From contig NZ_LMMO01000001.1 of the NCBI RefSeq assembly GCF_001422285.1, positions 74,292 through 138,291 of the forward strand: DNA of 64,000 nucleotides, written 5' to 3'. Both the position numbers and the translations under genes were made by a program. The notes beneath the pieces are model-generated. The model did not search any database and had not been told where the DNA came from. It saw only the letters and a list, made by a program, of their open reading frames with translations. This DNA comes from Frigoribacterium sp. Leaf263. GTDB lineage: Bacteria > Actinomycetota > Actinomycetes > Actinomycetales > Microbacteriaceae. This document shows positions 1-64,000 of this stretch, piece by piece (positions within the stretch are counted from its first letter, which is position 1; each line of letters opens with the position of its first letter).

Positions 1-86
1 CCCCCCCGCCCCCGCGCCATCCGCCCCTCGCGACCCGTACTCGCGACCCCCTCGCCCCGACCGTCCGTTCGCACCGAAGGCCCCTC

Positions 87-971
87 ATGAACCCCCTGCT
101 CGGCGACCGGCGCGCGACCCTGATCCTCATCGGGCCCGCGCTGCTCATCTACTCCGTCGTGATGCTCGTCCCGATCATCGTGTCGTTCGGCTACACCCTC
201 ACCAGCGGCAACGCGATCACCGGGTTCACCTTCTCCGGGCTCGAGAACTACCAGCGCCTCGTGACCGACACCCGGGTGCGCGACGCGCTGCTGCTCACCG
301 TCCGCTACGCCGTCCTCATGACCGTCCTGCAGGTCGGCTTCGGCTACCTGCTGTCGCTCCTCTACGTCTTCGTGCTCCGCAGGTGGTCGAGCGCCGTCCG
401 CACCCTGGTCTTCTTCCCGGTCGTGCTGCCGACCGTCGCGGTGGCGCTGCTGTTCCAGCAGATGTTCGCCATCGCGCCCCAGAACGGCCTCGTCAACACC
501 GCCCTCGAGGCGATCGGCCTGTCGTCCGTCGACTGGTTCGGCGACGGAGGCACGGCGTTCCTCGTGATCATCGTGATGGACGTCTGGCGGTCGATGGGCT
601 TCTACGGCGTCCTCCTCTACGCGGGCCTGCTCGACATCCCCGAAGAGGTCTTCGAGTCGGCCCGCATCGACGGCGCGTCGGGCTTCGGCCTGGTCCGAAG
701 GATCGTCCTGCCCCTGTCGCTGCCCGTGCTGATCTCCTCGCTGATCTTCTCGGTCAACGGCACGCTGAAGGTCTTCGACAGCATCCTCGCCCTCACCAAC
801 GGCGGCCCGGGGACGTCGACGAGTCCGCTGACGATCTACATGTTCGACACGTCGTTCCGCTTCGGGCAGTACGGCTACGGCAGCACGGTCGCGTTCCTCC
901 TCACGATCGTGTCCCTGCTCGTGACCGTCTTCATCTTCCGCGCGAACCGCCGCGACCTCACGAAGGACTGA
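87..971 (+). CDS. Carbohydrate ABC transporter permease, MalF/UgpA type
   Basis: Inner-membrane subunit of a sugar importer, 294 residues. A membrane segment begins near residue 12 and several more follow. The cytoplasmic EAA loop that docks the ATPase is visible near residue 190 (ESARIDGASGFGLVRRI). It is followed after three bases by a second permease and then by a GH78 rhamnosidase, so the likely cargo is a rhamnose-containing oligosaccharide; this substrate is inferred from context. The solute-binding lipoprotein that normally precedes such a gene must lie left of the window. As usual for this family no ATPase is encoded beside it, so a shared MsmK-type ATPase is expected elsewhere. The ATG follows GAAGG by a few bases. 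Confidence 0.92.
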   Translation: MNPLLGDRRATLILIGPALLIYSVVMLVPIIVSFGYTLTSGNAITGFTFSGLENYQRLVTDTRVRDALLLTVRYAVLMTVLQVGFGYLLSLLYVFVLRRWSSAVRTLVFFPVVLPTVAVALLFQQMFAIAPQNGLVNTALEAIGLSSVDWFGDGGTAFLVIIVMDVWRSMGFYGVLLYAGLLDIPEEVFESARIDGASGFGLVRRIVLPLSLPVLISSLIFSVNGTLKVFDSILALTNGGPGTSTSPLTIYMFDTSFRFGQYGYGSTVAFLLTIVSLLVTVFIFRANRRDLTKD

Positions 972-974
972 CCG

Positions 975-1880
975 ATGACCTCCGTCGACACCACCGTCCC
1001 CGTCCCGTCCGCCGTCGCCTCCGCTCCGAGACCGCGTCGCCGTCTCGCGCCCCGGCGCCGCCTCGGGCAGATCGTCAGCGGCGTGCTCGTCGCGCTCCTC
1101 CTGGTCATCGTGGTCGGACCGCTCGTCTGGATGGTGCTCGGTTCGTTCAAGACGCAGACCGAGTTCCTCGAGCAGCCCGTCTGGGCGCTGCCGCAGCAGT
1201 GGAACCTCGACAACTACGTCTTCGCCTGGACGCAGGGGAACTTCGCCCAGTACGCGTCGAACTCGGTGCTGACGGTCTTCCCGTCGCTGCTGCTCGTGCT
1301 GCTGTTCGGCTCGATGGCGGGCTTCGCGCTCGAGGTGCTGGTCTGGAAGGGTCGGGGCGCGATCCTCATCACGTTCCTGGCCGGCATCATGGTGCCGACG
1401 CAGATGATCCTGCTGCCGCTGTTCGCCGCCTACTTCCGACTCGGCCTGACGGGCACGCTCTGGCCCCTGCTCATCACCTACACGGCGACGAGCCTGCCGT
1501 TGGCGGTCTTCCTCATGGCGACGTTCTTCCGGGCCGTCCCGCGCGAGATCTTCGAGGCAGCCACCCTCGACGGCGCCGGACTCATCCGCTCGTTCTTCCT
1601 CGTCGGGCTCCCGATGGTGCGCAACGCGCTCTTCACGGTCGGTCTCGTGCAGTTCTTCATGCTCTGGAACGACCTGCTCATCGCCCTCACCTTCACGAAC
1701 TCCGGCTCGCTCCGCACGCTGCAGGTCGGACTCCTGAACTTCACCGGACAGTTCGGCTCGGTGCAGTACGGGCCGCTCTTCGCCGCCATCTGCCTCAACG
1801 TCGTGGCGATCCTCGTCATCTACCTGTTCCTCAACAAGCAGGTCCAGAAGGGCCTGACGGCCGGCGCGGTGAAGGGCTGA
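975..1880 (+). CDS. Carbohydrate ABC transporter permease, MalG/UgpE type
   Basis: Partner permease of the preceding gene, 301 residues. It has a basic cytoplasmic N-terminus (PRPRRRLAPRRR), six predicted membrane spans and an EAA loop near residue 190 (EIFEAATLDGAGLIRSFFL). It starts three bases after the stop of the first permease and its own stop overlaps the start region of the rhamnosidase gene, so all three are almost certainly one transcript. Known for the family: MalF/MalG heterodimers form the pore and receive the sugar from a lipid-anchored binding protein. The rhamnose-glycan substrate is an inference from the neighbouring GH78 enzyme. Confidence 0.92.
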   Translation: MTSVDTTVPVPSAVASAPRPRRRLAPRRRLGQIVSGVLVALLLVIVVGPLVWMVLGSFKTQTEFLEQPVWALPQQWNLDNYVFAWTQGNFAQYASNSVLTVFPSLLLVLLFGSMAGFALEVLVWKGRGAILITFLAGIMVPTQMILLPLFAAYFRLGLTGTLWPLLITYTATSLPLAVFLMATFFRAVPREIFEAATLDGAGLIRSFFLVGLPMVRNALFTVGLVQFFMLWNDLLIALTFTNSGSLRTLQVGLLNFTGQFGSVQYGPLFAAICLNVVAILVIYLFLNKQVQKGLTAGAVKG

Positions 1881-1882
1881 TG

Positions 1883-4480
1883 ATGAGCGCGACGGTCATC
1901 GACCTCCGGATCGAGCACGGCGGGCCGGCCCTCGGCCTCGGCACGCCGCGGCCCCGCCTCTCATGGCGTCTCGACGGGCCCTCGGGCTGGCGGCAGTCCT
2001 CGGTCGAGATCGCCCTCGAGACCCGCTCGGGCGCGACCCGGACGTCCGTCCTCGAGACCGACGAGCAGGTGCTGGTCGCCTGGCCCTTCGCCGACCTCGG
2101 CTCGCGCGAGCGCGTCCTGGTGCGGGTGCGGGTCACCGGCGTCGACGGCTCCGTCTCGCCCTGGAGCGACCCGACGCCCGTCGAGACGGGGCTGCTGCTG
2201 CCGACCGACTGGCAGGCCCGTCCCGTGGGCGGCGCCTGGGGCGAGGCGCCCGGCACCGATCGCCGTCCGTCCCGTGTGCGCCGAGGGTTCCGGCTCGACG
2301 CCCCCGTCGCCGCCGCCCGCCTCTACGCGTCGGCCCACGGCGTCTTCGAGGCCGAGATCAACGGCGCACGGGTCGGCGATGACGAGCTCTCGCCGGGCTG
2401 GACCTCGTACGGGTCCCGACTCCGCTACCGCACCCACGACGTCACCGAACTGCTCGTCGAGGGCGACAACGTCATCGGCGCCTGGCTCGGCGACGGCTGG
2501 TACCGCGGTCGCCTCGGCTTCAACGGCGGCTACCACGACCTCTACGGCACCGATCTCTCGTTCATCGCGCAGCTCGAGGTCGACCTCGTCGACGGGAGGC
2601 GCGTGGTCGTCGCCACGGACGACCGGTGGGAGGCGCGGGTCAGCCCGATCTCGTTCAGCGGGCTCTACGACGGCGAGCGTCATGACCTCCGGCTCGACGA
2701 CGACGCCTGGTCGATCGCGGGCGCCGACCTCGACGGCTGGACGCCGGTCGCGGTGGCCGGACGCGACCCCGCCACGCTCGTCGCGCCCGAGCAGCCGCCG
2801 GTGCGGTGCACCGAGGAGGTCCGGCCGGTCGAGCACTGGACGACCCCGCGCGGCACCGTCGTGCTCGACTTCGGGCAGAACCTCGTCGGGCGCCTCCGCA
2901 TCACGGTCGACGGCGAGGCCGGACGCGAGATCACCCTGCATCACGCCGAGGTGGTCCAGGACGGCGAGCTCTACCGACGCACCCTGCGCCTGGCCGCGGC
3001 GGAGGACGTCGTGACCCTCCGCGGCGACGGCCCGGTCACGTGGGAGCCGCGGTTCACCGTGCACGGCTTCCGCTACGCCGAGATCACCGGCTGGCCGGGC
3101 GACTTCGACCCCGCGGCCGTCGTCGCCCGTGTGCTCCACACCGACATGGAGCGGACCGGCTGGTTCGAGAGCTCCGACACGGGCGTGAACCGCCTCCACG
3201 AGAACGTCCTCTGGAGCACCCGAGGCAACTTCGTCGACATCCCCACGGACTGCCCGCAGCGCGACGAGCGTCTGGGCTGGACGGGTGACATCCAGGTGTT
3301 CGCGCCCACCGCCTCCTTCCTGTTCGACTGCTCGGGGATGCTCGGCTCGTGGCTGCAGGACCTCGCCATCGACCAGCTGCCCGACGGCACCGTGCCGTGG
3401 TTCGTGCCGCGGATCCCCGGCGGTCCGTCGTGGGAGCCGATCGAGCCGGGAGCGGTCTGGGGCGACGCCGCCGTGCTGACGCCGTGGACGCTGTACGAGC
3501 GGTTCGGCGACGCGGGCGTGCTGGCCCGGCAGTGGGACTCGGCGAAGGCCTGGGTCGACCTGATCCTCGAGCGGGCGGGGGAGGACCGCGTCTGGGACGA
3601 GGGCTTCCAGCTGGGCGACTGGCTCGATCCGGCGGCCCCGCCCGACGATCCGGCCGACGCGCTCACCGATCGTCACCTCGTCGCCACGGCCTACCTCCAC
3701 TGGTCGACCCGGCACCTGGCGTTGACCGCGGAGGTGCTCGGGCGCGACGACGACGCCACCCGGTACGGCGCGATCGCCGACGAGGTGCGCGCGGCCTTCG
3801 TGGGCCGGTACACCGACGGCCGGGGCCGGACGACGAGCGACGCCCAGACGGCCTACGGTCTCGCCGTGGAGTTCGGTCTGATCGAGGGCGAGGAGGCGCG
3901 GGCCGGCGGAGACCGTCTCGCCCAGCTGGTGGCCGAGGCCGGCAACCGCATCGCCACGGGCTTCGCGGGAACGCCCGTCGTGGCACCCGCGCTCACCCGC
4001 ACCGGACACGTCGACCGCGCTTACGACCTGGTGCTCGAGCGGTCGTGCCCGTCGTGGCTGTACACCGTCGACATGGGCGGCACGACGATCTGGGAGCGCT
4101 GGGACAGCATGCTGCCCGACGGCACCGTCAACCCCGGCGAGATGACGAGCTTCAACCACTACGCCCTCGGCGCCGTGGCCGACTGGCTGCACTCGACGGT
4201 CGCCGGACTCGCGCCGGCGGCGCCGGGATGGCGCCGGGTGCGGTTCGCGCCGCGTCCCGGCGGCGGTCTCACGCACGCGTCGGGCCGGCACCTGTCGCCG
4301 TACGGGGAGATCTCGTCCGAGTGGCGGATCGACCGGGGAGCGTTCCTCCTGACGGTCGCGCTCCCGGTCGGTACCAGCGGATCGGTCTCGCTGCCCGACG
4401 GCACGACCGTCGAGGTCCGGCACGGCCGGCACGAGTTCCGCTGCGAGCTGCCGACGGCGGCGGAGGAGGCGGCGGGCTAG
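1883..4480 (+). CDS. Alpha-L-rhamnosidase, glycoside hydrolase family 78
   Basis: Hydrolyses terminal alpha-L-rhamnose from plant glycosides and rhamnogalacturonan by the inverting GH78 mechanism. About 865 residues with no signal peptide, so it probably acts in the cytoplasm on imported oligosaccharides. Domain order: an N-terminal Ig-like domain, a Bac_rhamnosid_N beta domain, a concanavalin-like domain, an (alpha/alpha)6 barrel from about residue 430, and a C-terminal beta domain. The family signature TDCPQRDERLGWTGD sits near residue 453, and GGTTIWERWDS near 733 carries a conserved acidic residue. ATG codons at 1880 and 1883 are both possible; 1883 gives better spacing from GAAGGG. It is coupled to the upstream permease genes. 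A very long open frame upstream in the same phase is a GC artefact. Confidence 0.93.
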   Translation: MSATVIDLRIEHGGPALGLGTPRPRLSWRLDGPSGWRQSSVEIALETRSGATRTSVLETDEQVLVAWPFADLGSRERVLVRVRVTGVDGSVSPWSDPTPVETGLLLPTDWQARPVGGAWGEAPGTDRRPSRVRRGFRLDAPVAAARLYASAHGVFEAEINGARVGDDELSPGWTSYGSRLRYRTHDVTELLVEGDNVIGAWLGDGWYRGRLGFNGGYHDLYGTDLSFIAQLEVDLVDGRRVVVATDDRWEARVSPISFSGLYDGERHDLRLDDDAWSIAGADLDGWTPVAVAGRDPATLVAPEQPPVRCTEEVRPVEHWTTPRGTVVLDFGQNLVGRLRITVDGEAGREITLHHAEVVQDGELYRRTLRLAAAEDVVTLRGDGPVTWEPRFTVHGFRYAEITGWPGDFDPAAVVARVLHTDMERTGWFESSDTGVNRLHENVLWSTRGNFVDIPTDCPQRDERLGWTGDIQVFAPTASFLFDCSGMLGSWLQDLAIDQLPDGTVPWFVPRIPGGPSWEPIEPGAVWGDAAVLTPWTLYERFGDAGVLARQWDSAKAWVDLILERAGEDRVWDEGFQLGDWLDPAAPPDDPADALTDRHLVATAYLHWSTRHLALTAEVLGRDDDATRYGAIADEVRAAFVGRYTDGRGRTTSDAQTAYGLAVEFGLIEGEEARAGGDRLAQLVAEAGNRIATGFAGTPVVAPALTRTGHVDRAYDLVLERSCPSWLYTVDMGGTTIWERWDSMLPDGTVNPGEMTSFNHYALGAVADWLHSTVAGLAPAAPGWRRVRFAPRPGGGLTHASGRHLSPYGEISSEWRIDRGAFLLTVALPVGTSGSVSLPDGTTVEVRHGRHEFRCELPTAAEEAAG

Positions 4481-4501
4481 CCGCCCTCCCCGCCCTCGAG
4501 G

Positions 4502-5905
4502 TCAGCCCCGGCTGAGCAGACGGGCGGGAGGCGCGTCCGAGTCCACCCGGACGCCCGCCACCCAGGTCCCGGCGACGGCGCCCATCAGGGTCGCGCCGTC
4601 GAACGCCGAGACCGGGTTGCGGTGCCGGAGCGCCGTCGCGTCGACCGTGAACGGCGTCTCGGGCGCGAAGGCGACGAGGTCCGCCGCGCCGCCCACCGTG
4701 ATCGACCCCTTCGGCGGTCGTCCGGCGGTCGAGCCGGCCCCGAGGTCGACGAGCCCCGCCGTGCCCGACGACATCCAGCCCACGACCCTCTCGAGGGGGA
4801 TTCCGCGAGCACGCGCCCCCGTCCACACCGCGCGGAAGCTCACCTCGAGCCCGGCGATGCCGCCCCAGGCGAGGTCGAACGAGCCGTCGCCGGCGAACTT
4901 CAGCGCCGCGGTCGACGGCGAGTGGTCGGAGGCCACGACGTCGATCGTGCCGTCGACGAGAGCCTCCCAGAGCAGCTCGCGGTTGCGCTCGTCGCGGATC
5001 GGCGGGCAGCACTTGTACTGCGTCTCGCCGTCGCCGATCGACTCGGCGTCGAAGGTCAGGTAGTGCGGGCAGGTCTCGACCGTCAGTCGCAGGCCCTCGG
5101 CCTTGGCCGCCCGGATCGCCGCCAGCGCCGACGCCGACGACAGATGCAGCACGTGCGCCCGCCCGCCGGTCTCGCGCAGCGCGTCGATCACGTGCTCGAT
5201 CGCGGTCTGCTCGACCGCCTCGGGGCGCGACCGCACGAAGTCGTCGTACACCGCGCCTCCTGCCGTGACCTCGAGCGAGGCCGCGGCGGCGTCGAGCTGG
5301 TCCGGGTCCTCGGCGTGGACGATCAGCAGGCCGTCGAAGGCGGTCAGCTCGCGGAGGGCCGCGAACAGCTGCTCGGTCGACAGGTGCGGGAACTCGTCGA
5401 CGCCCGAGGGCGAGAGGAACGCCTTGAAGCCGAAGACGCCGGCGTCGTGCAGCGCTCGCAGGTCGCCCGTGCCGAGGTTCGACGGGATCACCCCGCCCCA
5501 GAAGCCGACGTCGACGACGGACTGCGCCGCGGCGGCGGCCCGTTTCAGGTCGAGCGCCTCGACCGTCACCGTCGGGGGGATGCTGTTCAGCGGCATGTCG
5601 ACGATCGTCGTCACGCCGCCGGCGGCCGCGGCGCGGGTGGCCGAGGCGAAGCCCTCCCACTCGGTGCGACCCGGCTCGTTCACGTGCACGTGGGTGTCGA
5701 CGATGCCGGGCAGCAGCACCTGGTCGGGCGGCAGCAGACGGTCGTCGTCGACGCGGACCGTCGTGAACGGCGCGTCGACGGGTCCGATCTCGGCGACGAC
5801 GCCGTCGCGCACGGCCACGGCGGCCGCCCGCCACTCGCCGTCGACGAGCACCCGCTCGGCGCGCAGCACGAGGTCGACGGGGATGGAGACGACCGGCTCA
5901 GGCAC
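4502..5905 (-). CDS. allB: Allantoinase (cyclic amidohydrolase)
   Basis: Opens the hydantoin ring of allantoin to give allantoate; 467 residues, the normal length. Metal-site residues of the dihydroorotase/hydantoinase superfamily are present: HxH at residues 72 and 74 in DTHVHVNEPGRTEWEGF, the carboxylatable lysine near 161 in FGFKAFLSPSG, histidine in VHAED near 197, and aspartate in ASDHSP. The ETQYKCCPPIR stretch is typical of AllB rather than dihydroorotase. It starts at a GTG overlapping the end of the DUF1275 gene by eight bases and is the last gene of the leftward island operon. True allantoin activity is likely, but a related cyclic ureide is possible given its unusual companions. 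No urate oxidase or allantoate amidohydrolase is present in the window. Confidence 0.85.
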   Translation of the reverse strand: MPEPVVSIPVDLVLRAERVLVDGEWRAAAVAVRDGVVAEIGPVDAPFTTVRVDDDRLLPPDQVLLPGIVDTHVHVNEPGRTEWEGFASATRAAAAGGVTTIVDMPLNSIPPTVTVEALDLKRAAAAAQSVVDVGFWGGVIPSNLGTGDLRALHDAGVFGFKAFLSPSGVDEFPHLSTEQLFAALRELTAFDGLLIVHAEDPDQLDAAAASLEVTAGGAVYDDFVRSRPEAVEQTAIEHVIDALRETGGRAHVLHLSSASALAAIRAAKAEGLRLTVETCPHYLTFDAESIGDGETQYKCCPPIRDERNRELLWEALVDGTIDVVASDHSPSTAALKFAGDGSFDLAWGGIAGLEVSFRAVWTGARARGIPLERVVGWMSSGTAGLVDLGAGSTAGRPPKGSITVGGAADLVAFAPETPFTVDATALRHRNPVSAFDGATLMGAVAGTWVAGVRVDSDAPPARLLSRG

Positions 5906-6656
5906 GGGTGCCCTCCGGGGTCGACGCGACCCGCGCCTCCTCGGCGGCGGCTGCCTCGGCCGCCTCCGCCTCGAGCTCCTTTCGGCGCTTCCGCAGCAGG
6001 TGACCCGCGAGGGCGACGAGCAGCGTCAGCCCGCCCGCGGTCCCCATGCCGATGCCGATGTGCACCTGCAGCAGCAGCGCGCCGACCCCGGCGCCGACCA
6101 GGATCATCAGCACCGCGAGCACCCGTCGCGGGAAGTTCTTGCCCGTGCCGCCGGCGAGCTTCGACTCGGAGGCGAGCCCCACGATCGTCGAGGTGACGAC
6201 GACGGTGGTCACGTCGGCCACCGCGAGCTTCCGCGCCGCGGCGGCCTGCAGACCCATGGCCGCGCCGAGCAGCCCGGTGATGGTGAACGCCCAAGGCGAC
6301 CCCTCGACCGGCAGCACGACGAAGCACGACACCCCGAGGCCGAGCAGCACCGTGCCGGTGACCGAGAACGCGATCGTGCTGCGACCCGACCAGCCCGCGC
6401 GAGCCGAGCGGAGCAGGGCCCCGCCGAGCGCGGCGCCGATCATGAACGCGACCAGCGCGACGATCGGGCCCACGATGGGCAGCCCGTCGGCCTGCGCGAT
6501 CGCCATGCCGAGGATCACCACGTTGCCCGTCATGTTCGCCGTGAACACGCGGTCGAGGCCGAGGTAGCCGACGGCGTCGATGATGCCGGTCGTGAAGGTC
6601 AGGGCGAGCATCATGATCAGGTGCATGCGCGCCTGGTCGGCACGGAACTTCTTCAC
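5898..6656 (-). CDS. DUF1275 (YoaK-like) membrane protein
   Basis: Polytopic membrane protein of 252 residues with about six predicted helices, including TFTTGIIDAVGYLGLDRVFTANMTGN, whose AxxTGN core is diagnostic of DUF1275. The cytoplasmic C-terminal tail is alanine- and glutamate-rich. The function of the family is unknown; transport or channel activity is only suspected. The GTG start at 6656 is preceded by GAAAGGA at good spacing; a 54-codon upstream extension has no hydrophobic or conserved content. It overlaps the allantoinase start and so belongs to the island operon, where it could export or import a pathway intermediate (inference). Confidence 0.82.
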   Translation of the reverse strand: MKKFRADQARMHLIMMLALTFTTGIIDAVGYLGLDRVFTANMTGNVVILGMAIAQADGLPIVGPIVALVAFMIGAALGGALLRSARAGWSGRSTIAFSVTGTVLLGLGVSCFVVLPVEGSPWAFTITGLLGAAMGLQAAAARKLAVADVTTVVVTSTIVGLASESKLAGGTGKNFPRRVLAVLMILVGAGVGALLLQVHIGIGMGTAGGLTLLVALAGHLLRKRRKELEAEAAEAAAAEEARVASTPEGTRA

Positions 6657-6769
6657 GGGGGTCCTTTCGTCACGGCACGGTGGTCCGATTCTTCCAGCCG
6701 AGGAGGCTCGGGTCGGCACGGTCCGCCCGTCGCGTGGATCGGACGCCGGGCTCGAACCCTGTGCGGGGA

Positions 6770-7441
6770 TCAGCCCGCGCGGTACGAGTGCGTCCAGCCG
6801 TCCGGCCCGAGCGACCACTCCCGGCGGCGGCTCGCGGTGTCGGGCGCGCTGGTCCAGAAGGTGAGGCGGGTGGGCCGGACGACGAAGCCGGTCCAGCCCG
6901 CCGGTTGCTCGAAGCCGTGGGCGTGCTCGCGTTCGAAGGCGGCCCAGCGGGCACGGCGCTCCTCGAGCGGCAGCCCGGCGAAGTCGTGCGAGTTGAGCCA
7001 GGCGAGCTGCTGCAGGTACGGCGATCGTGCGCGGTAGGCCCGGGCGATCGCGGGGGCGTCGGCACGCGACGCGACGCCCCGCACGACGATCTGCCGGGTG
7101 AACCCCGGCCAGAGCACCGTGATCGCCGCCTGCGGGCGCGCCTCGAGCTGCGCGACCTTGCGGCTGGCGGCGTCGGTGTGGAACACGAAGCCGTCGCGGT
7201 CGAACGAGCTCAGCAGCACGGTGCGGGCGTCGGGCCCGCCGTCGGCGTCGACCGTCGAGAGGGTGATCTGCGGTCGGTCGGGGTCGTCGTCCCCGGGCAG
7301 CCAGTCGGCGAGCAGGGCCCAGGCGTCGTCCGGCACGCGCACCGGACCCGCACCCACGGAGTTCGCGCCCCGGGGGCTCGCACCCTCCGGGCCGGCACCC
7401 ACGGAGCTCGCGCCCGCGGAGCCCACGTCGACGGTGCTCAC
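6770..7441 (-). CDS. Pyridoxamine 5'-phosphate oxidase-like flavoprotein
   Basis: FMN-binding split-barrel protein of 223 residues. The core resembles PdxH (ARTVLLSSFDRDGFVFHTDAASRK, then AITVLWPGFTRQIVVRG). The C-terminus ends RREWSLGPDGWTHSYRAG and lacks the RLHDR-type phosphate and active-site signature of genuine pyridoxine phosphate oxidases, so I call it PdxH-like rather than PdxH. It starts at GTG 7441, sharing bases with the TGA of the creatininase-family gene (GTGA overlap). Residues 3-40 form a repetitive Gly/Ala/Ser/Pro segment (VGAGP and GASPRGANSVGAGP) encoded by imperfect DNA repeats. In this operon it may be a flavin reductase or oxidase step of heterocycle breakdown (inference). 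Confidence 0.78.
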   Translation of the reverse strand: MSTVDVGSAGASSVGAGPEGASPRGANSVGAGPVRVPDDAWALLADWLPGDDDPDRPQITLSTVDADGGPDARTVLLSSFDRDGFVFHTDAASRKVAQLEARPQAAITVLWPGFTRQIVVRGVASRADAPAIARAYRARSPYLQQLAWLNSHDFAGLPLEERRARWAAFEREHAHGFEQPAGWTGFVVRPTRLTFWTSAPDTASRRREWSLGPDGWTHSYRAG

Positions 7442-8292
7442 GCCCCGAACCCCACCGGCCCCGGCGCCGGACGGTGCCGGAACCGTGCGATCTCGGCCAG
7501 CGACTCGACGCCCCGGCGCAGCGCCGTCTCGTAGAGCGTCGCGCCCCACTCGGCGTTCGCCCCGCTGGCGTCGCCGACGACGCCCGCCGGGCCGAAGTCG
7601 TCGCTCAGCCAGCCGAAGTGCACGGGTCCGCCGTTGAACCGGACGTACTCGAGATCGATCATGTGATCGGGGATCCACCGGTCGGCCTGCGTCATGTCGA
7701 CGAGGTCGGGGCGCAGGTGCAGGATCATCGACGTCTCGCTGTGCCCGCCGTGCACGCCGAAGCCGTGCTCGTCGGGTCCGTTCACGCCGTCGCCGGGCGC
7801 CATCCCGCTGCCCATCAGGAAGGTGCGCAGACCGAACCGTCGGCGGAGCTCGCGCAGGGCGACCTGCAGCAGGGCGATGTTGCCGCCGTGCCCGTTGTAG
7901 AACACCAGCGTGCGGGCCGGGGTCGCCGCGACCGAGCGTCCGATGTCGACGACGGTCTGCAGCAGCGTCTCGGCCGTCAGCCACATCGTGCCGGGCGCCC
8001 AGTGGTGCTCGTCCGACTTGGTGTAGGCGAGCGACGGCAGCAGCCAGACGTCCTGCCCGGCCGCAGCCGCCTCCTCGACGACGGCCCGGCCGATCAGATC
8101 GGCCATCAGCCAGTCGGTCGCGAGCGGCAGATGGGGCCCGTGGTGCTCGATGGCGCCCGTCGGCAGCACGAGGATGCTGTCCTCGGTCAGGGCCGAGGCC
8201 GCGGCGGGTCCGCTCAGCTCGACGAGGTCGCGCGAGCGGCGGCCGGGCGGGCGACCCGAGGAGGCGCGGGTCGACCCGTCGACGCCGCTCAC
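7438..8292 (-). CDS. Creatininase-family amidohydrolase
   Basis: Zinc/manganese hydrolase of the creatininase fold, 284 residues. The dinuclear metal residues are visible: E49, H51 and D60 in GAIEHHGPHLPLATD (same spacing as Glu34, His36 and Asp45 of Pseudomonas creatininase), NGHGGN, and the His-x-Glu pair in HGGHSETS. The family opens cyclic amides such as creatinine and deformylates FAPy-type intermediates, so the substrate here is uncertain. The GTG at 8292 overlaps the upstream TGA. The first 20 codons carry a copy of the dispersed 13-mer (8260-8272), translated as STRASS, and are not conserved-looking, so a later start near DLVELSGP is possible. Part of the island operon. Confidence 0.85.
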   Translation of the reverse strand: MSGVDGSTRASSGRPPGRRSRDLVELSGPAAASALTEDSILVLPTGAIEHHGPHLPLATDWLMADLIGRAVVEEAAAAGQDVWLLPSLAYTKSDEHHWAPGTMWLTAETLLQTVVDIGRSVAATPARTLVFYNGHGGNIALLQVALRELRRRFGLRTFLMGSGMAPGDGVNGPDEHGFGVHGGHSETSMILHLRPDLVDMTQADRWIPDHMIDLEYVRFNGGPVHFGWLSDDFGPAGVVGDASGANAEWGATLYETALRRGVESLAEIARFRHRPAPGPVGFGA

Positions 8293-9692
8293 GAGACCTT
8301 CACCCCGGTGTCGACGCCGATGCGTCCGGTGGGCACGGGATGCCCGCCCTTGACCCCGGTGTCGGGGCCGCCGACCGTCAGCGGGTCGACGAGCTTGCCG
8401 GGGTTCAGCAGCCCGTCGGGGTCGGTCGTCTCCGCCAGCGCCCGCGTGCGCGCGGGCTCGAAGTCCACGTACCACTGGTGCGGGTTGTGGTAGCCGACGC
8501 CCAGGCCCTTGAGCTTCTCGAAGCCCGCGTAGACGTCGGCGGCGCTCGTGTAGACGCCGGCGAGCATGCCGATCGGCCGACCGTGCTGCGACTCGATGTG
8601 CAGCATGCCGCCGGGGTAGACGGCGTGCACCTCGTCGATGCGGTCGACGAGGGCGTCGCCCGAGACCTCGACATGGAAGTACGTGTCGGGGTAGGCCTTC
8701 TGCAGCCACTCGATCGGGTGGTTGTACGACATCATGCTGATCTTCATCGACGTCTGCGCGCCCTCGCGGACGTCCTCGACACGGCCTCCCGCCTCCTCGA
8801 CCATCCGGCTCGCCTCGGCGACGGTCGCGACGTCGAGGATGGCCCGGAGGCTCACCCGGCCGGCGGGGATGCCGGGGTCGGCCGGCAGCGCGTCGGCCAG
8901 GGTCGGCAGATCGGCGCTGACGAGCCGCGGCGTCGGCTCGAGGTCGGCGAACGGCCTGATGAGGCCGAGGGCCTGCTCGAACGTGTCGAAGCTGGCGAAG
9001 AAGCCGCGCCAGTCCTGCAGGGGCTCGAGCTGCACGGTCGCCCGGGCGATGACGCCGGCCGTGCCGTAGTTGTGCACGTACGGCTGCGCGTCGTCGCCCT
9101 CGACGTGCACGAGGGTGGCATCGGGCGCGGCGTGCACGACGTCGAGCGCCGTGACGAAGCCCGAGCTGTTCGACCCGTGCTTGATCGATCCGGTGCCGCC
9201 CGAGCCGCCCGACAGGAACCCGCCGAGCGACGACTGGGCCGTCGACGGGTACATGAGGATCTGCTGCCCCGCCTTGTTCGCGGCCTGCTCGAGCGCGACC
9301 ATCGTCGCGCCGGCCTCGGCGGTGATGAAGCCGTCGCCGACCTCGACGATCGCCTTGGCGCGCGTCATGTCGAGCACCAGCCCGCCCGACATCGGGATCG
9401 CCTGGCCGTAGTTGCCGGTGCCCTTGCCGCGCGGGGTGACCGGCACGCCGTGGCGAACCGCAGCGGCGACGACCTCGGCGATCTGCTCGGCGCTCGCCGG
9501 GTAGGCCACCAGGTCGGCGAGACCGAGGGGCAGCTGCTCGCTGATCACGGGCGAGAGCCGCGAGCCGTCGACCGACGCCTTCTCGCGGGCGGCGAGCTCG
9601 ACCGAGACGCCGCGCTCGCCGAGCAGGGTGCGGAGCTCGCCCTCGAGGGCGGCCAGCGCCTCCGGGGCTGCGGGGGGACGGATGTCGTTCAT
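8289..9692 (-). CDS. FAD-linked oxidoreductase, vanillyl-alcohol-oxidase/GlcD superfamily
   Basis: Flavin oxidase or dehydrogenase of 467 residues. The N-terminal PCMH-type FAD domain shows PRGKGTGNYGQAIPMSGGLVL and a conserved glycine-rich stretch, GGFLSGGSGGTGS. The C-terminal half matches the oxidase substrate-cap region and ends with PDGLLNPGKLVDP, a standard closing motif of this superfamily. Known members oxidise 2-hydroxy acids, alcohols or phenols with FAD. Here it sits between the lipoprotein gene and the creatininase-family gene and is coupled to the latter, so it probably oxidises a pathway intermediate. No histidine resembling a covalent-FAD site can be assigned with confidence. 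Confidence 0.85.
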   Translation of the reverse strand: MNDIRPPAAPEALAALEGELRTLLGERGVSVELAAREKASVDGSRLSPVISEQLPLGLADLVAYPASAEQIAEVVAAAVRHGVPVTPRGKGTGNYGQAIPMSGGLVLDMTRAKAIVEVGDGFITAEAGATMVALEQAANKAGQQILMYPSTAQSSLGGFLSGGSGGTGSIKHGSNSSGFVTALDVVHAAPDATLVHVEGDDAQPYVHNYGTAGVIARATVQLEPLQDWRGFFASFDTFEQALGLIRPFADLEPTPRLVSADLPTLADALPADPGIPAGRVSLRAILDVATVAEASRMVEEAGGRVEDVREGAQTSMKISMMSYNHPIEWLQKAYPDTYFHVEVSGDALVDRIDEVHAVYPGGMLHIESQHGRPIGMLAGVYTSAADVYAGFEKLKGLGVGYHNPHQWYVDFEPARTRALAETTDPDGLLNPGKLVDPLTVGGPDTGVKGGHPVPTGRIGVDTGVKVS

Positions 9693-9750
9693 GGTGCGTC
9701 CTGTCTGGAGAGGAGGGAGGAGGCCCGGCTCGCACCGGGCCCCCGGGTGA

Positions 9751-10941
9751 TCAGAAGCCGAGGCTGATCGTGTCGTCGAGGAACTCGTTCGTGTACAGGT
9801 CGGACGGCGCGAGGCCCTCCTTCAGCGTCGAGCCCTGCTTCTCGAAGATCTCCGTGTCGAGGTCGATGATCGTCTGCATGCGCTCCTCGTCCATGTCGCC
9901 GACGTAGCCGTTGTCGCCGTCGGTCGCGATCTTCAGCTCCTTCATCTTGTCGACGGCGTACGCGGCGACGTCCTCGTCGTAGACCCAGCCGGTGTCGTAC
10001 TGGTCGACGAGGTCGACGATCTTCTCGTTGGTGGCCTCGGGCGAGGCGAAGTAGTCGACGTCGGCCTGCTGCAGCACGGGCACGAGCTTCTCGAGGCAGG
10101 GGCTGAGCTCCTCGAGGTCGCCGGTGCGGACCGACATGGCCTCGGGGTAGATCGGGTAGCCGGTGTCATTGATCAGCTGGTAGTCGAGCGGCTCGCCCCA
10201 GGCCGAGACCTGGTTCTCGTAGACGAACGGCTCGGCGGTGGCGAAGCCCTGCTGCGCGTCCTTGCCCTGGGCGACGACGAACTTCGCGGGGGTGCCGTCG
10301 TAGCTGCCGTCGGTGACCGACTCGGGCACGATCCCGTTGCCGACGAGGTAGTCCATGTAGGCGGCGCCGCCGAAGTAGCGGACGACCCCGCCCTCGGCCT
10401 CGAGCTCGGCGCCCAGCTCCTCGATGGTCGACACGTCGGGGTAGGTCGCCGGGTCCCACATGATCATCTGCGGCGAGATGTCGTTCTCGGCGAAGACGGC
10501 CGTGGTGGGCAGGTCGGCCGAGTTCTGCACGGCCACGTCGGTGGTGACGTAGCCCATCGTGATCTCGTCGTCCTGGTACATCTGCGAGGGGACGGTGTTG
10601 AAGCCGATGGCGGGTCCGCCGGCGCGGATCTCGACCTTCACCCCGGTGGGCTCGCCGCCGATGACGAGGTCGCTCGAGACCGACTTCTGGTCGGCGTCGA
10701 CGGTGTAGTCGTCGCCGAGCAGCTGATAGGCGTGCCCGTGCTCGGCCTCGGGGTTCCAGTCGGTCTGGATCACCACGGTGGCGGGGCAGACGCCCGAGAG
10801 GTCGACGGCCGACCCGCTCGCGGCGGCCTGCGGGGCGGCGTCGTCGCTCGATCCGCCCGAGCAGGCCGAGAGGGCGGCGGCCGTGACGACGACGAGTCCG
10901 AGGGCGGTGAGGGTGCGGGAGGCGCGGGAGGTGCGGGGCAT
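9751..10941 (-). CDS. ABC transporter substrate-binding lipoprotein, NMT1/THI5 (SsuA-like)
   Basis: Extracytoplasmic receptor of 396 residues. It has a lipoprotein signal peptide with lipobox ALSACSGG around residue 27, followed by a Ser/Asp/Ala linker. The mature protein fits the NMT1/THI5-like binding fold used for sulfonates, nitrate, pyrimidines and other nitrogen compounds (VVIQTDWNPEAEHGHAYQLL near the start of the fold). It forms an importer with the permease and ATPase genes transcribed just before it. RBS AGGAG precedes the ATG. The nearest characterised uses that fit the context are hydroxymethylpyrimidine and purine-like ligands, but the ligand cannot be read from sequence. Confidence 0.87.
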   Translation of the reverse strand: MPRTSRASRTLTALGLVVVTAAALSACSGGSSDDAAPQAAASGSAVDLSGVCPATVVIQTDWNPEAEHGHAYQLLGDDYTVDADQKSVSSDLVIGGEPTGVKVEIRAGGPAIGFNTVPSQMYQDDEITMGYVTTDVAVQNSADLPTTAVFAENDISPQMIMWDPATYPDVSTIEELGAELEAEGGVVRYFGGAAYMDYLVGNGIVPESVTDGSYDGTPAKFVVAQGKDAQQGFATAEPFVYENQVSAWGEPLDYQLINDTGYPIYPEAMSVRTGDLEELSPCLEKLVPVLQQADVDYFASPEATNEKIVDLVDQYDTGWVYDEDVAAYAVDKMKELKIATDGDNGYVGDMDEERMQTIIDLDTEIFEKQGSTLKEGLAPSDLYTNEFLDDTISLGF

Positions 10942-11099
10942 GGGGTCTCCTGTCGGGGGTGGAGCAGGGGATGGTGCGGGGCGGGGTGCCGTGGAGCGTG
11001 TGCTGTGGATGGTGCGGGGAGGTGCTGTCGGGAGGTGCGGAGGGGTGGTCGAGGAGGCGCGGGTCGACTGGGCGATGCGCGCTGCGGGGGAGGGGCGGC
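10942..11099 (-). other. Intercistronic region with short repeats and a dispersed-motif copy
   Basis: 158 bases between the permease stop and the lipoprotein start. I see no gene. It holds a 13-bp direct repeat, GGATGGTGCGGGG, at 10969-10981 and 11007-11019, and an exact copy of the dispersed 13-mer at 11053-11065. It may be an mRNA processing or differential-expression spacer, since lipoprotein genes of importers are often expressed above their permeases (inference). Confidence 0.4.
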
Positions 11100-11978
11100 T
11101 CAGTTCGCGCTGTACCAGCGGCCGATCGCGAGGCGGCGGAGCCAGCCGAACGCGACGAAGACGACGACGCCGAGCACGCTGGCGACGACGATGGCGGCGA
11201 ACATCTCGGCGCCGTTGAGGCGCTGGTTCATCACCGAGATCAGGACGCCCAGTCCGCCGTCACCGCGCTGGAAGAACTGGTCGGCGACGATGGCGCCGAT
11301 GACCGAGAGGCCGGCCGAGTTGCGGAGGCCGATGAAGATCGAGGGCAGCGCCGCGGGGAACCGCAGCTTCGTCAGCAGGGTGAGGCGCGAGGCGCCCTGC
11401 AGCTGGAAGAGCTCGCGCTGGCCCTTGTCGACGGACTGGAGGCCGAACAGCGTGTTCGAGACCATCGGGAACAGCGCGAACATGACCGTCACGATGATGC
11501 GCGACGGCATCTCGTACCCGAACAGCGAGCCGATCAGCGGCACGAGCGCGAGGATCGGGATGCACTGCAGCACCACGGCGTAGGGGAACAGCGCGCTCTC
11601 GATCCAGCTGGCCTGCACCATGAGCACGGCCCAGGCCATGCCGATGACGATGGCGATCGCGAGGCCGATCACGGCGATCAGGGTCGTGTTGCCGAGGGCC
11701 TCGAGCAGGTCGGGGCGGAAGTCGCCGTCGAAGAGCAGGGCCTGGACGACGAGGTGCGGGTACGGCACCAGGAACGGCAGGCCGCGCACCTGGTCGTAGT
11801 AGGCGGCGATGGCGTAGCCGACGCCGATCAGCACGAAGAAGACGGCGATCGGCAGCACGATGTTCCTGATGCGGGTGGCCCGCGGCGAGGCCGTCCGCCG
11901 GGGCGGCTTCGGCCCCGAGAGGCGGGTGGCCGTCGTGGCGGCGGGCTCGGTGCGCGAGACGCGGGTGTCGACGGCCAT
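11100..11978 (-). CDS. ABC transporter permease, SsuC/TauC type
   Basis: Membrane subunit of the island importer, 292 residues. A polar N-terminal 40 residues (SGPKPPRRTASPRATR) is followed by six predicted membrane spans and the family's cytoplasmic loop QLQGASRLTLLTKLRFPAALP near residue 190. The start ATG overlaps the TGA of the ATPase gene by one base (TGATG), a sign of tight translational coupling. The SsuC/TauC family carries small polar organic molecules; together with NMT1/THI5-type binding protein this suggests import of a nitrogen-containing small molecule. Confidence 0.9.
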   Translation of the reverse strand: MAVDTRVSRTEPAATTATRLSGPKPPRRTASPRATRIRNIVLPIAVFFVLIGVGYAIAAYYDQVRGLPFLVPYPHLVVQALLFDGDFRPDLLEALGNTTLIAVIGLAIAIVIGMAWAVLMVQASWIESALFPYAVVLQCIPILALVPLIGSLFGYEMPSRIIVTVMFALFPMVSNTLFGLQSVDKGQRELFQLQGASRLTLLTKLRFPAALPSIFIGLRNSAGLSVIGAIVADQFFQRGDGGLGVLISVMNQRLNGAEMFAAIVVASVLGVVVFVAFGWLRRLAIGRWYSAN

Positions 11979-12757
11979 CAGTTGTGCCCTTCTCGGAGTG
12001 CGTGGCTGACCTCGCCGACGAGTTCGGCGAACTCGGCGGTGAAGCGGATCTCGGGGTCGCGGGGCATGTCGAACGGCACGTCGAACTCGCCGACGATGCG
12101 CCCGGGGCGACCGGACATGACGACCACGCGGGTCGAGAGGTAGACGGCCTCCGACACGGAGTGGGTGATGAACAGTCCGGCGAAGCGCTTCTCGACGAAC
12201 AGGCGCAGCAGCTCGTCGTTCAGTCGTTCGCGGGTGATCTCGTCGAGTGCGCCGAACGGCTCGTCGAAGAGGAACAGCTCGGGGTCGAGGGTGAGGGAGC
12301 GGGCGAGGGAGGCGCGCATCCGCATGCCGCCCGACAGCTCCTTCGGCAGGTTCGACTCGAAGCCCGACAGGCCGACCAGATCGATCGACTCCTGCGCCGC
12401 GGCACGGCGGGCGGTCTTCGGCGCCCCGTTCAGCTCGGCGAGCAGCTCGACGTTGTCGCGCACGGTGCGCCAGGGCAGCAGCGTGGCGTCCTGGAAGACG
12501 TAGCCGATGCGGTCGGTGTCGACCTCGGCGCTGCCGTGCGACGCGTTCTCGAGCCCCGATGCGATGCGCAGCAGCGTGGACTTGCCGCAGCCGGACGGGC
12601 CGACGACGGTGACGAACTCGCCCCGGTCGACGGTGAGGTCGACGTCCTGCAGGGCGACGGTGCCGTTGGCGAACCGCATGGCGACGTCGCGGAAGTCGAG
12701 CAGGGTGTCGACCCGCGTCGAGGCCGGCGGGGCGACGGGAGGGCTGGCGATGGTCAT
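11978..12757 (-). CDS. ABC transporter ATP-binding protein, SsuB/TauB type
   Basis: ATPase of the island importer, 259 residues. Walker A GPSGCGKST, Q-loop in YVFQDATLLPW, signature LSGGM, Walker B LFLFDEPFGALDE and switch histidine in THSVSEA are all intact. The ATG at 12757 lies seven bases after the stop of the cytosine-deaminase-like gene and the gene ends inside the permease start. A much longer open frame in the same phase covers the antisense of the upstream amidohydrolase and is not real. Confidence 0.93.
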   Translation of the reverse strand: MTIASPPVAPPASTRVDTLLDFRDVAMRFANGTVALQDVDLTVDRGEFVTVVGPSGCGKSTLLRIASGLENASHGSAEVDTDRIGYVFQDATLLPWRTVRDNVELLAELNGAPKTARRAAAQESIDLVGLSGFESNLPKELSGGMRMRASLARSLTLDPELFLFDEPFGALDEITRERLNDELLRLFVEKRFAGLFITHSVSEAVYLSTRVVVMSGRPGRIVGEFDVPFDMPRDPEIRFTAEFAELVGEVSHALREGHN

Positions 12758-12764
12758 GATCGGG

Positions 12765-14054
12765 TCACCGGGTCTCTGCGAGGGTCGGGCGGGGGGAGGC
12801 GGGCGTCGCCGTGGAGGACGACTCCGCGAGGGACTCCGCGGGATCGGCGATCGAGCGGGTGACCCGGCTCTCGGCGACGAGTCGGCCGGCGTGGACGACG
12901 AAGCGGTCGGCCGACGCGTCGGCGACGACGTCGGCCAGCGAGCCGGCCCGGACGGCCAGCAGCTCGGCACGGGCCCCGGCGGCGACGCCCGCGACGGGCA
13001 GCCCCATGACCGATCGCGCCGAGTCGCTGACCGCGGCGTAGGCCTCGTCGATCGTGAGATGTCCGGCGGTGACGAGCAGCATGGCGGTCTCGAGCGCGTC
13101 GCTGCGGCCGAGGGGGTTGAAGGGGTCGCGGACGTTGTCGGCGCCGGCGGCGAGACGCACGCCCGCGTCGAGCAGCGGCCGCAGTGCGGTGAGGCCGCGC
13201 GGCGTCGAGACCGGGTGGCCCCAGCCCTGCAGGTACAGGTTCGTGATGGGGTTCGCGATGACGCCCATGTCGGCGGCGAGCACGGCCGCGACGATGTCGT
13301 CGCGACGCTCGGCGGGCATCGAGCCGAGCCGCGTGCAGTGCCCGGCCGAGACGGTCGTCGTCCAGTCGGCGACACGGCGGGCGTACTCGTCGAGGGTCAC
13401 GGCCCCGTCGAGGCTCTCGTCGGTGTGCAGGTCGACGCCGACGCCGCGGCGCTCGGCGAGGTCGAGGAGGCGGTGCAGATCGCCGTGCGGATCCCTCGAC
13501 AGGTGGGGTGCGCCTCCCACGAGGTCGACCCCCAGGTCGAGGACGGCCTCGATGTCTGAGTCGGGGCTGTCCTGCGAGGCGAGGGCGACGATCTCGACGT
13601 CGATCAGCCCGCGCAGCTCGTCGCGCACCCGCACCAGGGCCTCGGCGCCGCGGGTCGGCCGGTCGCCGAGCAGCACGTCGACGTGGGTGCGGACGGCGGT
13701 CGTGCCCTGGGCGAGCATGGCCAGCAGCTGACGCCGGGCGCGGTCCGCGATGTCGTCGACCGTCATCGTCGCGGCGTAGACGCGCCACGAGGCGATCGCG
13801 AGCTCCAGGTCGCCCATCGGCGGGCGGATGGCGTCCCACGAGAGGGCCTTGTCGAGGTGCGCGTGCGGCTCGGCGGGTGCCGTGAGGAGCACGTGCCCGG
13901 CCAGGTCGAGGGTCTCGATCCCGGGGGCCGCGGGTGCCGTGCCCGCCGGGAGCACCGCCTCCACGACGTCGCCCGCGATGCGCACGTCGACCACCTCGCC
14001 GCTCGGCAGGGTGGCGTTCCGCAGCAGGGAGAGCTGTCGGGGCAGTCGGGTCAC
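12765..14054 (-). CDS. Cytosine-deaminase-like amidohydrolase
   Basis: Metal-dependent hydrolase of 429 residues, first gene of the nine-gene leftward operon. Metal and catalytic motifs are of the cytosine deaminase (CodA) group: PHAHLDKAL, HTDES, SAGHC and GADNVRDPFNPLG, the last corresponding to the GxDxxxDPxxPLG signature of CodA relatives. The family deaminates cytosine, isoguanine and other aminated heterocycles or opens cyclic ureides; the substrate here is unknown. GTG start, with GAGAGG upstream. The last 35 residues are a Ser/Thr/Ala-rich tail not typical of CodA. Expression probably comes from the divergent promoter at 14099-14127. Confidence 0.85.
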   Translation of the reverse strand: MTRLPRQLSLLRNATLPSGEVVDVRIAGDVVEAVLPAGTAPAAPGIETLDLAGHVLLTAPAEPHAHLDKALSWDAIRPPMGDLELAIASWRVYAATMTVDDIADRARRQLLAMLAQGTTAVRTHVDVLLGDRPTRGAEALVRVRDELRGLIDVEIVALASQDSPDSDIEAVLDLGVDLVGGAPHLSRDPHGDLHRLLDLAERRGVGVDLHTDESLDGAVTLDEYARRVADWTTTVSAGHCTRLGSMPAERRDDIVAAVLAADMGVIANPITNLYLQGWGHPVSTPRGLTALRPLLDAGVRLAAGADNVRDPFNPLGRSDALETAMLLVTAGHLTIDEAYAAVSDSARSVMGLPVAGVAAGARAELLAVRAGSLADVVADASADRFVVHAGRLVAESRVTRSIADPAESLAESSSTATPASPRPTLAETR

Positions 14055-14098
14055 GGGGGCCTCTCGGGTCGGGCTGGCGTACGGGCCGTCGGTCGGTC

Positions 14099-14127
14099 AG
14101 AATGTTGATGGCGTCAACATGTGTCAA
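14099..14127 (-). promoter_or_regulatory. Promoter of the leftward island operon with a dyad operator
   Basis: On the minus strand a consensus -35 TTGACA (14122-14127) is separated by exactly 17 bases from a -10 CATTCT (14099-14104). The spacer contains a perfect inverted repeat, TGTTGA-N5-TCAACA, at 14103-14119. A protein bound there would block RNA polymerase. The divergent XRE-cupin gene is the obvious candidate for the binder (inference). The transcript would begin near 14092, leaving about 38 bases before the first start codon. Confidence 0.6.
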
Positions 14128-14178
14128 TCTAAGGAGTGCTCGTTTCCGACAGATGACGCGACCGTTTCGCCGTGTTAA

Positions 14179-14832
14179 TTGCTCGCCGAGCACACCGGAC
14201 CCCGTGGTAGACCTCGTCTGACCACCCGACCGAGGAGGCCCCCCGTCACGTCCCTCGACGCCCCCGTCGACCCGCAGGCCCTGGCCGTCGGCGGTCGGAT
14301 CCGCGCTCTGCGTCGCGCTCGCGGGCTCACCCTCGTCCAGCTCGCCGCCGAGGCGCAGCTGTCGCATCCGTTCCTCAGCCAGCTCGAGCGCGGACTCGCC
14401 CGACCGAGCATGGTGTCGCTCGAGCGGATCGCCCGGGCCCTCGGGTCGAGTCAGGTCGAGATCCTCGCGGTGGTCGACGATCAGCGCACGGCCGACGGGC
14501 CGGTCGTCGGCTTCGTCGGGGTCGCCGACGGATCGACCGGACGCTACGGGCAGGCCGCCGCGCGCCTCCTCACCCCGCCCGACCGGCCGTTCCGCGTCAT
14601 GGAGATGTCGGGCGCGAACCTCGACCCCGGCGACTTCTTCGTGCACGCCGAAGACGAGTTCGTGCACGTCGTGTCCGGCCGGCTGCGCGTCGACCTCGAC
14701 GACGAGGGCGCCCGCGTTCTGGCCGCGGGCGACTCCCTGTACTACGGCGGCGGCACCCGTCACCGCTGGAGCGCCGTCGGTGACGACGGCTACCGCCTGT
14801 TCGTCGTCAAGCAGAGACCGGAGCCCGTGTGA
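14179..14832 (+). CDS. XRE-cupin family transcriptional regulator
   Basis: Regulator with an N-terminal XRE helix-turn-helix (GRIRALRRARGLTLVQLAAEAQLSHPFLSQLERG begins the domain, about residues 38-90) and a C-terminal cupin (FFVHAEDEFVHVVSGRLRVDL), the architecture of SutR/PuuR-like regulators in which the cupin senses a small molecule. It is divergent from the catabolic operon and coupled to the oxidoreductase gene by a GTGA overlap. The start is unclear: TTG 14179 is the only canonical start before the HTH, yet a good GAGGAGG ribosome site lies about 50 bases downstream with no ATG or GTG after it at proper distance. The true start may be non-canonical. Confidence 0.85.
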   Translation: MLAEHTGPRGRPRLTTRPRRPPVTSLDAPVDPQALAVGGRIRALRRARGLTLVQLAAEAQLSHPFLSQLERGLARPSMVSLERIARALGSSQVEILAVVDDQRTADGPVVGFVGVADGSTGRYGQAAARLLTPPDRPFRVMEMSGANLDPGDFFVHAEDEFVHVVSGRLRVDLDDEGARVLAAGDSLYYGGGTRHRWSAVGDDGYRLFVVKQRPEPV

Positions 14833-15791
14833 CCGATCCGACCCGCCTCCCCGAGACCGCCCTCGACGCCGTCGTCACCGCCCGCACGCGTGCGGCCGAG
14901 GTCGTCGACCTCTTCGAGCTCGCCGCCGCCGACGGATCGCCGCTGCCGCGCTGGCAGCCCGGCGCCCACGTCGACGTCGCCCTGCCCACCGGCGAGGTGC
15001 GGCAGTACTCGCTCTGCGGCGACCCGGCCGCCGACGGGTGGCGCATCGGCGTGCTGCGCGAGACCGACGGACGAGGAGGCTCGGCCTGGCTGCACGAGAA
15101 CCTGGCCGTCGGCGACACGGTCCGGCTCGCCGGCCCCCGCAACCACTTCGAGTTCGAGCCGCGGCGCGGCACGTCGTACGTCTTCGTCGCCGGCGGCGTC
15201 GGCATCACCCCGATCTCGGCCATGGCCCGCGCGGCCGCCGCGGCGGGCCTCGACTACGTGCTGCACTACGCCGGCCGGTCGCGCTCGACCATGGCGCTCA
15301 TCGACGAGCTCGCCGCCCTGCACGGCGAGAGACTCGTGCTGCACGTCGCCGACGAGGGCGGACGCCTCGACGTCGAGGCGCTCTTCGCGGCCCTGGCCCC
15401 CTTCACGACGACGTACTGCTGCGGACCCGAGCGACTGGTCGCGGCGGTCGAGGCCGCCGGCGCCGGGCGTCAGGTCGTCGTCGAGCGCTTCGAGGCGAAG
15501 GCCGTCGGCGAGCCCGTGCGGCACGAGTCGTTCGAGGTCGAGCTGGCCGGGTCGGGCCTGACGGTCACGGTGCCGCCCGACCGTTCGGTGCTCGACGTGG
15601 TCGAGGAGGCCGGCGTGCTCGTGCTCTCGAGCTGCCGCGAGGGCACCTGCGGCACCTGCGAGACGACCGTGCTCGAGGGCGAGGTCGATCACCGCGACTC
15701 GATCCTGACCCCCGACGAGCAGGCGGCGGGCGACCGGATGTTCCTCTGCGTCTCGCGGGCGGCCTGCCCTCGCCTCGTGCTCGACCTGTAG
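14829..15791 (+). CDS. Phthalate-dioxygenase-reductase-like ferredoxin oxidoreductase (FMN, NAD, 2Fe-2S)
   Basis: Electron-transfer reductase of 320 residues. Order: flavin-binding barrel (RQYSLCGDP), NAD(P)-binding domain (VAGGVGITPISAM, then CCGPERL), and a C-terminal plant-type 2Fe-2S domain with cysteines in SSCREGTCGTC and a fourth in FLCVS. Such PDR/VanB-type proteins hand electrons to Rieske oxygenases that hydroxylate or demethylate aromatic and N-methylated compounds. No Rieske oxygenase is encoded in the window. The GTG overlaps the regulator's TGA, so the two are co-expressed, perhaps independently of the large operon. Confidence 0.9.
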   Translation: MTDPTRLPETALDAVVTARTRAAEVVDLFELAAADGSPLPRWQPGAHVDVALPTGEVRQYSLCGDPAADGWRIGVLRETDGRGGSAWLHENLAVGDTVRLAGPRNHFEFEPRRGTSYVFVAGGVGITPISAMARAAAAAGLDYVLHYAGRSRSTMALIDELAALHGERLVLHVADEGGRLDVEALFAALAPFTTTYCCGPERLVAAVEAAGAGRQVVVERFEAKAVGEPVRHESFEVELAGSGLTVTVPPDRSVLDVVEEAGVLVLSSCREGTCGTCETTVLEGEVDHRDSILTPDEQAAGDRMFLCVSRAACPRLVLDL

Positions 15792-15800
15792 GCCCGCGCC

Positions 15801-17120
15801 TCAGCGGGCGAGGCGGGCGGTGAGCGCGTCGACCAGGTCGTGCTCGTCCGCCCCGACCAGGCGTCCGCCGTCGACGACGCGCCTCCCCGCCACGTAGACG
15901 TCCCGCGGTCGTCGCCCGGGCGACGCCCACAGCAGCCCGGCGACCGGGTCGGCGACGCCCGCGTCCGCCACGCCCGAGACGTCCCAGAGGCAGAGGTCGG
16001 CGGCGGCTCCCGGGCGCAGGTGCCCGAGCTCGGGTCGTCCGAGCCCCGCGGCCGAGCCGGCCGTCGCCATGCCCAGCACCGTCCGCGCGGGGACGGGAGG
16101 CCCCACGAGGGGTGCGACCTGCAGAGCCAGCCGGGCGTCCGCGAGCAGATGCCCGGCGTCGTTGCTCCCGCCGCCGCTCGTGCCGAGTCCGACGGGCACG
16201 CCGGCGGCCAGGAGCGCCGCGACGGGGGCGATGCCCCAGCCCATCGGCAGGTCGCAGCCCGGGGCGTGCGTCGCCGTCACCCCGGCGGCCGCGAGGCGGG
16301 CGATCTCGTCGGGCTCGACGGCGCAGAGGTGCGCGATCGTGACGTCGGGGGCGAGCCAGCCCCACTCGTCGAGCAGATCGAGCGGTCGCCGCCCGTAGCG
16401 CTCGAGGGCGATGACGACGTCGACCTGCTCGTTCGCCTGGGTGCGCCTCCGGAGTCCGTGTCGGGCGGCGACCTCGCCCAGCAGCTCGAAGGTCTCGCGG
16501 CCGTCGCTGTGCACGCCGGCCGGGCCGACGGCGATCTGCAGCATGCCGTCGTCGGACACGCCGCCGGGCGGGAGGGCCCCGGAGGCGCGGGTCAGCAGAC
16601 CCCGCACGATCGCGTCCGCGGAGGCCGCCGCCGTCTGCGGATCGTCGCGCGCCGAGCCGCGCACGAACACGAGTCGCCCTCCGAGCAGGGCTGCGGCGTC
16701 GGCGACGGCGCGCGCGATCGCCGCGGTGTCGGCCGCCGACACGGCGGGCACCGGCCAGTTGAGGTGGTGGTCGGCGACGGTCGTCACTCCGCTCAGCAGC
16801 CCCTCGGCCACGCCGACCGCTGCCGTCGCGGCGACGAGCGACGGGTCGATGCCCGCCGCGCCGTAGGCCCCCGCCATCGTCGGCAGCCAGTCGGACATGG
16901 GGACCCCGCGGGTGCCGGGCAGCGTGCGGAACCCGCTCTGCAGCAGGTGGTGATGCGCGTTGACGAGACCGGGGGTGATGACGCAGCCGCTCGCGTCGAG
17001 GGTCTCGGTGACCTCGCCCGACGACCCGTCGACGATCACCCCGCCCTCGACGAAGAGGCTGCCGGTGGTCTCGGTCGCCTCGTCGACGACGATGCGGGTG
17101 GCGCCGGTGATCTCGAGCAT
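15801..17120 (-). CDS. 8-oxoguanine-deaminase/atrazine-chlorohydrolase-like amidohydrolase
   Basis: Amidohydrolase of 439 residues in the TrzN/AtzA/8-oxoguanine deaminase branch. Motifs: NAHHHLLQSGFRTLPG (first metal histidines), DHHLN, IAHLCAVEPDE and GLGTSGGGSNDAGHLL, which replaces the VDGSASND of known 8-oxoguanine deaminases while keeping the metal-proximal SND. The family removes amino, chloro or methylthio groups from purine and triazine rings. It is convergent with the reductase gene, nine bases apart, and completes the island at its right edge. An internal copy of the dispersed 13-mer at 16581-16593 encodes part of LLTRASGAL. Substrate unknown; purine-like is my best guess. Confidence 0.82.
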   Translation of the reverse strand: MLEITGATRIVVDEATETTGSLFVEGGVIVDGSSGEVTETLDASGCVITPGLVNAHHHLLQSGFRTLPGTRGVPMSDWLPTMAGAYGAAGIDPSLVAATAAVGVAEGLLSGVTTVADHHLNWPVPAVSAADTAAIARAVADAAALLGGRLVFVRGSARDDPQTAAASADAIVRGLLTRASGALPPGGVSDDGMLQIAVGPAGVHSDGRETFELLGEVAARHGLRRRTQANEQVDVVIALERYGRRPLDLLDEWGWLAPDVTIAHLCAVEPDEIARLAAAGVTATHAPGCDLPMGWGIAPVAALLAAGVPVGLGTSGGGSNDAGHLLADARLALQVAPLVGPPVPARTVLGMATAGSAAGLGRPELGHLRPGAAADLCLWDVSGVADAGVADPVAGLLWASPGRRPRDVYVAGRRVVDGGRLVGADEHDLVDALTARLAR

Positions 17121-17232
17121 GGGGCGTGTCTAGCAGCGACGTGTGTCGCGGACGTTACCGGCGCCTCCTCGGCTCGTCACGGAGGTCGTCGGCTGCGGAC
17201 GGGGATCCCAGCCGGCCCTCGGAACCGAGGTT

Positions 17233-17238
17233 TACACT
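17233..17238 (+). promoter_or_regulatory. Putative -10 of a leaderless mRNA
   Basis: TACACT ends seven bases before the ATG of the glutaredoxin-like gene, so transcription would start at or next to the start codon. There is no ribosome-binding site. No clear -35 is visible. Confidence 0.4.
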
Positions 17239-17245
17239 CGCGGAC

Positions 17246-17491
17246 ATGTCTGACAGCGCTCCCGACCGCATCCTCATGTTCGGCGCCGAATGGTGCCGGG
17301 ACTGCCGTCGGTCGAAGGCGCTGCTCGACTCCCGCGGGGTCGAGTACGACTACGTCGACCTCGAGGCCGTCGCCGACGGCGCCGACCGCGCCTACGCGGT
17401 CAGCGGTCGCACGAACATCCCCGTCGTCGTGTTCCCCGACGGCACGCACCTCGTCGAGCCGACCGATCCGGAGCTCGCGGCGCGGCTCTGA
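17246..17491 (+). CDS. Glutaredoxin-like protein, mycoredoxin type
   Basis: Small cytoplasmic thiol-disulfide oxidoreductase of 81 residues. The active site is WCRDC with cysteines at residues 17 and 20, followed by the thioredoxin-fold cis-proline in NIPVVVFPDG. Mycoredoxins of actinobacteria reduce mycothiol-mixed disulfides; the size and the absence of a WSGFRP tail separate it from NrdH, which is encoded at 40300. The start ATG at 17246 gives the exact family length. It is probably transcribed as a leaderless mRNA. Confidence 0.85.
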   Translation: MSDSAPDRILMFGAEWCRDCRRSKALLDSRGVEYDYVDLEAVADGADRAYAVSGRTNIPVVVFPDGTHLVEPTDPELAARL

Positions 17492-17584
17492 CCGGTCCTC
17501 CCCAGGCCGCGCGACCTCGTGCGGCGCCCCCATCTCCGTCTGACGGCGGTGGTCCCGGTCCGCGCCGTCCGCCAGGCTGATCGC

Positions 17585-18862
17585 GTGAGCACGAATCCTC
17601 CTCCACCGCCCGTCTCCGGTGCCGCGAGCCCGGCCGGTCTCCCGCCCCTCCCCGTCGCGCCGCACCCGACCGAGGCGGCCCCGCCGCCCACCGCCTGCAG
17701 CGGCCCGATCGCGGCGTCCGAGCGCTTCATCGCCCCCGATCTGCTGCGGGGCGTCGCTCTGCTCGGCATCGCCCTGGCCAACGCGGTCTACTACATCGGT
17801 GGTCGGGTGATCGGGCCCCTGGGTCGCCCGGTCGACGGCTCGGCCGGCGACCACGTGGCCGACGTCATCGTCGGCACCTTCGTCGACAACCGGGCCTTCC
17901 CGCTCTTCACGCTGCTCTTCGCCTACGGTTTCACCGTGCTCGTCCGGCGTCAGGCCGAACGCGGCGTCGATCGCCGTCGGGCCCGCTCGCTCCTGCTGCG
18001 ACGCAGCCTCTGGCTGCTCGTCTTCGGCGCCCTCCACGTCGTGCTGCTCTTCGAGGGCGACATCCTGTTCAGCTACGGGGCCCTCGGTCTCGTGCTCGCG
18101 GCGATGTTCGCGGCGAGCGACAGGGTGTTCCGGGTCGTCGGCTGGTCGACGCTCGCGATCTTCGCGCTCGCCTCGGGCGCCGACGGCGTCGGCGGGGGAG
18201 CGGGCGATCTCTCGTGGCTCCCCTTCGATCAGACGACGCTGCTCGGCGACCTCCTCTGGCGGGTGCTGGCGCTCGTCGCCCTCGTCTTCAGCGCGCCGCT
18301 GACGGTCGCCATGCTGCTGCCGATCGCCGCGCTCGGCACGCTCCTCGGGCGTCGCCGGGTGCTCGAGCACCCCGAGCAGCACGTTTTCCTGCTCCGCCGC
18401 CTCGCCCTCATCGGGTTCCCGATCAGCATCCTCGGCGCGCTGCCCCTCGTGCTCGCCTCGATCGGCGTCGGGGAGCCCGGCCCGGTCGCCCTCTACGCCC
18501 TCGGCGTCCTGCACGGGACGACCGGCGTCGCGGGGGCCCTGGCGCTCGTCGGCCTCGTCGGCTGGTGGGCCGCCGGCCGGGCCGAACGCGTCTCGGCGGG
18601 CGCCCGGCCCGGTGCCGTGCTGTCGGCGCTCCTGGCGGTCGGCCGCCGGTCGCTGACCTGCTACCTGCTGCAGTCGGTGCTCTTCGTCGTGCTCCTGAAG
18701 CCGTGGGCGCTGGGTCTCGGCGTCGGGGCGGGCACGCTGCGGGTGGCGCTGATCGCCGTCGGCGTGTGGCTGGTCACGGTGCTCGTCGCGGTCGTCCTCG
18801 AGCGCACGGCGACGCCGGGGCCGGCCGAGCGCCTCCTCCGCCGCCTGAGCTACGGCCGCTGA
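17585..18862 (+). CDS. DUF418 (YeiB-like) membrane protein
   Basis: Integral membrane protein of 425 residues. A proline- and alanine-rich cytoplasmic N-terminus of about 45 residues is followed by RFIAPDLLRGVALLGIALAN, the hallmark of the DUF418/acyltransferase-like YeiB group, then NRAFPLFTLLFAYGF and about ten predicted helices. The role of the family is unknown. The GTG at 17585 lies six bases after a CAGGCT hexamer that could be a -10 for a leaderless transcript. It stands alone between the glutaredoxin-like and WcbI-like genes, all on the same strand. Confidence 0.82.
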   Translation: MSTNPPPPPVSGAASPAGLPPLPVAPHPTEAAPPPTACSGPIAASERFIAPDLLRGVALLGIALANAVYYIGGRVIGPLGRPVDGSAGDHVADVIVGTFVDNRAFPLFTLLFAYGFTVLVRRQAERGVDRRRARSLLLRRSLWLLVFGALHVVLLFEGDILFSYGALGLVLAAMFAASDRVFRVVGWSTLAIFALASGADGVGGGAGDLSWLPFDQTTLLGDLLWRVLALVALVFSAPLTVAMLLPIAALGTLLGRRRVLEHPEQHVFLLRRLALIGFPISILGALPLVLASIGVGEPGPVALYALGVLHGTTGVAGALALVGLVGWWAAGRAERVSAGARPGAVLSALLAVGRRSLTCYLLQSVLFVVLLKPWALGLGVGAGTLRVALIAVGVWLVTVLVAVVLERTATPGPAERLLRRLSYGR

Positions 18863-18902
18863 GCGCCGGGTGGCCGAGGGCCGGGTGGGCCATGCTGGGG
18901 TC

Positions 18903-19874
18903 GTGACCGACTCCTCCTCACCCTCCGCCGCGCCTCCTGCGCCTCCGATCGACGCGGACGCCCGCGCCCATCACTACGGGGTCTTCTACTCCCTGGCCGA
19001 GGGGCCGTCCGACGACGTCGCGATCGTCGTCGGCAACTGCCAGGCCGAGAGCCTGCGGCAGATGCTCGAGGGGCCGGGGCTCGCGACGGTGCGCATCCCC
19101 GCGGTGCACGAGCTGACCGCCGCCGACCTCCCGTACCTGCAGCACTGGGTGTCCCGGGCGTCGGTCCTCGTGTCGCAGCCCGTGCGCGACGACTACCACG
19201 GTCTGCCCCTCGGCACGGCTCAGCTCGCGGCGGTGCTGCCGGCCGGGGCCCGACTGCTGCGGGTGCCCGTGGTGCGCGTCGCCGGGCTGTATCCGACGCA
19301 TGCGATCGTGCGTCCGCCGAGCGACACCTCGCTCGTGCCGCCTCTCGTCGAGTACCACGACCTGCGCGTGCTGGTCGAGGCCGCCATCCGTCGCGAAGGA
19401 GGCGCGGTGCCCGTCACCGGCGTCGCCGGCCGACTCGACGCCCTCGCCGTCCGCACCGTCGCCTCCGAGTCCCTCGCTCAGCTGCGCGCCCGCGAGGCCG
19501 CGAACGCGACCATCGTGCTGTCCGACCTCTTCGAGCAGCCGTCGTTCGAGCAGATGCGGACGCTGAACCACCCCGGCAACCCCGTCTGGAGCACCGCCGC
19601 GTCACGGGTGCGCGAGGCGCTGGGCCTGCCCGATCACGTCGTGGACCCGGGTCGTCCGCTGCTCGACCGGGTGCACGCGCCCCGGCTGGCTGCCGTCATC
19701 GAGACCTTCGGCCTCGCCGACGAGCCGACCGAGCACTGGATCGTCGACGGAGCCGTCGTGCCGACCGACGAGGTGCGCGCCGCCCACCTGGCCTGGTACG
19801 CCGAGCACCCCGACGCCGTCGACGCCGGGCTCGCCCGCCACAGCCCGGCGCTCGCCGCCCTCGACCTCCGCTGA
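18903..19874 (+). CDS. WcbI-like putative acyl/polysaccharide transferase
   Basis: Protein of 323 residues with no signal peptide. VVGNCQAESLRQML near residue 45 matches the GNCQ signature of WcbI-type proteins implicated in capsule biosynthesis and thought to be SGNH-like acyltransferases. The remainder is conserved-looking but without further motifs I can name. The GTG at 18903 is six bases after CATGCT, so a leaderless mRNA is possible. No other polysaccharide genes lie nearby, so the physiological role is open. Confidence 0.65.
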   Translation: MTDSSSPSAAPPAPPIDADARAHHYGVFYSLAEGPSDDVAIVVGNCQAESLRQMLEGPGLATVRIPAVHELTAADLPYLQHWVSRASVLVSQPVRDDYHGLPLGTAQLAAVLPAGARLLRVPVVRVAGLYPTHAIVRPPSDTSLVPPLVEYHDLRVLVEAAIRREGGAVPVTGVAGRLDALAVRTVASESLAQLRAREAANATIVLSDLFEQPSFEQMRTLNHPGNPVWSTAASRVREALGLPDHVVDPGRPLLDRVHAPRLAAVIETFGLADEPTEHWIVDGAVVPTDEVRAAHLAWYAEHPDAVDAGLARHSPALAALDLR

Positions 19875-19905
19875 CCCCGCCCGCCCCGCCCGGGGGTGAG
19901 GGCGA

Positions 19906-20874
19906 TCAGGCGCGGCGGCGACCCTCCGCGACGATCGTGCCGACCGCCTCCTCGATGTGGGGATGCTCGAAGGCGTAGCCGCCGTCGACCAGGCGCCGCG
20001 GTTCGATCCAGCGGCTCTTGAGCACGAGCTCGCTCTCGGTGCGGAAGACCGCCATGCCGATCTCGAGCATCCAGCGGAACGCGGGCAGACCGAACGGCAT
20101 GCCGACCGCGCGTCGTGCGACGCCCATCATCGTCCGGTTGTCGACGGGGTTCGGCGACGCGATGTTGACGACGCCCTCGATCTCGTCGTGATCGCGCAGC
20201 CACATCAGCGAGCCGATCATGTCGTCGATGTGGATCCAGCTGAACTTCTGGCGTCCGCCGGGGGTGGCGCGGCGGTGGTAGGTGCCCGCCCACAGGCGCG
20301 CGCGGGTGGCGGGCCACCGCCCGTCGAGCTGGGGGCCTCCGAGGCCGGCGCGGGCGAGGTTGAGCAGCGGCGCGAGGGCGCCGGCGTCGCCGAGCACGAT
20401 CGCGATGCGCAGGGCGACCCGGCGCGTGTGCGGCAGGTCGGGGGCGAACAGCGCGTCCTCCCAGGCGGTGGCGACGTCGACCGAGAAGCCCGAGCCGATC
20501 TCGCCGTCGGCCTCCGACTGGGGTCGGTCGTCGGCGTGACGGTAGATCGTCGAGGTCGACGAGTTGAGCCAGAGCCGAGGAGGCGCGGCGCAGGCGGCGA
20601 TGGCCTCGCCCAGTTCGCGCGTGGTGGCCACCCGCGACCGCACGATCTCGGCGCGGTTCGCCGGCGAGTACCGGCAGTTGACGCTCTTGCCGGCGAGGTT
20701 CACCACCAGGTCGGCGCCGTCGAGCAGAGCGGTGATCGCGGCGGTGTCGCCCCAGCGGGCGTCGGGGCCGTGGCGTCCGATCAGGCTGACCCGGGCGCCC
20801 TCGGCGCGGAAGGCGTCGGCGAGATGGCGACCGATGAACCCCGAGGCGCCGGCGAGGACGACGTGCTGAGTCAC
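19906..20874 (-). CDS. TIGR01777-family NAD(P)-binding epimerase (DUF1731)
   Basis: Atypical short-chain-type epimerase of 322 residues. The N-terminal nucleotide-binding motif GASGFIGRHL, the NLAGKSVNCRY stretch and the C-terminal DUF1731 region (MPFGLPAFRWMLEIGMAVFRTESELVLKSR) identify the family, related to YfcH. It is cytoplasmic; no substrate is established. It is transcribed leftward, directly after the YegP-like gene with a seven-base gap, suggesting co-transcription from upstream of 21088. GTG start. Confidence 0.85.
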   Translation of the reverse strand: MTQHVVLAGASGFIGRHLADAFRAEGARVSLIGRHGPDARWGDTAAITALLDGADLVVNLAGKSVNCRYSPANRAEIVRSRVATTRELGEAIAACAAPPRLWLNSSTSTIYRHADDRPQSEADGEIGSGFSVDVATAWEDALFAPDLPHTRRVALRIAIVLGDAGALAPLLNLARAGLGGPQLDGRWPATRARLWAGTYHRRATPGGRQKFSWIHIDDMIGSLMWLRDHDEIEGVVNIASPNPVDNRTMMGVARRAVGMPFGLPAFRWMLEIGMAVFRTESELVLKSRWIEPRRLVDGGYAFEHPHIEEAVGTIVAEGRRRA

Positions 20875-20881
20875 CGGACGC

Positions 20882-21088
20882 CTAGTCGGCGTGGGTCGGA
20901 GCAGGCGACGTCGTGCGGTCGTCGACGATGGCGTCGGTCGCGAGTTCGCGGAGGGAGTCGATGCCGTTCATCGCCGCCCCCTTCTGGCCGTAGGCCTCGG
21001 ACGTCGCGACGACCTCGCCGGCGGCCGTGGTCAACGCGAAACGGAACATGCCGTCGGCGTCGTGCGTGACGATGAATCTTCCAGCCAT
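20882..21088 (-). CDS. DUF1508 (YegP-like) small protein
   Basis: Protein of 68 residues, a single YegP domain: GRFIVTHDADGMFRFALTTAAGEVVATSEAYGQKGAAMNGIDSL. The family is small, soluble, of unknown function and often duplicated within one protein; here there is one repeat. The ATG is preceded by AGGAGCTCC. It heads a two-gene unit with the epimerase. Confidence rests on the recognisable LTxxxGEVxxxSExYxxKxxA core. Confidence 0.82.
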   Translation of the reverse strand: MAGRFIVTHDADGMFRFALTTAAGEVVATSEAYGQKGAAMNGIDSLRELATDAIVDDRTTSPAPTHAD

Positions 21089-21178
21089 GGGAGCTCCTGA
21101 ATGAGAGTGCGCGACGCGCTGTCGGTGGTCACACCCTACGACGCGCTCCTCGGCTGCGACCGGGCCCGTCGAGCCGCC

Positions 21179-21207
21179 TTGACATCTGGCATGTCACATT
21201 GCAGACT
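21179..21207 (+). promoter_or_regulatory. Promoter-like element with a TGACAT/ATGTCA dyad
   Basis: TTGACA (21179-21184) and CAGACT (21202-21207) are separated by 17 bases. A perfect inverted repeat TGACAT-N5-ATGTCA occupies 21180-21196. It faces no clear plus-strand gene but lies in the 227-base gap upstream of the YegP-like gene, so it may act as an operator for leftward transcription instead. CATGTCACAT (21190-21199) recurs at 21809-21818. Confidence 0.35.
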
Positions 21208-21315
21208 GAACCGGCCGCGATGCGGCCATCGGCTCCGATCCCCCCGTCGAGCCGGTGGCCGCGTCGTCGGTTCCGGGGGCGTCTCGGGGTTCGACCCGCG
21301 CCTCCTGCCCCCCGG

Positions 21316-21714
21316 TCAGTCGACCAGGACGACGGCCATGGCGGACTTCAGGGCCTCGCGATCGCGACGCAGCCGCGTGACCTCGGCCTCGAGTTCGGCG
21401 ATGCGGTCCGCGGTCGAGGCGTCGAGCGAGCCTGGACGCCGTGCCGGTGGGGGTCCGGCCAGGGTTGTCGACGGGCCCGTCTCGTCGGACGACGAGCCCG
21501 AGCCCGAGTTCGATTCCGGCGTCGCGACGGTCTCGGGGTTCTGGGCGCGCTCGTGGGCGCGGAGCCAGGCCCGCAGCGACTGCTCGCCGACGGCGAACTC
21601 CACCGCGGTCTCGCGGATGATGGCGCGGTTGCCCGGCTCGGACTCGCGTCGTTGCAGGACCCGAGCGAGCGACTGCTCTCGGACGGCGGTGCTGTACTTC
21701 TGCTCGAAAGGCAA
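21316..21714 (-). CDS. Putative HTH/coiled-coil DNA-binding protein (transposase-OrfA-like)
   Basis: Protein of about 132 residues from TTG 21714, which has GGGAG upstream; an ATG at 21774 would add 20 basic residues. A helix-turn-helix-like stretch (EFAVGEQSLRAWLRAH) is followed by a disordered Ser/Pro/Thr linker and a C-terminal coiled coil (RIAELEAEVTRLRRDREALKSA). The arrangement resembles the OrfA half of IS3-type transposases, but there is no OrfB or DDE domain and no terminal inverted repeat, so it looks like a domesticated or chromosomal DNA-binding protein. TGTCA/TGACA dyads flank it on both sides and may be its binding sites (inference). Confidence 0.6.
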   Translation of the reverse strand: MPFEQKYSTAVREQSLARVLQRRESEPGNRAIIRETAVEFAVGEQSLRAWLRAHERAQNPETVATPESNSGSGSSSDETGPSTTLAGPPPARRPGSLDASTADRIAELEAEVTRLRRDREALKSAMAVVLVD

Positions 21715-21810
21715 GGTGGTCTCCCGTGATCGATGCGGCCGACGTGCCCTTTGGCAATCGACCGTGATGACCATAACGCAGTCGTGTGGGCCGACATGCC
21801 ATCATCGTCA

Positions 21811-21822
21811 TGTCACATGACA
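21811..21822. promoter_or_regulatory. TGTCA-N2-TGACA dyad operator candidate
   Basis: A perfect inverted repeat between the leftward HTH/coiled-coil gene and the rightward helicase-like gene. It shares its half-site with the dyad at 21180-21196 on the other side of the HTH gene. Confidence 0.4.
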
Positions 21823-21895
21823 GGACCGCAGATGGTCGTACTGCTGCCCGGACGTCCGCCCGTCCTCCCCACTATCTCGGGCTCGACGCCTTAAG

Positions 21896-24800
21896 GTGGC
21901 TGGTGTGTGGCGCGCCGACAGACAGCATGACGACGACGACGACGGAACCCGTTCCGAGGTCGTCCCGACGAGCGCGCCCGGTGGCGCGCACTCCCCGCAC
22001 ACCGTGAGCCTCGGTGATCCAGGGCTCTCGGTCGGCAACGCGGCCGAGCCCGTCTGGGCGGTCTGGCGTCAGCAGCTGGGCGAGATCGGCGGACGATCGA
22101 CCCTGCTGCACTTCGGCGACGAGCAGCGCGCCCGCATCGAGCTGAGCACGACCCACCCGGGCGGTCTCGCGCAGTTCATCACCGGCAAGACGACCCTCCT
22201 GTCGAGCCTGATCCGCGACGACCTCGCGCTGCGCACCGCGCGGCTGGCGGCCGGCGAGATCGCGGCCAAGGGTCTCGAGCTGGCCACCGTCCGCGGCATC
22301 GACGCCGTGCACCTGGCGATCGGCGTCGCCGCCTGGTCGCACGCGGGCCACGACTACCGCGCCCCGGTGCTGCTCCGTCCGCTCGCGATCCGCCGGCACG
22401 GGCGCGACTTCGAGGTGAAGCTGCTCGGCAGGCCGTTCCTCAACCCGGCTCTCGTCGACGCGCTCCACGAGCAGTTCGACATCGCGCTCGACGCCGAGTC
22501 GTTCGTCGCCCTGGCCAGCCGCGAGGGGTCGTTCACGCCGAACCCGGTCATCGACCGGCTGCGCGGTCTGACGGCGCACCTCGAGTGGTTCACCGTCCAG
22601 CCCCGACTGATCGTCTCGACCTTCGCCGAGGTCGGCACCGAGATGGCGCTCGACACCCGCGAGCTCGGGCACCCGGTCCTCGACGCCCTGACCGGGAACG
22701 CCATGGCGCTCCGCCAGGTGGCCGAAGGGCATCGCTCCGCCTCGGCGACCCCGCAGGACGAGCGGAGCCCCGAGACCGACACCCTGCTGCTCGATGCCGA
22801 CCCCGAGCAGGAGAACGTGGTCGCGCAGATCGCCGCCGGCAACTCGGTGGTCGTCAAGACCCTGCCCGGCACGGGCGGCACGCAGACCATCGTCAACGCG
22901 ATCGGTCGTCTCGTGTCGCAGAACAAGCGCGTGCTCGTGGTCAGCGCCCGACGCGCGACCCTGAGCGGCATCGGCGACCGCCTCACCGAGGTCGGTCTGC
23001 CCGGCGTCGCCGTGGCGCCGAAGACGCTGCGACGCGACGTCGTGCGGGCCATCGGCCGCAACGAGAAGGCGACCCGTCCTCAGATGGGCGAGGTCGACGA
23101 CGCCCTGGTGCGTCTGCGCAAGGTGCTCGTCGACTACCGGGGCGCCCTCAGCAAGCGGGACCCGCGCCTCGAGGTCTCCGTGCTCGACTGCCTGACCGAG
23201 CTCTCGCGTCTCGCCCTGCTGCCCGCGCCTCCGGCCACGACCGCGCGACTCAGCCGCCGCAGCATCGAGGCGATGGTCGACGGCCGCTCACGGGTCGCCG
23301 AGACGATGGTCAACGCGGCGAACCTCGGCGAGTTCCGCTACGGCCCGGGCGACTCGCCCTGGTACGGCTCGCAGTTCACGGACTCGTTCGGCGCCGGCGA
23401 CGCTCATCAGCTCGCCAAGAACCTGCACCATCGCGACCTGCCCCGCCTGCTCGAGCGCGCCGGCGACGTCATCGGCAAGACCCGGATGCGACCGTTCGAA
23501 TCGATCGCCGAGCTGGGCGTCTACCTGCGCCTCCTGACCGAGATCCGCGACACCCTCGACAAGTTCCTGCCGGTGGTCTTCGACCGGTCGGTCGCCGAGC
23601 TCGTGGCGGCGACGGCGCCGAAGCGCGAGGCCCCCGACATGTCGAGCGCGAACCGGCGTCGGTTGAAGAAGCTCGCTCGCGAGTACGTCCGCCCCGGGGT
23701 CCACATCGCCGACCTGCACGGCGCTCTGCAGCGCATCCAGCAGCAGCGGTACGAGTGGCAGCGTTTCGTCGCCGCGGGCACGCCCCCCGAGGTGCCCACC
23801 GGCATCGCCGACACCCACGTGCTGCACCAGCAGGTCTCCCACGACCTCGAACGCCTCGACCGCCCGCTCGGTCTCACCGGCGACGAGGGGCTCACCGAGA
23901 TCGGCGTCGTCGAGCTGCAGCAGCGGCTCGACGCCCTGGCGGCCGAGAGCGACGTCCTGCAGAACCTGCAGGAGCGCACCGAGCTGATGACGACCCTCCG
24001 CGACCTCGAGCTGACCCCTCTCCTGACCGATCTCGCGAACCGGCACGTGCCCGAGCAGCAGGTCGCCGCCGAGCTCGAGCTCGCCTGGTGGCGGTCCGCG
24101 CTCGAGTCGCTGCTCGAGGCCGACCGCGCCCTGCTCGGGGCGAACATCGCCATGCTCGACCGTCTCGAGGCCGACTTCCGGCTCGTCGACGAGGCGCACG
24201 CCGCCGGCAGCGCCCAGCTGCTCGGCTGGCTGCTCGCCGAGAACTGGACGATCGGTCTGGTCGACTGGCCCGACGAGGCCGCCGCCCTCAAGCGCCTCCT
24301 GCGCCAGGAGCACGTGACCGCGCGCCTCCTGCACGACGCCGCCCCGCACCTCTCGCGGTCCATCGCCCCGGTCTGGCTGGCCTCGCCCTACGAGGTGCAC
24401 ACCATCGCCGACACGGTGCCGTTCGACACGGTCATCCTCGTGGACGCGGGCGCCACGACCATCGCCGAGAACGTCGGCGCGATCCGTCGCGGCAAGCAGA
24501 CCGTGGCCTTCGGAGACCCGGTCACGCAGACGCCCTCGGAGTTCGACATCGCGGTCACGCCGGGCAAGCGCCCGCCGTCGCACGACGACGCGACCCTCGA
24601 GGCCCTGCACGCCGACAGCGCCCTGGCGCGTCTGTCGACCCTGCTGCCGACGCTCTCGCTGACCCGCAGCTACCGGGCCGGCGGCGAGGACCTCGCCGAG
24701 CTGGTCAACCGCCGCTTCTACGGCGGGCGCATCGAGTCGCTGCCCTGGGCGGGGAGCTTCCTCGGTCACGGCAGCATCGCGCTCGACTACGTCTCGGGCG

Positions 24801-25672
24801 GAACGGCCGTGCCCGACCCCGAGTCCGGCGCCGTCGAGAGCGTCGACGCCGAGGTCGACCGGGTCGTCTCGCTCGTGGTCGAGCACGCCCGCACGCGGCC
24901 CCGCGAGTCGCTCATGGTCATCACGGCCAGCGCGAAGCACGCCGTGCGCGTGCAGCAGGCAGTGCTCACCGCGGTCTCGGGTCACAAGGACCTCACCGAG
25001 TTCGTGGTCGGCGACCGCGCCGAGCCGTTCATGGTGGCGACCCTCGAGCAGAGCGTCGCGCAGAGCCGCGACCACGTCGTCTTCTCGATCGGCTACGGCC
25101 GCACGCCGCACGGTCGGGTGCTGAGCGACTTCGGTCCGCTCGGGCAGCCGGGCGGCGAGCGTCTCCTCGCGGTCGCGATGACGCGGGCCCGTCGCTCGAT
25201 GGTGATCGTCACGTGCTTCCAGCCGAGCGACATCGACGGCGGCCGCATGGGCCACGGGACGGTCGCGCTCTCCGAGATCCTCACCGAGGTGCAGGTCCGC
25301 ACGACCGCGGAGCACGTCCCCGACGACAGCGACCCGATGCTGGTCGACCTCGCCCGACGACTCGAGGCCAAGGGCATCCCCGTGGCGCTGGGTCACCGCG
25401 GCAAGCTCGGCCTCGTGGCGGCGCACGACGGCGTCTGCGTGACGATCGAGACCGACACGACCCTCTCGCGCACGAGCCTCCGCGAATCGCTGCGGGCGCG
25501 TCCCGAGACGCTCCGCCGACTCGGGTGGCACTACGTCAGGGTGCACGCGTTCCAGCTGTTCACCGACCCCGATGCGGTGGCGTCGCGCGTGGCCGAGGTC
25601 CTCGGCATCGAGGGATCGCGCACCAGCGAGATCCCGAGCGTGCCGGCCAGCCAGCACGTCAACCGCGGGTGA
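21896..25672 (+). CDS. Superfamily 1 helicase-like protein with degenerate ATPase motifs
   Basis: Large cytoplasmic protein of 1258 residues. Helicase-like landmarks: a Walker A remnant PGTGGTQT near residue 325 (canonical PGTGKTxT, catalytic lysine replaced by glycine), a Walker B remnant ILVDAGAT near 851 (canonical DEA replaced by VDA), SLTRSYR, a motif V-like SVAQSRDHVVFS, and motif VI LAVAMTRARRSMVIVT near 1090. The C-terminal 90 residues resemble the Vsr/DUF559-like nuclease domain that closes many such helicases (RPETLRRLGWHYVRVHAFQLF), but only GVCVTIETD stands where the acidic catalytic motif is expected. The middle is helical. Either a pseudo-ATPase scaffold or a divergent enzyme. 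GTG 21896 is the chosen start; GTG 21905 is possible. Confidence 0.8.
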   Translation: MAGVWRADRQHDDDDDGTRSEVVPTSAPGGAHSPHTVSLGDPGLSVGNAAEPVWAVWRQQLGEIGGRSTLLHFGDEQRARIELSTTHPGGLAQFITGKTTLLSSLIRDDLALRTARLAAGEIAAKGLELATVRGIDAVHLAIGVAAWSHAGHDYRAPVLLRPLAIRRHGRDFEVKLLGRPFLNPALVDALHEQFDIALDAESFVALASREGSFTPNPVIDRLRGLTAHLEWFTVQPRLIVSTFAEVGTEMALDTRELGHPVLDALTGNAMALRQVAEGHRSASATPQDERSPETDTLLLDADPEQENVVAQIAAGNSVVVKTLPGTGGTQTIVNAIGRLVSQNKRVLVVSARRATLSGIGDRLTEVGLPGVAVAPKTLRRDVVRAIGRNEKATRPQMGEVDDALVRLRKVLVDYRGALSKRDPRLEVSVLDCLTELSRLALLPAPPATTARLSRRSIEAMVDGRSRVAETMVNAANLGEFRYGPGDSPWYGSQFTDSFGAGDAHQLAKNLHHRDLPRLLERAGDVIGKTRMRPFESIAELGVYLRLLTEIRDTLDKFLPVVFDRSVAELVAATAPKREAPDMSSANRRRLKKLAREYVRPGVHIADLHGALQRIQQQRYEWQRFVAAGTPPEVPTGIADTHVLHQQVSHDLERLDRPLGLTGDEGLTEIGVVELQQRLDALAAESDVLQNLQERTELMTTLRDLELTPLLTDLANRHVPEQQVAAELELAWWRSALESLLEADRALLGANIAMLDRLEADFRLVDEAHAAGSAQLLGWLLAENWTIGLVDWPDEAAALKRLLRQEHVTARLLHDAAPHLSRSIAPVWLASPYEVHTIADTVPFDTVILVDAGATTIAENVGAIRRGKQTVAFGDPVTQTPSEFDIAVTPGKRPPSHDDATLEALHADSALARLSTLLPTLSLTRSYRAGGEDLAELVNRRFYGGRIESLPWAGSFLGHGSIALDYVSGGTAVPDPESGAVESVDAEVDRVVSLVVEHARTRPRESLMVITASAKHAVRVQQAVLTAVSGHKDLTEFVVGDRAEPFMVATLEQSVAQSRDHVVFSIGYGRTPHGRVLSDFGPLGQPGGERLLAVAMTRARRSMVIVTCFQPSDIDGGRMGHGTVALSEILTEVQVRTTAEHVPDDSDPMLVDLARRLEAKGIPVALGHRGKLGLVAAHDGVCVTIETDTTLSRTSLRESLRARPETLRRLGWHYVRVHAFQLFTDPDAVASRVAEVLGIEGSRTSEIPSVPASQHVNRG

Positions 25673-25884
25673 GTCGAGGAGGCGCGGCGTCCGACGACGA
25701 CGCCCCCGACGTCGTCGAGGCGGTCGCGCAGCACCCCCTCGTGGTGCGGCGTCGCGGCGGGCGTCGGGTCTCCACCGACCCGGTGCCCGGCAGCGATCCG
25801 ACTCCCGCACCCGAGCCTCCTCGGCACGCCTCGGCCGAGAACGACGCGCAGCTGCGCGCCGACGTGCCGCCCCACTGGGGCTGA
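25669..25884 (+). CDS. Small protein coupled to the helicase-like gene
   Basis: 71 residues from a GTG that overlaps the helicase-like TGA (GTGA). The N-terminus is acidic (SDDDAPDVVEAVAQHPLVVRRRGGRRV), the middle is proline-rich, and it ends NDAQLRADVPPHWG, a C-terminal pattern I associate with short conserved proteins of Microbacteriaceae. No catalytic motif is visible. The coupling suggests an accessory partner of the large protein. Codon use continues the third-position GC bias of its neighbours, supporting a real gene. Confidence 0.65.
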   Translation: MSRGGAASDDDAPDVVEAVAQHPLVVRRRGGRRVSTDPVPGSDPTPAPEPPRHASAENDAQLRADVPPHWG

Positions 25885-25954
25885 CCCGCACCACGGCGTG
25901 GGCTTGAGGCGTGGGCTGGCGGCGTCGGCCGACGCACGGCGTCCGCCGGACGCA

Positions 25955-25988
25955 CGACGGCCCGCCACGGGAGCGTGGCGGGCCGTCG
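25955..25988. terminator. Bidirectional hairpin terminator
   Basis: A perfect 15-bp stem (25955-25969 with 25974-25988) and four-base loop GGAG lies between the convergent 71-residue gene and mscL. There is no T tract, as is common in high-GC actinobacteria. A 14-bp palindrome GCGTCGGCCGACGC sits at 25922-25935 just upstream. Confidence 0.7.
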
Positions 25989-26009
25989 CGGAAGCGGGGG
26001 AGCTGCGGT

Positions 26010-26507
26010 TCAGCGGCTGCCGAGGGGTCCGTTGGCGCCGGTGCGGTCGGTGCCTTCGGCGAGCGGCGCCGCGCGCGAGCCCGACCCGGCGGCCGGCGCG
26101 CTCTGAGCGCGCAGCAGGTCGCGGATCTCGCTGAGCAGCTCGACGTCGGTCGGCGGCACGTCGGTCGGCGTCTCCTCCGCCGCCTGGCGCGCGAAGGTCC
26201 GCTTCAGGAGGTGGTTGACCGGCAGCACGAGGCAGAAGTAGACCACCGCGGCCACGATCACGAACTGGATCACGGATCCGAGCACGGCTCCGAAGAGCAG
26301 CTGGGCGTCGCCACCGTCGCCGAGGGTCGGGATGCTGACGATCAGGCTGTCGTCGAGCGAGGAGGCACTGAACGCCGCGCCGATCAGCGGGTTGAAGATG
26401 TTCGTCACGAGCGAGGTGACGATGGCGGTGAACGCGGCGCCGATGACCACGGCGACGGCCAGGTCGATCACGTTGCCGCGCAGGATGAACTCTTTGAAAC
26501 CCTTCAC
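26010..26507 (-). CDS. mscL: Large-conductance mechanosensitive channel MscL
   Basis: Pentameric membrane channel that opens under turgor stress, 165 residues. The N-terminal amphipathic helix and first membrane segment (FKEFILRGNVIDLAVAVVIGAAF) carry the gate-lining glycines and valines; the second segment is IQFVIVAAVVYFCLVLPVNHL. The C-terminal tail beyond residue 130 is longer than in E. coli, rich in Ala/Gly/Ser, with the charged bundle helix TDVELLSEIRDLLRAQ. GTG start with GAAGGAGC ahead. It follows the FmdB-like gene in the same direction. Confidence 0.96.
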   Translation of the reverse strand: MKGFKEFILRGNVIDLAVAVVIGAAFTAIVTSLVTNIFNPLIGAAFSASSLDDSLIVSIPTLGDGGDAQLLFGAVLGSVIQFVIVAAVVYFCLVLPVNHLLKRTFARQAAEETPTDVPPTDVELLSEIRDLLRAQSAPAAGSGSRAAPLAEGTDRTGANGPLGSR

Positions 26508-26583
26508 GGGCGTGCTCCTTCGGGTCGATTGATGACAGAGCCTGTCGGAGACGACCTAACCACGGGGCGGCTCGGCCCGCCAG

Positions 26584-26955
26584 TCACTTCGCTGCGGCCC
26601 CGCCACCGGAGGAGGAGCCGGATCCGCTGGAGCCGGAGGACGGCGTCGACGACGACGACGACGCGCCTCCTGAGGTCTTCGCCTCGGAGGAGCCGCCCGT
26701 CGAGGGCTTGTCTCCGGAGCCGGAGGCCTTGTCGCCCGACCCGGTCTTCGACCCGGCGCCGCCGCCGGAGCCCTTGGCGCCGCGCGAGTCGGTGCGGTAG
26801 AAGCCCGATCCGTTGAAGGTGACGCCCACGGGGCTGAACACCTTGCGCAGCTTCCCCTGGCACACGGGGCAGACCGTGAGGGTGTCGTCGGTGAACGACT
26901 GGACGATGTCGAAGGCGTTGTCGCACTCGGTGCAGCGGTAGGAATACGTGGGCAC
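26584..26955 (-). CDS. FmdB-family zinc-ribbon protein
   Basis: 123 residues. The N-terminal zinc ribbon has cysteines at 8, 11, 29 and 32 in YRCTECDNAFDIVQSF and VCPVCQG. Everything after about residue 50 is a low-complexity Gly/Ser/Lys tail, presumably disordered. FmdB-like proteins are thought to be regulatory or metal-binding. It lies 29 bases after the 5-formyl-THF cyclo-ligase gene and before mscL, a gene order I associate with many actinobacteria. Confidence 0.9.
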   Translation of the reverse strand: MPTYSYRCTECDNAFDIVQSFTDDTLTVCPVCQGKLRKVFSPVGVTFNGSGFYRTDSRGAKGSGGGAGSKTGSGDKASGSGDKPSTGGSSEAKTSGGASSSSSTPSSGSSGSGSSSGGGAAAK

Positions 26956-26984
26956 AGGGATCCTCGTCGGAAGAGCGGGCCGCG

Positions 26985-27563
26985 TCAGAACTCGTGGACG
27001 CCGGAGGGCGTCACGACCCCGTCGACGGGCTGGTCGTGGCGTTCGCGGGGCACGGTGTCGACGTACTCGGGATCGAACACCACAGCATAGACCGGGGGCC
27101 GTTTCTCCATCGAGCCGAGGGTCTTGTCGAAGTAGCCGCGGCCCCAGCCCATGCGCATGCCGCCGTGGTCGATGAGCGCCGCGGGCACGACGATCAGGTC
27201 GACGTCGTTGATGGCCATGGGGCTCAGCACCTCGCCGACCGGCTCGGGCAGGTCGAAGAGCCCGCGGGTCTCGCTCTCGCCGTCGCCGACGGCCCAGTCG
27301 AGCAGGCCGTCCTCGCGCGAGATCGGGAACAGCACGCGGATGCCGTTCTCGAAGGCCCAGTTGACGAAGGGGCGGGTGTCGGGCTCGTCGGCCGTCGAGA
27401 GGTAGGCCGAGATCGAACGCACCTCGAGGCTCGTCGCGAGGTCGATGAGGTGCCGGGTGATGCCGACGCTCGCCTCGGCCCGATCCCGTCCGGTGCGGTT
27501 GCGGCGCCGCTGGCGGAGCTCGGCTCGCAGGGCGCGTTTCTCGTTGCCGACCTCGTCCGTCAT
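26985..27563 (-). CDS. fau: 5-formyltetrahydrofolate cyclo-ligase
   Basis: Converts 5-formyl-THF to 5,10-methenyl-THF using ATP, recycling the storage form of folate; cytoplasmic. 192 residues. The family signature MGWGRGYFDKTL is present near the active site, and the basic N-terminal helix KRALRAELRQRRRNR binds nucleotide and folate phosphate. ATG at 27563 fits the family length; the open frame continues far upstream through the antisense of galU but is spurious. It is divergent from galU with 66 bases between start codons. Confidence 0.93.
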   Translation of the reverse strand: MTDEVGNEKRALRAELRQRRRNRTGRDRAEASVGITRHLIDLATSLEVRSISAYLSTADEPDTRPFVNWAFENGIRVLFPISREDGLLDWAVGDGESETRGLFDLPEPVGEVLSPMAINDVDLIVVPAALIDHGGMRMGWGRGYFDKTLGSMEKRPPVYAVVFDPEYVDTVPRERHDQPVDGVVTPSGVHEF

Positions 27564-27616
27564 GCGCCCAATCGTAAGGGGAAGAATCGGCGCGCCCGCG
27601 AGGCCCCTCCGATCGG

Positions 27617-27622
27617 TACGCT
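27617..27622 (+). promoter_or_regulatory. Putative -10 of galU, leaderless
   Basis: TACGCT ends seven bases before the galU ATG. No ribosome-binding site precedes the start codon. Confidence 0.4.
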
Positions 27623-27629
27623 GACCCGC

Positions 27630-28523
27630 ATGGGCTTCTCTATAACCAAAGCAGTCATTCCCGCAGCGGGTCTCGGGACTCGGTTCCTCCCCGCGACCAA
27701 AGCCATGCCGAAGGAGATGCTGCCGGTCGTCGACAAGCCGGCGATCCAGTACGTCGTGGAGGAGGCCGTCAACGCCGGCCTGACCGACGTGCTGATGATC
27801 ACCGGCCGGAACAAGAACGCGCTCGAGAACCACTTCGACCACGTGAGCGAGCTGGAGGAGACCCTGCGCAAGAAGGGCGACCACGACAAGCTCGCCAAGG
27901 TCAACCAGTCGACCGACCTCGCCGACATGCACTACGTCCGTCAGGGCGACCCGCTCGGTCTCGGCCACGCGGTGCTCCGCGCGAAGATGCACGTCGGTCG
28001 CGAGCCCTTCGCCGTGCTGCTGGGCGATGACATCATCGACGCGCGCGACCCCCTCCTGAACCGCATGATCGAGGTCCAGGGCCAGAAGAACGCGACCATC
28101 GTCGCGCTGCTCGAGGTCGACCCGTCGATGACCCACCTCTACGGCATCGCGACCGTCGAGGAGACCGACGTCGACGACGTCGTCAAGATCACCGGCCTGG
28201 TCGAGAAGCCGGCTCAGGGCGAGGCGCCCTCGAATCTCGCCATCATCGGTCGCTACGTCATCCGCCCCGAGGTCTTCGACGTCCTCGAGAAGCAGGAGCC
28301 GGGCAAGGGCGGCGAGATCCAGCTGACCGACGCGCTGATGAAGATGGCCAGCGCCGAGGAGTGGACGGGCGGCGTCTACGGCGTCGTCTTCCGCGGTCGT
28401 CGCTACGACACCGGCGACAAGCTCGACTACATCAAGGCGATCGTGCAGCTCGCCAGCGACCGTGACGACCTCGGCGCCGAGCTGCGTCCGTGGCTCAAAG
28501 AGTTCACGGCCGGACTGGAGTAG
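27630..28523 (+). CDS. galU: UTP-glucose-1-phosphate uridylyltransferase
   Basis: Makes UDP-glucose for cell-wall and exopolysaccharide synthesis. 297 residues. The nucleotidyltransferase signature AAGLGTRFLPATKAMPKEM is at residues 11-29, with the lysine of VEKP and the GIAT/GGEIQLTDA motifs in the second half, all typical of GalU. Its ATG appears leaderless. The RimJ-like acetyltransferase gene follows 12 bases after the stop, so the two are likely one operon. Confidence 0.95.
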   Translation: MGFSITKAVIPAAGLGTRFLPATKAMPKEMLPVVDKPAIQYVVEEAVNAGLTDVLMITGRNKNALENHFDHVSELEETLRKKGDHDKLAKVNQSTDLADMHYVRQGDPLGLGHAVLRAKMHVGREPFAVLLGDDIIDARDPLLNRMIEVQGQKNATIVALLEVDPSMTHLYGIATVEETDVDDVVKITGLVEKPAQGEAPSNLAIIGRYVIRPEVFDVLEKQEPGKGGEIQLTDALMKMASAEEWTGGVYGVVFRGRRYDTGDKLDYIKAIVQLASDRDDLGAELRPWLKEFTAGLE

Positions 28524-28535
28524 GCGAGCGCACCT

Positions 28536-29183
28536 GTGGCGACCATTCCCACGCTGGCGGAGGGGCGGATCGGCATCCGGCCCCTCCGTCTGCGTGACAC
28601 CCGCGACCTCGACGCGGCCCTGTCCGAGAACCGCTCGTGGCTGCGCCAATGGGAGGCCACGAACCCGAACGGCTTCACGAACCACGACGTCCGCGGCAGC
28701 ATCCGCGCTCTGCAGACGAACGCGCGCGCCGGGCTCGGCCTGCCCTTCGCGATCGAGCTCGACGGCCGCTTCGTCGGTCAGCTGAACGTCAGCGGCATCA
28801 CCTACGGGTCCCTCGGCTCGGCCACGATCGGCTACTGGGTGACGCAGTCGGCCGCCGGTCACGACGCGACGCCGACGGCCGTGGCGCTCGCGACCGACCA
28901 CTGCTTCCGGGTGCTGGGGCTGCACCGGATGGAGATCTGCATCCGACCCGAGAACGCCCCCTCGCTGCGGGTCGTCGAGAAGCTCGGCTTCCGCTACGAG
29001 GGTCTCCGTCGGCGCTACATCCACATCAACGGCATGTGGCGCGATCACTTCTGCTTCGCGCTCGTCGCCGAAGAGGTGCCCGAGGGGGTCCTCGCCCGCT
29101 GGAGGAGCGGCACCGTGCCGGTCGGCCAGGGCGGCGTCCCGCCCGAGGCCCTCGCCGAGGCCGGGCGCGCGCTCCCGATCTGA
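28536..29183 (+). CDS. GNAT acetyltransferase, RimJ/RimL type
   Basis: Acetyl-CoA-dependent N-acetyltransferase of 215 residues. The GNAT fold is seen in IRPLRLRDTRDLDAALSENRSWL, the beta4-beta5 strands with the YWVTQSAAGHDATPTAVALA acetyl-CoA region, and the RPENAPSLRVVEKLGFRYEG signature of the RimJ/RimL/SpeG group. Probable role: N-terminal acetylation of ribosomal protein S5 or another target; the exact target cannot be read. GTG start, directly after galU. Confidence 0.88.
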   Translation: MATIPTLAEGRIGIRPLRLRDTRDLDAALSENRSWLRQWEATNPNGFTNHDVRGSIRALQTNARAGLGLPFAIELDGRFVGQLNVSGITYGSLGSATIGYWVTQSAAGHDATPTAVALATDHCFRVLGLHRMEICIRPENAPSLRVVEKLGFRYEGLRRRYIHINGMWRDHFCFALVAEEVPEGVLARWRSGTVPVGQGGVPPEALAEAGRALPI

Positions 29184-29291
29184 GCGTCACCGCCTCCTCC
29201 GAGCCGCGCGGCGCACATCCGTCCGCGAATCGGGCAGACACACCTGTCGCCTAGGCCTCGCGGCCCCCTCCGCACTCATACCTTTGTCACC

Positions 29292-30365
29292 ATGAACATC
29301 GAGTCCTGGGGTGGTGGCGCCGTGCTGGCGCTCGTCGCCGTGCTCTGGGTCGCGTATCTCGTGCCCACCTGGCACAAACGTCAGGAGTACCTGGCCACCG
29401 AGCGCAACGCCATCCGTCTCCAGCAGACGCTCCGCATCCTCGCGCAGACCGCCGAGCTGCCCGAGGAGGTCCGCGTCGAGGCCAACGCGCGATCCGTCGC
29501 GCAGGCGCAGCGGATCCTCCGAGACGAGGAGGCGCGGCGCGAGGCTCTGAGGAGGGCGCATGAGGCCGCGCGCCAGCGTGCGATCACCCGCGAGCTCGCC
29601 GCCGCCGGTCCGAAGCTGTCGGCCGCCGACCGCGACCCGGCCCTGGCCGCGCGCCGACTGCGCCGGTCGCGTCTCGTGTCGACCGCGATCCTCATCGTCA
29701 GCCTGATCGCGATCGTCGTCGCCGTCGCGAACCTGCAGGCCGCCTGGCTGCTCGGCGTCGCCGGTCTGGTCTTCGGAGCCGGCGCGGTGGCGATGCTGTC
29801 TCAGCTCGCCGCCGTGTCGCGTGCCCGGTCGAGGCGCCAGGTCGTCGCCGAGCCCCGGGTGGCTCAGCCCTTCCGCGACTTCGCCGACGGGTCGCCGCAG
29901 TCGACCGGCACCGAGGAGGCGCGCGAGGGCGAGCAGACCGCCTCCCGTCAGTGGACCCCCGTCCCCGTGCCGAAGCCGCTGTACCTCCGTCGTGGCCGTC
30001 AGCGTGCCGTCGCCGGGGCCGGCATGGCGCCGCGACCGGCGCCGTCGGCACGGACCGACATCGAGCCGGACCTCCGCGCCGAGGCGGCGCGATCGGTGCA
30101 GGCGCTCCGCGAGGCGCAGCTCGACGCGCTCCGTCAGGCGGCTCGGGCCGAGGCGGCCCTCACCGCGCCGACGACGCGCACCGTCCGCGAACGGCCCGCC
30201 ACGCCGGCGGCCGAGGCGACCACCTCGGCGGCGTCGGCCGCTGCGGCCGCGGAGCCCGCGCCTCCCGCACCCGACAGCCGCTTCGCCCGCATGGGCATCA
30301 TCGACGACCTGGGTCAGCCGTCGATCCGGCTCGACGAGGCCCTCGCCCGGCGCCGCGCCGTCTGA
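29292..30365 (+). CDS. Membrane protein with an N-terminal anchor and Ala/Arg-rich cytoplasmic regions
   Basis: 357 residues. One membrane segment at the very N-terminus (GGGAVLALVAVLWVAYLVP), a long helical Arg/Glu/Ala-rich stretch to about residue 125, two more hydrophobic segments around residues 135-175, then a disordered cytoplasmic tail rich in Ala, Pro and Arg. The WxxxGAVLxLxxxLWxxYLxPxW start is a pattern I associate with a conserved actinobacterial family of unknown function found between galU/rimJ and a tRNA gene. TACCTT (29279-29284) lies seven bases before the ATG, so the mRNA may be leaderless. Confidence 0.75.
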   Translation: MNIESWGGGAVLALVAVLWVAYLVPTWHKRQEYLATERNAIRLQQTLRILAQTAELPEEVRVEANARSVAQAQRILRDEEARREALRRAHEAARQRAITRELAAAGPKLSAADRDPALAARRLRRSRLVSTAILIVSLIAIVVAVANLQAAWLLGVAGLVFGAGAVAMLSQLAAVSRARSRRQVVAEPRVAQPFRDFADGSPQSTGTEEAREGEQTASRQWTPVPVPKPLYLRRGRQRAVAGAGMAPRPAPSARTDIEPDLRAEAARSVQALREAQLDALRQAARAEAALTAPTTRTVRERPATPAAEATTSAASAAAAAEPAPPAPDSRFARMGIIDDLGQPSIRLDEALARRRAV

Positions 30366-30419
30366 CCCGGCGAGGTTGGAGCGCCCCTGCGGGGGTGCTA
30401 TCGTTGCAGAGCGGTTTCC

Positions 30420-30492
30420 GGGGCTATGGCGCAGTTGGTAGCGCGTCTCGTTCGCAATGAGAAGGTCAGGGGTTCGAATCCCCTTAGCTCCA
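30420..30492 (+). tRNA. tRNA-Ala (anticodon CGC)
   Basis: 73-base cloverleaf. The acceptor stem pairs 30420-30426 (GGGGCTA) with 30485-30491 (TAGCTCC). The D arm is GCGC...GCGC. The anticodon stem TCTCG/TGAGA closes the loop TTCGCAA with CGC at 30453-30455, which reads GCG codons. The T arm is AGGGG-TTCGAAT-CCCCT. The discriminator base is A and CCA is not encoded. Confidence 0.95.
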
Positions 30493-30504
30493 CGGAATGC
30501 AGAG

Positions 30505-30530
30505 AGGCCCCCGGCGACGGGGGCCTTTCG
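30505..30530 (+). terminator. Rho-independent terminator after tRNA-Ala
   Basis: Stem AGGCCCCC (30505-30512) pairs with GGGGGCCT (30519-30526) around loop GGCGAC and is followed by TTTCGCTT. It is the most canonical intrinsic terminator in the window. Confidence 0.85.
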
Positions 30531-30583
30531 CTTGCCCGGTCGCGATGCCGCGCACCTCGGCATCGGTGCGGAAAGATGGGGGA

Positions 30584-32218
30584 GTGCCTCTCGTCTCCAC
30601 CGATCACGCCCTGCTCGCCCGACTCCGCTCCGACCTGTCGTCGTCGGGGTTCACCGTCGACCGCCTGAGCGGCCCCGACGCCTGGGGTCCGACGGCCGGT
30701 GCGGCGCTCTTCCGCGGCGAGCGGGTCGCCGCCCGTCGCGCTCTGCGCCGCAGCGCCCGGGCGAACGACGGGATCCGCACGGCGGCGACGCTCGCCCTGC
30801 TGTTCATCCTCGGGTACCCGCAGCCCCGGGCCGACGTCGAGCGCGCCCTGCCCACCCTCGGCGTCGACGACGCCGAGACCCTCGGGTTGATCGAGACGGA
30901 CGACGCCGCGTCGACTCCGTCGGACGTCGCGGGGCCCGACGTCGACGGCCCCGCTGCCGAGGGGACGGCCGGCGTCGTCCGGGCCCGGGTCGACCTCCGC
31001 CCGTACTCGTTCGTCGACGGCGTCGGCGAGGCCGCCTGGTGGATCGCCTCCGATCTCGGCGAGCTGGCCCTCGGCGGCGCGCTCCGCGAGGATCACGTGC
31101 TCGGCGTCGGCGGGGCGTCCGCGACCCTCGCGGGGCTGATCGTCCCGCGCGACGTCGACCGGGCGCTCGATCTCGGCACGGGCTGCGGCATCCAGGCGAT
31201 GCACGTCGCCCGGCACGCCCGCCACGTCGTCGCGACCGACATCTCGACCCGCGCACTCGCCTTCGCCCGGTTCAACGCGGCGCTCAACCTCATCGACGGC
31301 ATCGAGTTCCGCCTCGGGAGCCTGTTCGAGCCGGTGGCCGGCGAGATGTTCGATCACGTCGTCTCGAACCCGCCGTTCGTCATCACACCGCGTCTCGAGG
31401 GGGTGCCCGAGTACGAGTACCGCGACGGCGGCATGGAGGGCGACGACCTCGTCGCCTCGGTCGTCGCCCAGGTGGGGCGGCACCTGACCCCCGGCGGCGT
31501 CGCCCAGCTGCTCGGCAACTGGGAGTCCGCGGGCCCGGGAGGCGCGCCCGCCAAGAAGGGCGCCTACTCGGTCGCCGACTGGGCGTCACGCGGAGGCGTC
31601 CCGCTCGACGTCTGGGTGGTCGAGCGTGAGCTGCAGGACCCGGCCGCCTACGCCGAGACGTGGATCCGCGACGGTGGCACCCGCCCCGGCAGCGACGAGT
31701 TCGAGCGCCTGTACGAGGCCTGGCTCGGCGACTTCGAGGCCCGGGGCGTCGAGCAGGTCGGGTTCGGCTACGTGACCCTCCGCCGCCCCGTCGACGAGGC
31801 GCGTGCGCCCGTGGTGCGGATCGAGCGCCTCCTCGGGGCCATGGGGGCGAACGAGGTCGGCCTCGGCTCGCATCTGCTCGCGACGATGGACGCCATCGAC
31901 GCCCTGCGGGATCTCGACGACGACGCGCTGCTCGCGACCCACCTGCGCGTGGCCGGCGACGTCACCGAGGAGCGGCACTACTGGCCGGGCAACGACGACC
32001 CGACGGTGCTCACCCTCCGGCAGGGCGGCGGGTTCGCCCGCAGCGTCGAGTCCGGCACGGCCCTGTCGGCCCTCGTCGGAGCCTCCGACGGCGAGCTGTC
32101 GGCTGCGGCCGTCGTGGGGGCGCTGGCGCAGCTGCTGGGAGTCGAGGAGGCGCAGCTCCGTGTCGAGCTGGCACCGCGCCTCCGCGAGCTGGTCGCCGTG
32201 GGCATGCTCCGACTCTGA
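30584..32218 (+). CDS. Class I SAM-dependent methyltransferase with N-terminal extension
   Basis: 544 residues. The SAM-binding motif DLGTGCGIQAMHVARHA is near residue 195, followed by acidic VVATDIS and the NPPF tetrapeptide (VSNPPFVITPR), which marks N-methyltransferases acting on glutamine, adenine or guanine (HemK/PrmC and RlmG/RsmC groups). The N-terminal 130 residues and C-terminal 180 residues are extra domains without motifs I can name. GTG at 30584 lies six bases after AAAGAT, consistent with a leaderless transcript. It ends against a convergent epimerase gene. The substrate could be rRNA or a protein. Confidence 0.82.
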   Translation: MPLVSTDHALLARLRSDLSSSGFTVDRLSGPDAWGPTAGAALFRGERVAARRALRRSARANDGIRTAATLALLFILGYPQPRADVERALPTLGVDDAETLGLIETDDAASTPSDVAGPDVDGPAAEGTAGVVRARVDLRPYSFVDGVGEAAWWIASDLGELALGGALREDHVLGVGGASATLAGLIVPRDVDRALDLGTGCGIQAMHVARHARHVVATDISTRALAFARFNAALNLIDGIEFRLGSLFEPVAGEMFDHVVSNPPFVITPRLEGVPEYEYRDGGMEGDDLVASVVAQVGRHLTPGGVAQLLGNWESAGPGGAPAKKGAYSVADWASRGGVPLDVWVVERELQDPAAYAETWIRDGGTRPGSDEFERLYEAWLGDFEARGVEQVGFGYVTLRRPVDEARAPVVRIERLLGAMGANEVGLGSHLLATMDAIDALRDLDDDALLATHLRVAGDVTEERHYWPGNDDPTVLTLRQGGGFARSVESGTALSALVGASDGELSAAAVVGALAQLLGVEEAQLRVELAPRLRELVAVGMLRL

Positions 32219-32235
32219 GTCGCCCGGCGCGGCGA

Positions 32236-32260
32236 CCGGCGGCCCCCGCGGGACCGCCGG
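32236..32260. terminator. Hairpin between convergent genes
   Basis: CCGGCGG (32236-32242) pairs with CCGCCGG (32254-32260); the 11-base loop contains a further CCCGCGGG self-complement. It sits between the methyltransferase stop and the epimerase stop. Confidence 0.5.
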
Positions 32261-32271
32261 CCGTGATGCGG

Positions 32272-33198
32272 CTACCGCCCGTTGCGGTCGCCCCAGGTGC
32301 GCCACGAGTACTCGGGCACGAAGCCGAGCAGGTCGCGCGCCTTGTCGGAGCTGAGCAGGGGCTCGTTGCCCTCGATCGCCGCCCGGCGCTCGACCTGCGG
32401 GTAGTAGCGGTCGGCGAGCACGGACGTCGGCGTGTTCATGACCGTGTCGGCGTTCGCGATGATGAACGCCTCGAAGCCGACCATGTCGGACTCGAGCGCC
32501 TTGCGGACGGCCTGAGCGCCGTCGCGGGCGTCGATGTACGAGAACAGGTTGAACGTGCGCTGCTCCGGGGTCTCGTCGAAGGGGAACGCCTCGTAGTCGC
32601 CGTCGTCCATCACGTTCGAGAAGCGCAGCCCGAACATCTTCAGCTGGCGGTCCCAGCGGGTGAAGTGGCGCGCCATCTCCTCGTCGAGGGCCTTGCCGAG
32701 CGAGTACGACGACTCGGGGCGGACCGCGTACTCCTCGTCGACGGGCAGGTAGGGCGGGTCGAGGTCGAACGGGATGCCGAGCAGCGTCTCGCTCGAGGCC
32801 CACACGACGTTGCGGATGCGCGCGGCGCGGGCGGCCGCGAAGACGTTGTAGCTGGCGGTCACGTTGTTCGTGAACAGCGACGCGTTCGGCACGAGACCGG
32901 GCGCGGGGATCGCCCCGAGATGCACGACGGCGTCGATGTTGTCGTACCGGTCGTCGATGTGGGTGAGCGCCTGGACGACCTCGCCGTAGTCGGCGAGGTC
33001 CACGCGCACGAACGTCACGCCCTCGACGGGGTCGGGGCTGGGGGCCCGGTCGAGGAGCACGACCTCGTAGCCGTGCTCGACGAGGTCGCGGACGACGGCC
33101 CGGCCGAGCTTGCCGCTGCCGCCCGTCACGGCCACCCGCTCGTGGGGGCCGAGCTTCGACGTGCTGCGGTCGGTGGTGCTGGGGGGAGTGGACGTCAT
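32272..33198 (-). CDS. NAD-dependent epimerase/dehydratase, uronate-dehydrogenase-like
   Basis: Extended short-chain dehydrogenase of 308 residues. Rossmann motif TGGSGKLGRAV near residue 25, LGAIPAPG, WASSETLLG (catalytic Ser region) and YSLGK (catalytic YxxxK). The second half matches NAD-dependent sugar oxidoreductases acting on uronic acids or similar, but the substrate is not fixed. ATG at 33198 with AGGAAGAA ahead. It is divergent from the Ski2-like helicase across a 332-base gap. Confidence 0.82.
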   Translation of the reverse strand: MTSTPPSTTDRSTSKLGPHERVAVTGGSGKLGRAVVRDLVEHGYEVVLLDRAPSPDPVEGVTFVRVDLADYGEVVQALTHIDDRYDNIDAVVHLGAIPAPGLVPNASLFTNNVTASYNVFAAARAARIRNVVWASSETLLGIPFDLDPPYLPVDEEYAVRPESSYSLGKALDEEMARHFTRWDRQLKMFGLRFSNVMDDGDYEAFPFDETPEQRTFNLFSYIDARDGAQAVRKALESDMVGFEAFIIANADTVMNTPTSVLADRYYPQVERRAAIEGNEPLLSSDKARDLLGFVPEYSWRTWGDRNGR

Positions 33199-33530
33199 CG
33201 TCTGTTCTTCCTGCCTGTCGGGGAGACTCCGTTCTACCAGGAGGCACCGACACCGGGAGGGTCGACCGGACGGGTGATGCGGACCACCCGGCGACGATCA
33301 CCCGCTCATCTCGCCGTGCAGGCCGGTCGAGCCGCTATCTTGTAGTGCGCTCTCGGCTGGTTACCGAGGCGCCCGCGCCCGCCGATCGATCGGCGGTCCC
33401 GTGCCCGGTCTCCTGATCCGATCGCGCACGGCCCCGGTCCAGGGCGCGGACCGCACGCCTCCGTCCGAGTCTCGACTCGTCGACGGGGGCGTGCCGTCTC
33501 TCCGGCGCGATGGGGCAAGATCGAGTCATC
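33199..33530. other. Divergent intergenic region with an 18-bp palindrome
   Basis: 332 bases without a gene. It contains an 18-bp perfect palindrome, CCGCCGATCGATCGGCGG, at 33379-33396. A CAAGAT hexamer at 33516-33521, nine bases before the helicase ATG, could be its -10. TAGAAC on the minus strand (33231-33236) could be the -10 for the epimerase. No tRNA or riboswitch fold is evident. Confidence 0.4.
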
Positions 33531-36101
33531 ATGCCCTCCGCTGCCACCGCTCCTCTCGCCGCCCTGCTGCCCGCCCGGCCGGGCGCCGCCTCCTACGATG
33601 CGGACGCGGCGTACGCGGACTTCGCCGGCTGGGCCGAAGGCCGCGGTCTGCCCCTGTACCCCGCGCAGGACGAAGCGATGATCGAGCTCGTCTCGGGCGC
33701 CTCCGTCATCCTCAGCACGCCCACCGGCACGGGAAAGTCGCTCGTGGCCGCCGGCGCCCACTTCGTGGCGCTGAGCAAAGGGCAGCGCACGTACTACACG
33801 GCCCCGATCAAGGCCCTGGTGAGCGAGAAGTTCTTCGCCCTCGTCGAGCTCTTCGGGCCCGAGAACGTCGGCATGGTCACCGGCGACTCGTCGGTCAACT
33901 CCGACGCGCCCATCATCTGCTGCACCGCCGAGATCCTGGCGAACCTGGCTCTTCGGCACGGCGACGACGCCGAGGTCGACCAGGTCGTCATGGACGAGTT
34001 CCACTTCTACGGCGACCAGTCCCGCGGCTGGGCCTGGCAGGTGCCGCTCCTGCTGCTGCCGCGGGCGCAGTTCCTGCTGATGTCCGCCACGCTCGGCGAC
34101 GTCACCCGCATCACCGACGACCTCTCGCGACGGACGGGGCGGCCCGTCGCCCGGGTCACCGGCGTCGAGCGCCCCGTGCCGCTGCACTACACGTACGCGC
34201 AGACGCCGGTTCAGGAGACCGTCGAGGACCTGCTGGGCACCGGGGAGGCGCCCGTCTACGTCGTGCACTTCTCGCAGGCGGCGGCCCTCGAGCGGGCCCA
34301 GGCGCTGTCGAGCATCAAGATCGCCAGCCGTGAGCAGCGCGACGAGATCGCCGAGCTCATCGGCGGATTCCGCTTCAGCACGGGCTTCGGCAAGACCCTC
34401 GGCCGACTCGTGCGATCGGGCATCGGCGTGCACCACGCCGGCATGCTGCCGAAGTACCGCCGTCTCGTCGAGCAGCTCGCCCAGAGGGGGCTGCTGCGGG
34501 TCATCTGCGGCACCGACACCCTCGGCGTCGGCATCAACGTTCCCATCCGCACGGTGCTGCTGACGGCGTTGACCAAGTTCGACGGCACGCGCATGCGACA
34601 GCTCTCGGCACGGGAGTTCCATCAGATCGCCGGTCGTGCCGGTCGGGCGGGCTACGACACGTCGGGCTCGGTCGTGCTGCAGGCGCCCGAGCACGAGATC
34701 GACAACCTCAAGGCCATCGAGAAGGCCGGCGACGATCCGAAGAAGAAGCGGAAGATCGTCCGCAAGAAGGCGCCCGAGGGGTTCGTCTCGTGGGGCGAGC
34801 CGAGCTTCCAGAAGCTCATCGCCGCCGAGCCCGAGGCCCTGACCTCGCACATGCAGATCACCCACGCCATGCTGCTGAACGTCATCGGGCGCGGCGGAGA
34901 CGTCTTCGGCGCCGTCCGGTCGCTCGTCTTCGACAACCACGAGCCGCGAGCCCGGCAGTACGCGATGGCGCGGCAGGCCATCTCGATCTACCGCACGCTG
35001 CGGACCGCCGAGGTCGTCGTCCAGGAGCCGTCCGTCGACGGGGGCGATCCGGTCATCCGGCTGACGGTCGACCTGCAGGCGAACTTCGCGCTGAACCAGC
35101 CGCTCTCGCCCTTCGCGCTCGCGACCTTCGACGTGCTCGACCGCGAGTCGCCCAGCTACGCGCTCGATGTCGTCTCCGTCGTCGAGTCGACGCTCGACGA
35201 CCCGCGCCCGATCCTCTCGCAGCAGCAGTTCAAGGCCCGCGGCGAGGCCGTCGCCGCCATGAAGTCCGAGGGCATCGAGTACGACCAGCGGATGGAGCTG
35301 CTCGAGCAGGTCACCCACCCCAAGCCCCTCGACGAGCTGCTGACGGCGCTCTTCGAGACGTACAAGGCGTCCCAGCCGTGGATCGGCGACTTCGAGCTGA
35401 GCCCGAAGTCGGTCGTCCGCGATCTCTACGAACGGGCGATGACCTTCGGCGACTTCGTGAACTTCTACGGACTCGCCCGATCCGAGGGTCTCGTGCTGCG
35501 CTACCTGTCCGACGCGTTCCGGGCCCTGCGGCAGACCGTCCCCGACGAGGCCAAGACCGACGAGCTCGCCGACCTGATCGAATGGCTGGGCGAGCTGGTG
35601 CGACAGGTCGACTCGAGCCTCCTCGACGAGTGGGAGGAGATGCTCAACCCCCGGGAGGTCGACGCCCACGACGACATCGTCCCGCCCGTGCTGCGTCGCT
35701 TCAGCGCGAACGAGCGGGCCTTCCGCATCGCCGTCCGCAACGAGATGTTCCGGCGCGTCCAGCTCGCCGCGCGCGACGACGCCGAGGAGCTCGGTCGGAT
35801 CGACGCCGCCTCGGGGTGGGACACCGACCGCTGGGGCGAGGCGCTCGACCGCTACTACGACGAGTACGACTCGATGGGCACCGACGCGGCCGCTCGCGGG
35901 CCGCACATGCTCGTCGTCGAGCAGCTGCCGACGGTGTGGCGGGTCCGGCAGATCCTCGCCGACCCCGAGGGCGACCACGACTTCGGCATCTCGGCCGTCG
36001 TCGACCTCGCGTCGAGCGACGAGCGGGGTGAGGCCGTGGTGACCGTCACCCACGTCGGACCCGCCTCCGAGCGCACCGGGGGCATGCGCGTCGAGGAGTA
36101 A
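33531..36101 (+). CDS. Ski2-like DExH RNA/DNA helicase with DUF3516
   Basis: 856 residues. Walker A TPTGTGKS at 63-70, DEFH box at 155-158 in VVMDEFHFYGD, SATLGD (motif III), GVHHAGMLPKYR, GTDTLGVGINVPI and QIAGRAGRAGYD (motifs IV-VI) are all intact, so it should be an active ATPase. The C-terminal half from about residue 420 is the actinobacterial DUF3516-type extension. Such proteins are thought to act in RNA metabolism; target unknown. ATG at 33531; an ATG at 33510 would add seven residues. Confidence 0.88.
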   Translation: MPSAATAPLAALLPARPGAASYDADAAYADFAGWAEGRGLPLYPAQDEAMIELVSGASVILSTPTGTGKSLVAAGAHFVALSKGQRTYYTAPIKALVSEKFFALVELFGPENVGMVTGDSSVNSDAPIICCTAEILANLALRHGDDAEVDQVVMDEFHFYGDQSRGWAWQVPLLLLPRAQFLLMSATLGDVTRITDDLSRRTGRPVARVTGVERPVPLHYTYAQTPVQETVEDLLGTGEAPVYVVHFSQAAALERAQALSSIKIASREQRDEIAELIGGFRFSTGFGKTLGRLVRSGIGVHHAGMLPKYRRLVEQLAQRGLLRVICGTDTLGVGINVPIRTVLLTALTKFDGTRMRQLSAREFHQIAGRAGRAGYDTSGSVVLQAPEHEIDNLKAIEKAGDDPKKKRKIVRKKAPEGFVSWGEPSFQKLIAAEPEALTSHMQITHAMLLNVIGRGGDVFGAVRSLVFDNHEPRARQYAMARQAISIYRTLRTAEVVVQEPSVDGGDPVIRLTVDLQANFALNQPLSPFALATFDVLDRESPSYALDVVSVVESTLDDPRPILSQQQFKARGEAVAAMKSEGIEYDQRMELLEQVTHPKPLDELLTALFETYKASQPWIGDFELSPKSVVRDLYERAMTFGDFVNFYGLARSEGLVLRYLSDAFRALRQTVPDEAKTDELADLIEWLGELVRQVDSSLLDEWEEMLNPREVDAHDDIVPPVLRRFSANERAFRIAVRNEMFRRVQLAARDDAEELGRIDAASGWDTDRWGEALDRYYDEYDSMGTDAAARGPHMLVVEQLPTVWRVRQILADPEGDHDFGISAVVDLASSDERGEAVVTVTHVGPASERTGGMRVEE

Positions 36102-36178
36102 CCTCGATCCCGTGCTCCCCGACCCGGGAGCCGCCGATGACCGCAGCACCACCGTGCTCCGTTCCACGAGGAGGACCC

Positions 36179-36940
36179 ATGTCTCGCCTGTCCGGAAAAG
36201 TCGCGATCGTCACCGGGGCGGCCTCGGGCATCGGCGAGGCCATCGTCCGTCGATTCGCCGACGAGGGGGCGCACGTCATCGCCACCGACATCGTCGACGG
36301 GACGGCCGTCGCGGCAGAGGCCGGCGCCGAGTTCCTCCGCCACGACGTCGCCAACGGCGGCGACTGGAAGCGCGTCATGGACCACGTCGCCGAACAGCAC
36401 GGCCGCCTCGACGTGCTCGTCAACAACGCCGGCATCGTCTCCGGTCAGTCGATCGACGTGACCCAGCTCGAGAGCTGGAACCGGGTCTTCGCCGTCAACG
36501 TCACCGGCGTCATGCTCGGCACCCGCTTCGCCATCGAGCGGATGCGCGCCAACCCCGAGGGGGAGGGCGGCTCCATCATCAACCTGGCGCCGGCGACGTC
36601 GTTCCTCGGCTTCGGCGACGACGCGGCGTACACGGCGAGCAAGCACGCGCTCGTCGGTCTCACCCGCTCGAGCGCCGCCCACGCCGCGCAGGAGGGCTGG
36701 GACATCCGCATCAACTCGCTGCACCCCGGCCCGACGGACACCGCGATGTTCCGTCGCCAGGTCGAGGCGCAGCCGGGCCTGCTCGACGCGTTCAAGACGA
36801 TGAGCCCGCGCGGTCGGCTGGCTCGACCGGAGGAGGTCGCCGGGCTCGCCCTGCACCTCGCGTCCGACGACTCGGCGTTCTCGACCGGCGGGCAGTTCGT
36901 CGTCGACGGCGGCCTGTCGAGCACGCACCCCTCGATGTAG
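36179..36940 (+). CDS. Short-chain dehydrogenase/reductase
   Basis: Classical SDR of 253 residues. NAD(P) motif TGAASGIGEAI at about 12-22, NNAG, an INLAPATSF stretch with the catalytic Ser, and YTASK. The aspartate in IATDIVDG after strand beta2 suggests NAD preference. ATG at 36179 follows a strong GAGGAGG ribosome site. Substrate unknown. The stop is followed after 20 bases by an exact copy of the dispersed motif (36960-36972, in the sense GACCCGCGCCTCC). Confidence 0.88.
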   Translation: MSRLSGKVAIVTGAASGIGEAIVRRFADEGAHVIATDIVDGTAVAAEAGAEFLRHDVANGGDWKRVMDHVAEQHGRLDVLVNNAGIVSGQSIDVTQLESWNRVFAVNVTGVMLGTRFAIERMRANPEGEGGSIINLAPATSFLGFGDDAAYTASKHALVGLTRSSAAHAAQEGWDIRINSLHPGPTDTAMFRRQVEAQPGLLDAFKTMSPRGRLARPEEVAGLALHLASDDSAFSTGGQFVVDGGLSSTHPSM

Positions 36941-37065
36941 CGCAGGCGTCGATCGAGCCGACCCGCGCCTCCTGGGTGGAGCGCGCGCTCCACGGCCATC
37001 ACGCGGAGGTGCGTGACAGCACCGCGAGCCTGCCCGCCCCCGCCCTCGAGCCCCGGGCCGGAGAT

Positions 37066-37121
37066 CGAGTGGTCGGAAGATGCCCTTCATCCTCGATCGA
37101 AGGGCGTCTTCCGACCACTCG
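37066..37121. terminator. Long inverted repeat between the SDR gene and rnhA
   Basis: A 23-bp stem (37066-37088 with 37099-37121) has one G-T-tolerant mismatch and a ten-base loop; one more A-T pair can be added outside. It lies between convergent genes, so a bidirectional terminator is the simplest reading. The arm length exceeds usual terminators and fits a miniature repeat element as well. Confidence 0.55.
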
Positions 37122-37146
37122 ACGCCGCTGCCGTCGAGACGCCGGC

Positions 37147-37174
37147 GCGGGTCGCGGGTCGCGGGTCGAGGGTC
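37147..37174. repeat. Tandem 7-bp repeat
   Basis: Four consecutive GCGGGTC units, the last with one change (GAGGGTC). They run into a copy of the dispersed 13-mer at 37197-37209, and GGGTCGCGTCAGA is duplicated on either side, once across the rnhA stop. Confidence 0.6.
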
Positions 37175-37212
37175 GCGTCAGAGCGTCGACCGCGGGGGAG
37201 GCGCGGGTCGCG

Positions 37213-37746
37213 TCAGAAGAGCGTCGCGGGAGGCGCGGGCGGGGTCGCCGGGGCCGCGATCGGGTCGGTCGTCGACACGGGAGCCCCCGGCCAGCCGGGC
37301 CCGCTCGGCACCGTCGTGCGGTTCTGGAACGCCGTCGCCGCACCGCGCGCGCGCACGTCGGCCGCCTCGTTCATCTCGTGGCCCACGTGACCGCGCACCC
37401 ACTCGAAGCGGACCCGTCGGCCGGCCAGGGCGGCGTCGAGCTCCTTGAGGATCTCGACGTTCAGCACCGGCTTGCCGTCGGCCTTCCGCCAGCCCTTGCG
37501 CTTCCAGCCCGGCATCCACTCGGTGCAGGCCTTGATCGTGTACTGGCTGTCGCAGAGGATGTGCAGATCGTCGTCGGTGCCGGCGGTCGCCCGCAGCAGC
37601 TCGAGCACGGCCGTCAGCTCGCCCTGGTTGTTGGTGGCCCGCGGCCAGCCGCCGGCCGCCCAGCGCTCGTCGTCGACGTACCAGGCCCAGCCGGCCGGTC
37701 CGGGGTTGCCGAGGGCGGATCCGTCTGCTGCGGCGGTGATGGTCAT
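37213..37746 (-). CDS. rnhA: Ribonuclease HI
   Basis: Degrades the RNA strand of RNA-DNA hybrids; 177 residues. The catalytic acidic residues are visible in ADGSALGNPG (Asp), QGELTAV (Glu), LCDSQY (Asp) and EAADVRA (Asp), with the family GWRKADGKPVLN and VRGHVGHEMNE segments. The C-terminal 30 residues form a Pro/Ala-rich tail beyond the usual end. ATG at 37746. Flanked by strong hairpins on both sides, it is probably monocistronic. Confidence 0.94.
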   Translation of the reverse strand: MTITAAADGSALGNPGPAGWAWYVDDERWAAGGWPRATNNQGELTAVLELLRATAGTDDDLHILCDSQYTIKACTEWMPGWKRKGWRKADGKPVLNVEILKELDAALAGRRVRFEWVRGHVGHEMNEAADVRARGAATAFQNRTTVPSGPGWPGAPVSTTDPIAAPATPPAPPATLF

Positions 37747-37833
37747 GCGGGGGTGCTCCTTGCGTCGACGGCGTGCCTGACCACGGTAACGGACCCGGCC
37801 CGCGCCTCCTGTCGGGGCCCCGCGGCGGGCTCG

Positions 37834-37875
37834 CGTCATCGGTGGCGGGTCAGAGCTGACCCGCCACCGATGACG
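37834..37875 (-). terminator. Perfect 19-bp hairpin after the aldo-keto reductase gene
   Basis: 37834-37852 pairs perfectly with 37857-37875 around loop GAGC, 22 bases beyond the stop of the aldo-keto reductase gene. There is no clear T tract. Confidence 0.75.
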
Positions 37876-37896
37876 GTGACCCGCCGCAGCCCGCGG

Positions 37897-38727
37897 TCAC
37901 TCGACGTCGTCGGGGTGCGACCCGGTGCGGCGGCCCGACTCGAGCCGGGCGATCGCCGCGAGGTCGGCGTCGTCGAGCTCGAAGCCGAACACGTCGAGGT
38001 TCGAGCGGATCCGGGACGCCGTCGCCGACTTCGGGATCACCACCATCCCCTGCTGCAGATGCCAGCGGATGACGACCTGCGCCGTGCTCACCCCGTGCCG
38101 CTCGGCGATGCCGAGCAGCACCTCGTCGTCGAGGATCCGCCCGCGGGCGAGCGGCGACCACGCCTCGGTGACGATGCCGTGAGCGTCGCCGAACGCGCGC
38201 AGCTCCCGCTGCGGCAGCCACGGGTGCGCCTCGACCTGGTCGACGACCGGCACGACGTCGGTCTCGCCGAGCAGTCGCTCGAGGTGCGCGATCGAGAAGT
38301 TGCTGACGCCGATCGACCGGGCCCGCCCCTCCGCCCGGATCGTCTCGAGGGCGCGGTAGGTCTCGACGTAGCGGTCGCGCGCCGGTGCGGGCCAGTGGAT
38401 CAGGTACAGGTCGACGTGGTCGGTGCCCAGCCGGGCGAGGCTCTCGTCGAACGCGCGCAGGGTCTCGTCGTAGCCGTGCGCCGTGTTCCACACCTTGGTC
38501 GTCAGGTAGACGTCGTCGCGATCGAGCCCGGAGGCGCGGATCGCCCGCCCGACGCCGGCCTCGTTGCCGTAGAGGGTCGCGGTGTCGACGTGGCGGTAGC
38601 CCTCGTCGAGGGCGATGCGGACGACCCGTTCGGCCTCGTCGTCGGCGACCTTGTAGACGCCGAGGCCGAGCTGCGGGATCGTCGTGCCGTCGGTGAGCTC
38701 GAGCCGGGGGACTTCGATGTCGGACAT
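37897..38727 (-). CDS. Aldo/keto reductase (2,5-diketo-gluconate reductase type)
   Basis: NADPH-dependent TIM-barrel reductase of 276 residues. The catalytic tetrad appears as Asp and Tyr in DTATLYGNEAGVG, Lys in TTKVW and His in LIHWP; the cofactor site is VIPKSATASRIRSNL. Motif order and length match AKR5 members such as DkgA. ATG at 38727. It follows the MFS transporter gene in the same direction with 32 bases between, including a copy of the dispersed 13-mer. Confidence 0.92.
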   Translation of the reverse strand: MSDIEVPRLELTDGTTIPQLGLGVYKVADDEAERVVRIALDEGYRHVDTATLYGNEAGVGRAIRASGLDRDDVYLTTKVWNTAHGYDETLRAFDESLARLGTDHVDLYLIHWPAPARDRYVETYRALETIRAEGRARSIGVSNFSIAHLERLLGETDVVPVVDQVEAHPWLPQRELRAFGDAHGIVTEAWSPLARGRILDDEVLLGIAERHGVSTAQVVIRWHLQQGMVVIPKSATASRIRSNLDVFGFELDDADLAAIARLESGRRTGSHPDDVE

Positions 38728-38748
38728 GCTGAGATCCTGCCAGGCCGA

Positions 38749-38761
38749 GGAGGCGCGGGTC
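38749..38761 (+). repeat. Dispersed 13-mer GGAGGCGCGGGTC, representative copy
   Basis: Exact copies on either strand begin at 2629, 5928, 8260, 11053, 16581, 21293, 36960, 37197, 38749, 47935, 51651, 53647 and 57318, and several dozen near copies were also seen. Here the complement GACCCGCGCCTCC begins inside the TGA stop codon of the MFS gene. Many copies lie within 25 bases after a stop codon in the sense GACCCGCGCCTCC; others are inside genes, encoding Thr-Arg-Ala-Ser. Confidence 0.8.
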
Positions 38762-39968
38762 AGCTGGGCTGGACGGCCACCGGCTCGGTGTCCGGCAGCG
38801 GGCTGGCGTCGCGACCGCGCAGATCGGGCAGCGAGCGGTGGAACAGGACCCCGACGATCATGCCGACGAGGGCGAAGGCGGCGGCGACGATGAGGCCGCC
38901 CTGCCCGCCGATCCGGTCGATGTAGAAGCCCGCGATGGCGGAGCCGAGGGCCGAGCCGATCAGCTGCCCGGTGCCCGCCCAGCCGTAGGCCTCGGCGGTG
39001 TCGCTGAACTTCACGCTCGACGAGACGATCGCGAACATGACGGCCAGCGCGGGGGCGATCCCGACGCCGGCGATGAGCAGCGTGACGCTGAGAGGCCAGA
39101 GGCCGGTCATGAAGACGGCCAGCGTCATGCCGACGAAGACGATCGAGAGGCGTCGGGCGAGGGCCCACGGGCCGACCGGCACGTGACCGAGCGCGAGACC
39201 GCCGACGAGCGAGCCGGCGGCGAAGATCGCGAGCGCGATGCCGGAGTCCGCGCTGCCCTCGCCGAAGAGAGCGACGACACCGGCCTCGACGGCGGCGCAC
39301 GCGCCGATGAGGAGGAATCCGGCGACCGTGGCGAGCAGCACGGTGGGGCGGGCGAGCACCTTGCCGAAGGCTCGCTTGCTGCGGGGGATCCGGACGCGGC
39401 CGACCTCGGGCGAGGCGATGAACCAGACGCCGCCGCCGACGAGGAACGCCGCGGCGAGCCAGATCGCCTCCTGGGTGCCGATCTGGGTGCCGACGAAGGT
39501 CGTGATCACGGGGCCGGCGACCCAGATGATCTCCTGGGCGGAGGCGTCGAGGGAGAACAGCGGGGTCAGCTGGTTCGAGGTGACCATCTTCGGGTAGATG
39601 GTGCGGACCGCGGGCTGGACGGGCGGGACGCTGAGCCCCGTCACGAAGCCGAGGGCCATGAACGCCGGCACCGAGAAGTCGACCAGGGTGAAGGTCATCA
39701 TCGAGGCGAAGCAGACGATGAGCGTGAGGGTCAGCACGGGGCGCATGGCCCAGCGGCCCATCCACCGGCTCGTGAGCGGACCCGAGATGGCCTGACCGAT
39801 GCTCGTGGCCGCGAGCACCAGGCCGGCGGCGGCGTACGAGTGGTGCACGTGCTCGACGTGCAGCAGGAACGCGAGCGACAGCATGCCGAAGGGGAACCGC
39901 GCGGTCAGCTGCGCCGCGATGATGCGCGAGACGCCGGGCGTCTTCAGCAGGGTCGAATAGGTGCTCAC
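38760..39968 (-). CDS. Major facilitator superfamily transporter
   Basis: 402 residues with about twelve predicted membrane helices. MFS features include SGPLTSRWMGRWAMRP in the loop after helix 2 and a duplicated half-molecule. The sequence resembles drug or sugar efflux transporters of actinobacteria, but the substrate is not assignable. GTG start at 39968. It is divergent from nrdH across 331 bases and transcribed toward the aldo-keto reductase gene. Confidence 0.88.
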   Translation of the reverse strand: MSTYSTLLKTPGVSRIIAAQLTARFPFGMLSLAFLLHVEHVHHSYAAAGLVLAATSIGQAISGPLTSRWMGRWAMRPVLTLTLIVCFASMMTFTLVDFSVPAFMALGFVTGLSVPPVQPAVRTIYPKMVTSNQLTPLFSLDASAQEIIWVAGPVITTFVGTQIGTQEAIWLAAAFLVGGGVWFIASPEVGRVRIPRSKRAFGKVLARPTVLLATVAGFLLIGACAAVEAGVVALFGEGSADSGIALAIFAAGSLVGGLALGHVPVGPWALARRLSIVFVGMTLAVFMTGLWPLSVTLLIAGVGIAPALAVMFAIVSSSVKFSDTAEAYGWAGTGQLIGSALGSAIAGFYIDRIGGQGGLIVAAAFALVGMIVGVLFHRSLPDLRGRDASPLPDTEPVAVQPS

Positions 39969-40152
39969 GAGTGGTCAAGTCTACGGAGCGGCCCCGTCGC
40001 CCGCGACACGCCGACGACCCGAAATGGGGCCAACCCGATTCGAATGTCGGAGGTGGGGAGAAGCATGTGGAGAACCACCCGGAATCGGGGAGAACACCCC
40101 GATAACTGTTGGCAACTTGTGGGCTGCCCTGTGGAAAGTCGGACCGGTCAGA

Positions 40153-40168
40153 GTTACACCGGTGTAAC
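40153..40168. promoter_or_regulatory. 16-bp perfect palindrome GTTACACCGGTGTAAC
   Basis: Operator candidate in the 331-base gap between the MFS gene and nrdH, abutting the first NrdR-type box. The core TTACA-N4-TGTAA with central CG is what LacI-family proteins bind and nearly matches the site at 55074-55087. The rest of the gap upstream holds TGTGGAGAA and TGTGGAAAG, weak DnaA-box lookalikes. Confidence 0.5.
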
Positions 40169-40214
40169 ACCGCATGTAGTTATGGGTGCCGTCGTCGGCC
40201 ACTAGATGTAGTAT
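40167..40214 (+). promoter_or_regulatory. Two NrdR-type boxes upstream of nrdHIEF
   Basis: Box 1, ACACCGCATGTAGTTA, is at 40167-40182, and box 2, CCACTAGATGTAGTAT, at 40199-40214. Their starts are 32 bases apart, about three helical turns, the spacing known for paired NrdR boxes. A -10-like TAGTAT (40209-40214) lies inside box 2, so bound NrdR would repress. NrdR itself is not encoded in the window. Confidence 0.65.
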
Positions 40215-40223
40215 CGAAGAGTC

Positions 40224-40247
40224 GCCACGGGCACTACGCCCCGTGGC
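40224..40247 (+). promoter_or_regulatory. Stem-loop in the nrdH 5' leader
   Basis: GCCACGGG (40224-40231) pairs with CCCGTGGC (40240-40247) around an eight-base loop. A second small stem, CCGGC/GCCGG, lies at 40264-40280 before the nrdH ribosome site AGGGGA. Role unknown. Confidence 0.35.
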
Positions 40248-40299
40248 CCGCGAACCACCAGACCCGGCCTCGAAAGCCGGCCAGAACACAGGGGATCCC

Positions 40300-40533
40300 A
40301 TGGCCATCACCGTCTACACCAAGCCGTCTTGCGTCCAGTGCACGGCCACGTACCGCGCCCTCGACAACAAGGGCATCGAGTACGACATCCTCGACGTCAC
40401 GGCCGACGACGCCGCGCTCGAGACCGTCAAGGCCCTCGGCTACCTGCAGGCCCCCGTGGTCATCGCCGACGACGACCACTGGAGCGGATTCCGCCCCGAC
40501 AAGATCGCCGGCCTCGCCGCCCGCATCTCCTGA
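40300..40533 (+). CDS. nrdH: Glutaredoxin-like NrdH redoxin
   Basis: Electron donor for class Ib ribonucleotide reductase, 77 residues. Active site CVQC at residues 11-14 and the NrdH-specific WSGFRPDKI near the C-terminus; reduced by thioredoxin reductase in known systems. First gene of nrdHIEF, downstream of NrdR-type boxes. ATG with AGGGGA upstream. Confidence 0.96.
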   Translation: MAITVYTKPSCVQCTATYRALDNKGIEYDILDVTADDAALETVKALGYLQAPVVIADDDHWSGFRPDKIAGLAARIS

Positions 40534-40611
40534 CCCACTCGGGTCCGCCGGGTCGACGTCGTCACGACGGAGCCCGGCGAATCCACCGACAACGCAGGAG
40601 GGCCCCGGGTC

Positions 40612-41028
40612 ATGACGAACCTCGTCTACTTCTCCAGCGTCTCGGGCAACACCCGGCGATTCGTCGAGAAGCTGGGCGTGCCGGCCGAGCGGATCCCGCT
40701 GTTCCCGTCAGAGCAAGCGCTCCACGTCAGTGACCCCTACGTCCTCGTCCTCCCCACCTACGGTGGCGGCGAAGGGCGGGGCGCCGTCCCGAAGCAGGTC
40801 ATCCGGTTCCTCAACGACGAGGGCAACCGACGTCTCATCCGAGGCGTGATCGCTGCGGGCAACACCAACTTCGGAGAGGGCTACTGCCTGGCCGGCGACA
40901 TCGTCTCGGCCAAGTGCGAGGTTCCCCTTCTCTACCGTTTCGAGGTCTTCGGAACGCCGGACGACGTACAAGCAGTACACACAGGATTGGAAGAATTTTG
41001 GCTTCAGCAGTCGATGATCTCGAAGTGA
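40612..41028 (+). CDS. nrdI: Flavodoxin-like NrdI
   Basis: Supplies oxidant to assemble the dimanganese-tyrosyl cofactor of NrdF in class Ib enzymes. 138 residues. FMN contacts are seen in [33 protein letters not shown] and [25 protein letters not shown] is present 12 bases before the ATG. The 3' end overlaps the nrdE start by about 31 bases. Confidence 0.95.
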
Positions 41029-43172
41029 TCGCCGCACCCGGACAGGGTCTCGCCGGCACCACCGGGATGGACTACCACGCGCTCAACGCGATGCTCAACC
41101 TCTACGGGCCGTCGGGCGAGATCCAGTTCGACAAAGACCGTGAGGCTGCGAAGCAGTACTTCCTGCAGCACGTGAACCAGAACACCGTCTTCTTCCACAA
41201 CCTGCGCGAGCGTCTCGACTACCTGGTCGAGAACGAGTACTACGAGGCCGCGACCATCGAGCAGTACGACTTCTCGTTCGTCGAGAAGCTGAACGACCTC
41301 GCGTACTCGAAGAAGTTCCGCTTCCAGACGTTCCTCGGCGCGTTCAAGTACTACACGTCGTACACGCTCAAGACCTTCGACGGGAAGCGCTACCTCGAGC
41401 GCTTCGAGGACCGCGTCGTCATGACGGCCCTCGGTCTCGCGCAGGGCGACGAGAAGCTCGCCGTCGACCTGGTCGAGGAGATCATCGCCGGTCGCTTCCA
41501 GCCCGCGACGCCGACGTTCCTCAACACCGCGAAGGCTCAGCGCGGCGAGCTCGTCAGCTGCTTCCTGCTGCGCATCGAAGACAACATGGAGTCGATCTCG
41601 CGCGGCATCAACTCGTCGCTCCAGCTCTCGAAGCGCGGTGGCGGCGTCGCCCTGTCGCTGTCGAACATCCGTGAGGCCGGCGCCCCGATCAAGCAGATCG
41701 AGAACCAGTCGTCGGGCATCATCCCCGTCATGAAGCTGCTCGAAGACAGCTTCAGCTATGCGAACCAGCTCGGCGCCCGTCAGGGTGCCGGCGCCGTGTA
41801 CCTCAGCGCCCACCACCCCGACATCATGCGGTTCCTCGACACCAAGCGCGAGAACGCCGACGAGAAGATCCGCATCAAGACGCTGTCGCTCGGCGTCGTC
41901 GTGCCCGACATCACGTTCGAGCTCGCCAAGAACAACGAGGACATGTACCTCTTCTCGCCGTACGACGTCGAGAAGGTCTACGGGGTCCCCTTCGGCGACG
42001 TGGCCATCAGCGAGAAGTACCGCGAGATGGTCGCCGACTCGCGTATCAAGAAGACAAAGATCAAGGCGCGCGACTTCTTCCAGACGATCGCCGAGATCCA
42101 GTTCGAGTCGGGCTACCCCTACATCGTGTTCGAAGACACGGTGAACAAGGCGAACCCGATCAAGGGCCGCATCAACATGTCGAACCTCTGCTCGGAGATC
42201 CTCCAGGTCAACACCCCGACCACGTTCAACGAGGACCTCTCGTACAACGAGATCGGGAAAGACATCTCGTGCAACCTCGGCTCGATGAACATCGCGCTGT
42301 CGATGGACGCCCCCGACCTCGGCAAGACCGTCGAGACCGCCATCCGCGGCCTCAGCGCGGTCAGCGACATGAGCCACATCACGTCGGTCCGCTCCATCGA
42401 GGTCGGCAACGACCAGTCGCACGCCATCGGCCTCGGCCAGATGAACCTGCACGGCTACCTCGCGCGTGAGCACGTGCACTACGGCAGCGAAGAGGCCATC
42501 GACTTCACGAACATCTACTTCTACACGGTGCTGTTCCACGCCCTGCGCGCCTCGAACACCATCGCGATCGAGCGCGGGGTCACCTTCGGCGGTTTCGCCG
42601 ACAGCACCTACGCGTCGGGGGAGTTCTTCGACAAGTACACCGAGCAGGTGTGGGCCCCCTCGACCGCTCGCGGCGCCTCGCTGTTCGCCGACGCCCAGGT
42701 AGCCATCCCCACGCAAGACGACTGGCGCGAGCTCAAGGCCAGCGTCATGGCGCACGGTCTCTACAACCAGAACCTGCAGGCCGTGCCCCCGACCGGGTCG
42801 ATCTCGTACATCAACCACTCGACGTCCTCGATCCACCCGATCGCCTCGAAGATCGAGATCCGCAAAGAGGGCAAGCTCGGTCGCGTGTACTACCCGGCGC
42901 CGTTCATGACGAACGACAACCTCGAGTATTACACCGACGCTTACGAGATCGGGCCCGAGAAGATCATCGACACCTACGCCGCGGCCACGCAGCACGTCGA
43001 CCAGGGTCTCTCGCTCACGCTGTTCTTCAAGGACACCGCCACGACGCGCGACATCAACAAGGCGCAGATCTACGCATGGCGCAAGGGCATCAAGACGATC
43101 TACTACATCCGTCTCCGCCAGCTCGCGCTCGAGGGCACCGAGGTCGACGGCTGCGTCAGCTGCATGCTCTAG
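40998..43172 (+). CDS. nrdE: Class Ib ribonucleoside-diphosphate reductase, alpha subunit
   Basis: Catalytic subunit reducing NDPs to dNDPs; 724 residues from TTG 40998, which has GGAAGA at proper spacing inside nrdI. Active-site features: substrate cysteine in [21 protein letters not shown] with the radical cysteine, the [12 protein letters not shown] segment, the YYIRLRQ tyrosine pair of the radical path, and a C-terminal VDGCVSCML redox cysteine pair that NrdH reduces. The next ATG (41070) would remove 24 residues. Overlap with nrdI suggests coupled translation. Confidence 0.95.
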
Positions 43173-43257
43173 TGCCCCGATCGTGCGCCGCCTCGGCGAC
43201 GCACCCCTCGCGGCACCCGGCGCGGGCCGGTCTCGAACACCGGCCCGCGCCTCCTGA

Positions 43258-44289
<1,032 letters not shown>

Positions 44290-44308
44290 CCCCCGAAGCC
44301 ACCGTCGC

Positions 44309-44374
44309 CGAGAACCCCGAACGCGAGAGAGAACCCCCGTCGAACGGGATTCCTCTTCGCCTTCGGGGTTCTCG
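44309..44374 (+). terminator. Large hairpin after nrdF
   Basis: 44309-44321 pairs with 44362-44374 (13 perfect pairs), continued by about five more pairs after one mismatch. An inner CCCGT/ACGGG stem lies at 44336-44348. It closes the nrd operon. Confidence 0.7.
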
Positions 44375-44476
44375 TCATGTGCGGGGCGTCGAGACCGCGG
44401 ACCCGCGTCGTCCCCGCGTGCCGGCGACCGTCGTGCGGTGCCGGGGCGGGTTCGACGCCGCCGCTAGGGTCGGAGG

Positions 44477-45436
44477 ATGACCACGGGGGAACGGACACCG
44501 GCAGACGCACGCGTCATCCTGCTCGCCATCGGGCTGGGGGTGGCGGCAGTGCTCGTCGGACTGGCGCCGTGGCTGCTGACCGGCGCCCGCCTCCCGCTGC
44601 AGAACCTCTGGGCCGCACCCGTCGTCGAGGCGGACGGGGTGACGGCCGCTCCCGAGTCGATGCCCGTCTCGCTCCTCCCCTTCAGCCAATACGCGCTCAC
44701 CCTGCAGGCGTCTCTGCTCATCACAGGGTCGGCCGTCGCGGGCCTGGTCGCCCGGGCAGCCGGCGCGCGGCGGAGCCGAGGCGCCGTCATCGCGGTCCTC
44801 GCCGGGACGGTCGGCGCGCAGTCGGTCGCGCTCGTCCAGAGCTCCGTTACCGTGACCGGTGGGCTCGCCGACCGCGTCGAGTCGGTCGTCTACCTCGGCG
44901 CCGTGGTCGGGGCCGCGGTGGCCGGCATCGCCTTCGGGGTCGTCGTGCTGCTGCTCATCGCCCGGGCGCGCCGAGGGGCGGCCGTCGTCGGTCTCGCCGT
45001 GGGGGCGATCGCCCTGGCTCAGTGGGGCTACGCGCTGGTCTACCCGCCGTTCTCGCTCGTGACCGAGAACGTCGCCGTCGCCGACTCCGTGCTGCGGTGG
45101 CTGCCCGCCGTGCTCGTCGCCGCCGCCATCGTCTGGACCGGGGTCTCCACCATCGGGCGCGCGATCGGTGCGACCGTCGCGTTGCTCGGCCTGTGGATCG
45201 GGCCCGCCGCGATCACCGCCATCTCCAGCGTCGCGGGGAGCCGCGTCTATGCGAGCTACCCGTTCGAGATGGTCGAGATCGCGGGGAGCATCTTCACGTC
45301 GGCCCTCGCGTCGCCGGCGACCTGGCGGGCGGTGGTCGTCGCCGCCGTGCTCGCGGGCATCGGGCTCGCCGTGCGTCGCCCGGTGCTGGAGCGGCGTCGT
45401 CGCCACGGTGAGCGGGTCGCGCCCTCGACGTCGTGA
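44477..45436 (+). CDS. Actinobacterial membrane protein of unknown function
   Basis: 319 residues with about eight predicted membrane helices, beginning VILLAIGLGVAAVLVGLAPWLL. No catalytic or transport motif is recognisable. The C-terminus is arginine-rich and cytoplasmic (LERRRRHGERV). TAGGGT (44465-44470) lies six bases before the ATG; the intervening CGGAGG could alternatively be a ribosome site. It stands alone between nrdF and the convergent kynureninase gene. Confidence 0.7.
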   Translation: MTTGERTPADARVILLAIGLGVAAVLVGLAPWLLTGARLPLQNLWAAPVVEADGVTAAPESMPVSLLPFSQYALTLQASLLITGSAVAGLVARAAGARRSRGAVIAVLAGTVGAQSVALVQSSVTVTGGLADRVESVVYLGAVVGAAVAGIAFGVVVLLLIARARRGAAVVGLAVGAIALAQWGYALVYPPFSLVTENVAVADSVLRWLPAVLVAAAIVWTGVSTIGRAIGATVALLGLWIGPAAITAISSVAGSRVYASYPFEMVEIAGSIFTSALASPATWRAVVVAAVLAGIGLAVRRPVLERRRRHGERVAPSTS

Positions 45437-45441
45437 GCATC

Positions 45442-45474
45442 GGTCCCGTCGACGCAGCGCGCGACGACGGGTCC
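45442..45474. terminator. Hairpin between convergent genes
   Basis: CCCGTCG (45445-45451) pairs with CGACGGG (45465-45471); two further G-C pairs outside one mismatch extend it. It lies between the membrane protein stop and the kynureninase stop. Confidence 0.45.
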
Positions 45475-45522
45475 GTCTTCGCGCCCGGGTCTCGGCGGCG
45501 AGAGGGAGGGCGGCCTCCGGCC

Positions 45523-46794
45523 TCAGCCGACCGCGAGAAGCGCCGCACGGATCGCGGCGATGCCGACCCGCACCTCGGCGAACGTGGTCGAGAGCGGCGA
45601 CAGACCGATGCGCAGCCCGTCGGGGTTGCGGAAGTCCGGCACGACGCCCTCCTCCCACAGAGCGGCCACGACCTGCTCGAACGCAGGGTGACGCACGGTG
45701 ACGTGGCTGCCTCGCGCTGCGGGCTCCCGTGGCGTCGCCACCTCGATGCCGAGCGGCACGAGCCAGGCGTCGACCAGCGCGAACGCGTAGTCGGTGAGGG
45801 CGAGCGACTTCGCGCGGATCGCATCGATCCCGGCCTCGTCGACGACGTCGAGCATGTCGCCCAGCGGCAGCATGCCGACGATCGGAGGGGTGCCGCTGAT
45901 GAAGCGCCGGATCCCGTCGGCCGGCGTGTACCCGTCGGCCATCGCGAAGACGTCGGCCGCACCCATCCACCCCTGGATCGGCTGATCGAGCGACGGCAGC
46001 AGATCGCGCCGCGCGTAGACGAACGCGGGCGCCCCCGGCCCGCCGTTCAGGTACTTGTACGTGCAGCCGACGGCCACGTCGACGCCCCACTCGTCGAGCC
46101 GCATCGGCACGACGCCGACCGAGTGGCAGAGATCGAACAGCACCAGGGCGCCGGCGTCGTGCACGAGCCGCGTGATCGCGGGCATGTCGGCCAGATGCCC
46201 CGACCGGTACGACACGTGGTTCACGAGCACGACGGCCGTGTCGGGGCCGACCACGTCGGCGAGCAGATCGACGGTCACCCCGAGGGCCGGGTCGACGTGC
46301 ACCCACCGGACCGTGGCGCCCCGTTCGCGGGCGATGCCCTCGACCACGAAGCGGTCGGTCGGGAACTGGTCGTCGTCGATGACGATCTCGTGCCGGTCGG
46401 GCCGTGCCGCGAGCAGGGCGCGGATCGCCTTGTAGAGCAGGACCGTCGTCGAGTCGCCCACCACGGTCTGGCCGGCGGCGGCTCCGAGCGCCGCAGCGCC
46501 GATCCGGTCGCCGAGAGCCACCGGGCGATCCATCCACTGCTCGTCCCACGAGCGGATCAGGCGGCTGCCCCAGTCGTGCGTCACGAAGGCGGTGAGCCGC
46601 TCGGGCGTCACCCGCAGCGGCCGCCCGAGCGAGTTGCCGTCGAGGTACGACACGACGTCGCCGGCCGGCATGAACCGGTCGACGAACGACGCGAGCGGGT
46701 CGGCGGCGTCGAGCGGCTCGGACGGCAGCTCGGCCGGCGGCTCGGACGGCGGGGGAGTGATCGAGTCGGCGGAGGCCGAGGAGGTGCGGGTCAC
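45523..46794 (-). CDS. kynU: Kynureninase
   Basis: PLP enzyme that cleaves kynurenine to anthranilate and alanine in tryptophan catabolism; 423 residues. Signature motifs: YLDGNSLGRPL near the N-terminus, FDLCHSVGVVP (PLP-contact Asp) and GCTYKYLNGGPGAP with the Schiff-base lysine near residue 246; GTPPIVGMLPL follows. It starts at GTG 46794, four-base overlap with the upstream amidohydrolase stop. The first 35 residues (Thr/Ser/Pro/Glu-rich) include a near copy of the dispersed motif translated TRTSS. No tryptophan dioxygenase or canonical formamidase is nearby. Confidence 0.93.
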   Translation of the reverse strand: MTRTSSASADSITPPPSEPPAELPSEPLDAADPLASFVDRFMPAGDVVSYLDGNSLGRPLRVTPERLTAFVTHDWGSRLIRSWDEQWMDRPVALGDRIGAAALGAAAGQTVVGDSTTVLLYKAIRALLAARPDRHEIVIDDDQFPTDRFVVEGIARERGATVRWVHVDPALGVTVDLLADVVGPDTAVVLVNHVSYRSGHLADMPAITRLVHDAGALVLFDLCHSVGVVPMRLDEWGVDVAVGCTYKYLNGGPGAPAFVYARRDLLPSLDQPIQGWMGAADVFAMADGYTPADGIRRFISGTPPIVGMLPLGDMLDVVDEAGIDAIRAKSLALTDYAFALVDAWLVPLGIEVATPREPAARGSHVTVRHPAFEQVVAALWEEGVVPDFRNPDGLRIGLSPLSTTFAEVRVGIAAIRAALLAVG

Positions 46795-47849
46795 GTGGTC
46801 TTCTCCAGCAGGGTGTCGGGGGTGATGACGGTGGCGGTGGCCAGCCAGTCGGAGGCGACCGCGGAGGGGTCGGAGGTCGGGGGCGGCGTCGCGATCCACG
46901 TGGCGCGACTCGGAGCGCGGCCGGTCTCGCCCGTGCCGCCGAGTTCGGCGCCGGCCGTGAGGGCGTGCAGCAGCTGCTCGAGATCGAGGCCCGCCCGCTG
47001 CAGGGCCCGCAGCTCGCGCGCGTTCACGCCGACGGGGAGGTCGCCGTTGCCGAGGTCGGTGCCGTAGAGCACGTGCCCGCCCGCGGCCCGGAACCTCGCG
47101 AGGTTGGCGACGGCGACGTCGTGCACCGCGCCTCCTCGGCCGTGACCGTGGATGTCGAGGGTGCTGATCCAGCTGGTGCGTGCCGCCAGACGCTCGACGA
47201 GGTCGTCGTCGAGTCGTTCGCTGAAGGGCGTGTGCGCGAGGCGGGCGACGCCGGCGTCGAGGGCGCGGCGCGCCTGCCCGGCGCCCTGCACGTGGGCGAC
47301 CGGCACGAGCAGCCGATCGGTCGCCGCGTCGACGATCGTCCGCAGCGTGACGTCGTCGAACACCGGACCGGCATCGGAGTTGAGGCTGATCTTGACGAAC
47401 GACGCGCCCAGGTCGTGCATCCGCTCGACCTCCCGCCGAGCGCCCGCCGGGTTCGAGACGACGACGGCCGCCGTGTCGGGTGCCCACTCGGACCGGCTGG
47501 GATAACCGCCCGGCGGGCACAGCAGGCCGCCCGCCACGCGCACCTCGGGCCACCGCTGGTCCAGGCGCCCGTGCTCGGGCCAGAGCGAGGCCTCGTCGGG
47601 ATCCCAGCCGAGATCGTCGACGCGCGCGATGCCGCCGGAGGCGAGAGCGGTCGGGTCGATCAGCCCGAGATGCACGTGCGAGTCGGCGAACGGCGCGAGC
47701 AGCGTGCCGGGCAGATGCGGCAGCCCCGCGTGCACCGCCTGGGGAGGGCCGAGCAGGTCGATGCCGTCGGTCACACGCACGAGCGAGCGACCCGACCACC
47801 CGCCCGACCAGGCGTGATCGACCGTGACGAACCGCGCCTCCCGAGTCAT
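46791..47849 (-). CDS. Amidohydrolase coupled to kynureninase
   Basis: 352 residues. A metal-dependent hydrolase pattern: DSHVHLGLIDP (HxH), FVKISL (possible bridging lysine), VAHVQG, LAHTPFSE and YGTDLGNGDLP (last metal aspartate). Its place immediately before kynU, with a shared GTGA, suggests a step next to kynureninase, for example hydrolysis of N-formylkynurenine or another kynurenine-related amide. That is inference; the sequence does not match the known KynB or arylformamidase families. ATG at 47849. Confidence 0.78.
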   Translation of the reverse strand: MTREARFVTVDHAWSGGWSGRSLVRVTDGIDLLGPPQAVHAGLPHLPGTLLAPFADSHVHLGLIDPTALASGGIARVDDLGWDPDEASLWPEHGRLDQRWPEVRVAGGLLCPPGGYPSRSEWAPDTAAVVVSNPAGARREVERMHDLGASFVKISLNSDAGPVFDDVTLRTIVDAATDRLLVPVAHVQGAGQARRALDAGVARLAHTPFSERLDDDLVERLAARTSWISTLDIHGHGRGGAVHDVAVANLARFRAAGGHVLYGTDLGNGDLPVGVNARELRALQRAGLDLEQLLHALTAGAELGGTGETGRAPSRATWIATPPPTSDPSAVASDWLATATVITPDTLLEKTT

Positions 47850-47884
47850 GCGTCGACCCTATGCCGCCCGGGTGCGCGAACGGC

Positions 47885-47920
47885 GATCCGCCCGCCCCCA
47901 TTCACAGGAGCGGGCGGATC
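47885..47920 (-). terminator. Hairpin downstream of the methyltransferase gene
   Basis: An 11-bp perfect stem (47885-47895 with 47910-47920) and a 14-base loop, about 50 bases past the methyltransferase stop and ahead of the amidohydrolase gene. Confidence 0.55.
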
Positions 47921-47937
47921 AGGCGGGCAGGGGAGGA

Positions 47938-47961
47938 GGCGCGGGTCGCGTGACCCGCGCC
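47938..47961 (-). terminator. Hairpin containing a dispersed-motif copy
   Basis: GGCGCGGGTC (47938-47947) pairs perfectly with GACCCGCGCC (47952-47961) around GCGT, ten bases after the methyltransferase stop. One arm is part of an exact copy of the 13-mer (47935-47947). Confidence 0.6.
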
Positions 47962-47970
47962 GGTCGCGAC

Positions 47971-48750
47971 TCAGCCGGGCAGCACGGCGCGGCTGCACCG
48001 CGCGACGTACGGCACGCGGACGACGTCGAGGCCGCGGGTGTCGGGGTGCGTGTCGAGCAGGTGCTCGACCCGGGCCAGGAGCTCGGTGCGTTCGGCCGGC
48101 GACAGCGTGATGACGTAGCTGCGCGAGGCGATCATGTCGAGGAACTCCTCGCGCGTCATCTCGTGCACCCACTCGACGTCGTGCCGCTCGATCGGGCCGA
48201 ACGGCGCCCCGACGGGAGGGGCGTCCGACTGCAGGTCGCGTTCGCGCGGCTGACGCATGACCCGGCTGAGCTCGGCCACCCAGGGCACGCTCTCGTCGCG
48301 GATGTTCCAGATCAGCGCGAGGGTGCCGCCCGGGCGGAGCACGCGCGCGACCTCGGGGACGGCCCGCACGGGGTCGACCCAGTGCCAGGCCTGCGCGACG
48401 AAGACGGCGTCGACCGACGCGTCGTCGAGCGGGATCGACTCGGCCGAGCCCGCGACCGACGTCGCCGCCGGCACGACCCGCTCGAGCTGTTCGCGCATCC
48501 CCTCCGAGGGCTCGACGGCCGTCACCGAGGGCACCGTGTCGAGCAGCACCCGGGTCAGCTTGCCCGTGCCCGCACCGAGGTCGACGACGTGACAGGCGCC
48601 GCTCGGGAGGAGCCACTCGACGGCGGCCGTCGGATACGACGGTCGGCCGCGCTCGTACACGTCGGCCGCGAGGCCGAACGACGAGGCGAGATCGGAGTCG
48701 GGGTGAGCCGGGTCGAACCCGTGCTGAAGTGGTTGATGCGTCACCGGCAT
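47971..48750 (-). CDS. Class I SAM-dependent methyltransferase
   Basis: 259 residues. SAM motif VVDLGAGTGKLTRVLLD near residue 53, VTAVEPSEGM (motif II) and AQAWHWVDP, a pattern common in UbiE/Coq5-like small-molecule methyltransferases (Methyltransf_11). Substrate unknown. ATG at 48750, 56 bases from the divergent FMN-reductase start. It ends before two hairpins and the amidohydrolase-kynU pair. Confidence 0.85.
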   Translation of the reverse strand: MPVTHQPLQHGFDPAHPDSDLASSFGLAADVYERGRPSYPTAAVEWLLPSGACHVVDLGAGTGKLTRVLLDTVPSVTAVEPSEGMREQLERVVPAATSVAGSAESIPLDDASVDAVFVAQAWHWVDPVRAVPEVARVLRPGGTLALIWNIRDESVPWVAELSRVMRQPRERDLQSDAPPVGAPFGPIERHDVEWVHEMTREEFLDMIASRSYVITLSPAERTELLARVEHLLDTHPDTRGLDVVRVPYVARCSRAVLPG

Positions 48751-48806
48751 ACTGTCGCACGACTCATTGCGTCACAGTGCGACTGTTACGTCGCGTGGAG
48801 GGGAGC

Positions 48807-49478
48807 ATGTATCGAATGACCCCACCACTGACCTCTCCACAACCGCTCCGCGTGGTCGCCGTGTCGGGAACCCTGAGCACGCCGTCCAAGACCGACGCCC
48901 TCGTCGACGCCATCCTGGACGAGCTGGCCGAGGTGCTGCCGATCGAGCGGCACGTCATCCGCGTGAGCGAGCTGGGCCCGCTCTTCGCCGGGGCGCTCAC
49001 CCGCGACCAGCTCGACGAACGGGTCGAGCGCGAGCTGCGAGCCATCGAGTCCGCCGACCTGCTGATCGCCGCCTCGCCCGTCTACCGCGCCTCCTTCACC
49101 GGGCTGTTCAAGCACCTGTTCGACTTCGTCGAGCAGTACGCCCTCGTCGACACGCCCGTGCTGCTGGCCGCGACCGGCGGCAGCGAGCGGCACGCGCTGA
49201 TCCTCGAGCACTCGATGCGACCGCTCTTCGGGTTCTTCCAGGCGCTGACCCTGCCGCTCGGGGTCTACGCGCACGCCAGCGACTTCACGGATCGGCGGGT
49301 GACGGCGCCTCTGCTGCAGGAGCGCATCCGCAACGCCATCGCCCGCGGTCTGCCGCTCATCCGCTCGAGCATCGCCGAGAAGGAGCGCATCGAGCGCGAG
49401 CTGCTCGGCGAACGGGTCGACGAGGTCGCGCCCGAGCTCGAGGGGGCCGCGGCGGGGCCGACCCGGCTGTTCAGCTGA
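48807..49478 (+). CDS. NADPH-dependent FMN reductase, SsuE/MsuE type
   Basis: Flavodoxin-fold reductase of 223 residues. VVAVSGTLSTPSKTDALVDAIL forms the FMN phosphate loop, and ASPVYRASFTGLFKHLFDF and ATGGSERHALILEHSMRPLF follow as in SsuE/MsuE. These enzymes give reduced FMN to two-component monooxygenases; no such monooxygenase is next to it. ATG 48807 has GGAGGGGAG ahead; ATG 48816 is an alternative. Confidence 0.88.
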   Translation: MYRMTPPLTSPQPLRVVAVSGTLSTPSKTDALVDAILDELAEVLPIERHVIRVSELGPLFAGALTRDQLDERVERELRAIESADLLIAASPVYRASFTGLFKHLFDFVEQYALVDTPVLLAATGGSERHALILEHSMRPLFGFFQALTLPLGVYAHASDFTDRRVTAPLLQERIRNAIARGLPLIRSSIAEKERIERELLGERVDEVAPELEGAAAGPTRLFS

Positions 49479-49542
49479 GGACTGCGCCGGTGGTGGACCG
49501 CGCGCGGGAGGAACCGTCTGTGCCGGACGGTATCGTCTTGTC

Positions 49543-49947
49543 ATGACCGATCCGACGACTCCCCGCGACGAGGCGGTCGCCCGCGCCGAGCTCCGCGACG
49601 ACGAGGCCCGGCGGCTGCTCGGCATGCTGTCCGCGGGCACGCTGCCCGCCCGTGCGCAGCAGTGGATGACCGACGGGCTCGAGCATCCCTCGCTCACCGT
49701 GTTGGCGGGTGCGCTGACCAGCACCGACGAGCGACGGGCTGCGCTGCTCGCCGAGGCGGCCGAGTCGTTCGGACTCGGTTTCGCGTCGGTCAAGGCGGCG
49801 CGGGCGTATCACGGCGAGCGGATCGTCGCGTCGATGACGGCCGCCTCCGCATCGTCGGACGCCCTCGGCTACTCCAACAGCTTCACGGACACCATCGAGG
49901 AGTCGGTGCGGGACAGCATCTCGCGCCTGTTCCGGCCCCGCGGCTGA
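49543..49947 (+). CDS. Hypothetical protein, 134 residues
   Basis: Soluble, mostly helical, acidic and alanine-rich (DEAVARAELRDDEARRLLGMLSAGTLPARAQQWM). No family recognised. TATCGT (49531-49536) lies six bases before the ATG, consistent with a leaderless transcript, and third-codon-position GC bias supports coding. It ends 37 bases before a strong hairpin. Confidence 0.7.
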   Translation: MTDPTTPRDEAVARAELRDDEARRLLGMLSAGTLPARAQQWMTDGLEHPSLTVLAGALTSTDERRAALLAEAAESFGLGFASVKAARAYHGERIVASMTAASASSDALGYSNSFTDTIEESVRDSISRLFRPRG

Positions 49948-49983
49948 GCGGCCCAGCCACCGCGTCCGCCGAGACGCCGCGAA

Positions 49984-50023
49984 GTCGCCGAGACCCCCGT
50001 GCGCGCACAGGGGTCTCGGCGAC
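49984..50023. terminator. Bidirectional hairpin before the GH51 gene
   Basis: A 14-bp perfect stem (49984-49997 with 50010-50023); the loop itself contains GTGC-GC-GCAC, which can extend the helix past one mismatch. It lies between convergent genes. Confidence 0.75.
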
Positions 50024-50053
50024 CGACCGGGGTCTCGCGGCGCGCGGCGCGCG

Positions 50054-51589
50054 CTACGCCTTGCCGACCTCGAGCTCGACGACCGCCCACGACAGGGCCG
50101 GCAGCGTCAGGCGTGCCGAGCCCTCGTCGACGGTGACGCCCTCGAGGGGCACGAGGCCGACGGCGTCCTGCGCCTGCTCGGTGTTCGAGGTGAAGCGGTC
50201 GCCGCCCTCGGGCACGGTGAGCAGCTCGGCGCGCGTGACGCGTGCGCCCGAGAACCCGCGCAGCGCGATCTCGACGTCGGCCGCCTCGTCCAGCCCGCGG
50301 TTCGCGAGGAAGAACGCGACGCGCCCCGTCTCCTCGTCGTAGGTCGAGCTCACGTCGACGAGATCGGCGTCGCCGTACTTGGCCGTGTCGACCTTGTCGC
50401 TCGTCACGAGCGTGCGGAGGATCTGCCCCGACGCCAGCGCGGCCATCCGCGCGAACGGCCAGAAGATCGTCTGACGCCACGCCGGCCCGCCCTGCTCGCT
50501 GCGGATGGGGGCGATCACGTTGACCAGCTGCGCCTGGTTCGCGATCTTGACCCGGTCGCCGTGGCGCAGCAGCGAGTTCAGGAACGTCCCGACGACGACG
50601 GCGTCCGTGACGTTGTACTGGTCCTCGATCAGACGCGGGTGCTCGACCCAGCCCTTCGAGACGTTGTGCGGCTGGTCGTCGGTGTCGAGGCCGGTCTGGT
50701 ACCAGACGTTCCACTCGTCGAACGAGATGTCGACCTGCTTCGTGTGCTTGCCCGCCGCCTTGACGCCGTCGATGGTCGAGACGACCTCGTCGATGAAGGC
50801 GTCCATGTCGACGGCCGTCGCCAGGAAGCTCTTCGCGTCGCCGTCGTGCTCCTGGTAGTAGGCGTGCATCGAGACGTACTCGACCTCGTCGTAGGCGTGC
50901 GTCAGGACCTCGTGCTCCCAGGCCCCGAAGGTGGGCATGCCGCGACCCGAGCTGCCGACCGCGACGAGCTCGATGGTCGGGTCGACGAACTTCATCGCCT
51001 TCGCGGCCTCCTGAGCCAGGCGGCCGTACTCGGTGGCGGTCTTGTGGCCGATCTGCCAGGGGCCGTCGAGCTCGTTGCCGAGGCACCAAAGCTTGATGTC
51101 GAAGGGGTCCTTCGCGCCGTTGGCGATGCGGCGGTCGCTCAGCGCGGTGCCGCCGGCGTGGTTGGAGTACTCGACGAGCTCGCGGGCCGCGTCGACGCCG
51201 CGGGTGCCGAGGTTCACGGCCTCCATGACCTCGGTGCCGGCCAGCTTCGACCATTCGACGAACTCGTGCAGGCCGAACGCGTTCGACTCGACCGTGTGCC
51301 AGGCGCCGTCGAGGCGGCGAGGCCGCTGGTCGACGGGGCCGACGCCGTCCTCCCAGTTGTAGCCGGAGACGAAGTTGCCGCCGGGGTAGCGGATGACGGT
51401 GGCGCCGAGCTCCTTGGTGAGCTCGAGCACGTCGTGGCGGAAGCCGTTCTCGTCGGCGGTCGCGTGACCGGGCTCGTAGATGCCGGTGTAGACGCAGCGG
51501 CCCATGTGCTCGACGAACGAGCCGAAGATGCGGCGGGGGACCTCGCCGATCGTGAACTCGCGGTCGACGGTGATGCGGGCGGTGGACAT
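50054..51589 (-). CDS. abfA: Alpha-L-arabinofuranosidase, glycoside hydrolase family 51
   Basis: Retaining exo-enzyme releasing arabinofuranose from arabinan, arabinoxylan or imported arabino-oligosaccharides; 511 residues, no signal peptide, so cytoplasmic. The acid/base glutamate is in GNELDGPWQ (about residue 173) and the nucleophile glutamate in SFDEWNVWY (about 292). A TIM barrel is followed by a C-terminal beta-sandwich. It is the last gene of the operon that begins with the lipoprotein at 55034. Confidence 0.95.
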   Translation of the reverse strand: MSTARITVDREFTIGEVPRRIFGSFVEHMGRCVYTGIYEPGHATADENGFRHDVLELTKELGATVIRYPGGNFVSGYNWEDGVGPVDQRPRRLDGAWHTVESNAFGLHEFVEWSKLAGTEVMEAVNLGTRGVDAARELVEYSNHAGGTALSDRRIANGAKDPFDIKLWCLGNELDGPWQIGHKTATEYGRLAQEAAKAMKFVDPTIELVAVGSSGRGMPTFGAWEHEVLTHAYDEVEYVSMHAYYQEHDGDAKSFLATAVDMDAFIDEVVSTIDGVKAAGKHTKQVDISFDEWNVWYQTGLDTDDQPHNVSKGWVEHPRLIEDQYNVTDAVVVGTFLNSLLRHGDRVKIANQAQLVNVIAPIRSEQGGPAWRQTIFWPFARMAALASGQILRTLVTSDKVDTAKYGDADLVDVSSTYDEETGRVAFFLANRGLDEAADVEIALRGFSGARVTRAELLTVPEGGDRFTSNTEQAQDAVGLVPLEGVTVDEGSARLTLPALSWAVVELEVGKA

Positions 51590-51665
51590 GGTGCTCCTCA
51601 GGAGGTCGTGGCGTGCGGTGTCGGTGGTGCGGTCTGTCGGGAGGGGACGGGGAGGCGCGGGTCGG

Positions 51666-52577
51666 TCACTGCCCCCCGAAGCCGGTGGTCGAGATGCCCT
51701 TGATGATCTGCCGCTGGAAGAACAGGAACACCAGGATGAGGGGCAGCGCCGCCAGGATCGCCGACGCCATGTTCTGCGCGTACTGGATGCCGTAGGCGCT
51801 CTCGATGGTCTGCAGGCCGACCGGCAGGGTCAGCAGGGCGGCGTCGTTCGTGACGATGAAGGGCCAGAGGAAGTTGTTCCAGGCGCCGATGAACACGAAG
51901 ATCGAGACGGCCCCGAGGATGGGGCGCGACAGCGGCAGCAGGATCGTGAAGAACACCCGGATGCGGCCGGCGCCGTCGACCCGCGCGGCGTCCTCGAGCT
52001 CGATGGGCACCTGGTCGAAGAACTTCTTGAGCACGAAGACCATGGCCGGCGCGATGGCCTGCGGCAGGATCACGCCCCAGTACGTGTCGACCATGTTGAA
52101 GGCGAGCATCTGGTAGAACAGCGGCACGATCAGCACCTGCGGCGGGATGATGATCGACGCGATGGTGGCGACGTAGAGCCACTTCTTGCCGGCGAAGTCG
52201 AGGCGCGAGAAGGCGTAGGCCACCAGCGCCGACGTCGCGACGACGATCAGCGTGATGACGATCGACGTGAACAGGCTGTTGAAGAGCCACGTGGGGATGT
52301 TCCCCTGGGCCAGCACGGCGCGGTAGGCGTCGAGCGTGAAGCCCCCGGCGGGCAGCCAGGTCTGCGGTGTCGCCGCGGCGTCGGCCTCGCTCTTGAACGA
52401 GGTCGACAGCGACCAGAGGAACGGCAGCAGCCAGAGCGCGGCCAGCACGATCAGGACCACCACGCTGACGACGGCGAGCGGGCCGAAGCGGCGCTGGCCC
52501 GGCTTGTGCGGGCGCCGGGCGCGCTCGGCGGTGGGGGCGCGGAGTCCGCTGCCCGGGGCGACGGCGGGGGCGGTCAT
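51666..52577 (-). CDS. Carbohydrate ABC transporter permease, MalG type
   Basis: 303 residues, about six membrane spans after a basic N-terminus. EAA loop IELEDAARVDGAGRIRVFFTILLP near residue 190. The ATG overlaps the TGA of the partner permease (ATGA). Works with the permease and lipoprotein upstream to import arabino-oligosaccharides (substrate inferred from the GH51 neighbour). An exact copy of the dispersed motif begins a few bases after its stop (51651-51663). Confidence 0.92.
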   Translation of the reverse strand: MTAPAVAPGSGLRAPTAERARRPHKPGQRRFGPLAVVSVVVLIVLAALWLLPFLWSLSTSFKSEADAAATPQTWLPAGGFTLDAYRAVLAQGNIPTWLFNSLFTSIVITLIVVATSALVAYAFSRLDFAGKKWLYVATIASIIIPPQVLIVPLFYQMLAFNMVDTYWGVILPQAIAPAMVFVLKKFFDQVPIELEDAARVDGAGRIRVFFTILLPLSRPILGAVSIFVFIGAWNNFLWPFIVTNDAALLTLPVGLQTIESAYGIQYAQNMASAILAALPLILVFLFFQRQIIKGISTTGFGGQ

Positions 52578-53551
52578 CGCTGGGCTCCTTTCCGGCGCTG
52601 CGCGGCGATGGCGAACTGCGCGACCGAGATGACGATGATCAGGGCGAAGAAGATGTACGAGATGGCCGACGAGTAGCCGAAGCGGTAGCCGGTGAAGCCG
52701 GTGTCGAAGATGTACTGCACCGCCGAGCGGGTGCTGCCCGCCGGTCCGCCGGTGGTCATCTGGTAGATCTGGTCGAAGACCTTGAGCGAGGCCAGCACCT
52801 GCAGGATGACGATCAGGCCGGTGGTCGGGCCGAGCTGCGGGATGGTGATCGACAGCAGCGACCGCCAGCGACCGGCGCCGTCGAGCGACGCCGCCTCGTA
52901 CTGCTGGTCGGGGATGTTCTGCAGCGCCGCCAGGTACAGCAGGAAGTTGAAGCCGACGGTCCACCAGACGGTGGTCGCGACGACGGCGATCATGGCCGTG
53001 TTCGGATCCTGCAGCCAGGCCGGCTGCGGCAGGCCGACGGTGGCGAGGACGGTGTTGATCGGCCCGAGGGTCGGGCTGTAGAGCTGGATCCAGAACAGCG
53101 AGACGACGGTCGACGCGAGCAGGTACGGCAGGAAGAAGCTCAGCCGCCAGAGCCACTGACCCGGCAGCCCCGTGTTGACCAGCAGGGCGAGCAGCAGGGC
53201 GATGACGACCAGCGGGATCGTGCTCAGCACCGTGAACCACAGCGTGTTGGCCATCGAACGCCACATGTCGCCGTCGGCGAAGGCCTCGGCGTAGTTCGCG
53301 ACGCCGATCAGCTCGCCGCCCGAGCCGGTGAGGCTCTGCCCGGTGAAGCTGAGGTACAGCCCGTGGATGACGGGCCAGACGAGGAACAATCCGAACAGGA
53401 TGGCGAACGGGGCGGCGAACCCCCAGCCGATCCGGTTGTCTTTGTGGGCGCCGGGCTTCAGGCGCGAACCGGTCCGCACCCGCTCGGGCGCCGCTGATCG
53501 CGTCGTCGTGCCGGCGCCGGCCCCGCGGGCCTTGACCGTCGTGGTGGTCAC
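52574..53551 (-). CDS. Carbohydrate ABC transporter permease, MalF type
   Basis: 325 residues. Long basic N-terminal tail, then six predicted membrane spans, with EAA loop YEAASLDGAGRWRSLLSITIP near residue 220. GTG start. It is separated from the lipoprotein gene by 115 bases that contain a hairpin built from two inverted copies of the dispersed motif. Confidence 0.92.
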   Translation of the reverse strand: MTTTTVKARGAGAGTTTRSAAPERVRTGSRLKPGAHKDNRIGWGFAAPFAILFGLFLVWPVIHGLYLSFTGQSLTGSGGELIGVANYAEAFADGDMWRSMANTLWFTVLSTIPLVVIALLLALLVNTGLPGQWLWRLSFFLPYLLASTVVSLFWIQLYSPTLGPINTVLATVGLPQPAWLQDPNTAMIAVVATTVWWTVGFNFLLYLAALQNIPDQQYEAASLDGAGRWRSLLSITIPQLGPTTGLIVILQVLASLKVFDQIYQMTTGGPAGSTRSAVQYIFDTGFTGYRFGYSSAISYIFFALIIVISVAQFAIAAQRRKGAQR

Positions 53552-53620
53552 AGGTCGACTCCTTCGTCGTCGTGTGTCATGGGGTGGTGCGGTGTCGCGA
53601 CGGGCGATGTCCGCTGGTGA

Positions 53621-53655
53621 CGCGCCTCCTGAAGGGCCGGAGCCGAGGAGGCGCG
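53621..53655 (-). terminator. Intercistronic stem-loop after the sugar-binding protein gene
   Basis: CGCGCCTCCT (53621-53630) pairs perfectly with AGGAGGCGCG (53646-53655) around a 15-base loop, starting 12 bases after the lipoprotein stop. In sugar importers such a hairpin usually lowers permease expression relative to the binding protein by partial termination or by stabilising the upstream mRNA (inference). Confidence 0.55.
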
Positions 53656-53666
53656 GGTCGGCCCGA

Positions 53667-55034
53667 TCACACCGGCGCCGGCCGCGAGAGCTGCGTGTTG
53701 ACGCGGTTCACGAACGCGCGCATGCCCGCCGCGGCGTCGTTCTTCGACAGCACGACGGATTGGACGTTGTCGAGGAAGTACGTCTGGAAGTCCGACCCCG
53801 AGCCCGTGAACCAGGCGGGCGGGTCGTAGTTGAGGTACTGCGCCGCCTCGGCGTAGTTCGCCTGGGGCTGCAGCTCGGCGTACGCGGAGCTGTCGACGAC
53901 GGGACCGTAGGCGGGGATGTGCCCGGCCTCGGCCCACGAGATGGAGTCCTTCAGGATGGTCGACACCATCTTGTAGACGTCTTCGCGCTTGACGTCGTCG
54001 ACCTCGCTCTGCCGCGGCAGCACGAACGAATGCGAGTCCGCGTAGACGGCCGGCGTGCCGAAGAGGGTCGGGATGATGCCGGCGTCGAAGGGGATCCCGG
54101 CGTTCTGGGCGCTCGGGACCTCCCACACCCCGGTGAAGAGCATCCCGCTCTCGCCGCTGACGAACTCGGCGATGCCCGACTGGATGTCGCTCGCGGTGGC
54201 CATGGCCGTGCCGTCGGTCATCTTCTGCATGAACTCGAGCGCGGTGACCGCCGCGGCCTCGTCGTACTCGACCGTGCCGCCCTCGGTGAGCACCATGTCG
54301 GCGCCCTGCTGCTTGTAGAACGTGTAGAACATGCGCCAGAGCTGGGCGCCGTCGTTGAGGTAGCCCCACGAGGCGCCGTGCTTGCCGGTGACCGCCTGCA
54401 TGGCGTTCGCGACCTCGAGGAACTGCTCGGGGCTCGTGATGTCGACGAGGCGTCCGTCGCCGCCGAGGGCCCCGGCCTTCTCGGCGATCTCCGTGTTGTA
54501 CAGCAGGATGAACGGGTGCGAGTCGAGCGCGACCGAGAAGAGCCGGTCGCCGCTGAAGCCGGCCTTCCAGACGGCGGGGGCGAAGTCCTGCTCGCGCACG
54601 CCGTACGAGGCGAGCTTGTCGACGTCCCACGGGTCGAGCAGCCCGCCGGGGGCGTAGCCCGGGACCCGCGACGCGTGCATGATCGCGACGTCGGGGGCGC
54701 GGCCCCCGGCCGAGGCCATCGCGAGCTTGGTGTAGTACGGCGTGCCCCAGGCGAGCACCGTCTGGGTCGCCCGGAACTCGGGGTTCTGGGCGTTGGCCTG
54801 ATCGATCAGGGCCGACATCTTGATGCCGTCGCCCCCGCTCAGCAGGTGCCAGAAGCTGAGGTCGGCGACTGCGCCGGAGCCGGAGACGGCGCCGGTCGAG
54901 CAGCCGGCGAGGCCGCCGACGGCGAACGCGCCGCCGAGGATGGCGGCCCCGCCCACCAGCAGGTTCCGGCGGCTGAGGCCGTGGGCCGGGGGTGTCTCGC
55001 TCGGTGCGCCGGGCGTCGCTGAACGTGGGGTCAT
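53667..55034 (-). CDS. Extracellular sugar-binding lipoprotein, family 1
   Basis: 455 residues. Signal peptide with a possible twin-arginine motif (LSRRNLLVGGAAIL) and lipobox LAGC near residue 45, so a lipid-anchored receptor on the membrane exterior. The mature part is a MalE/UgpB-type binding protein with the usual LSFWHLLSGGDG start and GESGMLFTGVW mid-domain strand. ATG 55034 has AAGGAG eight bases ahead; GTG 55043 overlaps that site and is unlikely. First gene of the arabino-oligosaccharide operon, behind a LacI-type operator. Confidence 0.92.
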   Translation of the reverse strand: MTPRSATPGAPSETPPAHGLSRRNLLVGGAAILGGAFAVGGLAGCSTGAVSGSGAVADLSFWHLLSGGDGIKMSALIDQANAQNPEFRATQTVLAWGTPYYTKLAMASAGGRAPDVAIMHASRVPGYAPGGLLDPWDVDKLASYGVREQDFAPAVWKAGFSGDRLFSVALDSHPFILLYNTEIAEKAGALGGDGRLVDITSPEQFLEVANAMQAVTGKHGASWGYLNDGAQLWRMFYTFYKQQGADMVLTEGGTVEYDEAAAVTALEFMQKMTDGTAMATASDIQSGIAEFVSGESGMLFTGVWEVPSAQNAGIPFDAGIIPTLFGTPAVYADSHSFVLPRQSEVDDVKREDVYKMVSTILKDSISWAEAGHIPAYGPVVDSSAYAELQPQANYAEAAQYLNYDPPAWFTGSGSDFQTYFLDNVQSVVLSKNDAAAGMRAFVNRVNTQLSRPAPV

Positions 55035-55073
55035 CGGTGTCACTCCTTCGTGAATCGTCGACTGCCGACAGCA

Positions 55074-55087
55074 TTACATCGTTGTAA
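55074..55087. promoter_or_regulatory. LacI-type operator in the sugar operon promoter
   Basis: TTACATCGTTGTAA, an inverted TTACA/TGTAA pair with central CG. On the minus strand a TAATGC -10 overlaps it, with CTTGCG 17 bases upstream. The LacI gene at 57354-58364 is the likely binder. Confidence 0.6.
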
Positions 55088-55150
55088 CCGATGCGCAAGA
55101 GCGGGCTGCGAGTTCGGTCCACCCCGCGGCGCGGGTCGAGGAGCCGCGGG

Positions 55151-55462
55151 TCAGGGCAGTCCGAGGAGGCGCAGCCCGGCCGCCGCCGCAGCCCCCGCGA
55201 CGACCACGACGAGGAAGGGCGCACGGAGCACGAGTGCGATCCCCGCAGCGACCAGCGCCCCGAGTCGGGCGTCGAGCACGAGCTGCTGGCCCGTCGCCAC
55301 CGTGTTGGCGATCGTCAGCGAGGCCAGGAGCCCGATCGTGAGGGTGCCGGCGACCCGCGCGACGCGAGGATCCGACAGCAGCGACCGCGGGACGAGGTAG
55401 CCGCTGAGTTTCGTCAGGTACGCGACCACGCAGGCGACGCCGATCCAGATCCAGGTGCTCAC
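55151..55462 (-). CDS. azlD: AzlD-family branched-chain amino acid exporter small subunit
   Basis: 103 residues, about three or four membrane helices (TWIWIGVACVVAYLTKLSGYLVP; ALVLRAPFLVVVVAGAAAAAGLRLL). Known partner of AzlC in branched-chain amino acid and azaleucine export. The GTG overlaps the azlC stop (GTGA). The stop is followed at once by a near copy of the dispersed motif. Confidence 0.88.
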   Translation of the reverse strand: MSTWIWIGVACVVAYLTKLSGYLVPRSLLSDPRVARVAGTLTIGLLASLTIANTVATGQQLVLDARLGALVAAGIALVLRAPFLVVVVAGAAAAAGLRLLGLP

Positions 55463-56229
55463 ACCGCGCCTCCTCGGTGCTCGCCGGCGTCGTCGGCCGG
55501 CCCCTCGGACGCGTCCGCGCCCACCACGCGGCCGTGGCCGCTTCCGGCCCGGCCGCCGGACCAGCCGAGACCGGCGGCGACGACGGCGGCCAGCACGATC
55601 GGCACGCCCGGCGGCGCGAAGGGCACGGCGATCACGGTCACCAGCGCGCAGGCGACGGCGACCGCGCCCGCGTCCCGCGTGCGGAGGCGGGGCCAGAGCA
55701 GGGCCAGGAACGCGGCGACGGCCGCTCCGTCGAGGCCCCAGCGACGGGGATCGCCGAGCGCGTCGCCGGCGAGGGCGCCGATCAGCGTGAAGAGGTTCCA
55801 GAGCAGGAAGACGCCGACGCCGGCGACCCAGAACCCGCGGCGCTGCTCGACCGGGTCGGACTGACCGGTGCTCGTCGCGAGCGACTCGTCGATGGTCACC
55901 TGGGCGGCCAGCGGGCGGAGCAGACCGCGCGGGCGCAGCAGCGCGTTCAGCTGCATGCCGTAGATCGCGTTGCGGACGCCGAGCAGCGCGGCGGCCCCGG
56001 CGGCGGCGGACCCTGCGCCCCCGCCGGCGATCACCCCGACGAACGCGAACTGCGAGCCGCCCGAGAACAGCAGCAGGCTGAGCACGCAGGCCTGCGCGGT
56101 CGTCAGACCCGAGGCCACGGCGAGGGCGCCGAACGAGACCCCGTAGAGTCCCGTCGCGACGGCGATCGAGACGCCGACCCGGACACCGGGGGAGCGGCGC
56201 AGCGGCAGAGGGGCTGCGGGCGTCGACAC
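55459..56229 (-). CDS. azlC: AzlC-family branched-chain amino acid exporter large subunit
   Basis: 256 residues with several predicted membrane helices. The family core is clear: VSFGALAVASGLTTAQACVLSLLLFSGGSQFAFVGV near the N-terminus, and ALLGVRNAIYGMQLNALL. Exports branched-chain amino acids together with AzlD. GTG start at 56229. No Lrp-type regulator gene accompanies the pair. Confidence 0.92.
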   Translation of the reverse strand: MSTPAAPLPLRRSPGVRVGVSIAVATGLYGVSFGALAVASGLTTAQACVLSLLLFSGGSQFAFVGVIAGGGAGSAAAGAAALLGVRNAIYGMQLNALLRPRGLLRPLAAQVTIDESLATSTGQSDPVEQRRGFWVAGVGVFLLWNLFTLIGALAGDALGDPRRWGLDGAAVAAFLALLWPRLRTRDAGAVAVACALVTVIAVPFAPPGVPIVLAAVVAAGLGWSGGRAGSGHGRVVGADASEGPADDAGEHRGGAV

Positions 56230-56306
56230 GCTCCCAGCGTAGGGGTGGGAGCGGGCGTATGACTCCCGGCGTCTCCCGCCCGAGCCGGCCGCAGGGCGCG
56301 CGGGGC

Positions 56307-57203
56307 CTACGGCGTGGGCATGCCGCCGTCGACGTGAAGCGTCTCGCCGACGACGTAGCTCGACTCGCCCGACGCGAGGAACACGTAGGCGGGGGCGAGC
56401 TCGGCCGGCTGACCCCAGCGGCCCAGGGCCGTCTGGCTGCCGACGTCGGGGAGCGCATCCGACGGCTGACCGCCGGCGGGCTGCAGGGGAGTCCAGATCG
56501 GGCCGGGCGCGACCGCGTTGACGCGGATCCCCTTGGGGGCCAGCTGCATCGCGAGGCCCTTCGAGAAGGTGTTGATCGCGGCCTTCGTCGAGGCGTAGTC
56601 CACGAGCATCGGGGCGGGCTGGTACGCCTGGATCGACGTCGTGTTGATGATGGTCGACCCGGGGGCGAGGTGCGGCAGGGCGGCCTTCGTGATCCAGAAC
56701 ATGGCGTAGACGTTGGTCTTGTAGGTGTCGTCGAAGTTCTCGTCGTCGAGGTCGGCGAAGTCCTCGACGTGCTGCTGCTTGCCGGCGTTGTTCACGAGGA
56801 TGTCGAGCCCGCCGAGACCGTCGACGGCCTTCTGCACGAGGTCGAGGCAGACCTGGCGGTCCTTGATGTCGCCCGGCAGGGCGACGGCCTTGCGGCCGGC
56901 GGCCTCGATGAGTCCGACGATGCGCTGGGCGTCCTCCTCCTCCTCGGCGAGGTAGCTGATGGCGACGTCGGCGCCCTCGCGGGCGTAGGCGATGGCGACG
57001 GCCGCGCCGATCCCCGAGTCGCCGCCGGTGACGAGCGCCTTGCGGCCCTCGAGGCGACCCGAGCCGCGATAGGTCTCCTCGCCGTGGTCGGCGGGCGAGC
57101 TGAGCTCCTCGTCGGTGCCGGCGCCCTCGAGGTACTGGGCCTTCGGGGTGATGTCGGCGAACTTCTTGGTGGGGTCTTCGAATGCGTACTGGTCTGCGGA
57201 CAT
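56307..57203 (-). CDS. SDR family oxidoreductase, YghA/general-stress-protein-39 type
   Basis: 298 residues. It has the characteristic extra N-terminal 45 residues (PKAQYLEGAGTDEELSSPADHGEETYRGSGRL) before the Rossmann motif TGGDSGIGAAVA, then NNAGKQ, NTTSIQAYQP (catalytic Ser) and YASTKAAI (YxxxK). Members of this group are general-stress-induced alcohol or aldehyde reductases. ATG at 57203. Located between azlC and the LacI gene, same direction. Confidence 0.9.
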   Translation of the reverse strand: MSADQYAFEDPTKKFADITPKAQYLEGAGTDEELSSPADHGEETYRGSGRLEGRKALVTGGDSGIGAAVAIAYAREGADVAISYLAEEEEDAQRIVGLIEAAGRKAVALPGDIKDRQVCLDLVQKAVDGLGGLDILVNNAGKQQHVEDFADLDDENFDDTYKTNVYAMFWITKAALPHLAPGSTIINTTSIQAYQPAPMLVDYASTKAAINTFSKGLAMQLAPKGIRVNAVAPGPIWTPLQPAGGQPSDALPDVGSQTALGRWGQPAELAPAYVFLASGESSYVVGETLHVDGGMPTP

Positions 57204-57285
57204 GGTGGAGCCTCTCGATCTCGGCAGGGGAGGTCCGACGGTAGGCCTCGCCGCGCCTCCTCGTCAGGGGCCGCTGAAGAACGGC

Positions 57286-57305
57286 CGTCGTCTATCCCGA
57301 CGACG
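57286..57305 (-). terminator. Small hairpin downstream of the LacI gene
   Basis: CGTCGTC (57286-57292) pairs with GACGACG (57299-57305) around TATCCC. It is bracketed by two facing dispersed-motif copies (GCGCCTCC near 57253 and the exact copy at 57318-57330), which could form an outer stem. Confidence 0.45.
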
Positions 57306-57353
57306 AACGGAACGGCCGGAGGCGCGGGTCGACCCGGGCGCTCGTCCCGCCGG

Positions 57354-58364
57354 TCAGCGTCGCGGAGCCGTGCTCGCTCTCGCGACGATCGTGTGCGGGA
57401 TGATCGCGAGCTCCGGCGGCCGATCGCGGTCGGCGATGCGGGCGGCGAGCAGCTCGAGGGTGCGGACGGCGAACAGTCTCTTGTCGAGGGCGACGGTGGT
57501 GAGCGGCGGCAGGACGAAGCGGCCGTCGGTGATGTCGTCGAATCCGGCGACCGACACGTCGTCCGGCACGCGGAGGCCCGCCGACCAGAGCGCGTGCACG
57601 GCGCCGATGGCCAGCGAGTCGGTGAAGCAGAAGAGCGCGTCGGGTGCGTCGTGCCGGGCGAGGGCCTCGGTCACGGCGGCGGAGGCGGCGGCGGGCGACC
57701 ACGCGTCGCACGACCAGCGAAGGCCCTCGTCGACCGCGAGGCCGGCGGCGGCCATGGCCTCGGTCCAGCCCTGGGTGCGGGCGCGCGCCGTCGCCGTGTC
57801 GAAGTCGCGGCCCGAGCTGCCGAGCACGGCGATGCGTCGATGACCGAGTCCGATCAGGTGCTCGGTCATGTCGCGGGCGGCCGAGACGCTGTCGACGCGC
57901 ACCTGGTCCACGAGGGTCTGCTCGACCTCGCCGATCACGACGAGCGGCGGCAGGCTCTCGGCGCCGACGATGGCGCTCTCGTCGAGGCTGGTCGGGTTCA
58001 GCACGAGACCGTCGACGAGGTGCTCCTTGCCGCGCAGCAGCAGCTCGCCCTCGCGTTCGGGTCGCATGCCGGTCTGCTCGAGCTGCACCGACCAGCCGCG
58101 CTCGTGCGCGACCTCGACGAACCAGTGCGACATCTCGGCGCTGTACGGGGTGGTGAGGTCCGGGAACGCCAGCGCGATCGACCCGGTGCGTCCGTTGCGG
58201 AGCCCCCGCGCGCTGAGATTCGGCACGTAGTCGAGCTCCGTCAGCGCCTGCTCGACGCGCTCGCGGGTCTCGGGTCGCACGAACACGACCCCGTTGATCA
58301 CGTTCGACACGGTCTTCGGCGAGACCCCGGCGAGGGTCGCCACGTCCTTCACCGTCGCACGCAT
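57354..58364 (-). CDS. LacI-family transcriptional regulator
   Basis: 336 residues. N-terminal LacI helix-turn-helix TVKDVATLAGVSPKTVSNVING, hinge helix ARGLRNGRTGSIAL, then a periplasmic-binding-like sugar-sensing domain ending in the FDDITDGRFVLPPLTTVALD signature. Its nearest sugar locus in the window is the GH51 operon, whose promoter has a LacI-type site at 55074-55087; the azlCD and SDR genes lie between. ATG at 58364. Confidence 0.92.
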   Translation of the reverse strand: MRATVKDVATLAGVSPKTVSNVINGVVFVRPETRERVEQALTELDYVPNLSARGLRNGRTGSIALAFPDLTTPYSAEMSHWFVEVAHERGWSVQLEQTGMRPEREGELLLRGKEHLVDGLVLNPTSLDESAIVGAESLPPLVVIGEVEQTLVDQVRVDSVSAARDMTEHLIGLGHRRIAVLGSSGRDFDTATARARTQGWTEAMAAAGLAVDEGLRWSCDAWSPAAASAAVTEALARHDAPDALFCFTDSLAIGAVHALWSAGLRVPDDVSVAGFDDITDGRFVLPPLTTVALDKRLFAVRTLELLAARIADRDRPPELAIIPHTIVARASTAPRR

Positions 58365-58401
58365 GCGCCAAGGCTAGCGGCGGCCGCGAGACCCCGGGAA
58401 C

Positions 58402-58439
58402 CCGCCCGGACCCCGGCGTGCGCGGCGGGGTCCGGGCGG
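58402..58439 (-). terminator. Hairpin terminator after hrpA
   Basis: A 14-bp perfect stem (58402-58415 with 58426-58439) enclosing a ten-base GC-rich loop, about 30 bases after the hrpA stop and upstream of the LacI gene. Confidence 0.7.
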
Positions 58440-58467
58440 ATTCGGACGGTCTCGTCGTACTGGCCGC

Positions 58468-61400
58468 TCAGGCGGAGGCGAGCACCTTGACGATGCGCTG
58501 CAGCGAGACGCTCTCGCTCGGCCGCAGGTCCTGGGCGAACAGGCTGAGCCGGAACTCCTCGAGCATCCACCGGGCCCGGACGAGCGCAGGAGGCGCGGTG
58601 CCGGTCGGGGGAAACGTCCCGCCCGCCGACTCGTACCGCTCGGTCGCCTGCTGCACCTCGCTCAACCAGACGCGGTCGCGCTGGGGGTTCTCGAGCAGCT
58701 TCGTCGTCCGTCGGGCGATGCCGACGAGGTACACGGGAACCCGCTGGAGCTGCTGCAGCCCGGTCGCCGACACGAAGCCCGGGTAGACGAGCCGGTCGCG
58801 CTGCTGGCGCATGTCGGTCAGGGCCGCGAGCAGATTCATCGACGTCGCGCTCTTCAGCGCCTTGTCGGCGTCGCGCGCGGCGGTCAGGGTGCGGGCGACG
58901 AGCGACACGGTCTGGAACATCTGATCCATGACCGCGCTCGAGACCCGGTCGCGGGTCGAGAGGAACTCCTTCTTCGTCATCACCATGCCGTCGGGCTTCA
59001 CCCGGAACAGGACGTCGTCGACGACGGCGACGAGGCAGTCCGCGAACAGCGCCGCCGTGTTCTGGTACGGGCTCGTCGCGAGGATCAGCTTCTCGGGGCT
59101 CGTCAGATGCTGCTGCACGTACGCCACCGGCGAGGGTGTCGCGAGCATGAGCAGCCGCCGGACGCCCTTCGGCGTCGCGAGGGCTTGATCGGCCGGGGTG
59201 GCCATGAGCGTGATCGAGACGGAGTCGCCGTGGTCGACGAGGGCCGGGTAGGCGCGGATGACGGTGTCGCCGTGCCGCGTGTCGACGACCGCGGGCAGCT
59301 CGTCGAAGTCCCATGACGTGATGCCGGCGCGCTCGAGCGAGTTCGCGGGGCGCTGGTCGGCCTCGGCGACCCGACCCGGGCCTCCTCGGCTCCCGCGGCC
59401 GCGCGCGTCGCGTCCGCCGCCCTGCGTGACCCGCGCGACGCTGTCGCGCGTGGCGTCGCGGAGACGGTGCTGCAGCGCCTCGAGGTCCTCGTCGGCGCCG
59501 ACGGCCCGCCCGCGGTCGTCGACGACCGCGTACGTCACCCGGAGGTGCGCGGGCACCCGGGCGAGATCGAAGTCGTCGGCCGAGACCGGCGTGTAGGTGA
59601 GCTTCTTGATGACCGAGGCGAGGGTCGCCGTGAACGGCTCGGAGACGTCGGTCGGCGGAGCGTCGGGCAGCTCGTCGGTGATCCGCTTCGCCCAGTCGGC
59701 GGCGGGGACGACGTTCTTGCGGATCTGCTTCGGCAGCGACTTGATGAGCGAGGTGACCAGCTCGTCGCGGAGGCCCGGCACCTGCCAGTCGAAGCCGACC
59801 GGCCGCAGGCGCGGCAGCAGAGGCAGGGGCACGACGACCGTCACGCCGTCGTCGTCGGCGCCGGGTTCGAACTTGTAGCGCAGCGTCAGCGTCTGGTCGC
59901 CCTGCTGCCAGGTGCTCGGGAACCCCTGCTCGTCGACGTCGGGCTCGTCGTCGCCCAGCAGGTCGGCGGCGGTCATGGTCAGCAGGTCGGGCGTCTCGGT
60001 CCTGGCCTTGCGCCACCAGCCCTCGAAGTCGCGCGTGCTGGCGACGTCGGCGGGGATGCGGCGCTGGAAGAACTCGAACGCCGCGTCGCCGTCGACGAGG
60101 ATGTCGCGGCGGCGCGTCCGCTCCTCGACCTCGGTCAGCTCGCGGATCAGCCGCTGGTTCTGCTGCTCGAAGGCTTGGCGGGACTCCCAGTCGCCCTCGA
60201 CCAGGGCGTGCCGGATGAACAGCTCGCGCGCGTAGGCCGGGTCGATGCGCGAGAACTGGATGCGCCTCCTCGGCACGATCGGGACGCCGTAGAGCGTGAC
60301 GCGCTCGTAGGCGACGACGGCACCCTGCTTCTTCTCCCAGTGGGGCTCGCCGTAGCTGCGCTTGACGAGGTCGGGGGCGAGCGGCTCGGCCCACGCGGGG
60401 TCGATGGCGCCGTTCACGCGGGCGAAGAGGCGGCTCGTCTCGACGAGTTCGGCGCTCATGATCGCCGCCGGCTGCTTCTTCGCGAGGGCGCTGCCCGGGA
60501 ACACCACGAAGCGCGACTGACGGGCGCCGACGTAGTCCTTCTTCTGCGGGTCGAACAGGCCGATCTGGCTGAGCAGGCCGGCGAGCAGGCTGCGGTGCAC
60601 GCCGTCGGGGTTCGTGCTGCGCTCGCCGATGTGCAGACCGAGAGGGCGGGAGGCGCGCGACAGCTGGCGGTAGACGTCCTGCCATTCGCGGATCCGCAGG
60701 TAGTTCAGGAACTCGTCGCGGCAGAGGCGCTTGAAGGCGTTGCCGCTGAGCTCCTTCTGCTTGTCCTCGAGGTGGTTCCAGAGGTTCAGCAGGGTCATGA
60801 AGTCGCCGGCCGGGTCGCGGAACCTCGCGTGCTTCTCGTCGGCCTGCGCGCGCCTCTCGAGCGGACGCTCGCGAGGGTCCTGGATGCTGAGGGCGGCGAC
60901 GATGGCGAGCACCTCGCGGGTCGTGCCGTGGGTCTTCGACTCGACGACCATGCGGGCCAGCCGGGGGTCGATCGGCAGGCGGGTCAGCTGCTTGCCGACG
61001 CGGGTGATCTGCCCGCCCTGGGTCACGGCACCGAGCTCGCGGAGGAGGTCGAGGCCGTCCTTGATGCCGCGGGAGTCCGGCGGCTGCAGGAACGGGAACG
61101 CCGCGATGTCGCCGAGATCGAGCGAGATCATCTGCAGGATGACCGCGGCGAGGTTCGTGCGGAGGATCTCGGGCTCGGTGTACTCGGGGCGCTTCTCGAA
61201 GTCGGTCTCGCTGTAGAGACGGATCGCGATGCCGCTGCTCGTGCGGCCCGAGCGGCCCGAGCGCTGATTCGCGCTGGCCTGCGAGATGGCCTCGATCGGG
61301 AGGCGCTGCACCTTGGCACGGGTCGAGTAGCGGCTGATGCGGGCGGTGCCTGCGTCGATCACGTACTTGATGCCCGGCACGGTGAGGCTGGTCTCGGCGA

Positions 61401-62391
61401 CGTTGGTCGCGAGGACGATGCGTCGCCGCGTGCCCGCGGTCGTGCTGGGCCGGAAGACCCGGTGCTGATCGGCTGCGCTGAGGCGGCCGTAGAGCGGCAG
61501 GACCTCGGTGTGCGGGAGGTTGCGACCACGGATGCTCTCCTCCGCGTCGCGGATCTCGTTCTCGCCGCTGAGGAACACGAGCACGTCGCCCGAGCTCTCG
61601 CCGGCGAGCTCGTCGAGCGCCTCGTTGATGCCCTGGAGGTAGTCCTTGTCGTCGGCGCGCTGCCGTCCGCCGGAGCCGGGCCCGGGGCCGGAGCCGGGCC
61701 CGGGGCCGGAGCGGGACCCGGCGGACGGGCCGCGCCGCGCCTCCCGCCGGTCGTCGTCCTCGTCGTCGTCGAGGTCGTCGTCGTCGTCGCCGGCCGCGTC
61801 GTCGGCGACGAGGGGGCGGTAGCGGACCTCGACGGGGTAGGTGCGCCCCGAGACCTCGACGATGGGGGCGTCGCCGAAGTGGCGCGAGAACGACTGCGGG
61901 TCGATCGTGGCACTGGTGATGATGAGCTTGAGGTCGGGGCGACGCGGCAGCAGCTGCTTGAGGTAGCCGAGCAGGAAGTCGATGGTGAGGCTGCGCTCGT
62001 GGGCCTCGTCGATGATGATCGTGTCGTAGCGCTCGAGGTCGCGGTCGAAATGGATCTCGTTCAGCAGGATGCCGTCGGTCATCAGCTTGATCTGCGTGTC
62101 GGCGCCCACCCGGTCGTCGAAGCGGACCTGGTAGCCGACGACGCCGCCGACCTCGTCGCCGAGCTCCTCCGCGATGCGCTCGCTGATGGTGCGGGCGGCG
62201 ATGCGGCGGGGCTGCGTGTGCCCGATCTTCGTGCGGCCGAGCTCGAGGCAGATCTTCGGCAGCTGCGTGGTCTTCCCCGAGCCGGTGGCGCCGGCGACGA
62301 TGACGACCTGGTTGTCGCGGATCGCGGCGGAGATGTCGTCGCGCCGCTGGCTGACCGGCAGCTCGGCCGGGTACGTGATGGTGGGGATCAT
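58468..62391 (-). CDS. hrpA: ATP-dependent DEAH-box RNA helicase HrpA
   Basis: 1307 residues, typical HrpA length. Walker A GATGSGKT at 34-41, DEAH at 128-131 (IIIDEAHERS), SATID (motif III), TNVAETSLTVPG and QRSGRSGR (motif VI) are intact, followed by HA2, OB-fold and the DUF3418 C-terminal region. An unusual insert near residues 195-250 has an Asp-rich run and a Gly-Pro-Gly-Ser repeat encoded by 18-bp tandem DNA units (61670-61720). HrpA resolves stalled or collided ribosomes in E. coli. ATG at 62391. Confidence 0.95.
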   Translation of the reverse strand: MIPTITYPAELPVSQRRDDISAAIRDNQVVIVAGATGSGKTTQLPKICLELGRTKIGHTQPRRIAARTISERIAEELGDEVGGVVGYQVRFDDRVGADTQIKLMTDGILLNEIHFDRDLERYDTIIIDEAHERSLTIDFLLGYLKQLLPRRPDLKLIITSATIDPQSFSRHFGDAPIVEVSGRTYPVEVRYRPLVADDAAGDDDDDLDDDEDDDRREARRGPSAGSRSGPGPGSGPGPGSGGRQRADDKDYLQGINEALDELAGESSGDVLVFLSGENEIRDAEESIRGRNLPHTEVLPLYGRLSAADQHRVFRPSTTAGTRRRIVLATNVAETSLTVPGIKYVIDAGTARISRYSTRAKVQRLPIEAISQASANQRSGRSGRTSSGIAIRLYSETDFEKRPEYTEPEILRTNLAAVILQMISLDLGDIAAFPFLQPPDSRGIKDGLDLLRELGAVTQGGQITRVGKQLTRLPIDPRLARMVVESKTHGTTREVLAIVAALSIQDPRERPLERRAQADEKHARFRDPAGDFMTLLNLWNHLEDKQKELSGNAFKRLCRDEFLNYLRIREWQDVYRQLSRASRPLGLHIGERSTNPDGVHRSLLAGLLSQIGLFDPQKKDYVGARQSRFVVFPGSALAKKQPAAIMSAELVETSRLFARVNGAIDPAWAEPLAPDLVKRSYGEPHWEKKQGAVVAYERVTLYGVPIVPRRRIQFSRIDPAYARELFIRHALVEGDWESRQAFEQQNQRLIRELTEVEERTRRRDILVDGDAAFEFFQRRIPADVASTRDFEGWWRKARTETPDLLTMTAADLLGDDEPDVDEQGFPSTWQQGDQTLTLRYKFEPGADDDGVTVVVPLPLLPRLRPVGFDWQVPGLRDELVTSLIKSLPKQIRKNVVPAADWAKRITDELPDAPPTDVSEPFTATLASVIKKLTYTPVSADDFDLARVPAHLRVTYAVVDDRGRAVGADEDLEALQHRLRDATRDSVARVTQGGGRDARGRGSRGGPGRVAEADQRPANSLERAGITSWDFDELPAVVDTRHGDTVIRAYPALVDHGDSVSITLMATPADQALATPKGVRRLLMLATPSPVAYVQQHLTSPEKLILATSPYQNTAALFADCLVAVVDDVLFRVKPDGMVMTKKEFLSTRDRVSSAVMDQMFQTVSLVARTLTAARDADKALKSATSMNLLAALTDMRQQRDRLVYPGFVSATGLQQLQRVPVYLVGIARRTTKLLENPQRDRVWLSEVQQATERYESAGGTFPPTGTAPPALVRARWMLEEFRLSLFAQDLRPSESVSLQRIVKVLASA
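61670..61720 (-). repeat. 18-bp tandem repeat inside hrpA
   Basis: Two perfect copies of CCGGAGCCGGGCCCGGGG (plus-strand sense) at 61670-61687 and 61688-61705, with a degenerating third. They encode a Gly-Pro-Gly-Ser-Gly-Pro linker and keep the frame. Confidence 0.75.
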
Positions 62392-62497
62392 GGGCGTTCC
62401 AGCTTAAGCGGTCGTACACCCTCCCCCGGCGCGCGGGGCGGGCGTTCCGAGTGATGGCGGAGGCCGTGCCTCCCGGGTGGGGGTCTGTGGGGGGACG

Positions 62498-62503
62498 TAC
62501 TAT
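62498..62503 (+). promoter_or_regulatory. Putative -10 of the acyl-CoA synthetase gene
   Basis: TACTAT, 43 bases before the ATG; no good -35 is visible. The 155-base gap is shared with hrpA, whose minus-strand TTAAGC near its start could be a -10. Confidence 0.4.
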
Positions 62504-62546
62504 CCTGCGAGGATCACTCGTCAACGGAGACGGAGAACACCCGAAC

Positions 62547-64000
62547 ATGAGCACCCCCTCTCGCGCGACCGCATCGGTCGCCGCGATCCTGTCCGAGTCC
62601 GCGACGCGTTTCGCGGACGACATCGCGGTGATCGTGGGAGCCGAGCGCACCTCCTACGCCGACCTCTGGCAGCAGACCCTCGCCTACGCCGGCGCCCTCC
62701 GCGCCAAGGGGGTCCGTGAGGGCGACCGCGTCGCCATGCTCGTGCCCAACGTCGCGGACTTCCCCCGCGTGTACTACGCGACGCTCGCCCTCGGCGCCGT
62801 CGCCGTGCCCGTCCACGCGCTGCTGAAGCGCCACGAGATCGAGTACGTGCTCCGCGACAGCGGCTCGACCATCCTCGTCTGCGCCGCCCCGCTGCTCGCC
62901 GAAGGCGCCGCCGGCGCCTCGCTCGCCGGCGTCGACGTCGTCACCGTGCTCGCCCCGGGAAGCCCCGTCGACCCGCACGGCACCGGGCACGACCGGCTCG
63001 AGGCGCTCGCCGAGACCGCCGAGCCGCTCGACACCTACGTGCCCCGCGACCCGTTCGACACCGCGACGATCCTCTACACGAGCGGCACGACCGGCACGCC
63101 GAAGGGGGCCGAGGGGTCGCACTTCGCGCTCATCGAGCAGGTCAACACCAACCTGATGAGCACCTTCGACATGCGACGCGGCGACGTGCTGCTCGGCGCC
63201 CTCCCGCTGTTCCACACCTTCGGTCAGACCTGCACCATGAACACCGGTCTGCGAGCCGGCGCGACCATCGTCATGCTGCCGCGCTTCGACGGCGACGCCG
63301 CCCTCGCGGCCATGGTCGAACACGAGTGCGCCATCTTCATGGGCGTCCCGACGATGTACATGGCGCTCCTCGACGCGGCCACGCGCTCCGACGCCCGACC
63401 GACCCTCCGGTACGCCGTCTCGGGCGGAGCCTCGCTGCCGCTCGCCGTGCTGCAGCGCTTCGAGCAGGTCTTCGGCGCACCGCTGCACGAGGGGTACGGA
63501 CTGACCGAGACCTCGCCGGTCGCGACCTTCAACCACGTCGGGCGCACACCGCGGCCGGGCACCATCGGCACCCCGATCTGGGGCGTCGACGTCGAGATCG
63601 CCGACCCCGGCGTCCTCGACTCCATCGCCCTGCTGCCCCACGGCGAGATCGGCGAGCTCGTCATCCGCGGCCACAATCTGATGAACGGCTACCTCAACCG
63701 CCCCGACGACACGGCCGAGGCCATCGTCGACGGCTGGTTCCGCACCGGCGACCTCGGCACCAAGGACGACGACGGTTACCTCACCATCGTCGACCGGACG
63801 AAGGACATGATCATCCGCAACGGCTACAACGTCTACCCGCGGCAGGTGGAGGAGGTGCTGGCGACGCACCCCGACGTGACCATGGCGGCCGTCTTCGGCG
63901 TGCCGCACGAGCGACACGGACAGGAGATCGAGGCGGCCGTGGTGCTCCGCGAGGGTGCGACCGTCGGCGCCGACGAGCTGGTGACGTTCGTCTCGGACGA
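62547..64000 (+). CDS. Long-chain fatty-acid-CoA ligase, partial (cut by the window end)
   Basis: AMP-forming adenylating enzyme that activates a carboxylic acid to its CoA thioester. About 484 codons are present with no stop, so the C-terminus lies beyond 64000. Motifs: P-loop-like LYTSGTTGTPKGA near residue 175, HEGYGLTETSPV, the GWFRTGDLG hinge and KDMIIRNGYNVYP before the mobile C-terminal domain. The VYPRQVEEVLATHPDV segment is typical of FadD-like ligases. GGAGACGGAGA precedes the ATG. Chain-length specificity cannot be read. Confidence 0.9.
   Translation, partial: MSTPSRATASVAAILSESATRFADDIAVIVGAERTSYADLWQQTLAYAGALRAKGVREGDRVAMLVPNVADFPRVYYATLALGAVAVPVHALLKRHEIEYVLRDSGSTILVCAAPLLAEGAAGASLAGVDVVTVLAPGSPVDPHGTGHDRLEALAETAEPLDTYVPRDPFDTATILYTSGTTGTPKGAEGSHFALIEQVNTNLMSTFDMRRGDVLLGALPLFHTFGQTCTMNTGLRAGATIVMLPRFDGDAALAAMVEHECAIFMGVPTMYMALLDAATRSDARPTLRYAVSGGASLPLAVLQRFEQVFGAPLHEGYGLTETSPVATFNHVGRTPRPGTIGTPIWGVDVEIADPGVLDSIALLPHGEIGELVIRGHNLMNGYLNRPDDTAEAIVDGWFRTGDLGTKDDDGYLTIVDRTKDMIIRNGYNVYPRQVEEVLATHPDVTMAAVFGVPHERHGQEIEAAVVLREGATVGADELVTFVSD

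Follow-up and report, generated by a model that had tools for sequence, protein, structure and literature searches.

A conserved SF1 helicase-nuclease homologue with degenerate motor and nuclease motifs in Frigoribacterium sp. Leaf263 and its order

Among named families, the closest to the gene described here are the anti-phage protein ProA (NF058533), PDC-S37 of PADLOC and Hhe (NF042953). The last reportedly has the architecture DUF4011-helicase-Vsr, according to a 2020 defence survey. Microbacterium testaceum presumably belongs to the same bacterial family as the genome studied here. Its MTES_1575, an SF1 helicase with a Vsr nuclease from which the nuclease domain takes its name, differs from ours in its length of ~2160 aa and in having transglutaminase, HEPN and wHTH domains (PMC3710099). 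By size it resembles the intact paralogues L046-L049 (frames of 1999-2167 aa) and it is not the orthologue of our gene. Few pseudohelicases are found under that name in open-licence full text. Utp25 of the SSU processome, a protein of DEAD-box type that takes part in eukaryotic ribosome assembly, has reportedly been classed as a pseudohelicase on a helicase fold. PriA belongs to SF2 and is not known to carry a nuclease domain. In Deinococcus radiodurans, Walker A and B of PriA are degenerate phylum-wide, ATPase activity is absent and DNA binding is kept, and in E. coli PriA a Lys to Arg change alone is reported to abolish ATPase (PMC4504706). The D. radiodurans protein resembles ours in that both Walker motifs are degenerate across a whole higher taxon; it differs in belonging to another family and in having a known role (PMC4504706). 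No publication on our gene was found in the open-licence PMC literature, including by the terms PDC-S37, ProA, DUF4011, Hhe and MTES_1575.

The window analysed here is a stretch of 64,000 nucleotides from Frigoribacterium sp. Leaf263. It carries a frame at 21896-25672 (+), 1258 codons from a GTG start, that is open throughout. The earlier note had called this 1258-codon frame intact; openness holds, and the start is probably GTG 21905 instead, giving a gene at 21905..25672 (+) of 1255 aa. This start is favoured because in related loci a -10 box of the form TANNNT ends 6-7 nt ahead of the GTG. Among 80 loci compared, 72 had a start codon followed by TGG and were counted (8/80 did not); 68 of the 72 carried the box at this spacing and 4 did not fit, against a background of 0.5% of sampled positions. 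In the window the box is TAAGGT (21892..21897, +), 7 nt before the GTG, which predicts a leaderless transcript; the 21896 start lies three codons 5′ of GTG 21905 and overlaps the box. Scans for sigma-70 promoters and terminators at the locus found none. Residue numbers below count from GTG 21896.

Judged by its sequence, the product belongs among the SF1 helicases of DUF4011/ProA/Hhe kind and carries a nuclease domain of MTES_1575 type. ProA and PDC-S37 gave the best database matches, covering both the helicase and the nuclease halves (309.5 bits for PDC-S37). The ProA score of 296.6 bits stands below the curated cut-off of 1500. Hhe, whose helicase and nuclease halves are likewise homologous, scores 127.9 bits where 2000 would be required. 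Hhe models of 1797 and 1911 positions are longer than our protein, and unlike ProA and PDC-S37 the window protein lacks catalytic residues and is near-universal and syntenic in its order.

The N-terminus holds a DUF4011-like domain at ~aa 57-240 (22064..22615, +; Pfam DUF4011 19.0 bits over aa 132-187, cut-off 22.2), in which the residues typical of the order, H87, P88, G90 and R107, are found. A middle domain of long helices is predicted at aa 401-833 (23096..24394, +; AlphaFold2 pLDDT 86.5, pTM 0.63). Foldseek searches with it against PDB and BFVD returned no match at E <= 0.001, and the best VIA Z, 6.8, was within the chance level for helical bundles. RecA2 with motifs IV (SYRA), V and VI follows at ~aa 911-1130 (24626..25285, +), placed by alignment and structural matches: in the predicted model its fold is Upf1-like, matching UPF1, Aquarius and IGHMBP2 with Z ~13-14.5 over 145-172 residues. 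Alignment to intact homologues traced the SF1 motif order I, Ia, II, III, IV, V, VI. Together these indicate an SF1 (Upf1-like) fold of two RecA lobes, RecA1 being poorly modelled and recognised by alignment. The whole-protein AlphaFold2 model has low confidence (pLDDT 62.8, pTM 0.33), perhaps since the input homologues were only close ones; a sequence search against solved structures gave three matches, all at chance level. Finally, a profile and alignment place an MTES_1575/Vsr-like nuclease domain at ~aa 1146-1235 (25331..25600, +).

We then compared the motor motifs with those of intact relatives. Motif I (Walker A) reads PGTGGTQT at aa 324-331 (22865..22888, +) against PGTGKSQT in these relatives, so that the lysine is replaced by Gly at aa 328. 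Motif II, VDAGAT at aa 849-854 (24440..24457, +), is also degenerate: LVDAG aligns without gaps to FDEAS, with Val for Asp (V849) and Asp for Glu (D850). Hence the Walker A Lys and the Walker B Asp-Glu pair of an active SF1 helicase are all replaced. Motif III, GDPVTQTP at aa 873-880 (24512..24535, +), keeps GD and has lost QLPP. Motif V, a probable site of nucleic-acid contact in SF1 helicases, has gone from QGDERD to VAQSRD, and motif VI, MTRARR (25178-25195, +), is kept. The alignments thus bear out what had been read from the letters earlier, a Gly at the Walker lysine, no DE in motif II and a preserved AMTRARR. A canonical GKT or DE elsewhere would have spoken against a pseudohelicase; none was found in the protein in P-loop or Walker-B context. 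Other such strings were considered and rejected: other families do not share the GKT at aa 97 (AGR-type strings are commonest there), and the GKT at aa 527 and the DEA strings at aa 765 and 793 lie outside GxxxxGK[ST] or strand context.

The nuclease domain has decayed as well. Its MTES_1575 Pfam score is 22.3 bits, below the gathering threshold of 38.2, whereas the intact homologue L028 of the same order scores 71.2 bits. With the active-site Asp and Glu assigned by comparison with intact members and from the general fold, the first acidic Asp is Gly at aa 1172, and Glu 1185 and Asp 1187 are kept. The Asp + Glu pair of an MTES_1575/Vsr-type active site is thus incomplete. In 17/18 rows counted from the window's own family, this first Asp has given way to Ala, Pro or Gly. 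Both tested residues are kept in 7/7 intact members of the order as against 9/105 members with a dead motor (5 in family f6, 3 in f16, 1 in f15), and 51/105 dead members keep neither; Asp1187 is kept in 56/56 dead genera. The earlier note, which saw a retained nuclease-like C-terminal fold, missed that most of the nuclease has degenerated together with the motor.

Of the 198 order genomes sampled, 197 yielded the gene, and all 70/70 genera were represented. It is present, and also dead, in three order genomes of 0.8-1.1 Mb (G275, G389, G410), and besides the window's own genome 15/15 congeners carry it. Named loci among the relatives belong, judging by genus, to Microbacteriaceae, or come from metagenome bins that are labelled more broadly. 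The 112 order members read comprise 7 that keep Lys, Asp and Glu and 105 that lack Lys; 104 of these 105 also lack the Walker-B Glu, and 62 of the 104 the Asp too, which is kept in 42/105 dead members. All 33 members read in the window's family lack Lys and both Walker-B acids. Chance as an explanation of the observation is ruled out by the congeners that hold the gene (15/15) and by the family with its motif losses (33/33). The loss is neither recent nor local, contrary to what intact orthologues with a change confined to this genome would have implied. The loop PGTG-TQT is retained in the window's family and lost altogether in some others, f9 and f4 among them; because of this, members of the dead group may not all work alike. 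At the same chromosomal place, intact versions are found throughout family f5 and in the majority of f17, and a dead one in f33, a family that lies outside the order, so that live and dead versions of the locus can be compared directly. Sequencing error or a pseudogene was considered and rejected in view of the long frame in the window genome and 15/15 congeners and of low dN/dS. For L002 a single TGA was noted within the aligned part, and among the rows listed at least 10 report one stop in theirs, each still with an open frame of >1200 aa.

After removal of 15 near-duplicates from 106 eligible rows, the remaining 91 were used for a tree under LG+G4 with a short search, rooted on intact paralogues; congeners L002-L016 and nine repeated, partial or unrelated rows had been left out beforehand. 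Intact forms were basal and the 68 dead order rows formed one clade (SH-aLRT 99), with long-branch warnings for L071 and for the f4/f10 join. The best tree joined f33+f22 to this clade with a support of 44; a tree that keeps the order in one piece is 0.06 log units worse (p-AU 0.508), so that different branchings among f33+f22, f5+f17 and the dead clade are about equally well supported. The tree alone needs only two changes. If the gene follows taxonomy, the motor was lost separately in f33, a reading that draws on taxonomy and on the different residues there, and a further loss is suggested by L214 of family f17, which was outside the tree set. The rooted tree and the motif counts identify a pseudohelicase by descent, with an intact helicase ancestor and subsequent loss of catalytic residues.

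Downstream synteny was observed in 58/65 order loci and in 7/8 loci of f33. The block comprises genes named here by their families: mscL (26010..26507, -), fmdB (26584-26955, -), 5-formyl-THF cyclo-ligase (~26985-27545, -) and galU (~27600-28523, +). The neighbour mscL is convergent, as in 42/45 order loci where it was found. An operon with a partner was considered and rejected, since the widest upstream gene cluster, UspA-like by eye, spans 4 family codes only and mscL downstream is convergent. Synteny and the conserved leaderless promoter suggest a vertically inherited housekeeping gene and not mobile defence. Patchy distribution and mobility are typical of defence genes, whereas the present gene occurs in 197/198 order genomes and is syntenic in 58/65 order loci. 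A single distant match occurred among 50,697 phage records; in 72,556 plasmid records there was one with a coverage of 80% or more. Relatives of the DUF4011/ProA/Hhe kind, counted regardless of catalytic state, were present on 336 plasmid records. Intact second copies were seen in only 4/40 relatives read, and a fragment in a fifth. The defence role suggested earlier thus finds no support in a gene that is near-universal, syntenic and kept in the 0.8-1.1 Mb genomes above; a role in DNA repair, also suggested there, or another structural one may still apply.

Low dN/dS shows purifying selection for some function: values were 0.03-0.15 in the five comparisons within Frigoribacterium, of a set of seven that includes two to Frondihabitans. 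The gene lay below MscL, TIGR01777 and cyclo-ligase, three of six neighbour genes, in 7/7 comparisons each; GalU was lower than the gene in 6/7, FmdB in 4/7 and RimJ in 2/5. With order-wide retention, this upholds the proposal of a pseudohelicase maintained by selection. Among pairs that were 45-55% identical outside the motifs, identity in the motor motifs was 0.60 for 113 dead pairs versus 0.77 for 13 intact pairs, and in the middle domain 0.47 versus 0.43; the motif/rest ratio was 1.24 versus 1.51, with overlap. Over 2016 dead pairs the motifs retained a modest lead in conservation over the remainder of the protein (0.38 versus 0.34). Hence some of the extra conservation of the motor motifs is gone, and locus-typical residues of the N-terminal and middle domains are kept: H87, R107, D712 and E726 in 54-55/56 dead genera and in 7/7 intact order members. 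The remaining motif excess and the PGTG-TQT loop could reflect residual nucleotide binding.

As an explanation, we propose a vertically inherited, dead SF1 helicase-nuclease now acting as a nucleic-acid-binding scaffold or sensor independent of ATP hydrolysis, a reading to which we give an even chance. The ancestor would have been an active helicase-nuclease of the DUF4011/ProA/Hhe kind, passed on vertically at a fixed chromosomal place. By alignment and tree, the Walker-A Lys and Walker-B Glu were lost before most families of the order split, and the Walker-B Asp and the nuclease centre decayed afterwards to varying degrees. What was retained is the scaffold: the DUF4011-like N-terminus, the large helical middle domain, the two RecA lobes and the GD pair of motif III. 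Such a protein might be made constitutively for routine chromosome or RNA work, its RecA lobes holding DNA or RNA and its helical domain partner proteins, in the manner of Deinococcus PriA. Points against this reading are the degenerate motif V, the motif conservation that remains in dead pairs, the Walker-B Asp kept in 42/105 dead members, the nine dead members with both tested nuclease residues, the low confidence of the whole-protein model and the comparisons in which GalU, FmdB or RimJ has the lower dN/dS. More tentatively, the order may have recruited a helicase-nuclease of anti-phage type to its core genome; after one early motor loss and later nuclease decay, the order would now depend on what is left, a dead scaffold, for some basic task related to the chromosome or to transcription.

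Other readings share part of this evidence. A dead core immune factor, which would sense phage DNA or, as a regulator, hold back an active paralogue of ProA/Hhe type, would suit the kinship with ProA, PDC-S37 and Hhe and the few genomes in which intact paralogues coexist (L046-L049). We consider it unlikely: a gene in 197/198 genomes cannot mainly serve active paralogues found in 4/40 relatives, and synteny is fixed; the phage records gave one distant match and the plasmid records one with a coverage of 80% or more. It is rather unlikely, too, that the altered site still binds or slowly hydrolyses nucleotide, as a helicase or switch with odd chemistry. PGTG-TQT, the motif III GD and TRARR of motif VI in the window's family, the excess similarity of motor motifs in dead pairs and the partly kept Walker-B Asp would agree with such a site, but Lys and Glu are lost together in 104/112 order members, the loop itself is gone in f9 and f4, and the Lys to Arg change in E. 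coli PriA is reported to suffice for loss of ATPase (PMC4504706).

A nuclease with a merely structural motor could be upheld for the nine dead members with both tested residues, and Asp1187 is invariant among dead genera; the loss of the first Asp in nearly all rows of the window's family and of both residues in about half of the dead members makes it hardly probable. That the gene is slowly dying and retained by chance would fit the partial release of the motor motifs, but is already very unlikely, close to negligible, given the within-genus dN/dS, the long open frames across the order, reduced genomes included, and the conserved promoter. What emerges is a pseudoenzyme of 1255 residues, kin to immune helicase-nucleases, near-universal in the order sample, subject to purifying selection and retained even where genomes are reduced. 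As two families of the order have intact siblings at the same locus, it becomes a testable question what an inactive helicase-nuclease can do and why it is needed. Labels such as "DNA helicase", seen on an Actinomyces oris relative, or "anti-phage protein" could mislead for such genes.

The open reading frame at 21896-25672 (+) is real and unbroken, as an earlier note on this DNA had held; residues are numbered here from GTG 21896. Alignment of its product to intact relatives confirmed both motor lesions that the note had claimed: motif I reads PGTGGTQT instead of PGTGKSQT, with Gly at the Walker Lys position, and motif II reads LVDAG instead of FDEAS without any gap, the Walker-B Asp being changed to Val and the Glu to Asp. 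Motif V is also degenerate; motif VI (TRARR), again as announced, and the GD of motif III are retained. GKT and DEA also occur elsewhere in the sequence, but none of these strings lies in motif context, in agreement with the proposed pseudo-motor. The claim of a retained nuclease-like C-terminus stood only in part: this region matches the Vsr-type domain MTES_1575 and keeps the Glu, but the match is under the Pfam cut-off and the first acidic residue is Gly.

Pfam likewise placed DUF4011, AAA_11 and AAA_12 each under its cut-off, whereas L028, an intact homologue of the same order, exceeds the cut-offs for all four domains. NCBIfam models of the anti-phage helicase-nucleases ProA and Hhe gave 296.6 bits (cut-off 1500) and 127.9 bits (cut-off 2000) respectively, and PADLOC returned PDC-S37 (309.5 bits) plus Hhe. 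The protein is 98% identical to its homologue in Frigoribacterium sp. CFBP 13712.

The gene was present in 40/40 genomes of a first search and, at E 1e-30, in 197 of 198 genomes and 70/70 genera of an order sample requested at 95% completeness or above. The sole genome without a match, G345, is a 580-contig draft in which a repeat search also gave none. Even small genomes (G275, G389 and G410; 0.8, 0.9 and 1.1 Mb) carry the gene, and their copies are also dead. Motif states were read in 112 order members from 18 families. Lys, Asp and Glu are all kept in seven (two of family f5, five of f17) and Lys is absent from the remaining 105, so that its loss is not confined to the window. Among these 105, 62 lack both Walker-B acids, 42 have Asp without Glu and one has Glu only. 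Both tested nuclease residues are present in all seven motor-intact members; among the dead ones, 9 have both, 45 one and 51 none. The nine are L026, L078, L079, L082 and L128 (f6), L098, L120 and L217 (f16), and L215 (f15); nuclease loss is thus incomplete across the order.

Outside the order, matches above 400 bits were found in 11/109 genomes of a class sample (f33, 9/9; f38, 1/8; f22, 1/1) and, outside the class, in 4/91 genomes of a phylum sample. Fourteen of these 15 proteins were read: five are helicase-intact and nine, from f33 and f22, are dead and carry Arg at the Walker Lys position. When a 91-row tree is rooted with the intact paralogues, the intact forms branch at its base and 68 dead rows of the order fall into a single clade (SH-aLRT 99), L057 (f17) being a further dead row beyond it. 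The best tree places the dead f33 and f22 group with this clade (support 44), and an alternative holding the order together is equally good (p-AU 0.508). Since the group can join either place, the tree alone requires just two changes; if the gene follows taxonomy, a separate motor loss occurred in f33, which raises the minimum number of losses to three. An mscL/fmdB neighbourhood, found at 7/8 f33 loci and 0/6 other outside-order loci, is common to f33 and the order, which suggests that both inherited a single locus. L214 (genome G387) and L057 (G106) are dead copies in f17, a family otherwise keeping the intact version; their losses are probably independent and younger.

Synteny is conserved on one side: mscL or fmdB lies downstream, chiefly on the opposite strand, in 58/65 order loci, and the genes upstream differ. 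The promoter is conserved as well. Among 80 related loci inspected, 72 have a start codon followed by TGG, and in 68 of these the equivalent of GTG 21905 lies 6 or 7 nt downstream of the end of a TANNNT box of the -10 type (background, 0.5% of sampled positions). Because of this constant distance GTG 21905 appears better placed as a start than GTG 21896, and it is therefore probable that the gene has a promoter of its own and gives a leaderless transcript.

Maintenance by selection, also claimed earlier, is borne out, as purifying selection, by dN/dS values of 0.03-0.15 in five comparisons within Frigoribacterium and of 0.24-0.31 in two with Frondihabitans. MscL, TIGR01777 and the cyclo-ligase lie above the gene in 7/7 comparisons each, and FmdB (4/7, short alignments), RimJ (2/5) and GalU (6/7) below it. 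At matched divergence, motor-motif identity was 0.60 in 113 dead pairs versus 0.77 in 13 intact pairs, and middle-domain identity 0.47 versus 0.43: the motor motifs of dead proteins shed part of their extra constraint, but the middle domain did not. Motor motifs of dead pairs (n=2016) keep a slight excess of identity (0.38 versus 0.34 elsewhere), hence the motor lobes are still under some constraint. Of the 56 dead genera, 54-55 conserve each of H87, R107, D712 and E726, as do all seven intact order members, whereas intact relatives from beyond the order have other residues there and f33/f22 are mostly without these four; A572 and L611 are conserved in 56/56, 7/7 and, for f33/f22, 6/6 rows. 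These features therefore came in with the version proper to the order (or to the locus) and survived catalytic loss. That the gene is dying is made very unlikely by the low dN/dS, the kept middle-domain identity and these locus-typical residues.

The whole-protein model was weak (pLDDT 62.8, pTM 0.33), its RecA2 part resembling UPF1, Aquarius, IGHMBP2 and Dna2 (Z 12.6-14.5 across 145-172 residues). The helical middle domain modelled alone was well predicted (pLDDT 86.5, pTM 0.63), and a structural search with it gave no clear match.

We infer that the protein would act as a non-catalytic scaffold or sensor binding nucleic acid. Its nearest tested precedent as a helicase-like protein devoid of catalysis is PriA of Deinococcus radiodurans, in which Arg replaces the Walker Lys and neither ATP hydrolysis nor unwinding occurs, yet DNA is still bound and there is evidence of DnaB interaction (PMC4504706). 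Proteins of the window's own family may retain residual nucleotide binding. An immune role, suggested by the earlier note, is a weaker reading than a scaffold or sensor because the gene is near-universal in the order; defence genes typically occur patchily, like the intact MTES_1575/ProA-type giants, found in 4/40 relatives, one more relative having a fragment. Both pseudohelicases and ProA/Hhe-like proteins are already known as kinds. Among the matches listed from open-licence PMC literature, no double pseudoenzyme as large as this one, near-universal across an order and having intact same-locus siblings, was found.

The giants with intact helicase motifs occurring beside the dead gene are L046 (G005), L047 (G022), L048 (G029) and L049 (G037), with frames of 1999-2167 aa, and the fragment, L050 (G011), has 378 aa. 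Plasmid relatives, counted by similarity irrespective of catalytic residues, are common yet distant (336 records, one alone spanning 80% of the protein), and phage records gave a single distant match. A relative annotated as DNA helicase lies at 381016-384252 of NZ_CP116225.1, a 415 kb record called an Actinomyces oris plasmid (86% of the protein covered, 28.6% identity).

Upstream of the gene, at 21316-21774 (-), a small protein resembles by eye IS3 OrfA (HTH and coiled coil); it is conserved at this place in congeners L002-L016 and in L017, from another genus, and is possibly a domesticated transposase part. Elsewhere in the window, 40001-44000 has a GC content of about 0.63-0.64, against 0.68-0.75 in the remaining 2-kb steps, and is possibly acquired DNA.
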